Source: an uncultured Bacteroidales bacterium (GTDB lineage: Bacteria; Bacteroidota; Bacteroidia; Bacteroidales; Bacteroidaceae). From it: a stretch of 39,647 nucleotides of DNA. The stretch covers positions 1 through 39,647 of the forward strand of contig CADAVI010000036.1 in NCBI GenBank assembly GCA_902791295.1. The letters run 5' to 3'. Below the pieces are notes generated by a model. That model worked only from the letters and a program-made list of their open reading frames with translations. It searched no databases and had not been told where the DNA came from. Shown here one piece after another: positions 1 through 39,647 of the stretch. Numbering within the stretch: the stretch's first letter is position 1; each line of letters starts with the position of its first letter. The translations under genes and the position numbers were made by a program.

Positions 1-37
1 ATTAAGAAAACAAGGAAAACAAAAAACTGCAAAAGAT

Positions 38-289
38 ATGAAACAAGGCATTCATCCCGAGAATTACCGTCCCGTTGTGTTCAAGGACATGAGCAACGGT
101 GACATGTTCCTCTCCCGTTCCACCTGCAAGACCACCGAGACGGTGGAATTTGAAGGTCAGGAGTACCCCGTAGTGAAACTGGAAATCTCCAGCAGCTCTC
201 ACCCCTTCTACACCGGTAAGAGCAAGCTTGTTGACACCGCAGGCCGCGTGGACAAGTTCATGAACCGCTACGCCAAGACGCGCAAGTAA
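38..289 (+). CDS. rpmE2: 50S ribosomal protein L31 type B
   Basis: The product is an 83-residue basic protein of the 50S subunit. It opens with [17 protein letters not shown] and has a central [24 protein letters not shown] block, both characteristic of the L31 type B (RpmE2) family. The zinc-binding cysteines of the C+ L31 form are absent: only one Cys is present. In other bacteria the C- form replaces the zinc form when zinc is short; whether this genome also has a C+ form cannot be seen here. The ATG lies after an A-rich leader with no clear Shine-Dalgarno sequence, as usual in Bacteroidetes. A hairpin terminator follows 33 bases after the stop. Length and identity fit the family fully. 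Confidence 0.95.
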
Positions 290-321
290 TCACGCCGCAA
301 TCAAATCTAAAGCAATATTCC

Positions 322-354
322 AAAACCGGGCTCTTCACAGAAGGGTCCGGTTTT
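322..354 (+). terminator. Intrinsic terminator after L31
   Basis: AAAACCGG (322-329) pairs with CCGGTTTT (347-354). The stem continues inward with G-U and Watson-Crick pairs to a 3-base loop, and the 3' arm ends in TTTT. It lies between the converging L31 gene and the DUF3256-like gene, whose stop codon is at 357, so it may serve both strands. Confidence 0.8.
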
Positions 355-356
355 AT

Positions 357-809
357 TTACTCTATATATCTTGCTCCTTTAAAGAGTTCTTTCTCAAAAG
401 TCTTTCCTGACTTTTTGCGTGTAAGCAGCAACTGCCACTCGGGCGAATATACGCGCTCTGTCCAGTCTGCAAGTTCACCCGAGGTCACCACACGACGTAC
501 TGTGATATTCTTAATTACGCCGTTTTTTCTTTCCAATCTCATCTCGTAACGGCTCACACCGGTATCGGACACCGACAGCGAATCGTCGGAAAGGAAGAGC
601 ATTTTGACCTCACCGCCCAACCTGTTGACCACATGTCCTTCCTGCCCTGCCTCCCAATAGTCCAAACAATCCAAACGGTTGTTACGGGTTAACAGCGCCA
701 TCACCGAATCGGGCATCGACGCCCAAACCTCTTTCATTATTTGCGCCTGAGCGGACACACGCGCACATAAAAAAGCAGTAACGCACACAAGAGAAATAAC
801 ATGTTTCAT
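357..809 (-). CDS. Secreted DUF3256-like protein
   Basis: This is a 150-residue protein with a cleavable signal peptide (MKHVISLVCVTAFLCARVSA, cut near residue 20-22). The mature part begins with MKEVWASMPDSVMALLTRNN and continues with RLDCLDYWEAG. That 'PDS-LLT-NNRLD-LD' pattern is what I associate with the Bacteroidetes family DUF3256, whose function is unknown. The rest is predicted beta-rich with no catalytic motif I recognise. It is the last gene of a minus-strand operon: its ATG overlaps the stop of the EamA transporter gene by 4 bp (ATGA), so translation is probably coupled. A periplasmic or outer-membrane role is inferred from the signal peptide only. Confidence 0.7.
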   Translation of the reverse strand: MKHVISLVCVTAFLCARVSAQAQIMKEVWASMPDSVMALLTRNNRLDCLDYWEAGQEGHVVNRLGGEVKMLFLSDDSLSVSDTGVSRYEMRLERKNGVIKNITVRRVVTSGELADWTERVYSPEWQLLLTRKKSGKTFEKELFKGARYIE

Positions 810-1684
810 AACGTACCGAGATATAAGAAGAGCATGCCGAGCAGCACAAGAAAGAGATCAACGGCTTTACTCTTAAGATTCTTTTCTTTAAACAACAATG
901 CAGCCACAAGGAAGCTGACCACCACACTGCTCCTGCGGGCCAGGGAAATGACGCTTACCATCACACCGTCAAGTGAGAGGCCGTAAAAATAGGCATAGTC
1001 CGCCATACTCAGGAACACCGCAATCAGCGGAATGCTCCAACGCCACACAAAGGGTGTGTGCTGTTTGCGTGTTGGCCACCACAGAACGGCCAGCATCACA
1101 GCCATCATGCCGCACTGATAGAAATTGTAGTAACTCTGCACTGCAATACGGTTCAAAGCCAGTCCCCCGCTCTCAGCCGGGGCCATCAGAAACTTGTCGT
1201 ACAGGCCGCTAACGGCTCCGAGCGCTGCACCGGCCACCACGCACAGCACCCATTTATTATGGAAGAAATAGATGTTTTCCTTCTTGCCGCTGCGGCTCAG
1301 CAGGAAAAAGGACGCGATGCTCAGAATCACACCCGCCCATTGACAGGCATTCAGTTGCTCCCCAAACACCAGAATAGCGCCCACCAGCACCATCACGGGA
1401 CGCGTGGCGTTGATGGGTCCGACCAGGGTCAGCGGCAAATGCTTCATACCGAAATAGGCGCACAGCCATGAAGACAGCACAATGCAGCTCTTCAGCACGA
1501 TGTAGCGCTGCACAGCCCAACCGCCGGAATCGACGGTCCACAGAGCGGGCAGAAAAATCAGCGAACAGAAGAGCGTGTTGAGAAACAACACCGGAATGAC
1601 GGCATTGTCACGCAACGACGACTTTTTTGCCACGTCGTAGAGCCCCAAAAGGGCAGCACTCAGAAAGCCGCAAAGCAACCACAT
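806..1684 (-). CDS. EamA/DMT-family membrane transporter
   Basis: The 292-residue protein is almost entirely hydrophobic, with about ten predicted transmembrane helices in two similar halves. This is the usual size and build of EamA (drug/metabolite transporter) proteins. The first half holds LTLVGPINATRPVMVLVGAI and the second half ends its last helices with KAVDLFLVLLGMLFLYLG, positions where EamA repeats carry the conserved Pro/Gly turns. The substrate cannot be told from sequence. The gene is second in a minus-strand operon, 23 bases after the POT transporter and overlapping the next gene by 4 bp. Confidence 0.85.
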   Translation of the reverse strand: MWLLCGFLSAALLGLYDVAKKSSLRDNAVIPVLFLNTLFCSLIFLPALWTVDSGGWAVQRYIVLKSCIVLSSWLCAYFGMKHLPLTLVGPINATRPVMVLVGAILVFGEQLNACQWAGVILSIASFFLLSRSGKKENIYFFHNKWVLCVVAGAALGAVSGLYDKFLMAPAESGGLALNRIAVQSYYNFYQCGMMAVMLAVLWWPTRKQHTPFVWRWSIPLIAVFLSMADYAYFYGLSLDGVMVSVISLARRSSVVVSFLVAALLFKEKNLKSKAVDLFLVLLGMLFLYLGTL

Positions 1685-1707
1685 AGCCGACTGACTTGTC
1701 CGAAAGG

Positions 1708-3210
1708 TCAGGACACCTTATTCAGTTTTCTTATAATGGAGAAAATAAACAGGGAGGCCAGGAGACAGATGCCCATCAGCGTGCCCCAGACATAAACGAG
1801 AGGCACGCCCCACATCATACCGGGAATGCCTACCAACATGTTGCCCAGCGCAGTGGCTACAAACCATCCACCCATCATCATGCCTTTGTACTTCTCCGGC
1901 GACACCTTCGTGACGAAGGAGATGCCGATGGGACTGAGGAGCAACTCTGCTATGGTTAATATGAAATAGGTGCCCACCAAAAGATTAGGGGTCACATCAG
2001 CCACATGGAAAGGATGATTGGGCAAAGGCAAACCGATGGAGCCGACCAGCATCAACAGGTAGGCTCCGGCTGCCACCAACATACCTAAACCAATCTTCAC
2101 GGGCGCCTTGGGCTCCTTGCCCTTTCCTGCCAACCATCCGAAGAAAGCGATGCTCACAGGTGTCAGCATCACCACAAAGCAGGGATTGAAATGCTGGAAA
2201 ATAGGGGCATCCACACGAACAATGGCCTCGGGATTGTATTTATACCACAGGAATCCCAGCGATGCCACAATGAGTGTGGCGCTGATTGCACGTGTCTTCA
2301 ACGTCTTTCCGTTAAACAGGGAAAACAACGCAAATACGATGAAGATGACTGCTACCAAATTGGTGACGTCGAACATCATTGCTTCCCAACCGCTACTCAG
2401 ACGATAGGTGTATTCGCTGGCAAACCATGTCAACGTGAGTCCGTTCTGATGAAAGGCCATCCAGAAGAAAAGCACCACAGCATACACCAGACACAGGCAG
2501 ATGATGCGCTCCTTCGTGTCGCGCTCCTCCGCAGCATGGGCCTCCACCTCCTGACCATTCTTTTGAGCCGCCGTCTTTTTCACCTCAGTCACATGACGGA
2601 AAGTTGCCAATCCTCCGTAATAAATCAGGATGCTCACCACCACACTCACGCAAGCTACGGCAAAAGCAAAATGGTAAGCATCTGCCTTGGAGAATCCCAT
2701 GCCTACGGCCCAATCCATCATACGAATGGCTGCTGTAGGCGCAAAGAGTGCACCGACATTAATCAACATATAAAAGAGGGAAAAACCTGCATCACGCTTG
2801 TCGGCATAGCGCGAATCCTGATAGAGGTCGCCAATCATCACCTGCAGGTTGCCCTTAAACAGACCCGTACCCAGGCATACCAAGGCCAAAGCGGCTGCCA
2901 TAGCCACAATGCCTGCCATGCCGCCGCCCAAAGGCACGGAAAGCAGGAGGTAGCCGAAAAGCATCACAAACATGCCGATGACCACCATACGGGAATAGCC
3001 CCAGCGGTCGGCTGCCATACCGCCTACCAACGGCAGGAAATAAACGAAACCGAGGAAGCAGGAGTATATCGGTGAAGAAATCTGGTTGGAAAATCCAAAA
3101 TTCTCACCCAGAAACAAAACAAAAACAGCCAACATGGTGTAGTATCCGAAACGCTCGCCGGTGTTGGCCAATGCTAATGCCCAAAGTCCTCTGGGCTGTC
3201 CTTCAAACAT
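1708..3210 (-). CDS. POT-family proton-dependent oligopeptide transporter
   Basis: This is a 500-residue inner-membrane protein with about 12-14 transmembrane helices. The N-terminal motif GERFGYY (residues 18-24) is the ERFxYY proton-coupling signature of POT/PTR peptide transporters. It is followed by a typical GGMAADRWGYSRMVVIG loop of the major facilitator fold. The first Glu of the longer ExxERF motif is Asn here (NTGERF), which I recall as common in Bacteroidetes members. A charged cytoplasmic loop (about residues 210-235) divides the two halves. It is the first gene of a three-gene minus-strand operon, with a TANNTTTG promoter box 33 bases upstream of the start. The expected role is uptake of di- and tripeptides. 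Confidence 0.9.
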   Translation of the reverse strand: MFEGQPRGLWALALANTGERFGYYTMLAVFVLFLGENFGFSNQISSPIYSCFLGFVYFLPLVGGMAADRWGYSRMVVIGMFVMLFGYLLLSVPLGGGMAGIVAMAAALALVCLGTGLFKGNLQVMIGDLYQDSRYADKRDAGFSLFYMLINVGALFAPTAAIRMMDWAVGMGFSKADAYHFAFAVACVSVVVSILIYYGGLATFRHVTEVKKTAAQKNGQEVEAHAAEERDTKERIICLCLVYAVVLFFWMAFHQNGLTLTWFASEYTYRLSSGWEAMMFDVTNLVAVIFIVFALFSLFNGKTLKTRAISATLIVASLGFLWYKYNPEAIVRVDAPIFQHFNPCFVVMLTPVSIAFFGWLAGKGKEPKAPVKIGLGMLVAAGAYLLMLVGSIGLPLPNHPFHVADVTPNLLVGTYFILTIAELLLSPIGISFVTKVSPEKYKGMMMGGWFVATALGNMLVGIPGMMWGVPLVYVWGTLMGICLLASLFIFSIIRKLNKVS

Positions 3211-3242
3211 AATGCGACTTGATATAAGTTAATAATCCGACA

Positions 3243-3250
3243 CAAAGGTA
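3243..3250 (-). promoter_or_regulatory. -7 promoter box for the POT operon
   Basis: On the minus strand the bases read TACCTTTG, matching the Bacteroidetes -7 consensus TANNTTTG, 33 bases before the POT start codon. No good -33 TTTG was found at the normal spacing. It is divergent from the SulP promoter box about 45 bases away. Confidence 0.6.
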
Positions 3251-3293
3251 CAAAAAGTTCTTGGGCCGCGCATGCCGGTTCGTGTTTTTTTTG

Positions 3294-3301
3294 TACTTTT
3301 G
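3294..3301 (+). promoter_or_regulatory. -7 promoter box for the SulP gene
   Basis: The plus strand reads TACTTTTG, matching TANNTTTG, 25 bases before the SulP ATG. It is directly preceded by a run of eight T. The same T-run/GTACTTTTGC arrangement occurs before the glycosylphosphotransferase gene at 33084. Confidence 0.6.
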
Positions 3302-3326
3302 CCGCTGTTTTTAGAAAATACGGAGC

Positions 3327-5063
3327 ATGCAACATCTGAAACCGCGCTTGTTGGATTGCCTTAAGGGCTACAACAGTGAGACATTCACCAAAGATCTTTT
3401 AGCCGGACTCATCGTCGGCATTGTCGCCCTACCCTTAGCCATCGCCTTCGGCATCGCCTCCGGTGTGACGCCGGAGAAGGGCATCGTCACGGCGATTGTC
3501 GCCGGCTTTATCATCTCGCTGCTTGGCGGCACAAAGGTGCAGATAGGCGGCCCGACCGGTGCCTTCATCGTTATCATATACGGCATCGTCAACAATCCCG
3601 AGTACGGCCTTCAGGGCCTGCTTGTGGCCACCATGCTGGCCGGACTCATCCTCATCGCCCTGGGAGTGTTCCGACTGGGCGCCGTCATCAAGTTCATCCC
3701 CTACCCCATTGTAATTGGCTTCACCGCCGGCATTGCCGTCACCATTTTCACCACACAGATGGGCGACATCATGGGACTGACCCAGGAAGCCCTCGACAAA
3801 AACGGCAACATCATCACCGTGCCCCTCAAGACTCCCGGCGACTTCATCGGCAAATGGATATGCTACGTCCAGAACATCAACACCTTCAATATTTGGAATT
3901 TCCTCGTCAGCATCCTGTCGCTGCTGACCATCATCTTTTCGCCGAGACTTCTGAGGAAGGTACCCGTGATAAATAAGATACCCGGTTCTCTCTACGGCAT
4001 CCTGGCGGGCACGGCTCTTGTGCTCGTCATGAAGCAGTACGGCATCGGAGGCTTGGACACCATCGGCGACCGCTTCCACATCCAAAGCCAACTGCCCGAC
4101 ATGGTGATGCCCACAATTTCATGGACCATGATACAGACGCTCATGCCCGTCGCTTTCACCATTGCCATCCTGGGCGCCATTGAGAGTCTGCTCTCCGCCA
4201 CCGTGGCCGACGGTGTCATCTCCGACCGCCACGACTCCAACATGGAACTGGTGGCTCAGGGTGTGGCCAACGTCATCACACCGCTCTTCGGCGGCATCCC
4301 CGCCACGGGCGCTATCGCCCGCACCATGACCAACATCAACAACGGCGGCCGCACCCCTGTAGCCGGCCTGGTGCACGCTGTAGTGCTGCTGGCCATTCTC
4401 CTGATTCTCATGCCCTATGCGGAATACATCCCCATGGCGGCATTGGCAGCCGTGCTGGTTATTGTATCCTATAATATGTCCGGCTGGCGCACGGTACGCG
4501 GCCTGTTGAAAAATCCCAAGAGCGATGTCACCGTGCTGCTCGTCACGTTCTTCCTCACGGTTGTCTTCGACCTGACCATCGCCATTGAAATCGGTCTGAT
4601 TCTGGCCTGCGCACTCTTCATCCGTCGCATCATGGAGACCACCGACATCTCCGTCATCAACGATGAAATCAATCCCACCGATGAAGCCGACCTCACCGAA
4701 GGACACGAAGAGAATCTCAAGATTCCTGCAAGATGCTCGGTGTATGAAATCAACGGTCCGTTCTTCTTCGGCATTGCCAACAAGTTTGACGAACTGCAGA
4801 AAAATCTCGGCGGCGAGAAGCCCAAAGTGCGCATCATCCGCATGCGCAAGGTACCCTTCATCGACTCCACCGGCATCCACAACCTGCAGAACCTCATTGA
4901 GATGTCGCATGAGGACGGCATTCACATCATTCTCTCCGGCGTGTCGCCCAAGGTACACAGCCAGTTGGAGAAGGCCCATTTCTACGACATCATGGAGGCA
5001 GACCACATCTGCCCGCACATTGATGTTGCGCTCGAGAAAGCCCGCGAAGTCCTTAACGCTTAA
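3327..5063 (+). CDS. SulP-family anion transporter with STAS domain
   Basis: The 578-residue protein has an N-terminal SulP membrane domain (about residues 15-430, some 10-14 helices) and a cytoplasmic STAS domain (about 470-575). The SulP signature region, with LPLAIAFGIASGVTPEKG and GGPTGAF, is clear near residues 35-85. The STAS domain contains VPFIDSTGIHNL, the loop carrying the conserved Ser/Thr. Family members carry sulfate, bicarbonate or dicarboxylates; the sequence does not decide between them. The gene stands alone on the plus strand. Its TAA stop shares bases with the TAA of the converging small gene (TTAA at 5060-5063). Confidence 0.93.
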   Translation: MQHLKPRLLDCLKGYNSETFTKDLLAGLIVGIVALPLAIAFGIASGVTPEKGIVTAIVAGFIISLLGGTKVQIGGPTGAFIVIIYGIVNNPEYGLQGLLVATMLAGLILIALGVFRLGAVIKFIPYPIVIGFTAGIAVTIFTTQMGDIMGLTQEALDKNGNIITVPLKTPGDFIGKWICYVQNINTFNIWNFLVSILSLLTIIFSPRLLRKVPVINKIPGSLYGILAGTALVLVMKQYGIGGLDTIGDRFHIQSQLPDMVMPTISWTMIQTLMPVAFTIAILGAIESLLSATVADGVISDRHDSNMELVAQGVANVITPLFGGIPATGAIARTMTNINNGGRTPVAGLVHAVVLLAILLILMPYAEYIPMAALAAVLVIVSYNMSGWRTVRGLLKNPKSDVTVLLVTFFLTVVFDLTIAIEIGLILACALFIRRIMETTDISVINDEINPTDEADLTEGHEENLKIPARCSVYEINGPFFFGIANKFDELQKNLGGEKPKVRIIRMRKVPFIDSTGIHNLQNLIEMSHEDGIHIILSGVSPKVHSQLEKAHFYDIMEADHICPHIDVALEKAREVLNA

Positions 5064-5242
5064 AGCCGCGCACGCATCTCACAGAGGATTCTTTCCTTTT
5101 CATCCTCCCCGAGAGACGAAGAAGCGAGAATCTCCGAGAGTGCATCCAATGCCTTTTGGCGCATCTGCTGACGCCCCACCTGAAGCCCGCTCCTATAGGA
5201 GTTGGGCGGCAGGAGTTGTCTGTTGAAATTACCGTCGCTCAT
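5060..5242 (-). CDS. Small conserved Bacteroidales protein, unknown function
   Basis: This 60-residue soluble protein opens with MSDGNFNRQLLPPNSYRSG and continues into an amphipathic helix rich in Arg, Gln and Glu. From memory, very similar short proteins ('M-DGNFNR-LLP') occur widely in Bacteroidales, so I take it as real; no function is known to me. It has no signal peptide or membrane segment. The stop overlaps the SulP stop by 4 bases, tail to tail. A 29-codon reading frame lies just upstream on the same strand, and a TANNTTTG box lies at 5349-5356. Confidence 0.65.
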   Translation of the reverse strand: MSDGNFNRQLLPPNSYRSGLQVGRQQMRQKALDALSEILASSSLGEDEKERILCEMRARL

Positions 5243-5251
5243 AAATATTGG

Positions 5252-5341
5252 TCACAGGAGGTTTTCTCCTAAAGCCTCATAAGGCTCTGTACCGGGATTG
5301 ATTGCCAAAAACAGTCCTAATAGGAACATAAATCGTTTCAT
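5252..5341 (-). CDS. Possible 29-residue membrane or secreted peptide
   Basis: The minus strand carries an ATG-to-TGA frame encoding MKRFMFLLGLFLAINPGTEP followed by nine more residues. The basic start and hydrophobic stretch (residues 4-14) resemble a signal peptide or a single membrane helix. Its ATG is only about 8 bases after the -7 box at 5349-5356, so a transcript would be nearly leaderless. The frame ends 9 bases before the start of the 60-residue gene. It may be a real small protein, a leader peptide, or chance. Confidence 0.35.
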   Translation of the reverse strand: MKRFMFLLGLFLAINPGTEPYEALGENLL

Positions 5342-5348
5342 CTCAGTA

Positions 5349-5356
5349 CAAAAGTA
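5349..5356 (-). promoter_or_regulatory. -7 promoter box for the small minus-strand genes
   Basis: On the minus strand the bases read TACTTTTG, matching TANNTTTG. It is the only such box seen upstream of the 29-codon frame and the 60-residue gene, and is divergent from the GH27 promoter box 12 bases away. Confidence 0.5.
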
Positions 5357-5368
5357 AGTTTTTTTTCG

Positions 5369-5376
5369 TATATTTG
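5369..5376 (+). promoter_or_regulatory. -7 promoter box for the GH27 gene
   Basis: The plus strand reads TATATTTG, matching TANNTTTG, after a run of eight T. It would give a leader of about 55-60 bases before the ATG at 5438. Confidence 0.5.
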
Positions 5377-5437
5377 CTGCGTTCAATGCTACTTTTAAAT
5401 TAAAATAACCGCTATTTACACAAAAAACACAACTATT

Positions 5438-7987
5438 ATGAAGATTTTAGGCAAATTCATGCTTGTCGCCCTCATGATGAGCTCAATGAGTTTGGGGTAC
5501 ACGGCCCAGGCCGAGGAGATGGCCACATTCCGCACCTGGGCGATGACGCCGCCCAAAGGATGGAATTCCTGGGACTGCTACTATTCTTCCGTAACAGAGA
5601 CGGAGGTGGTGCAAAATGCAGAATTCATGCGTGACAACCTCAAGCAGTACGGCTACGAATACGTCGTGGTGGATATCCGCTGGTATTGCGAACATCCTTC
5701 TCTGGGTGCCGGCAATTACAATCAGAGGGGCGACCAGGGATTTGTTCTGGATGAATACGGACGCTACCTGCCCTCTCCCCGCCGGTTTCCCAGCTGTATG
5801 GACGGCGATGTCAATGTCGGCTTCAAACCCCTGGCAGACAGGATACACGCCATGGGACTCAAGTTCGGCATCCACATCATGAGAGGCGTGCCCACCACGG
5901 TGGCCAAGAATCCTGCCAACTACACGCTCTACGGCAGCGGCGATGCCACATCCGCCGAGCGTCAGGCCACCTGGGCCAAAGTGTACAACGGCACCACCTC
6001 ACCCTGCACCTGGCTGAAGGACAACGCCCTTGTGCGTATGACTCCCGAGGGACAACAATACTACAACAGCATCATCAACCTCTATGCCCAATGGGGCGTG
6101 GACTTCATCAAGGTGGACGACATCGCCCGCCCCTTCTACACCGATGAGATTCAGATGATTCGCAACGCCATCGACCAGTGCGGCCGCCCCATCGTCCTGT
6201 CGCTCTCTCCCGGCAAGACACAGTATCAGTACCACGACCAGTGTCACGCCCTGGCCAATCAGTGGCGCATGATGGACGACCTTTGGGACAATTGGAATCA
6301 CGTCTCCGCCGTCTTTGCCGAGGCTGCCGAGTGGGCCAAATACCATCAGGTGGGCAACTATGCCGACTGCGACATGTTGCCCATCGGACAGATAGCCATG
6401 ACGGTGGCCGACCCAGGCTTTGCCTCCAAGGACAACGGCCGCTGGACCAATCTCACGGACAACGAGCTCTACACCATGATGACCCTTTGGGGCATCTGCC
6501 ACTCTCCCCTGATGATTGGCGGTGAAATGACCAGTTTCGGCCCCACGACCATGAAACTGCTCACCAACGAGGAGATGCTGCGTATGAACAGCTACGGCGT
6601 GAATGCCCACCAGGTGTCGGGCGGTGCCGGCAAATATGTGTGGGAAAGCACCGACCCCGACGACGGCAGCAGGTGGATAGCAATGTTCTCCACCGACGGT
6701 GACGAGCAGTGGGTCAGCCCCGACAACGCGCTCTATTGCAGCGAGACGGTGGCCTACACCACCGAGGGACACAAGGTGGATGTCGAATGTGACATCCCCG
6801 AGGGCACGGACATCCTGGCCCTTGTGGTGGACGACGGCGGTGACAACTTCAACTACGACCACGGCGACTGGATTAACCCCACGGTGATTTTGAGCGACAA
6901 CACGGAATATCCGCTCACGGGAGCCGACCTGGACCACACGTTCACGGCGTCCTACTACAATGTGGTACGTGAAAACCGCAACGTTACCAATACGGGCAAC
7001 ATGAAGGTGATGGGCACCGCCTACGCCCGCGGCTTTGCCACCGACGCCAATGCCGTGCTCTACTTCAAGCTGCCGGCAGGCGCCGTAAAGTTTAAGGGCA
7101 TCGGTGCGGCTGACGACAGCGGCATCGGACAGACCGGCAGCACCACTTCCATGCGTTTCATGGTCTTTGCCGGCGAGTGCCGCAACAGCGAACTGCTCAA
7201 CGGCGCCATTTTCAACAGCGGACTCGTCTCACGCACTTCCCAAAAGGCCGGCGTAGTAGTGGATGTGGATATCACGGGTGCGGAACAGCTGAAGATTGTC
7301 GTGGACAACTACGACGGCTCTTTTGCCTACGACCGCGCCGACTTCGTCAATCCCGTCCTCGTGGATGAAGACGGTCAGGAGACCTCGCTCACCACTCTGT
7401 CACACGCCAGCTACAGCGCTTCGTGGGGCAGCCTGCACAAGAACGCCAATGTGGAGGGCGGCACGCTGAAGATTAACGGCACCAGCTACAGCAAGGGCCT
7501 CGGCATGAACGCCGCCTGCACCCTCGTTTACAACTTGCCCGCCGGCCATAAATACGTACGCCTCAAGGGTCTCGTCGGCTACGACAGCAGCTGTGACACC
7601 GACGCTCCGAGCGGAGGCACCAACTGCACAATGAAGTTCCTCATCTACGCCACCTCCTCCAAAAACGTCGTTTCCACCGATCTCACGGCGCTTGGCTACA
7701 CCGCCGACGAAGAGGTCAGCGTGAAGGACTGTTGGAGCGGCGAGACGCTGGAGTCCGTCAAGGGCACGCTGTCTGCCGAAGTGGGCAACCACGGCGCCCG
7801 CCTGCTGAAGATTTCCGCGCCCAAGGGCTATGTGGGCATACGTGATGTTAACACCGTAACAAGCGATTCCATCGATGAAGCCGATGCAGCATCCGGTCAG
7901 GGGCTCTACGACATGATGGGCCGCAAGCTCGGCCAAGAGCCCAAACACGGACTGTATATCAAAAATGGACGGAAAATCTTCAAATGA
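5438..7987 (+). CDS. Secreted GH27 alpha-galactosidase-type glycosidase with NPCBM domains
   Basis: The 849-residue protein has a signal peptide (residues 1-25, ending AQA). The GH27 catalytic barrel starts with TPPKGWNSWD (37-46). The likely nucleophile is Asp227 in FIKVDDIA and the likely acid/base is Asp281 in WRMMDDLW; both positions follow the GH27 pattern, and the family cleaves alpha-galactosides or beta-L-arabinopyranosides. After the barrel come NPCBM-like carbohydrate-binding modules: a C-terminal half-module (about 450-485), a full one (about 495-655) and an N-terminal-like one (about 660-780). The last 28 residues (YDMMGRK... GLYIKNGRKIFK) resemble the C-terminal tails of secreted Prevotella proteins. 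The 3' end overlaps ruvC by 23 bases. Exact substrate is not certain. Confidence 0.88.
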   Translation: MKILGKFMLVALMMSSMSLGYTAQAEEMATFRTWAMTPPKGWNSWDCYYSSVTETEVVQNAEFMRDNLKQYGYEYVVVDIRWYCEHPSLGAGNYNQRGDQGFVLDEYGRYLPSPRRFPSCMDGDVNVGFKPLADRIHAMGLKFGIHIMRGVPTTVAKNPANYTLYGSGDATSAERQATWAKVYNGTTSPCTWLKDNALVRMTPEGQQYYNSIINLYAQWGVDFIKVDDIARPFYTDEIQMIRNAIDQCGRPIVLSLSPGKTQYQYHDQCHALANQWRMMDDLWDNWNHVSAVFAEAAEWAKYHQVGNYADCDMLPIGQIAMTVADPGFASKDNGRWTNLTDNELYTMMTLWGICHSPLMIGGEMTSFGPTTMKLLTNEEMLRMNSYGVNAHQVSGGAGKYVWESTDPDDGSRWIAMFSTDGDEQWVSPDNALYCSETVAYTTEGHKVDVECDIPEGTDILALVVDDGGDNFNYDHGDWINPTVILSDNTEYPLTGADLDHTFTASYYNVVRENRNVTNTGNMKVMGTAYARGFATDANAVLYFKLPAGAVKFKGIGAADDSGIGQTGSTTSMRFMVFAGECRNSELLNGAIFNSGLVSRTSQKAGVVVDVDITGAEQLKIVVDNYDGSFAYDRADFVNPVLVDEDGQETSLTTLSHASYSASWGSLHKNANVEGGTLKINGTSYSKGLGMNAACTLVYNLPAGHKYVRLKGLVGYDSSCDTDAPSGGTNCTMKFLIYATSSKNVVSTDLTALGYTADEEVSVKDCWSGETLESVKGTLSAEVGNHGARLLKISAPKGYVGIRDVNTVTSDSIDEADAASGQGLYDMMGRKLGQEPKHGLYIKNGRKIFK

Positions 7988-8597
7988 CCGCATCATCTTA
8001 GGCATAGACCCCGGCACCAACGTGATGGGCTATGCCGTGCTTCGCTGCCCCCTTCTTTTGACCAGGAAGGGGGCAGTGGTGCCTCTCACCATCGGAGCGC
8101 TCAAGATGAAAAAGACCGACTCTCACTATCTGCGTCTCAAGCAGATACACGACAAGGTGCTTGAGCTCATCACTGAGTATTTGCCCGACGAATTGGCGAT
8201 TGAATCGCCCTTTTTCGGCATCAACGTCACCTCCGTGGTGAAGCTCTGCCGCGCCCAAGGCGCTGCCATGACGGCAGCACTCGACCGCGACATCCCCATC
8301 AGCGAATATCCGCCGGCCCGCGTCAAGAGTGCCATCACCGGCAACGGACGCGCAGCGAAAGAACAGGTGTCTGCCATGGTACGCCGCATTCTCCACTTTG
8401 AGGACAGTCAGAACGTCCCCCTCGACGCCACCGACGCCCTGGCCATTGCCCTGTGCCACTACTACGAGACCTCCAAGGGCCTGCCCAGCGGTGCTTTCGG
8501 CCACGGCAGCAGCCGCTCCGGCGGAGGCCGCAAGTCCGCAAGCAGCAGTTGGGAGAAATTCGCTGAAAACAACAAAAACCGCATCCACAAACAATAA
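7965..8597 (+). CDS. ruvC: Crossover junction endodeoxyribonuclease RuvC
   Basis: RuvC cleaves Holliday junctions together with the RuvAB motor. The four acidic catalytic residues are visible: Asp15 in LGIDPGTN, Glu80 in LAIESPFF, and Asp154 and Asp157 in LDATDALAIALCH. The conserved KLCRAQGA segment is also present. At 210 residues it is longer than the usual 170-190 because of a Ser/Gly/Lys-rich tail (about 175-210) and a short insertion near residues 27-42. The start ATG lies inside the end of the GH27 gene in another frame. No later ATG would keep Asp15, so the overlap looks real. Confidence 0.95.
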   Translation: MDGKSSNDRIILGIDPGTNVMGYAVLRCPLLLTRKGAVVPLTIGALKMKKTDSHYLRLKQIHDKVLELITEYLPDELAIESPFFGINVTSVVKLCRAQGAAMTAALDRDIPISEYPPARVKSAITGNGRAAKEQVSAMVRRILHFEDSQNVPLDATDALAIALCHYYETSKGLPSGAFGHGSSRSGGGRKSASSSWEKFAENNKNRIHKQ

Positions 8598-8617
8598 AAA
8601 CACTCCCGCCCGCGTTA

Positions 8618-8636
8618 TGTGCGTGATAAACGCACA
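8618..8636 (+). promoter_or_regulatory. Perfect hairpin in the leader of the polysaccharide operon
   Basis: TGTGCGT (8618-8624) and ACGCACA (8630-8636) form a perfect 7-bp stem around a GATAA loop. It lies 22 bases before the chosen ATG at 8658 and is followed by A-rich, not T-rich, sequence, so it is not an ordinary terminator on this strand. Possible roles are RNA stability or control of the long operon. Confidence 0.4.
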
Positions 8637-8657
8637 AGAAAAACTGAAAAACGCTAT

Positions 8658-11135
8658 ATGAAGATCAAGACACTTCTTTTGATTTCGTTCCTCACCGTAA
8701 CGCCTTTTCTCTCCCGTGAAGGCAGCCTGATGGCCCAAAGCATGACGGACGATCAGGTTCTGACCTACGTCACCGAGGAAACAGAGAAAGGCACCTCACA
8801 GAGCGCCATTGTCACTTACCTTGTCCGCAAGGGCGTCACCACAGCCCAGTTGCAGCGTGTGCGCCGCAAGGCCGAACGTCTGAAGGCTGAGGAGCAGGCC
8901 GCGCAGAAAGGCCAGATGCTCACCGCCACCGCCAACAATACGGAATTGCGCCAGAAGGAACTCGGCATCACGAGCGACGTTGTGAGTGCCGACTCCACCT
9001 CCAACGCCAAGGACCTCACCAAAGAGATTGACGAAAGCAATTCCCGCAAGGTCTTCGGCCGTAACATATTCTCTACGCAGAATCTCACCTTTGCCCCGTC
9101 GCAGAATATTGCCACCCCCGCCAACTATGTGTTGGGCGCCGGCGATGAGGTCGTCATCAACATCTGGGGCGCCAGCCAGCAGACGGTGCAGCAGACCGTC
9201 TCTGCCGACGGCTACATCGTCATCCCCAATGTGGGCCTCGTGCGTATGGCCGGCCTCACGGTGTCGAAGGCCAAAGCCATGCTGAAGGAAAGGCTCGGCA
9301 AGAGCTACGGCGACAGCCACTTCGAGCTCTCCGTGGGCGGCATCCGCTCCCTGCAGATACAGGTGATGGGCGAAGTGGTGCGTCCCGGCACCTACACGCT
9401 CTCCAGCCTCTCTTCTGCCTTCAATGCACTGTATGCTGCCGGCGGTATCAACGAGCTCGGCACGTTGCGCGACATCCGCGTGTTCCGTCAGGGCCAGAAG
9501 ATTGCCACCATTGACGTCTATGAATACCTGATCAAGGGCCACACCTCCGGCAACGTACATCTGGCCGACGGCGACGTCATCCTGGTGGGTCCCTACGATT
9601 GTCTGGTGGAAATCACCGGCAACGTGAAGCGCCCCATGTTCTATGAGATGAAGCGCACGGAGACGGTGAAGGACCTGCTTGACTATGCCGGCGGCTTCGA
9701 CGGCAAGGCTTATACCAAGGGCGTCCGTCTGAAGCGTTCCATGGGCGCGGAATACACCATACACTCCATTGAGGAATTCCAGATGGGCTCGTTCAAGTTG
9801 GCCGACGGCGACCTTGTGGAAGCCGACGAGAATATGGCCCGCTTCAACAACCTGGTGGAGGTGCGCGGCGCAGTGAAGCATCCCGGCCAGTTCCAGCTGG
9901 GCGGCAACATCCAGAGCGTGAAGGAGCTCGTCCTGGCCGCAGACGGCCTCCTGGAGAGCGCCTACACCGAACGCGCCATCATGCATCGTGAACGCGAGGA
10001 CAAGACCCGCGAGATGACCAGCGTGGACGTGCTCGGCATCCTCAACGGCGAGGCCACGGACGTCCCCCTGCGCAACGGCGATGTGCTCTTCATCCCCAAC
10101 AAGCTGGAGATGCAGGGCGAACGCACCATACAGGTGAGCGGCGAGGTCAACTACCCCGGCGTCTATCCCTTTGCTGAGAAGACCACCCTCAAGGACGTCA
10201 TCCTGCAGTCCGGCGGCATGACACATGCCGGCTCCCTGGCCCGCATTGACGTGTATCGCCGCCTGCGCGATGCCAATGCGTTGGAGGACGGAGCGGCTGC
10301 AGCGAAATCTTTTACCTTTTCCCTTGATGAAAACTACGATTTGACTAAGGACACCGTCTTCGAGCTGAAGCCCTTCGACGTGGTCTATATCCGCAAGTCG
10401 CCGGGCTATGAGGAGCAGAAAAACGTGGCTGTCAACGGCCAGGTCAACTTCCCCGGCACCTATGCCATGACTACGAAGAACTACCGCCTCTCCGACCTCA
10501 TCCGCGACTGCGGCGGTGTGTCGGAGCAAGGCTACGTGCGCGGCGCCAGCCTCGTCCGCACCATGAACGAGGCGGAGCGACAGCAGCGTGACGCCCTGAA
10601 CCTCCGCTCCCAGATTGAGATTTACGAAGACGGTCTGCGCGACGGCAAGGACATGAACATGCAGGTAGCCGACTCTCTGTTGGCCATGAAGTCCGTCAGC
10701 GACAACACCTATCCCGTAGCCATCGAGTTGGAGAAGGCCTTGGCCAATCCCGGCTGCGTTTACGACCTCATCCTGCGCGAGGGCGATGTCATCACGGTGC
10801 CGCGCCCCGAATTCACCGTGAAGGTGAGCGGCGAGGTGATGCATCCCGTCTCCATGGCCTACGAGGAGGGCAAGAACCTCAACTACTACATCCGTCACGC
10901 CGGCGGTTACGCCCGTAAGGCATACCGAAGCAAGGTCTATGGCATTCACATGAACGGCAGCGTGGTGAAGCTCTCGGCCAACTCCGTGCGCGACATTGAG
11001 CCCGGCACGGAGATTGTCGTGCCCTCCAAGGCCGGCAGAAAGGGCATGACCACACCTGAAATCATGAGCATGTCATCCACCGCCGCCTCAATGGCCAGCG
11101 TCATCGTGGCGCTTATGAACATTATCACGAAGTAA
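8658..11135 (+). CDS. Multi-SLBB polysaccharide export outer-membrane protein
   Basis: I start it at 8658, giving about 825 residues with a signal peptide (MKIKTLLLISFLTVTPFLSR). An in-frame ATG at 8619 would add 13 charged residues before that signal and sits inside a hairpin. A helical N-terminal region (about 25-110) is followed by the Poly_export domain (LGAGDEVVINIWGAS, about 157-171). Six SLBB-like repeats follow, each starting with a V-x-G-x-V-x-x-P pattern (for example VMGEVVRPGTY, VRGAVKHPGQF, VSGEVNYPGVY). The C-terminus has one likely membrane helix. This is the long Bacteroidetes form of the Wza-type exporter that passes capsule or exopolysaccharide across the outer membrane. It heads the operon, directly before the Wzz-like gene. 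Confidence 0.88.
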   Translation: MKIKTLLLISFLTVTPFLSREGSLMAQSMTDDQVLTYVTEETEKGTSQSAIVTYLVRKGVTTAQLQRVRRKAERLKAEEQAAQKGQMLTATANNTELRQKELGITSDVVSADSTSNAKDLTKEIDESNSRKVFGRNIFSTQNLTFAPSQNIATPANYVLGAGDEVVINIWGASQQTVQQTVSADGYIVIPNVGLVRMAGLTVSKAKAMLKERLGKSYGDSHFELSVGGIRSLQIQVMGEVVRPGTYTLSSLSSAFNALYAAGGINELGTLRDIRVFRQGQKIATIDVYEYLIKGHTSGNVHLADGDVILVGPYDCLVEITGNVKRPMFYEMKRTETVKDLLDYAGGFDGKAYTKGVRLKRSMGAEYTIHSIEEFQMGSFKLADGDLVEADENMARFNNLVEVRGAVKHPGQFQLGGNIQSVKELVLAADGLLESAYTERAIMHREREDKTREMTSVDVLGILNGEATDVPLRNGDVLFIPNKLEMQGERTIQVSGEVNYPGVYPFAEKTTLKDVILQSGGMTHAGSLARIDVYRRLRDANALEDGAAAAKSFTFSLDENYDLTKDTVFELKPFDVVYIRKSPGYEEQKNVAVNGQVNFPGTYAMTTKNYRLSDLIRDCGGVSEQGYVRGASLVRTMNEAERQQRDALNLRSQIEIYEDGLRDGKDMNMQVADSLLAMKSVSDNTYPVAIELEKALANPGCVYDLILREGDVITVPRPEFTVKVSGEVMHPVSMAYEEGKNLNYYIRHAGGYARKAYRSKVYGIHMNGSVVKLSANSVRDIEPGTEIVVPSKAGRKGMTTPEIMSMSSTAASMASVIVALMNIITK

Positions 11136-11142
11136 GCACACC

Positions 11143-12187
11143 ATGGAAACACAAAACAATAATCAGCAGATTATCGATCTATAAGGTTTGGGCTTGGACG
11201 TTTGTTCTCTCCTGCATCTGGATTCTGCCCCAACCGCGCTTCTACACCTGCGATGTGAAACTCGCTCCTGAGATGAACGGAGAGGAAGACGGAGGCGGCC
11301 TTGCAGGTTTGGCCTCATCTTTCGGTATCAATATTGGAGGAAGTGTAGGACAAGACGCCATATATCCGTCATTGTATCCTGAACTCTTTGAGAGTCCGGA
11401 ATTTATTGTGGGATTATATAATATCCAAATTACCACAATTGACGGTGAGATTTCCACCGACTACTACACCTACATAAAGAAACACCAAAAGAAGAATCCA
11501 CTCACATGGCCGCTGGTGTGGACCCGCATCAAGATTACCAGTCTTTTTGAGTCGAAAGACACCACACCGTCCGGCAACGGCCAGGGCAGCATCAACCCCT
11601 TTAGAATGAGCCGCAGAGATTATATGCTGATGCAAAAGATTATGCAAAATATTAATTGCACAGTAGATACCAAAAACGATGTCGTCTCCATTCGTATCAC
11701 AGATCAAGACCCGCTTGTTTGCGCCACGATGGCCGACAGCGTAAAGACTCATCTGCAGAACTTCATCATCCGCTACCGCACCAGCAAGGCAGCAGAAGAT
11801 GTTATACACTACCGGCAGTTGCGCGACAACGCCGAAGCGGAATACGACATTGCCATGCAGGCCTACAGCCGCTTCTGCGACACTCACAACGACATCATCC
11901 TGCAGAGCTTCCAGAGCGAGCGCGACAAGCTGGAGGGCGACTTGGCCCTCAAGCAGAACTCTCTGGCGGCGATGGAGACCCAACTGCAAAACTCCAAGGT
12001 GAAGCTGCAGGAGAAGACCCCGGCTTTCACCACGCTGAAGAGCGCCACCGTGCCGGTCAAGCCTGCTGGTCCGAAGAGGATGCTGTTCGTGATTTTCATG
12101 CTCTTTGTGACTTCATTAGGAACTGCATTTTATTTGCTGCGTAAAAACCTGAGCACTATTCTTTTTTCTCAAAACACGACTAATTAG
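11143..12187 (+). pseudogene. Wzz-like chain-length protein, 5' end frameshifted
   Basis: A normal start at 11143, 7 bases after the exporter's stop, encodes METQNNNQQIIDL and then meets TAA at 11182-11184. The +1 frame then continues as YKVWAWTFVLSCIWILPQPR (from 11180), the first membrane helix of a Wzz protein, and runs to 12187. That frame has no start codon ahead of the helix; the first possible one is GTG at 11255, which would lose the helix. In homologues I recall, about 12-14 residues lie between 'IIDL' and the helix, so a deletion of roughly 40 bases with a frameshift fits. The remainder is intact: periplasmic Wzz domain, coiled coil (about 11800-12000) and second helix near 12080-12140. 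There is no kinase domain. It could also be a sequencing error. Confidence 0.7.
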
Positions 12188-12192
12188 TTCAC

Positions 12193-13428
12193 GTGAAACT
12201 AAAACTCGCAGATAATCTTTGCGTGTCCGTTGAAAAGGAATGGATGCTAAAAATAACCCTTGCCATTGCATGGGCGCCGACATTACTTATTTATCTGAGA
12301 GGAGTCCTGCTTCGCTTCCCATTTATAACAGAAGACAATATTGACGCATTCGTTATCGTATGTGCACTTATTCCTATTGTTTTATCCATACCTGTACTCA
12401 TTCGGCGTTTATGTCTTATCGACTACACCTTCTACATATTATGCGTCGCTTATTTTATTTCGGGCTATCTTCTTTACCCGGAAAACGAAACCTATCTTGA
12501 TAAGAATGCTCTCACTTGCATCTTTTGCGTCTTCCCCTATTATTTTATTGGTCGGATTGTCAACATAGACAAATCGTTCAACTTGATGTTAATGTTTTCT
12601 ACATTATGCATTTTGATGGATCTTTTGTATTATCTGATTTTAGCGCCAAAACTTAGAGCGGGAGGAGCTATGAATTATGACAACATGTGGGGGGCCTACA
12701 TGGCTCTGCCGCACACCACACTGATGCTTTGGGCCATGCTGGAGAAGTTCAGATTATGGAAAGTACTGATGTTCTTTGTCGGCATTCTGTTTATTCTTTC
12801 ATGCGGCACAAGAGGTCCTTTTGTGTGTATGGGATTTTTTGGAATTATTTATTTTCTTTTCTATATGAGATTCAGGGGTGCGATTTATGTGAAAATCGGA
12901 ATTATCTCCATGGGCGCCCTTGTTCTACTTACACTGAATACCACATTATTCTACATTACGAAATTATTTGCCAGGTTAGGTTTAAGCACGCGCATTTTGG
13001 AGAAGATTGTAACAGGGGAATTGGGAGACGATTCCCACCGAGGTGTGCTTCGCGACAAGCTTTACAGCGTTTTAGATGGCGGGGATTATTTTTGGGGGCT
13101 GGGGCCATTTGGAACCATGAACTACGGCATTATCTACCCGCACATTTTACACTTGGATCTTTTCTGCACATTTGGCTATTTCGCAGGTACCATCATATTG
13201 ATTCTGCTGGTTCTCCTTATCGCCTCTGCTTTATGGATTTCAAAAGGTAAATCACAAATTTTTGTTGTATTCCTTTTTTCCATCAGCATTATCAAGCTTA
13301 TGTTTAGCAATAGTTTCATTATCGAACCGTATTTCTATTTCCTGCTGGGTGCCTGTGTTCAAGTATTAATCAATTTTTGGCAAGAAAAAAACAAACAGGC
13401 TTTTCCCATCAACCAATCGGAATATTAA
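12193..13428 (+). CDS. Wzy-like O-antigen/EPS polymerase
   Basis: The 411-residue protein has about 11-12 predicted membrane helices and a larger outside loop between about residues 260 and 325, the layout of Wzy polymerases and O-antigen ligases. The loop contains HRGVLRDKLYSVLDGG and FWGLGPFG, similar to the 'R...W...G..PF/LG' pattern near the active loop of the Wzy_C/O-antigen ligase family. Primary sequence is poorly conserved in this family, so the call rests on topology and context. The frame starts with GTG; an ATG at residue 18 (12244) is possible. It is the start of the AT-rich cassette and lies 6 bases after the Wzz-like gene. Confidence 0.75.
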   Translation: MKLKLADNLCVSVEKEWMLKITLAIAWAPTLLIYLRGVLLRFPFITEDNIDAFVIVCALIPIVLSIPVLIRRLCLIDYTFYILCVAYFISGYLLYPENETYLDKNALTCIFCVFPYYFIGRIVNIDKSFNLMLMFSTLCILMDLLYYLILAPKLRAGGAMNYDNMWGAYMALPHTTLMLWAMLEKFRLWKVLMFFVGILFILSCGTRGPFVCMGFFGIIYFLFYMRFRGAIYVKIGIISMGALVLLTLNTTLFYITKLFARLGLSTRILEKIVTGELGDDSHRGVLRDKLYSVLDGGDYFWGLGPFGTMNYGIIYPHILHLDLFCTFGYFAGTIILILLVLLIASALWISKGKSQIFVVFLFSISIIKLMFSNSFIIEPYFYFLLGACVQVLINFWQEKNKQAFPINQSEY

Positions 13429-13458
13429 TATCGTGTAGTGACTAGTCGTCCTGACATT

Positions 13459-15000
13459 ATGGAATCAATCGGAAACAATAGCAAACGGATCGCTAAGAAT
13501 ACAGTTTTTTTGTATTCCAGAATGATTATAACCACTGTCATTGCTCTGTTTACTGTCCGCATAATTCTTAAAGTCTTAGGTGACGAGGACTATGGAATAT
13601 ACAATGCTGTCGGAGGTATAATTCTTTCGATGACCTTTATTTCCAAGGTTCTTGCATTGGCCTCACAACGTTTTTTTGCCATATCGATTGGCAAGAATGA
13701 TTTTGATGGTTTGAAAAAAAATCTAGGTTCCCTGTTGTTGGTATACGGATTGTTATCCCTCCTGGTACTTATTACCACGGAAACTGTAGGGCTTTGGTTC
13801 TTGAACACACACATGACGATACCCGTCGAGAGACTCTCCCAAGCGAACATATCCTTTCAACTGTCACTGGCTGCATTTATAATAACAATAATAGCCAGCC
13901 CCTACCAGTCTCTCATTATTTCCTTTGAAAGAATGCAAGTCTTTGCATACGCCAGTATTATAGACGCCATTCTTAAACTTGTACTTGTCTTCTTACTCCT
14001 AATCAATTTCGCGATAGACCACCTCGTCTTTTATTCCATTTTGATGCTTGCCAGCACCTTGTTTTCAAATGCCATATATCCGTTTTATTGCCACCTTAAG
14101 TTCCCGGATATAACCAAAGGCCTTTACATAAATAAATCTCAAGTACTGTCCATCGTGAGCTACTCTTCATGGACTATGGTAGGGACTCTCTCCGGCGTTT
14201 TGTCAAATCAGGGTATAGGCATATTGCTCAACTTATTTTGGGGGCCCATTGCCAACGCTGCATTTGCCATTGCCACACAAATAAATAATCAGATTAACAT
14301 GTTGGCGAATAACTTTTTTGTGGCTGTAAGACCTGCCATGATAAAAAATTATGCACAGAATAATCAGGAATACACATTTACACTTTTCTCAATAAGTTCC
14401 AAAATAATATTTTTCCTCTTATATTTGGTGGTTCTTCCTTTATACATTGAAACAAAAGAACTGCTATACCTGTGGTTGGCGGATGTTAACGATTACCTAG
14501 TCCCGTTTGTCCGACAAATACTCATCCTGGGAATGATTGTTTCCTTAAGCTATCCGATAACAACAATTATTCAGGCTGCCGGGTATGTAAAAAAATACCA
14601 TATCGTCGTTGACGGCTTCACTCTCATCAGCTTGCCTCTGGCGTTTCTTGTTGCAAAATGCGGATGTGCATCCGAAATGACACTATATGTGTTTAACATC
14701 GTTTTTCTAGCTGCGCATTTTATCCGATTGGCAATACTGAAAGACGTCGTACCTCACTTTTCAATTGGCGCCTATCTCAAACAAATTATGCTGCCAATAT
14801 TGTTGGTCATTGCATCAACGTTCTTCATTTCCAAATACATCTCAACACTGTTGACAAACAGCATCTCTGCTTGCCTGATTAGCATCATTTGCTGTGATGT
14901 TCTCATAGTCATATTCTCATATGCCATTCTGCTGTCTGCTAGCGAAAAACATATTATCATTGATTTAATAAAAAATAGGATTAGAAAGAGAGTCGCATGA
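13459..15000 (+). CDS. Wzx-type polysaccharide flippase
   Basis: Starting at the ATG at 13459 (seven codons after an in-frame GTG at 13438) the protein is 513 residues with about 12-14 membrane helices. The opening NSKRIAKNTVFLYSRM followed by VRIILKVLGDEDYGIYNAVGG is the classic N-terminus of Bacteroidetes PST/MATE-superfamily O-antigen flippases. It would move lipid-linked repeat units across the inner membrane for the Wzy polymerase encoded just upstream. Base composition is very AT-rich: 14341-14400 has only 16 G/C of 60. The stop overlaps the next gene by 4 bp. Confidence 0.88.
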   Translation: MESIGNNSKRIAKNTVFLYSRMIITTVIALFTVRIILKVLGDEDYGIYNAVGGIILSMTFISKVLALASQRFFAISIGKNDFDGLKKNLGSLLLVYGLLSLLVLITTETVGLWFLNTHMTIPVERLSQANISFQLSLAAFIITIIASPYQSLIISFERMQVFAYASIIDAILKLVLVFLLLINFAIDHLVFYSILMLASTLFSNAIYPFYCHLKFPDITKGLYINKSQVLSIVSYSSWTMVGTLSGVLSNQGIGILLNLFWGPIANAAFAIATQINNQINMLANNFFVAVRPAMIKNYAQNNQEYTFTLFSISSKIIFFLLYLVVLPLYIETKELLYLWLADVNDYLVPFVRQILILGMIVSLSYPITTIIQAAGYVKKYHIVVDGFTLISLPLAFLVAKCGCASEMTLYVFNIVFLAAHFIRLAILKDVVPHFSIGAYLKQIMLPILLVIASTFFISKYISTLLTNSISACLISIICCDVLIVIFSYAILLSASEKHIIIDLIKNRIRKRVA

Positions 15001-15572
15001 AGAATATGCACATACAACATCTCCTAAATAAATTGGAAACCGTATTACGCGGTCTTAGAACAATTTGGATATCACGTAATTTCTATAGATGTCCTAAATC
15101 CGTAATTTTCGGCAAGATAGGATTGTTACGTGCAACAGAGCATATCAGCATAGGCGAAGGCACAAAGTTTCATGACAATCTGTTTCTTACCGTTTGGGGA
15201 GAGAGCCAAAGAGACATAATCATTTCCATTGGTAAAAACTGTAATTTCGGTGCATCCAATCACATTACTGCCATAAACAGTATCACTATTGGAGACAATT
15301 GTCTGACAGGGAAATGGGTCACCATTTCAGACAACAATCACGGGACGACAAGCAGAAAAGATTTAGAACTCCCGCCAATCCTGCGAAAAGTCTACAGCAA
15401 AGGGCCAGTTGTCATCGGCGACAATGTTTGGATTGGTGATAAGGCCACTATTTTAAGCGGAGTCACAATAGGAAACGGAGCAGTCATCGGAGCAAACAGC
15501 GTGGTGACTAAAGATGTGCCGGCCTACAGTGTGGCCTGTGGCAATCCTGCAGAGATAATAAAACAGACTTGA
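14997..15572 (+). CDS. Hexapeptide-repeat O-acetyltransferase
   Basis: This 191-residue protein has left-handed beta-helix hexapeptide repeats from about residue 40 on (ISIGEGTKF, ISIGKNCNFGA, ITIGDNCLTG, VVIGDNVWIGDKATILSG, VTIGNGAVIGANSVVTKD). The motif NNHGTTS near residues 117-123 supplies the probable catalytic His of the WbbJ/maltose-acetyltransferase group. It ends with the usual YSVACGNPAEIIK. The likely job is transfer of an acetyl group from acetyl-CoA to a sugar of the repeat unit. The start overlaps the flippase stop (ATGA). Confidence 0.9.
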   Translation: MKNMHIQHLLNKLETVLRGLRTIWISRNFYRCPKSVIFGKIGLLRATEHISIGEGTKFHDNLFLTVWGESQRDIIISIGKNCNFGASNHITAINSITIGDNCLTGKWVTISDNNHGTTSRKDLELPPILRKVYSKGPVVIGDNVWIGDKATILSGVTIGNGAVIGANSVVTKDVPAYSVACGNPAEIIKQT

Positions 15573-15594
15573 TGCAAATCATTTACAGGATTGT

Positions 15595-16620
15595 ATGGAA
15601 AGAACCTCTAACTTTGAACTTCTCCGGTTGATTCTCATGCTAATGATTGTCATCCACCACTGCATCGTAGTGGGGCTTGGCATTGAAGGACTATGTTCCT
15701 CATATGACCTTCAATTGGCCGCTGTTGGGAGGGATGTTCCTACATTGCTTTTCACGAACTGTTTTTGTATTGTTGCTGTTAATGTTTTTGTGCTAATATC
15801 CGGATATTTTGGCATAAGAATAAAACTACGGAAGGTCTTGCTCTTGCTTTTTGCGATTTATTTCTACACGATATTTTTCACAACGCTGCCACTAATAACA
15901 TACGGCAACGTCAGATTAGGACTGTATAAGTTGGCCGTTTTCTCGCAACAACCGCATTATTGGTTCCTCAGAGAATACTTTATCCTGCTTCTGTTCTGCC
16001 CGTTCATAAACGAAGGCTTAGAAAGATTTTCAAAGAAGAACCACTTGATTTTCGTTCTCGGCTTGACATTTGTTTCCTGTTATTTGGGATATGTTTTTGG
16101 CCGTTCGGTTAACCATAACGGTTATAATTTTGTTAATTTCATATTACTTTATGTACTGGGAAGTTATATCAAAAGGTATCCTGTAAAGGGAAACGGAAAA
16201 ATTTGGGGATTGACATATGTCGTCACCACTCTCGTTATTGCACTTTTGAGTATATATTTTTATCAAGAGGGAAAATATGGCCTGGTTTGGAAACTAACTT
16301 ACTACAACAACCCCCTTGTAATAGTTGCCTCACTCGCCTTGTTCCTGGCATTCCGCTCTGTAAATATTCGGAGCAAACGCATCAACAAGATTGCTCAAAG
16401 TTCAATCTCAATCTACCTATTCGGCTGTTCTGTTACAATACTGAGATGCACATGTGATTTAACCAAGTTTTCCTATGCCCAGCTTCACGATAATATGGGA
16501 ATATTCATATTGTCACTCGTTGGCATATCACTCGCCACTGCAATCCTTGCCATTGCTATAGACCAAATCAGGCTGTACGCTTGGCATAAAATAGAGAACC
16601 TAACAACTTCTGCAACATGA
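15595..16620 (+). CDS. Membrane acyltransferase family 3 (first copy)
   Basis: The 341-residue protein has about ten membrane helices. The N-terminus ERTSNFELLRLILMLMIVIHH matches the R/E-x-x-x-L-R...HH pattern of the acyltransferase-3 family (OafA/WecH type), with His residues near 21-22 as probable catalytic or acyl-donor-binding residues. FLREYFILLLFCPFIN, about residues 123-138, is the family's usual second landmark. Members O-acylate sugars of surface glycans at the inner membrane. It is AT-rich like its neighbours. Confidence 0.85.
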   Translation: MERTSNFELLRLILMLMIVIHHCIVVGLGIEGLCSSYDLQLAAVGRDVPTLLFTNCFCIVAVNVFVLISGYFGIRIKLRKVLLLLFAIYFYTIFFTTLPLITYGNVRLGLYKLAVFSQQPHYWFLREYFILLLFCPFINEGLERFSKKNHLIFVLGLTFVSCYLGYVFGRSVNHNGYNFVNFILLYVLGSYIKRYPVKGNGKIWGLTYVVTTLVIALLSIYFYQEGKYGLVWKLTYYNNPLVIVASLALFLAFRSVNIRSKRINKIAQSSISIYLFGCSVTILRCTCDLTKFSYAQLHDNMGIFILSLVGISLATAILAIAIDQIRLYAWHKIENLTTSAT

Positions 16621-16652
16621 TTTCTGCTTATTCTGCATAATAATACACCAAC

Positions 16653-17753
16653 ATGATACCAAAGGTCATCGCATTTTATTTGCCACAATTCCACCCCATG
16701 CCGGAAAATGACAACTGGTGGGGCAAAGGTTTTACAGAATGGACTAACGTCGCTAAAGCAAAACCGCTTTTCAGGGGGCATAAACAACCGCATATTCCTG
16801 CAGATTTGGGGTTTTACGATTTACGTCTTCCTGCTTCCAGAATAGCCCAGGCTGAAATGGCACGGGAATTTGGAATCTCCGCATTTTGTTATTGGCACTA
16901 CTGGTTCAACGGGAAGAAATTGTTAAACTTTCCGTTTGAGGAGGTTGTGCGGACAAAGCAACCGGACTTTCCCTTCTGTTTGGCTTGGGCAAACCATAGT
17001 TGGTACAACAAACAATGGACGTCATCCGGTTCCGGTCATTTTTCGTTAGCAAGAACTACACTACTGATTGAGCAAACATACGGGGGAGTGCAGGATTATA
17101 CCAACCATTTCATGGACTTATTGTCTGCATTTAAAGACAACAGGTATTTTAAAGTCCATAATAGACTGCTATTCGTTATATTTGATCCGGATTCGTTCCC
17201 CGACTTCTCTTTGTTTAAAGAGACGTGGAACTCTTTAGCCAAACAAAACGGACTCTCCGACTTCTATTTTGTGGCACACGTGTTTAAGGACACCGAAGAT
17301 GTCAGCCAATATAGGGAAATGGGGTATGACGCCGTTAATCTTTCACTTCATGCCAAGCCGTTTGGTAATAACTTATTTAAGACAAACGGGTTAATAGCAC
17401 GTATCAAGTCTCACTTCACGACAGGCCCCCTAGTTGTTGACTACAAAAAAGCTGTCTCTGTCATGGATACGCCGTTGTTTGAACGAGAAGACATTTTTCC
17501 CACAATAATTCCAAATTGGGACCACACCCCACGAAGCGGACGTTTCGGCAGACTCTTCAAAAATTGCACTCCGGAGTATTTTGCCAAGCATGTGAGAACA
17601 ATACTGTCCAGAATAAAGAACAAATCCGCCGAAAACCAAATCGTATTTCTGAAATCATGGAACGAGTGGGGAGAAGGTAATTACTTGGAACCTGACCTTG
17701 AATACGGCAAAGCCTTCGGGCTTGCACTGAACAGTGAGTTGCACAATGCATAA
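16653..17753 (+). CDS. WbsX-family glycan-synthesis protein
   Basis: The 366-residue soluble protein begins IPKVIAFYLPQFHPMPENDN and continues WWGKGFTEWTNVAKAKPLF, the signature of the WbsX family (Glyco_tran_WbsX, related to GH99-like folds). FCYWHYWFNGKK and the C-terminal LKSWNEWGEGNYLEPD, with its acidic pair, are also typical. The family is common in O-antigen and capsule loci and is annotated as glycosyltransferase, but the reaction is not well established and a glycosidase-like fold is possible. It lies between the acyltransferase and a run of GT-A enzymes and is still part of the AT-rich cassette. Confidence 0.85.
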   Translation: MIPKVIAFYLPQFHPMPENDNWWGKGFTEWTNVAKAKPLFRGHKQPHIPADLGFYDLRLPASRIAQAEMAREFGISAFCYWHYWFNGKKLLNFPFEEVVRTKQPDFPFCLAWANHSWYNKQWTSSGSGHFSLARTTLLIEQTYGGVQDYTNHFMDLLSAFKDNRYFKVHNRLLFVIFDPDSFPDFSLFKETWNSLAKQNGLSDFYFVAHVFKDTEDVSQYREMGYDAVNLSLHAKPFGNNLFKTNGLIARIKSHFTTGPLVVDYKKAVSVMDTPLFEREDIFPTIIPNWDHTPRSGRFGRLFKNCTPEYFAKHVRTILSRIKNKSAENQIVFLKSWNEWGEGNYLEPDLEYGKAFGLALNSELHNA

Positions 17754-17798
17754 TATCACACGAATCTCTATTAGTTATAGAAAACCCCGTATCAACCC

Positions 17799-18821
17799 AT
17801 GAATCCTACTCTTTCCATCGTCATGCCCGTCTTCAACCACACAGAGGATTTGAAGATTATGCTCGACTCCGTTTTGGATAACTCCTACCAGGATTGGGAG
17901 TTGCTGGCTGTGGATGACGGCTCCGATGATGAGACGAAAGACGTCTTGAAAACATCTGCCGCCCGAGACGGGAGAATTCACTTCATTGAACGGAATCGGG
18001 AACCTAAAGGAGCACAGACTTGCCGCAACATCGGTCTTGAACAGGCCCGCGGAGAATATCTCGTGTTTTTCGATTCCGACGACTACATCGCCCCGCATTG
18101 TCTGGAGCAGCGTGTGAAAGCGCTGAGCGAACATCCGGAGTTGGATTTCATGGTGTTTCGCAGCGGCACCTACTGCGACGATGCATTTCATGGCGAGCCC
18201 AACAAACTCAACTACGGATATCCTGTCTTTAAGGACGACATCGATGCTTTTTGTGCCCGTACTCTGCCCTTCATCGTGTGGAACAACATCTACCGACGCT
18301 CATCGCTCATAAAGCACAACCTGCGTTGGGACACTAATTTGTTGTCACTTCAAGACGCACAGTTCAATCTGGAATGTCTTTTGAAGGAGCTGCGTTACGA
18401 CTACTCCGCCCTTCCGCCCGACTACGGCTACCGCACCGCCAGCACGGGCTCCGTTTCCAAACAGATACTCTCCCAAGCCCACTATGAAAGCAATCTCTAT
18501 GCCACAAAACGCTTCTACACACTCGTTCAGGCTCACCACGGACATCGCTATGACCACGCACTTTATCTCGGCGCAATGTTTCTTTATGTCAAAGTCTCCC
18601 GCACCGGATTCCATAAAGATTTCTGCCAACGTCTCGCTTCTACGGTACGTCAGTTCTCCCCATTATGGGGCACATTGCTTGTCTGGCAGGTATGTCTCAC
18701 CAATCTGCTAAGCAAAATCATGCCGCTCACTCCGGCCCGCCGTCTGCCCATTCTCAATTATCTGCTGTGGTACCGCCGTATGGAGTGTTATATGGTTACC
18801 CAACAAAAGAAACTTTTATGA
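17799..18821 (+). CDS. Glycosyltransferase family 2 (GT-A)
   Basis: The 340-residue enzyme has a classic GT2 N-terminal domain. LSIVMPVFNHTEDLKIMLDS (residues 5-24) forms the nucleotide-binding start, VDDGSDDET follows at about 46-54, and the metal-binding DXD-type motif is FFDSDDYI (about 89-96). The C-terminal third has no clear membrane helix except a weakly hydrophobic stretch. The sugar it transfers cannot be told. Base composition is back to that of the flanking genome, so the AT-rich part ends about here. Its stop overlaps the next start (ATGA at 18818-18821). Confidence 0.9.
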   Translation: MNPTLSIVMPVFNHTEDLKIMLDSVLDNSYQDWELLAVDDGSDDETKDVLKTSAARDGRIHFIERNREPKGAQTCRNIGLEQARGEYLVFFDSDDYIAPHCLEQRVKALSEHPELDFMVFRSGTYCDDAFHGEPNKLNYGYPVFKDDIDAFCARTLPFIVWNNIYRRSSLIKHNLRWDTNLLSLQDAQFNLECLLKELRYDYSALPPDYGYRTASTGSVSKQILSQAHYESNLYATKRFYTLVQAHHGHRYDHALYLGAMFLYVKVSRTGFHKDFCQRLASTVRQFSPLWGTLLVWQVCLTNLLSKIMPLTPARRLPILNYLLWYRRMECYMVTQQKKLL

Positions 18822-19714
18822 AGCGTGTTTCCATTATCATAGTCACCTACAACTCCGAAAAGGACATCTACGACTGCGTGGACTCTATCCGGAGTCATGC
18901 AGACATCCCGAAGGAGGACATTGAACTCATCATCGTCGATAACTGCAGCCGTGAGCCCGAACCCATGTTCGCGCGCCTCAGACAGCAGTGGGGCGAAGAC
19001 ATCGTCCTCATTGAGAACACACAAAACGGCGGCTACGGACAGGGCAACAACGTCGGCATCCGTCGCGCCACCGCCCCCGTCATCCTCATCATGAACCCCG
19101 ATGTGCGGCTCATGGACCCCTTCTTTGCACGACCTTTGAAGGCCTTTGAGGAAGATTCCGGCCTGATTATGTACGGCATGAAGCAGATGTACACGGAGAC
19201 GTTGCCCAGCAGAAACTCCTTTTGGTTCACCACCATGATGAACGGCTACCTGCGCACCCTGCTCACAGGACTCTGCACCCGCATGGATTGGTATCTGCCG
19301 CGGTGGATGTACATCTCCGGCTCCTGCTTCTTCGTGCGCAAGTCTATGTTTGAAGCTGTCGGACTCTTCGATGAGGAGGTTTTCATGTACGGCGAGGAGG
19401 ATGACATACACTACCGCCTCATGCAGCGCTTCGGTCTCGGATTCCGCTATGACAAATCCATACGCTACATCCACCTGATGCTCGGACGTCAGCCTGACAT
19501 CCGCTATGAGGAAAAACTTCTCGACGTGGATTTATACCACCACAAGAAGAAAGGACGCCCCGCCATAAAGACCTTGACCACCTATCTGCAAATCAACACA
19601 ACCCTGCTGGCCAGAGGCTATCTCATGAAACTCTTCGGCAAATGCGACCACGACAACTTCGCCATGCTGAAGGCTTTCCGTCAAGTCATCAAATCCAAAC
19701 TCAAAAAAAGCTAG
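18818..19714 (+). CDS. Glycosyltransferase family 2, rhamnosyltransferase-like
   Basis: I start it at 18818 (ATGA overlap with the previous gene), giving 298 residues beginning KRVSIIIVTYNSEKDIYDCV. An in-frame ATG at 18665 would add 51 residues that only read the previous gene in another frame. VDNCSREP and GGYGQGNNVGI, then LIMNPDVRLMDP (the DXD-equivalent NPDV), and GLFDEEVFMYGEEDDIHYRL are the landmarks of the WbbL/RfbF-like GT2 subgroup, many of which transfer rhamnose to a lipid-linked sugar. The sugar specificity is inference. The next gene follows after 3 bases. Confidence 0.88.
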   Translation: MKRVSIIIVTYNSEKDIYDCVDSIRSHADIPKEDIELIIVDNCSREPEPMFARLRQQWGEDIVLIENTQNGGYGQGNNVGIRRATAPVILIMNPDVRLMDPFFARPLKAFEEDSGLIMYGMKQMYTETLPSRNSFWFTTMMNGYLRTLLTGLCTRMDWYLPRWMYISGSCFFVRKSMFEAVGLFDEEVFMYGEEDDIHYRLMQRFGLGFRYDKSIRYIHLMLGRQPDIRYEEKLLDVDLYHHKKKGRPAIKTLTTYLQINTTLLARGYLMKLFGKCDHDNFAMLKAFRQVIKSKLKKS

Positions 19715-19717
19715 ACC

Positions 19718-20500
19718 ATGAACATTGACGTGCTCATTTCCTGCATGCATCAGACAGACCTGTCCATCGCGGAGCGCAGCGGCTTGAAAGGCGGTGCGGT
19801 CATCATCAACCAATGCGACCGAGACGGCATGAAAGAGAAACTCATCAACGGCTGTTCTGTCCACATGTATTCCACCACTAGTCGCGGTCTCTCACGCAGC
19901 CGCAACATGGCTATAGAGCACTCCCATGCCGACATCTGCCTTATCTCTGACGACGACGAGATATACGCAGAAGGATATGAAGAAAAGCTGGTCAAAGCCT
20001 TTACCGAATACCCCGAAGCAGATGTCATACTGTTTCAAGTCAAAAACGACATCGGAAAGACGTTCTCTCCCACCCCGTTTAAGGTAGGCTACCTGCGTGC
20101 ATTGACATTTGCGAGCTGGCAAATCGCTTTCCGCCGCGAAAGCATCGTGAAGGCCGGCATCCGATTTGATGTGGAAATGGGTTCCGGCACCGGCCACGGC
20201 AGCAACGAAGAGACGAAGTTCCTCTACGATTGTCTGCGGAAAGGACTCAAGCTGCAATATGTCCCTGTAGAGATTGCCCAACTCGTCCCCGGAAGCGAAT
20301 CCCAATGGTTTAAGGGATTTGATTCAAAATATTTTCTGAACAGAGGCTGGTCCACGGCGCGCTACATGGGAAAATTCTTCGGCGCTCTTTATGTCACTTA
20401 TTTCGCAATTAGGAAATTCCCGCTGTATCGTAAAGACTGCTCCATGTTCAGAGCCTGGACAAACATGCTTAAAGGCATCTTCTGCAATCCTTATCAATAG
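19718..20500 (+). CDS. Glycosyltransferase, GT-A fold (GT2-like)
   Basis: The 260-residue protein lacks the standard 'SIIIPTYN' opening and instead starts NIDVLISCMHQTDLSIAERS. It carries STTSRGLSRSRNMAIEHSHA followed by ICLISDDDEIY, which corresponds to the GT-A donor site with its DXD motif. Later features are a GSNEETKFLYDCLRKG helix, where the acidic pair is probably the catalytic base region, and an aromatic C-terminus. It is a diverged member of the family; donor and acceptor are unknown. It lies 3 bases after the previous glycosyltransferase gene. Confidence 0.8.
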   Translation: MNIDVLISCMHQTDLSIAERSGLKGGAVIINQCDRDGMKEKLINGCSVHMYSTTSRGLSRSRNMAIEHSHADICLISDDDEIYAEGYEEKLVKAFTEYPEADVILFQVKNDIGKTFSPTPFKVGYLRALTFASWQIAFRRESIVKAGIRFDVEMGSGTGHGSNEETKFLYDCLRKGLKLQYVPVEIAQLVPGSESQWFKGFDSKYFLNRGWSTARYMGKFFGALYVTYFAIRKFPLYRKDCSMFRAWTNMLKGIFCNPYQ

Positions 20501-20504
20501 ATAT

Positions 20505-21308
20505 ATGACGACCATACGACGAATTTTGTCTATCTTGACTTGCATCTCTATTGTCATTGTGACGTATGCTCGCAACGACAAGCAATACCGTTTGCTGTGG
20601 GAGGACAGTTTCAGTGGGAGTCAACTCAACAGCGAGAACTGGGACAAGCTCTATCGCACCGGATGGGGCACATGGGGCGCGTATATCTCCAAAAGCGATT
20701 CGGTTTATGAACAGAAAAAGGGTGTGCTCCGACTCTACGGGAAAGAGAACAGAGGCATCGAGCCTTCCGACACGGCCCGCTTCCTTTGCGGCGGCATCAC
20801 CACACGTCACAAAAGGTCAATCACCTACGGGAAGATTGAGGTGAGATTGAGACTGAAGGGCGCACAAGGCACATGGCCTGCTGTATGGCTGATGCCTGTG
20901 GATTATAAACACTGGCAATACCCCCACAGGGCAGAGATTGACATCTTGGAATATATCCATCGTAACGACTTCGTCTATCAGACCGTACATACACACTACA
21001 CCGACAGCCTCCGCCAAACCGACAATCCGCCGCGACAGGCCAAACCGCGTATAAAATACGAAAAATACAATGTCTATGCTTTGGAAATCCTTCCCACAGA
21101 ATTGATTTTCAGCATCAACGGCAAAGAGACATTCCGATACCCGAAGTTGAAAGATGCTCCGGAGGGACAATATCCTTTCGGAGTTGAGTCCTACCTGATG
21201 ATTGATATGCAGATTGGCGGCAATTGGGTGGGAAACACAATAGACACTGCTCAGTTCCCTGTCTATATTGATATTGACTGGGTAAAATTCTATGAACTGA
21301 AAAAATGA
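20505..21308 (+). CDS. Exported GH16 endo-glycanase
   Basis: From the ATG at 20505 the protein is 267 residues with a signal peptide or anchor (TTIRRILSILTCISIVIVTY). An earlier in-frame start at 20391 lies inside the previous gene and would bury the signal. The GH16 active site is unmistakable: AEIDILEYIH holds the E-x-D-x-x-E triad (nucleophile first Glu, acid/base last Glu). WGTWGAYISKS, TWPAVWLMP and the C-terminal YIDIDWVKFYEL strands complete the jelly roll. Family members cut beta-1,3/1,4-glucans, agars or other beta-galactans and some are transglycosylases. Its place inside the biosynthetic operon suggests trimming or release of the polymer made here. The stop overlaps the next start (ATGA). 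Confidence 0.9.
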   Translation: MTTIRRILSILTCISIVIVTYARNDKQYRLLWEDSFSGSQLNSENWDKLYRTGWGTWGAYISKSDSVYEQKKGVLRLYGKENRGIEPSDTARFLCGGITTRHKRSITYGKIEVRLRLKGAQGTWPAVWLMPVDYKHWQYPHRAEIDILEYIHRNDFVYQTVHTHYTDSLRQTDNPPRQAKPRIKYEKYNVYALEILPTELIFSINGKETFRYPKLKDAPEGQYPFGVESYLMIDMQIGGNWVGNTIDTAQFPVYIDIDWVKFYELKK

Positions 21309-22249
21309 TGGTTACATCCAGAATATACAACGTTCTCACCTCCAACAAGCTCTTCTTTTCAGGAGTGGCCATCGTCGGCATACTCCTTTCCCACTTTATC
21401 GGAGTAGATAAAGGACACCCCTTCTGGGCGATATTCTATCCCGGGTTTGTCGGGGTGGACATCTTCCTCTTCTACAGCGGTTACGGCCTGTGCCGGTCGC
21501 TGGAGAACAACACACTGAAAACGTTCTACACGCGCCGTCTCAAGCGCATCTATCCCATGCTGGTGCTCTTCACCGTGCTTTCGTATCTGGTGCTCTTCAC
21601 CTTGCGACACGAAAGATTCACCTTCTCGGATGTGCTCTGCAATCTGACCACGCTGAATTTCTGGAATATCGGCGGTTTTCGCTTTGAGTGGTATCTCAGC
21701 TTCATCCTCTATCTCTATCTGCTCTTTCCCCTGCTCTACCGCTTTGTCCGAAGATGTGGCATCGCCTCCGTCATCATCTCGTTTTTCCTGCTTTTCGCCT
21801 TCCTGTTTTTCCATCGGGAGGGATGGTTTTACCAGTGTGCATTTTCCCGAATTCCGATCTTTCTGCTCGGCATCCTGTGCTATCAGCGCAACACGCCCGA
21901 GACCTATGAAAAGGGCTTGTATGTCTTTCTGCCGGCGTTTCTGCTGATAGGGGCATTTTTCTGCATGGGTTTTGTGCAGAAGTTTGAATTGGTCTATATG
22001 TCCGCTCCATTCCTGCTTTGGGCTCTGGAATGGATTTGCCGTCGCTCCATAGAACAACGCAATATTGCTTTTCGCACCTTCTGCTTTCTGGGGCAATACT
22101 CCCTTGAAATATATGTTGCCAATATGCTCATCTTGCAAATCATTCCTTTCATACACATACCCTGCCCTGTAGCAGTGACTTACTTTACATCTCATATCCT
22201 CATAGCCTCCGCATTGGCAGGCGCCAACCGTCTATTCAAAAAACTATGA
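21305..22249 (+). CDS. Membrane acyltransferase family 3 (second copy)
   Basis: The 314-residue protein has about ten membrane helices. VAIVGILLSHFIG near residues 21-33 holds the conserved His. It is followed by GFVGVDIFLFYSGYGL and a YTRRLKRIYPMLV segment, which are the landmarks of acyltransferase 3 (OafA-like) proteins: 'FxSGxxL' followed by 'R-x-x-R-I-x-P'. It probably adds an acetyl or other acyl group to a sugar. It is GC-richer than the first copy at 15595 and differs in sequence, so it is not a recent duplication. It overlaps both neighbours by 4 bp. Confidence 0.87.
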   Translation: MMVTSRIYNVLTSNKLFFSGVAIVGILLSHFIGVDKGHPFWAIFYPGFVGVDIFLFYSGYGLCRSLENNTLKTFYTRRLKRIYPMLVLFTVLSYLVLFTLRHERFTFSDVLCNLTTLNFWNIGGFRFEWYLSFILYLYLLFPLLYRFVRRCGIASVIISFFLLFAFLFFHREGWFYQCAFSRIPIFLLGILCYQRNTPETYEKGLYVFLPAFLLIGAFFCMGFVQKFELVYMSAPFLLWALEWICRRSIEQRNIAFRTFCFLGQYSLEIYVANMLILQIIPFIHIPCPVAVTYFTSHILIASALAGANRLFKKL

Positions 22250-23412
22250 ACATCTGCATACTCACACCGCGCTTTCCCTATCCGCAATTTGGCGGAGACG
22301 CACTGCGCATCAACGAAATAGCCCGTCACCTCAAGCGTCGGGGCCACACGCTCACACTGGTGTCGCTCTCCGACGACGCCAACCCTCCCGTCAATCAGGC
22401 CAAGGCTCTGTACGACAAGGTCTATTTCGTCAAGCGCAACAAACTGATGTCGCTCCTCGTCGGCGCCGTCAATTTTCTTTTGGGCAAACCCATCCAATGC
22501 GGCTACTACTCGTCCGGCGCCTATCGCAAACTCTTCAGGAAAGTGGTGCAGACGGAGAAGCCAGACCTCTACGTCTCCCACCTGCTACGCATGGTGCCCT
22601 ATCTCAGCGAGTTGCATCTGGAAGATAGGTCCGTTATCGAAATGACCGACGCTCTCTCAAAGACCTATCTGCTCTCCTCTAATGCCAAAGGCGTCGGCCT
22701 GCTGAAATACGTATATCTCCTAGAGCAACGGCTCATCGCCAAATACGAACTCGAAGTCACACGCCGTTTCCCCAAAGTGGTGCTCGTGTCGCAGAGCGAC
22801 ATCGACTATCTTCGGGAAAAGCTGCCACAGGAAAGCGCCTCCCTCACGCTGAACAGCAACGGCGTAGGATATATCGAAAACATCTCCACAGCCTACGATG
22901 CCGACAAAATCTGCTTCATGGGCAACATGCGCTCCATGCAGAATCAGGACGCCGCCATATATTTGGCCAACGAGATATTCCCGCTGATTAAACAGAAGCG
23001 TCCCACGGCAAAATTCTATATTGTCGGTTCACTGCCGCCTGCCAACATACAGGCCCTGGCCTCTGACGACATCATCATCACCGGGTTTGTGGACGACCTT
23101 GAAGGGTTTCTTCAGGATGCCTGCCTTCTGGTCGCACCCATAAGAGTTGCCGCAGGAATACAAAACAAAGTGCTCGTCGGTATGGGCTGCGGAGTGCCTG
23201 TGGTCTTAACCTCTCTCATATCGCATGCCATTCCGGAACTCGCCGACGGGACGAACTGCTTCATCCGTGACGGCGAACAGGCATTTGCCGATGCCTGCGT
23301 GAAACTCATGCGCGAGCCCGCACTGAGGAACGACATGGGCCACAAGGGCTACGACATGGTGGTGCGCCATTATTCTTGGGAAGAGAAACTAAAAGGCTAC
23401 GAAACGCTCTAA
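22246..23412 (+). CDS. Glycosyltransferase family 4 (GT-B)
   Basis: The 388-residue enzyme has the GT-B two-domain build. The N-terminus is NICILTPRFPYPQFGGDALR with the Gly pair that binds the acceptor side. The C-terminal donor domain includes ICFMGNMRSMQNQDAAIYLA (about 223-242), IIITGFVDDLEGFLQDACLL and VAPIRVAAGIQNKVLVGMGC (about 295-314); the E-x(7)-E motif of many GT4 enzymes is not obvious here. The family uses nucleotide sugars with retention of configuration. It is the last gene of the operon; no clear terminator hairpin was found directly after it. Confidence 0.88.
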   Translation: MNICILTPRFPYPQFGGDALRINEIARHLKRRGHTLTLVSLSDDANPPVNQAKALYDKVYFVKRNKLMSLLVGAVNFLLGKPIQCGYYSSGAYRKLFRKVVQTEKPDLYVSHLLRMVPYLSELHLEDRSVIEMTDALSKTYLLSSNAKGVGLLKYVYLLEQRLIAKYELEVTRRFPKVVLVSQSDIDYLREKLPQESASLTLNSNGVGYIENISTAYDADKICFMGNMRSMQNQDAAIYLANEIFPLIKQKRPTAKFYIVGSLPPANIQALASDDIIITGFVDDLEGFLQDACLLVAPIRVAAGIQNKVLVGMGCGVPVVLTSLISHAIPELADGTNCFIRDGEQAFADACVKLMREPALRNDMGHKGYDMVVRHYSWEEKLKGYETL

Positions 23413-23540
23413 AAATTTACAGCAACCGATGCAGCCGAGAAAAAAACACCGTACAGAAAAGACTTTCCAATATTTTTTTTCTAAACAATTGGAACCTTTA
23501 CCACTTTTTTGAATGCTGGTGAAAATATCTGGCCAAAAAC

Positions 23541-23572
23541 TTGCAAACTGGTGGGTTGATGTTGTATCTTTG
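23541..23572 (+). promoter_or_regulatory. Bacteroidetes-type promoter in the gene-free region
   Basis: TTGC (23541-23544) is followed after exactly 20 bases by TATCTTTG (23565-23572), a full match to TANNTTTG. This is the best -33/-7 pair in the window. No protein-coding gene lies downstream on this strand before 25357, so it would drive the structured, repeat-bearing region that follows. Confidence 0.6.
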
Positions 23573-23650
23573 CAATTGGAGGGAATGAGGCTCCTTTTCC
23601 CCATGTTTTGACGGGAAAAGGACTTGGAAGGAGAAAGGTGAGGAGGTTTT

Positions 23651-23739
23651 GCAGCGCCCGCTGCAAAATATTCGCACGCCCGCTGCAAGATATTAGCACG
23701 TTCGCTGCAAGATGTTGGCACGTCCGGTGCAAACCCTGT
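23651..23739 (+). repeat. Four tandem 22-bp units, type A
   Basis: Units begin at 23651 (23 bases), 23674, 23696 and 23718, each starting GCA and reading roughly GCACGyyCGCTGC then AAGATrTTr. Units two and three differ at few positions; the fourth diverges at its 3' end. Each holds a small dyad (GCA ... TGC). No spacers are present, so it is not a CRISPR array. Confidence 0.75.
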
Positions 23740-23801
23740 TGGCTCGGCTCACTGTTCCTGTTGGCTCACTTGGTTGTACCTGATGGCTCGGCTCGTTGTA
23801 C
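23736..23801 (+). repeat. Three tandem 22-bp units, type B
   Basis: Units at 23736-23757, 23758-23779 and 23780-23801 all start CTG(t/a)TGGCTC and end in GT(t/a)C. They keep the exact 22-base period of the type A units before them, and share a TGTTGGCnCG core with the last type A units, so both blocks probably came from one repeat. Confidence 0.7.
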
Positions 23802-23846
23802 CGACGCCGTATTGAGTCCCCTTTTTCGATCACTGATTGTTATGCC

Positions 23847-23873
23847 GGGAAGCATCGCGCTTCCCAGCTTTTT
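23847..23873 (+). terminator. Terminator-like hairpin
   Basis: GGGAAGC (23847-23853) and GCTTCCC (23859-23865) form a perfect 7-bp stem around ATCGC. AGC and then TTTTT (23869-23873) follow. It has the form of an intrinsic terminator on the plus strand and would end the candidate RNA begun at the 23565 promoter. Confidence 0.6.
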
Positions 23874-23918
23874 GATGTCGCTTGACGAGTTCTTTCGCAG
23901 AGCCTTCTCCCGCCTTTG

Positions 23919-24027
23919 GCACACTCTTCGCACGTATATGGCACACTCAAAGGGTGTACTTGGGTGTGCGAAGGGTGTACGAAGGGTATACGAAGTGCGT
24001 GTGAAGGGTGTACGAAGTGCGTGCGAA
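23919..24027. repeat. Ten 11-bp units, partly inverted
   Basis: Seven direct units of GGGTGTACGAA type start at 23952 (10 bases), 23962, 23973, 23984, 23995, 24006 and 24017. Three units before them (23919, 23930, 23941) run largely in the opposite sense (GCACACTCTTC type). The inverted parts pair: 23921-23933 with 23966-23978 (13 bp with one G-U), and inside it 23943-23948 with 23952-23957 around AAA. It lies just beyond the 3' end of the minus-strand WecA-like gene and could also act on that transcript. Confidence 0.7.
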
Positions 24028-24039
24028 AGGTCGCTGCCG

Positions 24040-24047
24040 TATCTTTG
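24040..24047 (+). promoter_or_regulatory. Promoter-like -7 box reading into the WecA-like gene's 3' end
   Basis: The bases read TATCTTTG, identical to the box at 23565. It follows the 11-bp repeats directly and points into the 3' end of the minus-strand WecA-like gene, so any transcript would be antisense. No -33 element is seen at the right spacing. Confidence 0.3.
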
Positions 24048-24069
24048 TGTCTGACTGTTCGGCACTGAC

Positions 24070-25221
24070 CTACTCCTCTTCGTCCTTCGCCCCCATGCGC
24101 AGCAGGACCGTCACCACAAAAGCGTAGATGGCAATGTCCACCGCCAGGATGACGGGCAGGAGGAAATGAGCCTGCCACAGCGCAAAGTTGATGCCGCAGA
24201 CCGAGAGGAAAAGCATCATGATGGCAGCCAGAGACCAGTGCATCGAGAGGCCCACGTTCATGAAAAGATGGTGGATGTGGGTGCGGTCTGGCGCAAAAAT
24301 GTTGTGCCCCGTGAGCCAGCGCTGCACGGCCACACGCGCCACGTCCAGCACGGGAATCAGCAGCAGCGTGACAGAGATGAGCATCTGCTCCTCGCCGCAG
24401 TTGACTGGGGCGATGGGGCGGTGCAGACTTTTGATGCTCACATAGGCGCACACATAGCCCAGGAAGAGGCTGCCGGCATCGCCCATGAAAATCTTGTAAC
24501 CGCCGGTGCGACCGAAGAAGTTGAACAGGAAGAACACCGCCAGCGATCCCACAATGGCGGCACAGAGCGACGCAATCATCAGAGCGTCGTTCACGGCAAA
24601 GACGTAGGTGTAGGCCGACAGTATCAGGATGCAGAGGCCGGAGGCCAAACCGTCGATGCCGTCGATGAGGTTGATGGCGTTGACAATCGTCATGATGAGC
24701 AACACCGTGAGCGGATAACCCACCCATAGAGGAATCTCGTGCAGGCCGAAAATGCCGTTGAGATCGCTAATCATCAGGCCGCACAGAGGCAGGAAGAGCG
24801 CCGTGACGGCCTGAATGATGAACTTGTGGACGGCCTTCATGCCGAAGCGGTCGTCGAAGATGCCAATCATATAGATAAGGAAAGCCCCCGAGGCCATCAG
24901 CAGCGTGGAGATGCTGACCGTGATGCCCTCTTGGGCCGTGTCGCCATAGGTGTAGAGCGCGGCGCTCAGGCCGATGATTGCCGCCGGCATGAACGCCATG
25001 CCGCCTAGGCGGGGCACGGGCGTCTTGTGCACCTTGCGCCCGTCGGGCAGATCGTAGAACTTAAAATACTGACAACCCTTAACAATCAAAGGCAGAGCCA
25101 CCAGCGTCACCGCTGCCGCCACGCCGAATGCCGTCACGAAGGCGATTAAAGCCTCGTTCCAATCAAAAGGCACCGAGGAGGGACTGCCGTAAAACAGAAG
25201 AAGGCGTTCGATGGCTATCAC
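24070..25221 (-). CDS. WecA/MraY-family undecaprenyl-phosphate sugar-1-phosphate transferase
   Basis: The 383-residue polytopic enzyme has about 10-11 membrane helices. It carries the polyprenyl-phosphate transferase motifs: PDGRKVHKTPVPRLGG (about 60-75), INLIDGIDGLASGL with its Asp residues, GDAGSLFLGY, and the cytoplasmic DRTHIHHLF loop typical of WecA-type rather than MraY enzymes. The reaction would be transfer of GlcNAc-1-P (or a related sugar) from a UDP-sugar to undecaprenyl phosphate, the first step of glycan synthesis. The start is GTG: no ATG lies upstream before a stop, and the next Met is near residue 75. A perfect 22-base palindrome sits 8 bases before the start. The C-terminus ends GAKDEEE. 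Confidence 0.9.
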   Translation of the reverse strand: MIAIERLLLFYGSPSSVPFDWNEALIAFVTAFGVAAAVTLVALPLIVKGCQYFKFYDLPDGRKVHKTPVPRLGGMAFMPAAIIGLSAALYTYGDTAQEGITVSISTLLMASGAFLIYMIGIFDDRFGMKAVHKFIIQAVTALFLPLCGLMISDLNGIFGLHEIPLWVGYPLTVLLIMTIVNAINLIDGIDGLASGLCILILSAYTYVFAVNDALMIASLCAAIVGSLAVFFLFNFFGRTGGYKIFMGDAGSLFLGYVCAYVSIKSLHRPIAPVNCGEEQMLISVTLLLIPVLDVARVAVQRWLTGHNIFAPDRTHIHHLFMNVGLSMHWSLAAIMMLFLSVCGINFALWQAHFLLPVILAVDIAIYAFVVTVLLRMGAKDEEE

Positions 25222-25228
25222 GTTGCGG

Positions 25229-25250
25229 GTTCTATTTGCACAAATAGAAC
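25229..25250. promoter_or_regulatory. Perfect palindrome before the WecA-like gene
   Basis: GTTCTATTTG (25229-25238) and CAAATAGAAC (25241-25250) are perfect inverted copies around a 2-base centre. The dyad lies 8-29 bases upstream of the minus-strand GTG start, where it could be a dimeric-repressor operator or, in RNA, a hairpin covering the ribosome entry site. Confidence 0.55.
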
Positions 25251-25407
25251 GAAAAGAAACGTTAACTTATTGCACAGAAATGCAAAAAAGTTTTAAGCAG
25301 GGGCACACAATAAAGGAGGGGGCTGCTACGTTCTCACTACAAACATACGTTGGCACGTGCGCACACCCGAAGAACTGCCCCTCCCCGACGGCTTCATCGC
25401 CGACGGC

Positions 25408-26004
25408 ATGAACAGACTTGAATGCTTCATCAAGAGAGCATTCGATCTGTTGGTGGCTCTTGTCAGCATCGTCTTCTCCCTGCCCCTGTTCCTGCTGTGC
25501 TGGATACTGGTGAAATGGGACGACGGCGGCAAGGTGATTTTCTCACAGACCCGCACGGGGCTGAACGGACGCACCTTCCGCATCTACAAATTCCGCACCA
25601 TGACGCCCAACGCCGAAGAAGACGGCAAGCCCGAGCTCTGCAAGGCCCAGGGCGACCCGCGCATCACCCCCATCGGCAGTTTCCTCCGCGCACACCATCT
25701 GGACGAACTGCCCCAGTTGTGGAACGTGCTCCGGGGCGACATGGCCTTCGTGGGGCCGCGACCGGAACGCCCCTATTTCATCAAGAAAATCATGGAGCAC
25801 GACGCGCGCTACGAATACCTCTACCAAATCCGACCGGGCATCACCTCCTACGCCACCCTCTACAACGGCTATACCGACACGATGGACAAGATGCTCAAGC
25901 GGCTCCACTACGACCTCTACTATCTGGGCCACCGCTCCTTCACCTTCGACTGCAAAATCCTGTGGCGCACCTTCGTGCGCATCGTTCGGGGCGACCGCTT
26001 CTAA
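25408..26004 (+). CDS. Small sugar-phosphate (PglC/WcaJ-type) initiating transferase
   Basis: I prefer the ATG at 25408 (198 residues, NRLECFIKRAFDLLVALVSI). An in-frame GTG at 25357 would add 17 residues that look coding and remains possible. It is a monotopic phosphoglycosyl transferase: a re-entrant membrane helix at the N-terminus, then FRIYKFRTM, and the catalytic HHLDELPQLWNVLRGDMA with the Asp-Glu pair intact (residues 99-100). VGPRPERPYF and RPGITSYATLYNGY complete the family pattern. It moves a sugar-1-phosphate from a UDP-sugar to undecaprenyl phosphate, starting repeat-unit assembly. It sits divergently from the WecA-like gene. Confidence 0.9.
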   Translation: MNRLECFIKRAFDLLVALVSIVFSLPLFLLCWILVKWDDGGKVIFSQTRTGLNGRTFRIYKFRTMTPNAEEDGKPELCKAQGDPRITPIGSFLRAHHLDELPQLWNVLRGDMAFVGPRPERPYFIKKIMEHDARYEYLYQIRPGITSYATLYNGYTDTMDKMLKRLHYDLYYLGHRSFTFDCKILWRTFVRIVRGDRF

Positions 26005-26041
26005 AGAAGGGCAAGCCTTTCCCTAAGGTCAGAAAAAAGAA

Positions 26042-26476
26042 TCAGTAACGGCGGAACCTCAACACGCCGCTCTTGCCGGACAACACCAAATCATCGCCGT
26101 TGAGCACATCAATGCCGAAACGTCCGTCGGCAGGAATGCCGTACTCTGCAATCTCGGAGAAGGGAATCGGCGTGTCGGTGTTGTACATGTTTCTGTAAGC
26201 CCCCAGAAAAAAGATGCTGTCGGGCGTCTCAACATATTTGCAAAAAAGGGTGGGCTGCAACTCAAGCAGCGAAAGCTGGAAACAATAGTAGATGCCGTCC
26301 TCTTTGGTGCGCACAACGGCATCGGAGGCATCGCGCCATTCCAACAACTGCCACTGGCCGGCCAAATCGCTGGAGTCGCGTTTGTTCTCACAACCCGAAA
26401 GGACTGCCAAGAGCACGAGGGGCAGCAGGAAGAGCGAACGCCGTACGGAGGAAGATATCGTTTTCATCGCTTGCAT
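26042..26476 (-). CDS. Small lipoprotein, lipocalin-like
   Basis: The 144-residue protein has a lipoprotein signal with lipobox LSGC (Cys29; Cys26 if the second Met at 26467 is used). The mature start SSDLAGQWQLLEWRDA, with beta-rich sequence after it, resembles the lipocalin-like small lipoproteins common in Bacteroidetes, though I cannot name the exact family. It is the last gene of the minus-strand Wzc-PorZ-Wzi operon, 8 bases after the Wzi-like gene, so a cell-envelope role related to the surface glycan is likely but unproven. Confidence 0.75.
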   Translation of the reverse strand: MQAMKTISSSVRRSLFLLPLVLLAVLSGCENKRDSSDLAGQWQLLEWRDASDAVVRTKEDGIYYCFQLSLLELQPTLFCKYVETPDSIFFLGAYRNMYNTDTPIPFSEIAEYGIPADGRFGIDVLNGDDLVLSGKSGVLRFRRY

Positions 26477-26484
26477 AAGTTGTT

Positions 26485-28032
26485 TCAGTGTGTGGAGTTA
26501 ATCCAGCCCGAGTAGCGCACGGTGAGCATGCCGCCGTCGCTGCGTCCCAGAAGGTCGCCGCCGTTGTGGCCGTATGAGCCCGTGAAGCTCAAACCGCGTG
26601 CAAAGCGGGGCTTCCAAGTGGCTTCCAAGAGGAAGAAGTCGCCATAGAGGGGATCGACGGTAGGCTTGGTGTAGGTGCCGAGGCTCTTCTCGTGGGTGTA
26701 GAGGAAGCGCCAGGAGAGCTGGGAGCAGGGCGAGCCTGCCAGACCGATGTGGTGGGCCTTGACGCGGTTGTGGTAGGTGCCGAGCGTGCCGTCGTCGTTA
26801 TAGAGCGGAGACATAATCAGGGGCATGCCTATCACGTGGCCGCCGTGCTGCCAGGAGCCGTAAATCATGTGGTTGTAGTAGTTGTCGCGTGCACTGACCT
26901 GATCGGGCACAGCGGCCGTGTGGTCGTGATAGACGGCACCCGACTGGTCCGTGGTGCCGAGATGCTCATAGACCAGGGATGAGAGGAAACGGTTGCGGGG
27001 CAGGTTCAACTCGAAGCCCAAGAGCATGTCGTTCCAGGCATACTGCCAGAACATCTGGCTGTGGTCCTCAAACTGATGCTCCAGATAGCCCGCCACGCTC
27101 CACTTTTTGTCCTTCCACTCCAGACGGGCGTGCCAGGATCCGAGGTGGTTACCCTCCACGTTAGCGTAGTCCTCGCCGTCGGTGGCATCGCTGCCGCTCG
27201 GGATGAAGGCATGGAGATAGCCCTTGATGCCGTCGTTGAGATTCCTGTCAAAGAGACTTCCGTCCTCACGGCGGCGCAGATTATAAGCGTGCCCGCCGAA
27301 TTGGGCCGACATCTCGATGCCTCCGGAAAGCACCAGCGGGAAACGCTTCTCGTTGCCGAACTTGAGGAAGAGCGCCTTGGAATGGTAGCGGCTGCCAGAG
27401 GTGAAGACATTTATGGTCTCTGCGTTGTTGTCGCGCTGCCAGCGGCCGTCGGTGTACCATCCGAAAGCGATATGCGCCTTGAACGAGAAGAAGCCCTTCG
27501 TGCCGGGAATGGACCAGAAGCGGGGCATCTCCAGACGCACCTGGGGCAAAGGACGGGCGTTGATGCCCGACGTCAGTCCGCCCATGGAGAGCACGGGGAA
27601 TGAGGAGGCCAGAGGATCGGTGACGTCAGAGCTCGAAGCCACAGGGCCGCGAAACTCCAAGGGGCGCTCTTTCTGCCCCACCGACAGGCGCAGCATGTTC
27701 CACTCCAAATCAAAGAAGGCCTGCTGGATGCAGAAATAGCCGCTGTTTTTATAGATGGGCGACGCCAGATCGATGCCATAGCCCACACGCCAGAAATGAA
27801 GCGAGTCGGTCTCGGCATCGCGGTGCAGCTCCACGCGGAAGAGTCCGCTGTAGTTCTCGCGCGTGGAGAGACCGTAGCGGTTGGCTGTGAACCAGAAGGG
27901 GGCCTCGTCGCCGCCGCCGGCAGTGCCGGAAGCCGAAGCGCTGTATTGAATGTCCTCAAATATATAATGTTGCGCGCCCGCAAAGAAGGATAACATAAGG
28001 AAGAGGACCGAAAGGACGCTGCGAAATCTCAT
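26485..28032 (-). CDS. Wzi-family capsule assembly outer-membrane protein
   Basis: The 515-residue protein has a signal peptide (ending FFAGA, about residue 20) and then many alternating amphipathic strands, as expected of a beta-barrel. The opening after the signal, DEAPFWFTANRYGLSTRENY, followed by WRVGYGIDLASPIYKNSGYF and the 'LSVGQKERPLEFRGP' strand, matches the Bacteroidetes members of the Caps_assemb_Wzi family. Escherichia coli Wzi is an outer-membrane lectin that organises capsule at the cell surface. The last residues form a terminal strand (TVRYSGWINSTH). It lies between the PorZ-like gene and a small lipoprotein gene. Confidence 0.88.
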   Translation of the reverse strand: MRFRSVLSVLFLMLSFFAGAQHYIFEDIQYSASASGTAGGGDEAPFWFTANRYGLSTRENYSGLFRVELHRDAETDSLHFWRVGYGIDLASPIYKNSGYFCIQQAFFDLEWNMLRLSVGQKERPLEFRGPVASSSDVTDPLASSFPVLSMGGLTSGINARPLPQVRLEMPRFWSIPGTKGFFSFKAHIAFGWYTDGRWQRDNNAETINVFTSGSRYHSKALFLKFGNEKRFPLVLSGGIEMSAQFGGHAYNLRRREDGSLFDRNLNDGIKGYLHAFIPSGSDATDGEDYANVEGNHLGSWHARLEWKDKKWSVAGYLEHQFEDHSQMFWQYAWNDMLLGFELNLPRNRFLSSLVYEHLGTTDQSGAVYHDHTAAVPDQVSARDNYYNHMIYGSWQHGGHVIGMPLIMSPLYNDDGTLGTYHNRVKAHHIGLAGSPCSQLSWRFLYTHEKSLGTYTKPTVDPLYGDFFLLEATWKPRFARGLSFTGSYGHNGGDLLGRSDGGMLTVRYSGWINSTH

Positions 28033-28058
28033 TGTCTTAAAATGCTCTTTACACTTGT

Positions 28059-30485
28059 TTATTTCATCATCACGATGCGGGCAATGACAGCCTCATCGCC
28101 GTCTTCGGTACTGCACACCACGTGGTAGATGCCGCTGGAGACCCGACCGCCGCCACGACGGTGTCCGTTCCATCGGCACATACCGCCCTCGCTGTGACCG
28201 TACCACACCAGCTGGCCGGAAGAGGACAGTATCTTCACCTCGGCGTTTTCGGTGAGTCCGGTGATGGTAATCAGACCGTGATAACCGGGAACTACAGGAT
28301 TGGGATAAATCAGGATGTTGTCATAGTCGAGACTGGCTGCGGCCGGCACCTCCCCGGTGTTGAGCAGTGCCAGGCCCTCCATCGTGGCGACGGCCACTTC
28401 GCCGGTGACGGGATTCACCGCGATGTCGTTCACCGTGTTGGACGGCAAGGGCGAATTGGAGGTGTCGTAGTGGAACTGCTGCACCTGGCCGTCGCTGCTG
28501 ATGCGGTAGATGCCGCTGCCGTCGGTGCCAATCCACTTGTTGCCCTTGGCGTCACGCGCCATCGCCGTGATGGGAATGCCGTCGAAAAGGTAGTCGGCCA
28601 GACCGCTGCCGTCGTCGCGATTGATGATAATCTGCTTGAGTTGTGGTGTCCCCGAAGCAAACACCGTGCAGGGGTCTTCCAGGATATAGAGGCCCATATT
28701 GGTGCCCATCCAGATGCTGCCGTCGGGTTCCTCGGAAAAGCAGAAATAACGTTCGGGGGTAATCTTGACACCGGCCTCGTTGAGCCAGTCGCTGCAAAGG
28801 CGCGATGCGGCAAATTTCAGGTTGTTGTCCACCGTGAACGCAAACAACCCGGTGTTGACCCAGCCGTTGGACGAAAGAAAACGGATGCGCTCGCCGTTGT
28901 AGGAAGACGAGGTAAAGAGGAAGCGGTCCAGCTTGTTGGCACCGCTGAGCGAGGGATGAGGCAACTCGGCCCATCCTCCGGAAGCCTTCTTCACGCGCAG
29001 GATAACGTCCACCTGCTGTTGCGCCAGCCAGAGATTGGCGTTCTCGTCAAACTCCAGCGCACTGCACGACACATAATTATAATAGGTTTGTACCTCCGGT
29101 AAAATGCTCACCAGAGGCGAGTTGTCCGCATCGTAACGTTTAACGAATTTGCCGCCGCGATACTCCTCTAAACCATTACGGTAGGCAGAGACGAAGAGAT
29201 GTGAAGCATCGGCAGGATCCTGCACGATATCCGTGCCGTTCCAATGGTTGAAGTCGGCATGCTGATTCAGGCCGGCCTCCAGAGATGCTTTCTCGTCAAT
29301 GGTGTACCAATGGCCGCCCTCACAATAAGACGCCGTGAAAGGATTCAGGTCTTCGACCCCGACCATATTGCGTCCGCCGGTCACGAGCAGACGGTCGCCT
29401 TCGTAGCGCAGCCTGTAGGAAAGGTCGCGCATGGGGCTCTCCACGGCGATGCCGTGCACCTCGGTGCTTTGCAGGACACCGTTTTTCAGCTTATATCCCG
29501 AAAAGCCGTCCATGCCCTCCGACAGCCAATAGGTGGTGCCGTCGAAAGATGCGCCGGTGAGATAGTCAGAGCAGGCGACATCCTCCGGGGAAGAGGCCGG
29601 ATCGGAGGCCTGGAGCAGCAACAGATGGCCGTCGCTGCGCAGGAGCAACACCCTGCCGTGCTCCGCCGACATGTCTGTGAAATAAAGCAATCCGGCCCGC
29701 TGCACGCGCTGAATGCCCTCGGGCGTCAACGCTCCTCCGCTGAGTCGGAAAAACGCCATATCTTTAGTGTTGCTCACAAAGAAACGGCCCGCAGCGGCAG
29801 CAGCGCGGGTATAGGTGACACCGCGCACCAGCGTCGTAATCTGCTTGCCGTCGTTAAGATTGACGCCGAAGGGCGCAGTGCAGACACTGTCCTTGGCAGC
29901 AAAGACGTATTGACCGTCAGCCACCGCCGTGCTCTTCACGGCCATCTTCATGCGATAGACCTCCTCCATCACGCGGTTGCCCACATCAATGACCACCAGA
30001 CCGAAATCTGCGGAGATATAGGCTTTGCTGCCATTTACGGTCAGATCGTTTATCACCTTGCCGGAGATGGACGCATCGCGAACCTGAGACAGATTGGTGA
30101 CATTGTCTGCTTCGTCCAGGAGATCCACATTGCCGTTTTCATAAACAATGACCAACGTGCGCGCCGCCTGACACCAGCGGATGAAGGCAATCTTTTGATC
30201 GGACAGACCGCTACAGCGGTCGTAGGTGCGGATAAGGGCGTTCTGCTCCGTATCCCACGAGAGCAGAGCACCGGAAAAATCACGCGCCAAGACACTGAAC
30301 CAAAGCGAACGAGCCTGATAGTTGCCGTCGTAAAGCACGAAGACTTTACTCCCGGAGGCTACCGCGCACTGGCGTGCCACATGATAAGCACGCGGGGTCT
30401 TCCATGACGGATCCTGAGCCTGTGCCGTCAGAGCCGTCACAACGGCCAGGAACACGACGAACCGGAAGAATGCCTGTCTGATCAC
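28059..30485 (-). CDS. porZ: PorZ-like type IX secretion system protein
   Basis: The 808-residue protein has a signal peptide (cut after TALTAQA, about residue 23). The N-terminal half is a beta-propeller: WKTPRAYHVARQCAVASGSK, CSGLSDQKIAFIRWC and ADFGLVVIDVGNRV are propeller blades of the PorZ type. The second propeller holds the regulator-propeller repeats WLAQQQVDVIL, IWMGTNMGLYIL and KWIGTDGSGIYRISSDG. The last 85 residues (about 722-808) form a type A sorting domain (LIYPNPVVPGYH ... SSGIYHVV). In Porphyromonas gingivalis PorZ belongs to the PorU-V-Q-Z cell-surface complex and binds anionic lipopolysaccharide. Here its start overlaps the Wzc stop by 4 bp. A general propeller protein is the alternative. 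Confidence 0.75.
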   Translation of the reverse strand: MIRQAFFRFVVFLAVVTALTAQAQDPSWKTPRAYHVARQCAVASGSKVFVLYDGNYQARSLWFSVLARDFSGALLSWDTEQNALIRTYDRCSGLSDQKIAFIRWCQAARTLVIVYENGNVDLLDEADNVTNLSQVRDASISGKVINDLTVNGSKAYISADFGLVVIDVGNRVMEEVYRMKMAVKSTAVADGQYVFAAKDSVCTAPFGVNLNDGKQITTLVRGVTYTRAAAAAGRFFVSNTKDMAFFRLSGGALTPEGIQRVQRAGLLYFTDMSAEHGRVLLLRSDGHLLLLQASDPASSPEDVACSDYLTGASFDGTTYWLSEGMDGFSGYKLKNGVLQSTEVHGIAVESPMRDLSYRLRYEGDRLLVTGGRNMVGVEDLNPFTASYCEGGHWYTIDEKASLEAGLNQHADFNHWNGTDIVQDPADASHLFVSAYRNGLEEYRGGKFVKRYDADNSPLVSILPEVQTYYNYVSCSALEFDENANLWLAQQQVDVILRVKKASGGWAELPHPSLSGANKLDRFLFTSSSYNGERIRFLSSNGWVNTGLFAFTVDNNLKFAASRLCSDWLNEAGVKITPERYFCFSEEPDGSIWMGTNMGLYILEDPCTVFASGTPQLKQIIINRDDGSGLADYLFDGIPITAMARDAKGNKWIGTDGSGIYRISSDGQVQQFHYDTSNSPLPSNTVNDIAVNPVTGEVAVATMEGLALLNTGEVPAAASLDYDNILIYPNPVVPGYHGLITITGLTENAEVKILSSSGQLVWYGHSEGGMCRWNGHRRGGGRVSSGIYHVVCSTEDGDEAVIARIVMMK

Positions 30486-32920
30486 TTTTCTGTCAACGAT
30501 TTCCCTTCAGAGGAATTGCTGTAATTGCCATAGAGGCCGTAATGACCGTAGCGACTGTAGCCGTAGCCGTAACCGTACTTTTTCTTCTTGAGGTCCATGC
30601 CGTTAAGCACGAGATTAATCTTCGGCAACTTATTCTCTGCGGCTATCTCGTTGAGCAGGCGGAAGTTGGCCTTGGGCGAGTAGTCGGCACGAGCCACAAA
30701 CAGGGTCGTATCAGCCAGACGACCCAACATCAGCGAGTCACTTACAAGACCCACGGGCGGTGTGTCGAGGATGATGTAGTCGTACTTCGTGCGGAAATGG
30801 TTGACGGCATCGTCCAACAACGAGCGCGACAACAACTCCGCGGGGTTGGGCGGCATCACACCGGCAGCGATGACATCCAGATTCTTGTTGCCCACACTGG
30901 GATAAATCTGATTCTCCAGCAGAGTGAAGTCCGGACCGTCGCCGGCGAGGTAGTTCACAATACCGCGCTTGTCGGCAGACAGGCCGAAGAGGCTGACCAG
31001 ACGGGGCTTGCGGATATCCAAGCCGACAAGCAGCACCTTCTTACCCAAAAATGCAAGAGACATGGCCAAATTGGAGGCCACGAAAGTCTTACCCTCACCG
31101 GGAATACAGGAGGTGCACATGATGACCTTCTCCTTGCCCTCCAGAATGAAGTTCAAATTGGTGCGCAGGCCGCGGAAACTTTCCTCCATCATGCCGTTGC
31201 GGTTCTCCCTCACACAAATGCCGCGGTCGCCGGCCGTCAGACTGTGGTCCACGGGGATGTCGGCCAGAATGCGCAACTTGGTGAGACGCTCGATGTCGTT
31301 ACGACCCTCTATGCGGTAGCGCATCAGAGAGAGCAAATAGAGCAGACCCATCGGTAAAACAAGACCGAGCATGAAACAGATACCCAACACCATAGGCTTC
31401 CTGGGAGAAACACGGCCGAGCAACACCGGCTTGTTGATGATGCGGCCTTTGCGGGCTGTGGAGGCCAGAGAGATGTAGTTCTCCTCACGCTTCTGAAGCA
31501 GAGTCAGGTACAGACCGGCCTTGATTTCCTGCTGACGGGCAATATTGTTGAACGTGTGCTCCATCGTGGGTGACTCCTTCACACGGCCCAAATACATGCC
31601 ATACTGCTGATCCACCCCGCTCTTTTTCTTTTGAAGATCTTTGTACACGCTCTCAATGCTGCGACCGATGGCCGGCCACATTTGGGCCATCATGCCGTCG
31701 AGACGGATGACGGCGGGATTCTTTTCGCTGGAAGACCGCACCAGGCGGGCACGGTCAAGCACCAGTTTGTTGTATTCGCTGATTTGAGTGGCCACAGCCT
31801 GATCGGACAAGCCCAAATTAGCCGGAATGACCTCCGTAGCATTGGCGGGATTTTTCATATAGTCCACCAGGGATTTAACCAGGAGCAACTCCGTCTGCAT
31901 CTCCACCTGCTTCTGCTGGAAGTTGGTGCTGGCAGTGAGCGCCGTCGTGGCATCGTTGGCCAGATTAATCAGATCGTTGCGCTTCTTAAAGGCCTCCATG
32001 TCAAACTCCGTTTCATCCAACTCCTGCTTGATGATGTTGATACGGTCGCGAATGAATTCCTCCGTTTTCAAGGCAATCTCATTCTTGTCCTCATTGGCAT
32101 CGTCGTTGTAAGCCTGAATGAGAGCGCTGAGATATTCGGTGCATCGATCGGGAATGCCGTCCTTCAGCGATATCTGAGCCACTGTGGTGGTCTTGGCGGT
32201 GGGAGCTACCTGCAAACTGGTGGCATAGTTCTGACTCATCCAATCAACGGGATATACGGTGACACGCAAATTGCGGTCGGACATCGTATATCCGGCGTTA
32301 CGGCTCAAAATCAGATTGCCCTCGGGTGTGGGGATAGTAGCCGGGAATTTCTTGATGGTCGTATCAATTGTATAGCGGCGATCCTCCACCTCCTCCGCAT
32401 TAGTCGTAACGGGAAGAAACATCTCGCCCTCCACATGAATGCCTCTGTCCTGCTTGCTAATCGTCAGGTTTATCGGATACTTCAAATCCTCCAGACGGCT
32501 TTCTTCCAAATCCACCAAGACAGGACTGGTCTTGTAAACCTCCCGACTGGAAACACGCCCCTCCTGCACATAACTCACATAAAGTTTCAGATTCTTCACC
32601 ACACGGGTGGCAAGCAGCGTGGAAGTCAGAATCTCCAACTCATTTTCAAAACCCGAGCTGTTGGAAATCAGGCCCAACTGATCCATCGCATAACCGTTGA
32701 CACTGCGACGGCGGCTGCTGCCGTCATCGTCCTTAATCAACACCTTCATACTGGCCATGTACATGGGATGGGCATAGCGCAGGTAAACAAAGCCGCAGCC
32801 CAGGAAAAACAGAACGCTCAAAAGCACAATCTGCCAATTCAGCACAAAGATGTCCCAAAACGTCTTAATATTAAACGCGCCCTCTTCTTCAATCTGTTCG
32901 TTTTCGATATAATCTGCCAT
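30482..32920 (-). CDS. wzc: Wzc-type polysaccharide co-polymerase with tyrosine kinase domain
   Basis: This 812-residue inner-membrane protein joins a Wzz domain to a BY-kinase. Helices lie at about 31-47 and 509-531. Between them is the periplasmic part with a long coiled coil (about 280-480). The cytoplasmic kinase has Walker A IPGEGKT (606-612), Walker A' LVGLDIRKPR (631-640) and Walker B YIILDTPP (715-722). The tail (782-800) holds eight Tyr in a YGYGYGYSRYG-type run, the autophosphorylation cluster. The family sets chain length and drives capsule/EPS export with Wza. It is the first gene of a minus-strand operon with porZ and the Wzi-like gene, with a TANNTTTG box 23 bases upstream. Confidence 0.95.
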   Translation of the reverse strand: MADYIENEQIEEEGAFNIKTFWDIFVLNWQIVLLSVLFFLGCGFVYLRYAHPMYMASMKVLIKDDDGSSRRRSVNGYAMDQLGLISNSSGFENELEILTSTLLATRVVKNLKLYVSYVQEGRVSSREVYKTSPVLVDLEESRLEDLKYPINLTISKQDRGIHVEGEMFLPVTTNAEEVEDRRYTIDTTIKKFPATIPTPEGNLILSRNAGYTMSDRNLRVTVYPVDWMSQNYATSLQVAPTAKTTTVAQISLKDGIPDRCTEYLSALIQAYNDDANEDKNEIALKTEEFIRDRINIIKQELDETEFDMEAFKKRNDLINLANDATTALTASTNFQQKQVEMQTELLLVKSLVDYMKNPANATEVIPANLGLSDQAVATQISEYNKLVLDRARLVRSSSEKNPAVIRLDGMMAQMWPAIGRSIESVYKDLQKKKSGVDQQYGMYLGRVKESPTMEHTFNNIARQQEIKAGLYLTLLQKREENYISLASTARKGRIINKPVLLGRVSPRKPMVLGICFMLGLVLPMGLLYLLSLMRYRIEGRNDIERLTKLRILADIPVDHSLTAGDRGICVRENRNGMMEESFRGLRTNLNFILEGKEKVIMCTSCIPGEGKTFVASNLAMSLAFLGKKVLLVGLDIRKPRLVSLFGLSADKRGIVNYLAGDGPDFTLLENQIYPSVGNKNLDVIAAGVMPPNPAELLSRSLLDDAVNHFRTKYDYIILDTPPVGLVSDSLMLGRLADTTLFVARADYSPKANFRLLNEIAAENKLPKINLVLNGMDLKKKKYGYGYGYSRYGHYGLYGNYSNSSEGKSLTEK

Positions 32921-32942
32921 AATTTACAAAATGATTCGGGCG

Positions 32943-32950
32943 CAAAGTTA
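32943..32950 (-). promoter_or_regulatory. -7 promoter box for the wzc operon
   Basis: On the minus strand the bases read TAACTTTG, matching TANNTTTG, 23 bases before the wzc ATG. It is divergent from the promoter at 33046, with about 95 bases between them. Confidence 0.55.
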
Positions 32951-33018
32951 TGATATTTATCTCAAATTAACCGTCATAAGGCATTAAAAAACGCCGAAGA
33001 TTCCAATTTTCATTGAGC

Positions 33019-33061
33019 GCATGCGCATATTTCATATTTTTTTTGTACTTTTGCATGCGCA
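33019..33061 (+). promoter_or_regulatory. Promoter flanked by two GCATGCGCA repeats
   Basis: TACTTTTG at 33046-33053 matches TANNTTTG and follows a T-run. GCATGCGCA occurs at 33019-33027 and again at 33053-33061, 34 bases apart (about three helical turns). Both lie within larger palindromes (GCGCATGCGC at 33017; TGCATGCGCA at 33052). This looks like a pair of operator half-sites around the glycosylphosphotransferase promoter. Confidence 0.5.
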
Positions 33062-33083
33062 GAGCTGTATATAAGTTATTGGC

Positions 33084-34478
33084 ATGCTAAAAAAATACAA
33101 CACAGCACACGGTCCCGTCAGATGGGCCATTGCGATGGTGGACATTCTGCTCATCATCGTGTGCATGACCGTGGCGCACAAATTGGCCTTTGTCCATCAT
33201 CCGCAGACGATGGCAACGGTCAGCCTGCAGAAATATATCATTGCGGCCATCACGGCCTACATCCCGGCGGTTGCTGTTTTCCGCCCCATACTGATGTACC
33301 GGGTGGTGCGGGGCGACATCATCGTGCAGCGCACCCTGAACATGTGTATCCTGCACGTGTTGCTGCTGCTGACATTGCTGTTTGCCCTGAAAGATTCTCT
33401 CGCCAGTCGCGAGATTTTTGCCTGGTATGCGGTTTTCATCGCAACAGCCGTAACCCTCTTCCGCCTGGCAACAAGGCGTTTGGTGAACAGCATCCGTCTG
33501 TCGGGCCACAACATCCGTCGTGTGCTTCTCGCCGGTTCCGTGGCCGACACGGCTGAGCTCTACGCCAATCTGACCCGGAGAGACTACGGCATTGAGATCC
33601 TCGGCATTTTCACTTCCTCCGGTGCAGAGCAATGTGCGGAACACGGCATCAGGCGTCTGGGTTCAACCGATGAACTGCCGGCTTATCTGCAAAGTCACGA
33701 AGGACAGGTGGATGCCCTCTTTTGTGCAACAGGCAACGATTCTGTCGACAACACCCGCCGGGTGTTCTCCTTCTGTGAGAACCATCTTATCCCCTGCCAC
33801 ATCATCCCGGCTGTTGCATCGGCAATGCATCGCACCCTTGACGCCCTCTATGTGGGCGACACCCTGGTGCTTGCTCCCCGCAAAGAACCCCTGCTGCATA
33901 TTGAGAACAGAGTCATCAAACGGGCGTTGGACCTGCTCTGCAGCGGTCTTTTCCTGCTGACTATCTTTCCGGTGGTCTACATCGTGGCAGCCGTCATCAT
34001 CAAACTGAAAAGTCCCGGCCCAGTTCTTGCCGTACATGAGCGTACAGGGTGGGACAGGCGTGTGTTCCGTGCTGTCAAGTTCCGCACAGAGCCCTACAGC
34101 ACAGAAAATCAGACGGAGGAACAACGCTTCCCCTTTGGCGACTTCATGCGCAAAACGCGTCTTGACGGGCTGCCGATGTTTATCAACATCTTCTTCGGCA
34201 GTATGTCACTGGTCGGTCCGCGCTCCTACAGCGTGGAGCAGAGCGCTGAGCTTGCAGAAGCGAGAGAAAAGTTCAACGTGCATTTGCGCGTGAAACCCGG
34301 TCTCACAGGATGGGATCGCATACAGCAACGCACCGGAAACGACCGGCAGTGCACACCGACAGAACACCGCGTAAGAGCCGACATTTGGTATGCCGAGAAC
34401 TGGACCTTTTGGCTGGACATACGCATCATTTACCGCAGTTTATTCTGCTCAAGACCGGATAAAGACAATAACAAATAA
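33084..34478 (+). CDS. Polyprenyl glycosylphosphotransferase (WbaP/WcaJ type) with altered active site
   Basis: The 464-residue protein has four or five N-terminal membrane helices, a Rossmann-like CoA_binding_3 middle (about 140-260) and the phosphoglycosyl transferase domain from about 275 (IENRVIKRALDLLCSGLFLL). The family links glucose- or galactose-1-phosphate to undecaprenyl phosphate. The catalytic Asp-Glu pair reads Asp361-Gly362 here (RKTRLDGLPMFINIF; GAC GGG at 34164-34169). The usual KFRTM reads KFRTE and the VGPRP motif reads VGPRS. These changes suggest weakened, altered or lost transferase activity, although the frame is intact and well conserved elsewhere. It is divergent from wzc. 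Confidence 0.85.
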   Translation: MLKKYNTAHGPVRWAIAMVDILLIIVCMTVAHKLAFVHHPQTMATVSLQKYIIAAITAYIPAVAVFRPILMYRVVRGDIIVQRTLNMCILHVLLLLTLLFALKDSLASREIFAWYAVFIATAVTLFRLATRRLVNSIRLSGHNIRRVLLAGSVADTAELYANLTRRDYGIEILGIFTSSGAEQCAEHGIRRLGSTDELPAYLQSHEGQVDALFCATGNDSVDNTRRVFSFCENHLIPCHIIPAVASAMHRTLDALYVGDTLVLAPRKEPLLHIENRVIKRALDLLCSGLFLLTIFPVVYIVAAVIIKLKSPGPVLAVHERTGWDRRVFRAVKFRTEPYSTENQTEEQRFPFGDFMRKTRLDGLPMFINIFFGSMSLVGPRSYSVEQSAELAEAREKFNVHLRVKPGLTGWDRIQQRTGNDRQCTPTEHRVRADIWYAENWTFWLDIRIIYRSLFCSRPDKDNNK

Positions 34479-34496
34479 ACAATCAAAGCACACAAT

Positions 34497-35117
34497 ATGG
34501 GATTATTTTCCAATCTGTTCAAGCATAAAGAGCAAGAGCCCAAAGCGGGCGGCATGGAGGACTTCATGCTTCTTATCCGCGTTTACTACCAGGCCGTGAT
34601 GGCGGCTCAAATCGGCATCAACAATCTGGCCGCTCTGCCTGACTTGCGCGTCTTCAAACAGACCTACAAAGTACCCACCCTGAACAACCGTCTGGGATTG
34701 GGCGAAAAGAAACATTGCCAGAAGATACTCATGAGCATCTACGGCATCAGTGACACGTTTTTTAAAGAAATTGATGCCAGCGTGAAACACCACTGCCGCA
34801 AGGTGCAGGATGTGCAGCCCTACTTTATCCAGTTCCAGGGTTTCTCTCAGGATCTGATGATGCTCATGTCCAACCTCATGCAGTGGAAGTTCCGACTGCC
34901 GGGCTTCATGAAGAAAGCCCTCAAAGCTATGGTGGAAAAGCAGGTACACGACGTGATGACCAGAAACGACTGGAAAGACGACGGCGTTAGAAGAGCCTGC
35001 GTCGCTCTGCGCAAATACCAGGCACACCTGGGCTACAGCGAGGCTTGGATGTCGGAATATGTGCACACCGTCGTGATGCTGGCAAAAAAAGAGAAAAGAC
35101 CCCAAACGGAAGAATAA
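34497..35117 (+). CDS. Uncharacterised Bacteroidales protein
   Basis: This 206-residue soluble protein, which I cannot assign, begins MGLFSNLFKHKEQ and is predicted almost wholly alpha-helical. It has a Met- and aromatic-rich first helix (MEDFMLLIRVYYQAVMAAQI) and a basic C-terminus (LAKKEKRPQTEE). It has no signal peptide or true membrane segment, although the short N-terminal FSNLF stretch could touch a membrane. It lies 18 bases after the glycosylphosphotransferase and 6 bases before the coiled-coil/zapA/rny genes, so it is co-transcribed with cell-division and RNA-turnover genes. Confidence 0.8.
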   Translation: MGLFSNLFKHKEQEPKAGGMEDFMLLIRVYYQAVMAAQIGINNLAALPDLRVFKQTYKVPTLNNRLGLGEKKHCQKILMSIYGISDTFFKEIDASVKHHCRKVQDVQPYFIQFQGFSQDLMMLMSNLMQWKFRLPGFMKKALKAMVEKQVHDVMTRNDWKDDGVRRACVALRKYQAHLGYSEAWMSEYVHTVVMLAKKEKRPQTEE

Positions 35118-35123
35118 AAGGCC

Positions 35124-35429
35124 ATGAAAACACAAGAAGAGGCCATGAGTCTCGTGACCAAGTTGGAAACCTGCGCCCGTCGCATGTTGCAACGACATCA
35201 GGAAATCCTCAAAGAAATGCAGGAGCTCCGCGATCAGTTGACACAACGTGACGAACAGATACGACAACTCAACGAGGCCTCAAAAGAAGATAAAAAAGCT
35301 TATGAGAGACTGAAAATGGCAAAATACCTTGATGCCATGGACGACGATGCCCACTCCACACGTGCCAGACTGTCACGAATGATTGCCAGCGTCGATAAAT
35401 GCATCGCAATACTCAAGAACAATGAATAA
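35124..35429 (+). CDS. Coiled-coil protein encoded next to ZapA
   Basis: This 101-residue protein is a near-continuous coiled coil (about residues 5-60, with QRHQEILKEMQELRDQLTQR as the core) and has a short helical tail. It has no enzyme motif. Its place immediately before zapA, overlapping it by 8 bases, suggests a partner of the cell-division ring; a ZapB-like role is an idea from size and structure only. I recall similar short coiled-coil genes beside zapA in other Bacteroidetes. Confidence 0.75.
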   Translation: MKTQEEAMSLVTKLETCARRMLQRHQEILKEMQELRDQLTQRDEQIRQLNEASKEDKKAYERLKMAKYLDAMDDDAHSTRARLSRMIASVDKCIAILKNNE

Positions 35430-35706
35430 CGACTTGCAGAATATCACCTTGCACATCGGCACACTCACCCTGCCGATGAAGGTCAGGAGAGAAGAAGAAA
35501 CCTTCTACCGCGAAGCAGAGCGCCTCATCAAAGAGCGCTACGCCTTCTATGCCGGCACCTACCCCAATCAGAAATCGGAGACCTACTTCACCATGACTGC
35601 GCTGGACATCGCCGTGCAGGCACAGCGCACAAAGCACTCTGTGGATTTGGAGCCCATGGCCAATCGTTTGGAACTCCTGATCAAGGACATAGAAAAAGCA
35701 CTTTAA
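35422..35706 (+). CDS. zapA: Cell division protein ZapA
   Basis: From the ATG at 35422 the protein is 94 residues. An earlier in-frame start at 35383 lies within the previous gene. After a short NNDLQNITLHIGTLTLPMKV beta hairpin comes RREEETFYREAERLIKERYA, the helix pair typical of ZapA, and a C-terminal dimerisation helix (about 60-94). ZapA binds and bundles FtsZ at midcell. The family is usually about 95-110 residues, so this is normal. It overlaps the coiled-coil gene by 8 bases and precedes rny by 39 bases. Confidence 0.88.
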   Translation: MNNDLQNITLHIGTLTLPMKVRREEETFYREAERLIKERYAFYAGTYPNQKSETYFTMTALDIAVQAQRTKHSVDLEPMANRLELLIKDIEKAL

Positions 35707-35745
35707 ACTCATATATAAATAAGGTAAAAAAACATCTGTAGAAAC

Positions 35746-37299
35746 ATGCAATACATCATCATCGTCATAGCCGTCTGCATCATTGCAATCTGGTGGGCCG
35801 TGTGGTATTTCGCCGTGGTGCCCGCCAAGCAGCGCAGAATGGAGGAAACGGCCCGCAGCGTGGCTGAAAAAGAGGCCGAAGTGATTAAAGAGAAGAAGCT
35901 CCTGGAAGTCAAGGAGGAAATCCTGAGCAAACGCACCGAGTTGGAGAAAGAGATGCAGCAGCATCAACAGCAAATCCAACAGGCCGAAAATCGCGCCAAG
36001 CAAAGGGAACTCTCTCTGAACCAGCGCAGCGAAGAGCTCAACCGGGCCAAACAGGAAACCGACAATATCCGTCTGCGCATAGAGACTCAACAGCAGCTCC
36101 TGGAGCAACGCGAAGCCGAGCTCAACACACGTCAGAACGCTATCATCGAGAGAGAACGCACAAAGTTGGAGGAACTCAGCGGACTGTCGCGTGAGGAGGC
36201 CAAGGCACAACTCATAGAAAGTCTTAAGGACGAGGCCAAAACAAATGCTGCCGCCTATATCAATGAAATCATGGACGAGGCGCGCATCAATGCCAACAAG
36301 GAGGCCAAACGCATCATCATCCAGACCATACAGCGTGTAGCCACGGAAACCGCGGTGGAGAACTCCGTCACCGTATTCCACATCGACAACGATGAAGTCA
36401 AGGGTCGCGTCATCGGACGCGAAGGACGCAACATCCGTGCCCTGGAAGCCGCTACCGGCGTGGAACTCGTAGTGGACGACACGCCAGAGGCTATCGTCAT
36501 CAGCGCTTTCGATCCCATCCGCCGCGAAGTGTGCCGACTGGCTCTGCATCAGCTCATCGCCGACGGCCGCATCCATCCCGCACGCATTGAAGAGGTGGTG
36601 GCCAAGGTGAAGAAGCAGGTGGAAGAAGAAGTGATGGAGACCGGCAAGCGCACCACCATAGATTTGGGCGTCCACGGTCTGCACCCCGAACTGATTCGCA
36701 TCATCGGCAAAATGAAATATCGCAGCAGTTACGGCCAGAACCTGCTGCAGCACGCCCGCGAAACCGCCAACCTCTGCGCCGTAATGGCGGCAGAGTTGGG
36801 GCTTAATCCGAAGAAAGCCAAACGAGCAGGACTGCTCCACGATATCGGTAAGGTGCCCGATGAAGATCCCGAAATGCCACATGCACTCTATGGTGCCAAA
36901 CTGGCAGAAAAATATAAAGAGAAACCCGATATCTGCAACGCCATCGGCGCTCATCACGAAGAGATGGAGATGACCTCGCTGATTGCCCCGATTGTACAGA
37001 TTTGCGATGCCATCTCCGGCGCACGCCCCGGCGCACGCAGAGAGATTGTGGAAGCCTATATCAAGCGACTGAAGGACTTGGAGAACATCGCATTATCCTA
37101 CCCCGGCGTCACCAAAACCTATGCCATCCAGGCCGGTCGCGAGCTCCGCGTCATTGTGGGTGCGGACAAGATTGACGACAAACAAATCGAAAAGCTGTCC
37201 ACGGATATTGCCACCCGGATACAGAACGAGATGACTTATCCCGGACAAGTGAAGATTACCGTGATACGTGAAACCCGTGCCGTTGCCATCGCCAAATGA
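35746..37299 (+). CDS. rny: Ribonuclease Y
   Basis: RNase Y is a membrane-anchored endoribonuclease that starts mRNA decay. The 517-residue protein shows all parts in order: an N-terminal membrane helix (residues 3-22), a long coiled coil (about 30-190), a KH domain ([20 protein letters not shown], about 217-236) and an HD domain ([13 protein letters not shown] ... AGLLHDIGK, then NAIGAHHEE). The C-terminus [19 protein letters not shown] is the usual family ending. Its stop overlaps the next start by 4 bases. Confidence 0.96.
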
Positions 37300-37733
37300 T
37301 TATTGCAGTAGATTTTGACGGCACCATCGTGGAAAACCGTTATCCGGCCATCGGACGCGAGAATCCGTTTGCCGTGCGCACCTTGAAAATGCTGCAGGAG
37401 GAGGGGCATTTCCTCATTCTGTGGAGTTGTCGCGAAGGAAAAGAACTTGACGCCGCATTGGACTGGTGCCACGAACGGGGACTGGACTTTTATGCCGCGA
37501 ACAAGGATTTTCCGGAAGAGAATGAAAAAGAAAATCTGTCATTCTCCCGTAAGATTAAAGCAGACATATTCATTGACGACCGCAATGTCGGCGGTCTGCC
37601 GGACTGGGGGGCCATCTACCAGATGATTCACGACAGCAAGACCTACGAAGAAATTATCCTCGAGCGTGAACACTCAGAACGGCAAGAATACACCTACGAC
37701 AATCTGCCGAAAAAGAAATGGTGGCAGTTTTAA
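37296..37733 (+). CDS. HAD-like hydrolase, BT0820 type
   Basis: The 145-residue protein has HAD motif I at its start ([11 protein letters not shown], Asp6 and Asp8 as nucleophile and acid), motif II in LILWSCREG and the acidic motif IV in [13 protein letters not shown] cap domain is absent. It resembles the small Bacteroides protein BT0820 and relatives, which are annotated as HAD phosphatases of unknown substrate. Its ATG overlaps the RNase Y stop by 4 bases. Confidence 0.85.
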
Positions 37734-37767
37734 GAAATAAAACAATACAAGACAGTAACAAGTATCC

Positions 37768-38589
37768 ATGAAGAAATTCCTATTCGCCACGATGATTGTG
37801 GCTGTCGCTCTTTTGCAGAGCAGTTGCGTAAGCACAAAAAAGATTAAATACTTCCAGGGCGCGGACAGCGTGTATGCCCAGGCCCAACGAATCCGGCAAA
37901 TGTATGAGATGCGCATCAAGCCCGCCGACCAGATTATGATTAAGGTGCATTGCGATGAGCCCGAACTGCTGGAAATTTTCGCCAATTCCGTCACGATGGG
38001 CACCTCCGGCAGGACCAGTTCCAGCTACATGGGTAACGCCACCAACAATGCCGTGGGCAGCTACTACGGCTACACCGTGACCAATGAGGGCACCGTGATT
38101 CTGCCCGCATTGGGAGAAATCTACGTTATGGGCCTCACCATTGAAGAATGTGCCCGCCTTATTGAAAAGAAAATTCAGGAGAAGAACCTCATCCGGGATC
38201 CGAGTGTCACAGTGACCTTCCTCAATGCCCGTGTCACTGTAGTCGGCGCAGTGAAGACCCCCAGAGTGGTCAATCTGACCTCAGAACGCAACACCGTGTT
38301 GGACGTTTTGGCCCAGTGCGGTGATTTGGATGACACCGGCCTGCCCAGGACGCTCAAAGTGTTTAGAGAAAACAACGGCGAGCGCGTATTGTACGATTTG
38401 GATCTCACGGATGTTTCCGTTTTCGATTCACCGGCCTATTACATGCAGCAAAACGACCTCATCTATGTTGAGTTCAACAAATCAAAGAATATTAAAAAGA
38501 GTTCCTTCTATACTTTCCTCGGTGCAGGCTCCAGCGTCCTGGCGCTCGTAAGCAGCATCGTGGCTTTGGTTTACACACTCAAGAAGTAA
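37768..38589 (+). CDS. wza: Wza-type polysaccharide export lipoprotein
   Basis: The 273-residue protein carries a lipoprotein signal with lipobox LQSSC (Cys20). The Poly_export domain starts with YEMRIKPADQIMIKVH (about residues 46-61) and includes GTVILPALGEIYVMGLTIEE. An SLBB domain follows (VVGAVKTPRVVNLTSERNTV, about 155-174). The C-terminus has one hydrophobic helix (about 247-270). It forms the outer-membrane export channel with Wzc. It is a single-SLBB short form, unlike the long six-SLBB protein at 8658, so the window encodes two exporters. It is 34 bases after the HAD gene, facing brkB. Confidence 0.92.
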   Translation: MKKFLFATMIVAVALLQSSCVSTKKIKYFQGADSVYAQAQRIRQMYEMRIKPADQIMIKVHCDEPELLEIFANSVTMGTSGRTSSSYMGNATNNAVGSYYGYTVTNEGTVILPALGEIYVMGLTIEECARLIEKKIQEKNLIRDPSVTVTFLNARVTVVGAVKTPRVVNLTSERNTVLDVLAQCGDLDDTGLPRTLKVFRENNGERVLYDLDLTDVSVFDSPAYYMQQNDLIYVEFNKSKNIKKSSFYTFLGAGSSVLALVSSIVALVYTLKK

Positions 38590-38597
38590 ACCGAAAA

Positions 38598-39539
38598 TCA
38601 GGACAGACGTTCGTTCAACTCCGTAACCCGCTTGTTCAGCGCCGAGAGTTGATCGTTAATGGCAGAGAGCTGGGACTGAATCTCCCGGCTCTCTTCCGTT
38701 GATTCACGCACCTCCGCTGCCGGAACTTCTTCCGTTAACTGACATGTGTGACAGACCTGTCCGCCGAAGAGGCAGATGTACCACGACAACTGCACGAACA
38801 AAAGAAACAGTGGTATGGCTGCGAACGAGCCGTAGATGGCGTTATAACTGGAAATCTTAATCTGATAGTGCACGTAGAAATAAGCCATGCCCTGAAACAG
38901 AATGGCAGCCAGAATACCGGGCACGATGCAATAGCGCCATTTCACCTGAGTGTTGGGCATCAGCTTGTAGAGCAAAATAAAGCTGACGGACGTGATGATG
39001 TAGGGCGAAAGATAGAGCACCCAGTGAACGGTGTTGGTGATAAGCAGCATGCCGCCGAACATTTGGGCAAACGTCATCAGAAACACACTCAGACCGCTCG
39101 TAATAATAAACAGCAAAGGCATCAGGAAGAACACCGAGATATAGTCTGAAATCTGACGGTAAAGCGAACGCGAACTCTCCACTCGCCAGATTTGGTTGAA
39201 TGCAGTCTCAATGTTACTGGTCAGATTCACCACCGTATACATCAGAACCGCGATACCGACACCGACAAAAACACCGCCCTTGGTATGCTGCAGATACGAA
39301 TTGACAAAACCGATGACCTGGGTCGCCGTTTCCGGAGAGAAGTCCAGCACCTGGCGAATCCTGGACTCCACCATTTCATCAAAACCGAAGCCGCGGGCAA
39401 TGGCGAAAGCAATAGCCAAAACGGGGACGGAAGCCAACAGCGTGTTGTAGGTCAAGGCAGAAGCAAAGGAACCGATGTTGCCCTTGATAAAATGCGCCAC
39501 TGTGAGGCGCAACAAGTCATATAGTTTCTTCCAACTCAT
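38598..39539 (-). CDS. YihY/BrkB family membrane protein
   Basis: The 313-residue protein has about six membrane helices and a 45-residue coiled-coil tail (SQLSAINDQLSALNKRVTEL). IGSFASALTYNTLLASVPVL near residues 22-41 is the family landmark (the 'A-x-x-Y-x-x-l-s-x-x-P' block), and FVQLSWYICLFGGQV near 246-260 is the second. The family is sometimes still called RNase BN, but that assignment was shown to be wrong; its function is unclear. It lies directly after the RNase P RNA on the minus strand. Confidence 0.9.
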   Translation of the reverse strand: MSWKKLYDLLRLTVAHFIKGNIGSFASALTYNTLLASVPVLAIAFAIARGFGFDEMVESRIRQVLDFSPETATQVIGFVNSYLQHTKGGVFVGVGIAVLMYTVVNLTSNIETAFNQIWRVESSRSLYRQISDYISVFFLMPLLFIITSGLSVFLMTFAQMFGGMLLITNTVHWVLYLSPYIITSVSFILLYKLMPNTQVKWRYCIVPGILAAILFQGMAYFYVHYQIKISSYNAIYGSFAAIPLFLLFVQLSWYICLFGGQVCHTCQLTEEVPAAEVRESTEESREIQSQLSAINDQLSALNKRVTELNERLS

Positions 39540-39554
39540 ATATTTTCAAAAAAA

Positions 39555-39647
39555 GAGACAGTGAATCTGTAAGCCGGGTTCTGTGCTGCCCGAAAGCAGT
39601 GCCTGTCATTTATCCAGGATGCAGGTCACCCTACACCTCTATCGTTC
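39555..39647 (-). ncRNA. rnpB: RNase P RNA, 3' part (cut by window end)
   Basis: The minus strand reads GATAAATGACAGGCACTGC and then, after a CTGC/GCAG hairpin, ACAGAACCCGGCTTAC. Both are the conserved 3'-end elements of bacterial class A RNase P RNA. The 5' part lies outside the window. A short ACAG/CTGT dyad and a T-run after the 3' end (minus strand) probably end transcription, although brkB follows closely. Confidence 0.9.

What the first reader, a model, noticed from the sequence alone, without database searches (positions are those of the whole stretch)
23541..23873. Candidate new structured RNA built on 22-bp repeats
In a gene-free stretch, a promoter with exact 20-base spacing (TTGC/TATCTTTG) is followed by a perfect 10-bp hairpin, a perfect 9-bp hairpin with a 4-base loop, seven 22-bp units and a GC-rich hairpin with T5. 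That is the full plan of an independent transcript of about 295 bases. I recognise no known RNA family. It sits at the junction between a variable polysaccharide operon and conserved starter enzymes, so it may influence the surface-glycan genes, but that is inference.
Basis: partly seen in the sequence, partly recalled or inferred. Interest (0 to 1): 0.7.

Follow-up and report, generated by a model that had tools for sequence, protein, structure and literature searches.

The report
Dispersed 22-bp palindrome-array repeat element
The stretch is not a one-off RNA gene but one copy of a scattered DNA repeat with a promoter and a row of 22-base units; in relatives the same kind of row often sits right behind genes for a little-understood DNA-binding protein, which suggests what that protein may bind.

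Summary
The features are real: promoter boxes, two perfect hairpins, 22-bp units and a terminator-like hairpin lie at 23541-23873. The reading as a new stand-alone structured RNA is only partly supported. The stretch is a dispersed repeat: at least 5 further places in its own genome, 3 in G034, 7 in G134. Promoter boxes are kept in the 14 copies lined up, but the 10-bp hairpin is perfect only in the window (1 of 9) and folding is no better on the sense strand. One G134 copy holds an intact HU-HIG gene between promoter and array; two other copies hold remnants. Of 15 testable homologous HU-HIG loci, 11 have a 22-bp-family array after the stop and 0 before the gene (gapped background 32 of 168). 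Many of these arrays begin with palindromes 22 bp apart whose sequence changes between species while the dyad is kept, without an RNA-strand signature. Period 22 is a genus signature (28 of 81 arrays; other families 1 of 27). Best reading: a gene-less, dispersed copy of an HU-HIG 3' dyad array, probably acting as DNA. Binding is inference.

The parts
23497..23540 (+). conserved arm upstream of the promoter
   Evidence: aligned with other copies; the match to the G034:C97 copy spans window 23496-23802
23541..23572 (+). Bacteroidetes-type promoter: TTGC, 20 bases, TATCTTTG
   Evidence: both boxes in 14 of 14 copies lined up, spacing 20 in 13 and 19 in one; consensus TTTG / TAnnTTTG seen in one passage of PMC7366714
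23592..23622 (+). spacer with perfect 10-bp hairpin (H1)
   Evidence: perfect in the window copy only, of 9; an alternative pyrimidine/purine stem is shared, support weak
23647..23734 (+). A array: four 22-bp units, the first a perfect dyad TTTTGCAGC-GCCC-GCTGCAAAA
23735..23800 (+). B array: three 22-bp units of the type CCTGTTGGCTCGGCTCACTGTT
   Evidence: (23735-23802)
23847..23873 (+). terminator-like hairpin followed by T5
   Evidence: not above the shuffle mean by itself; present in 6 of 12 copies with an array end (by eye)
23950..24031 (+). adjoining 11-bp / 22-bp array of another sequence; related 11-bp arrays lie upstream of the promoter in several other copies

Best explanation
The window stretch is a dispersed, gene-less copy of a small cassette whose fuller form (seen in G134:C8) is: 11-bp array, promoter, HU-HIG DNA-binding-protein gene, four A units 22 bp apart, B units, terminator. 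Shown: dispersal, shared layout, HU-HIG gene or remnants inside some copies, and the statistical linkage of this HU-HIG subfamily to a downstream 22-bp array. Inferred: the dyads, on one face of the helix because 22 bp is about two turns, are cooperative binding sites for the HU-HIG protein of that array type, so that dispersed copies are chromosomal docking or decoy sites; any RNA from the kept promoter is secondary.
For: Dispersed copies. Pairs with shared flanks: window/G034:C97, G034:C78/G134:C14, G034:C88/G134:C72, G000:C16/G134:C59. Gene inside: G134:C8 intact, PF18291 E 1.7e-12; G000:C38 remnant, 44 aa matched at 86%; RGIG9705 with promoter, a 21-bp remnant (E 4e-5 against 1.5 kb only) and an array match of 89 bp at 81%, in that order. 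Linkage: array of period 11/22/44/66 within 500 bp downstream in 11 of 15 homologous loci, upstream 0 of 15; random ORFs of the genus 31 of 438 downstream, those with a real gap 32 of 168 (Fisher p 2.6e-5, loci taken as independent), Y1 transposase loci 3 of 26. In the 240 bp after the stop of 16 loci (G134:C8 included) the match at lag 22 is 0.45 against a mean of 0.265 (sd 0.034) over lags 8-59; the four-dyad comb at spacing 22 scores 17.75 against 13.90 (sd 0.34, max 15.0) in 200 shuffles, and 13.5-15.1 at other spacings. Dyads kept across differing sequences: 159 of 252 pairs complementary against 107.0 (sd 6.1) with arms shuffled, 0 of 2000 (9 chosen loci). Among genus-wide period-22 units 20 of 25 strong dyads have loops of 0-2 bases, awkward though not impossible for RNA.
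Against: No binding data. A first, coarser test did not single out HU-HIG loci: 12.7 arrays per 100 kb against 13.3 at Y1 loci and 14.9 around another gene. The best generic PF18291 hits show arrays upstream (11 of 27; gapped background 17 of 194, p 6.6e-5; Y1 5 of 26, p 0.08) and not downstream (2 of 30). 22-bp arrays also follow many unrelated genes, and units of other periods are enriched in dyads too (12 of 50 against 4.7 shuffled). The 15 loci are not independent; several share array sequence (by eye), and L296 and L303-L305 show no clear four-dyad row. An unselected sample held 3 HU-HIG-like ORFs, one of them the L307 gene again, too few to test. The leader of gene-less copies is unlike that of gene-bearing ones, so simple gene deletion is not proven.
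Confidence: 0.6

Rival explanations
1. A structured regulatory RNA: the promoter makes a transcript of about 295 bases whose hairpin units act as RNA, for example as a protein sponge.
For: Promoter boxes 14 of 14; terminator in 6 of 12 copies (by eye); the first A unit pairs in every copy, its few changes being G-U; covariation score over named helices reached by 8 of 500 shuffles, leader stem by 10 of 500 with 96.3% of cells paired.
Against: Antisense folds better against its shuffles than sense; sliding the leader stem by one column keeps 2 double changes and a score of 0.204 against 0.210, though fewer cells pair, 82.7%; the raw excess of G-T over A-C, 37 to 17, is what shuffled arms give, 12 against 11.2 (sd 3.9) after dropping two near-copies; no Rfam match.
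Confidence: 0.2
2. A MITE-like or minisatellite-bearing selfish repeat with no cellular role, spread by an enzyme in trans and now decaying, as proposed for BrickBuilt in Porphyromonas gingivalis.
For: Copy number, intergenic placing, copies with internal deletions that keep both ends, presence/absence of 418 bp against 15 bp at one orthologous site with flanks 98.1% and 94.6% identical.
Against: No inverted repeat of 12 or more in 23440-24070 except the central palindrome; no clear target duplication seen; does not explain the downstream linkage to HU-HIG genes.
Confidence: 0.15
3. A REP-type palindromic repeat driven by a Y1 (RAYT) transposase.
For: Short palindromic units in intergenic clusters.
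Against: No Y1_Tnp match in the own genome (85% complete); 77 of 139 genus genomes have none at E 0.001, yet the genus has the 22-bp signature.
Confidence: 0.03

Closest known systems
BrickBuilt MITE of Porphyromonas gingivalis (PMC4596501; outline with abstract, sections 5, 8 and 10, and part 1 of 2 of section 7 read)
   Same: Intergenic, multi-copy, leader - tandem array - tail layout, promoter activity, no Rfam match; same order (recalled). In its Table 1 one of 19 elements lies beside a PF00216 DNA-binding-protein (HU-type) gene.
   Different: Units of 23 bp and not 22; IS5-like terminal inverted repeats, none found here; no HU-HIG gene within the element in the parts read.
REP elements and REPtrons (PMC3733652; passages only)
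   Same: Short palindromic repeats dispersed between genes, some with a gene flanked by the repeat.
   Different: The gene here is an HU-family DNA-binding protein and not a Y1 transposase; head-to-tail units at a fixed 22 bp.
HU-HIG family (PF18291); iteron or centromere arrays of plasmids (recalled)
   Same: All 14 proteins aligned match PF18291 and their profile reaches IHF and HU structures, best E 0.00046. Iterons, as recalled, are also direct repeats of about two turns bound by one protein.
   Different: Chromosomal; the element has no match on plasmids or phages, the protein none on plasmids or viral contigs; the array lies behind the gene.

Membership tests
BrickBuilt MITE | tandem 23-nt unit | tested here: not met
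   period 22
BrickBuilt MITE | terminal inverted repeats of IS5 type | tested here: not met
   only the central palindrome found in 23440-24070 at 12 bases or more
BrickBuilt MITE | leader and tail around the array, intergenic | tested here: met
   shared sequence on both sides of the array in several copies
BrickBuilt MITE | target site duplication | tested here: inconclusive
   one presence/absence site, 418 bp against 15 bp, where a bare 11-bp array remains
Independent structured RNA | conserved promoter | tested here: met
   both boxes in 14 of 14 copies lined up
Independent structured RNA | strand-specific structure or covariation | tested here: inconclusive
   weak covariation in a leader stem; antisense folds better than sense; no G-U signature in dyads
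Independent structured RNA | a transcript | not testable with these tools
   no RNA data held
Known Rfam RNA family | match to a covariance model | tested here: not met
REP / RAYT | Y1 transposase in the genome | tested here: not met
   0 matches in the own genome, which is 85% complete
HU-HIG 3' dyad-array module (defined here) | dyads 22 bp apart behind an HU-HIG gene | tested here: met
   for G134:C8 and as an average over 16 loci; not clear in L296, L303-L305
HU-HIG 3' dyad-array module (defined here) | HU-HIG gene in the window copy | tested here: not met
   no gene between promoter and array; the ORF through the array has no Pfam match

The most novel reading that the evidence does not exclude
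A chromosomal self-specific system: each HU-HIG protein of this subfamily reads a dyad array encoded right behind its own gene, gene and array diverge together, and gene-less array copies such as the window's spread through the genome as docking or decoy sites. This would be a lineage-wide, array-based chromatin or silencing code with a 22-bp pitch.
Probability: 0.35. Interest if true: 0.9.

Novelty: new variant of a known kind. Interest (0 to 1): 0.62.

Why it matters
PF18291 matches occur in 139 of 139 genomes of the genus, 1 to 24 each (the same profile also rings in 9 of 14 control genomes, so ordinary HU and IHF are counted in), and what HU-HIG proteins bind is, to my knowledge, not established. 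A subfamily that carries a candidate target array behind its gene gives an immediate, cheap binding test. The 22-bp pitch of intergenic arrays across the genus is a second thing to explain.

Tried and rejected
Coding: the ORF has no Pfam match and no frame is open in all 9 copies. Known RNA: none. Y1/RAYT origin: none in the own genome. Phage or plasmid origin: the 20-mer is absent from viral contigs, no similar DNA on plasmids or phages, no relative of the protein on viral contigs or plasmids; the protein was not sought in phage records. HU-HIG linkage in windows of 1.5 kb either side: no excess; the sharper downstream/upstream test came after that null and after G134:C8 had been seen, so it is not blind.

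What was left out of counts. The 9-copy alignment A1 takes the gene-less copies with promoter and array, not C38, C16, C10, C3, nor G134:C8, C11, C59. Of 19 places, 16 loci were tested; left out were the query locus G134:C8, the G000:C38 remnant and the contig-edge piece G034:C81; L308 was dropped from the 15 for having 22 bases downstream. leave out L296, L303-L306 and L308 (no clear row of dyads, or too short); one search also drops L300 and L301 as near-copies of L298. Y1 counts use 26 of the 30 loci fetched. One search scored at most 4 candidates per genome, so W-family sequence in 3 of 139 genus genomes is a lower bound.

Not followed: of 40 stretches with the 20-mer, 32 lie outside Bacteroidales, many in Limnohabitans and Comamonadaceae. 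Literature: searches gave no paper on such arrays in this genus or on HU-HIG with arrays; of their hits I saw only listings, and passages of PMC3733652 and PMC5771137; the library holds open papers only.

Full report
What is there. In register there are four A units (23647-23734), the first of which is the 9-bp hairpin, and three B units (23735-23800). The neighbours are a glycosyltransferase (22246-23412) and a glycosyltransferase family 4 enzyme, WecA-like by recall (24070-25221, minus).

It is a dispersed repeat. The own genome (G000) holds five more places: C59, C38, C16, C10 (partial) and C3 (promoter end only). Two other species of the genus hold it: G034 (C78, C88, C97) and G134 (C72, C14, C8, C5, C37, C11, C59, the last two lacking inner parts), besides a G134 site with only the 11-bp array. 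By contig name and length these are the MAGs RUG598 and RUG12976 (RUG for rumen, recalled). Four pairs of copies share flanks, among them the window copy and G034:C97, which keeps order and orientation to the WecA-like gene with about 1.5 kb more between. At G000:C59 418 bp are present where G134 has 15, between flanks 98.1% and 94.6% identical; G134 keeps a bare 11-bp array there, so loss in G134 is as likely as gain in G000.

RNA or not. Both promoter boxes are in 14 of 14 copies lined up. The 10-bp hairpin is perfect in 1 of 9. A different leader stem pairs in 96.3% of cells and has 2 pairs with double changes, reached by 18 of 500 shuffles; a slide of one column gives the same number of double changes but 82.7% of cells. 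Sense and antisense folds give z -1.70 and -2.97. Rfam has nothing. So transcription is plausible and support for an RNA structure is weak.

The gene. In G134:C8 a 211-aa HU-HIG protein (PF18291, E 1.7e-12) lies between promoter and A array, whose first dyad starts six bases after the stop. G000:C38 has a remnant, 44 aa matched at 86%. RGIG9705, titled Prevotella sp. from yak omasum, has promoter, a 21-bp remnant and an A-type array in the same order. All 14 aligned homologues match PF18291 and their profile reaches IHF and HU structures. A winged helix in the C-terminal part is suggested by the Pfam family description; one of 14 members gave a weak Pfam match to a winged helix.

Linkage. Of 16 homologous loci in 13 other genomes, 11 of the 15 with enough sequence have a period 11/22/44/66 array in the 500 bp after the stop and 0 of 15 in the 500 bp before the gene. 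Background, downstream and upstream: random ORFs of the genus 31 of 438 and 17 of 419; those with a real gap 32 of 168 and 17 of 194; Y1 loci 3 of 26 and 5 of 26; random ORFs of other families 1 of 458 and 3 of 440. Generic HU-HIG genes show the reverse, 2 of 30 and 11 of 27, which may be a second arrangement or arrays of the gene before. Printed side by side, most but not all loci show a row of dyads 22 bp apart and then B-type units (by eye); L296 and L303-L305 do not show it clearly. Dyad sequences differ between loci (GGCGGSCGCC, CAGCGGGCGCTG, GCCTWWAGGC, GACGCCCCGGGCCGTC by eye) but recur within one. The comb statistic and the arm shuffles bear this out. G-T mismatches outnumber A-C 37 to 17, but shuffled arms give the same excess, so nothing points to RNA rather than DNA.

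Genus-wide setting. With equal settings, arrays of period 22 are 28 of 81 in 726.6 kb from 38 other genomes of the genus, 5 of 24 in 400 kb of the own genome, 1 of 27 in 676.6 kb from 20 genomes of other families of the order and 0 of 4 in 237.7 kb of far bacteria. An autocorrelation scan of intergenic DNA gives lag 22 in 6 of 11 arrays in other genus genomes, 2 of 6 in the own, 1 of 4 in other families and none of 0 in far bacteria. Units mostly differ between loci; some recur within a genome and a few across species. Of 57 distinct units 25 hold a dyad of 5 or more pairs against 7.6 expected, at most 15 in 300 shuffles; units of other periods are enriched too, 12 of 50 against 4.7, at most 10. 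In 27 genomes with the same gene by DNA match, 9 have a period 22/44/66 array within 900 bp of its 3' end, with unlike units.

Mechanism, shown and inferred. Shown: dispersal, layout, linkage, dyads, period. Inferred: HU-HIG binds the dyads, which face one side of the helix, and dispersed copies such as the window's act as further sites. The most cautious alternative is a decaying selfish repeat like BrickBuilt, for which the parts read describe no HU-HIG link beyond one element beside a PF00216 gene.

Noticed in passing
L004:1787-1966 (G000:C16): A 180-bp MITE with perfect 18-bp inverted ends TTTAACGTGAGTTCGACG sits just upstream of the promoter of one element copy; the ends hold the MITE239 end ACGTGAGTTCGA listed in PMC4596501; the 15-base end occurs nowhere else in the genome.
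   Followed up: partly
window 23950-24031; L124, L125, L127, L128, L112: Arrays of an 11-bp unit (type GGGTATGCCAA) lie upstream of the promoter in several copies, downstream in the window and G134:C5, and upstream of an HU-HIG homologue at G034:C81.
   Followed up: partly
L133-L162: Generic HU-HIG genes have 22-bp-family arrays upstream in 11 of 27 loci and downstream in 2 of 30, opposite to the subfamily studied.
   Followed up: partly
L206:5058, L280:13553, L289:3840: Three species share a similar 22-bp unit (19 of 22 matches between units), so some array families cross species.
   Followed up: no
L197:8231-8298 and 9647-9736: A genome of another family of the order has 23-bp arrays of the type CTCACAAGTTTGTCA, a possible parallel with a 23-bp pitch.
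   Followed up: no
L020-L046: The DNA behind one gene carries unlike 22-bp-family arrays in 9 of 27 genomes and none in others, hinting at fast turnover of arrays.
   Followed up: partly
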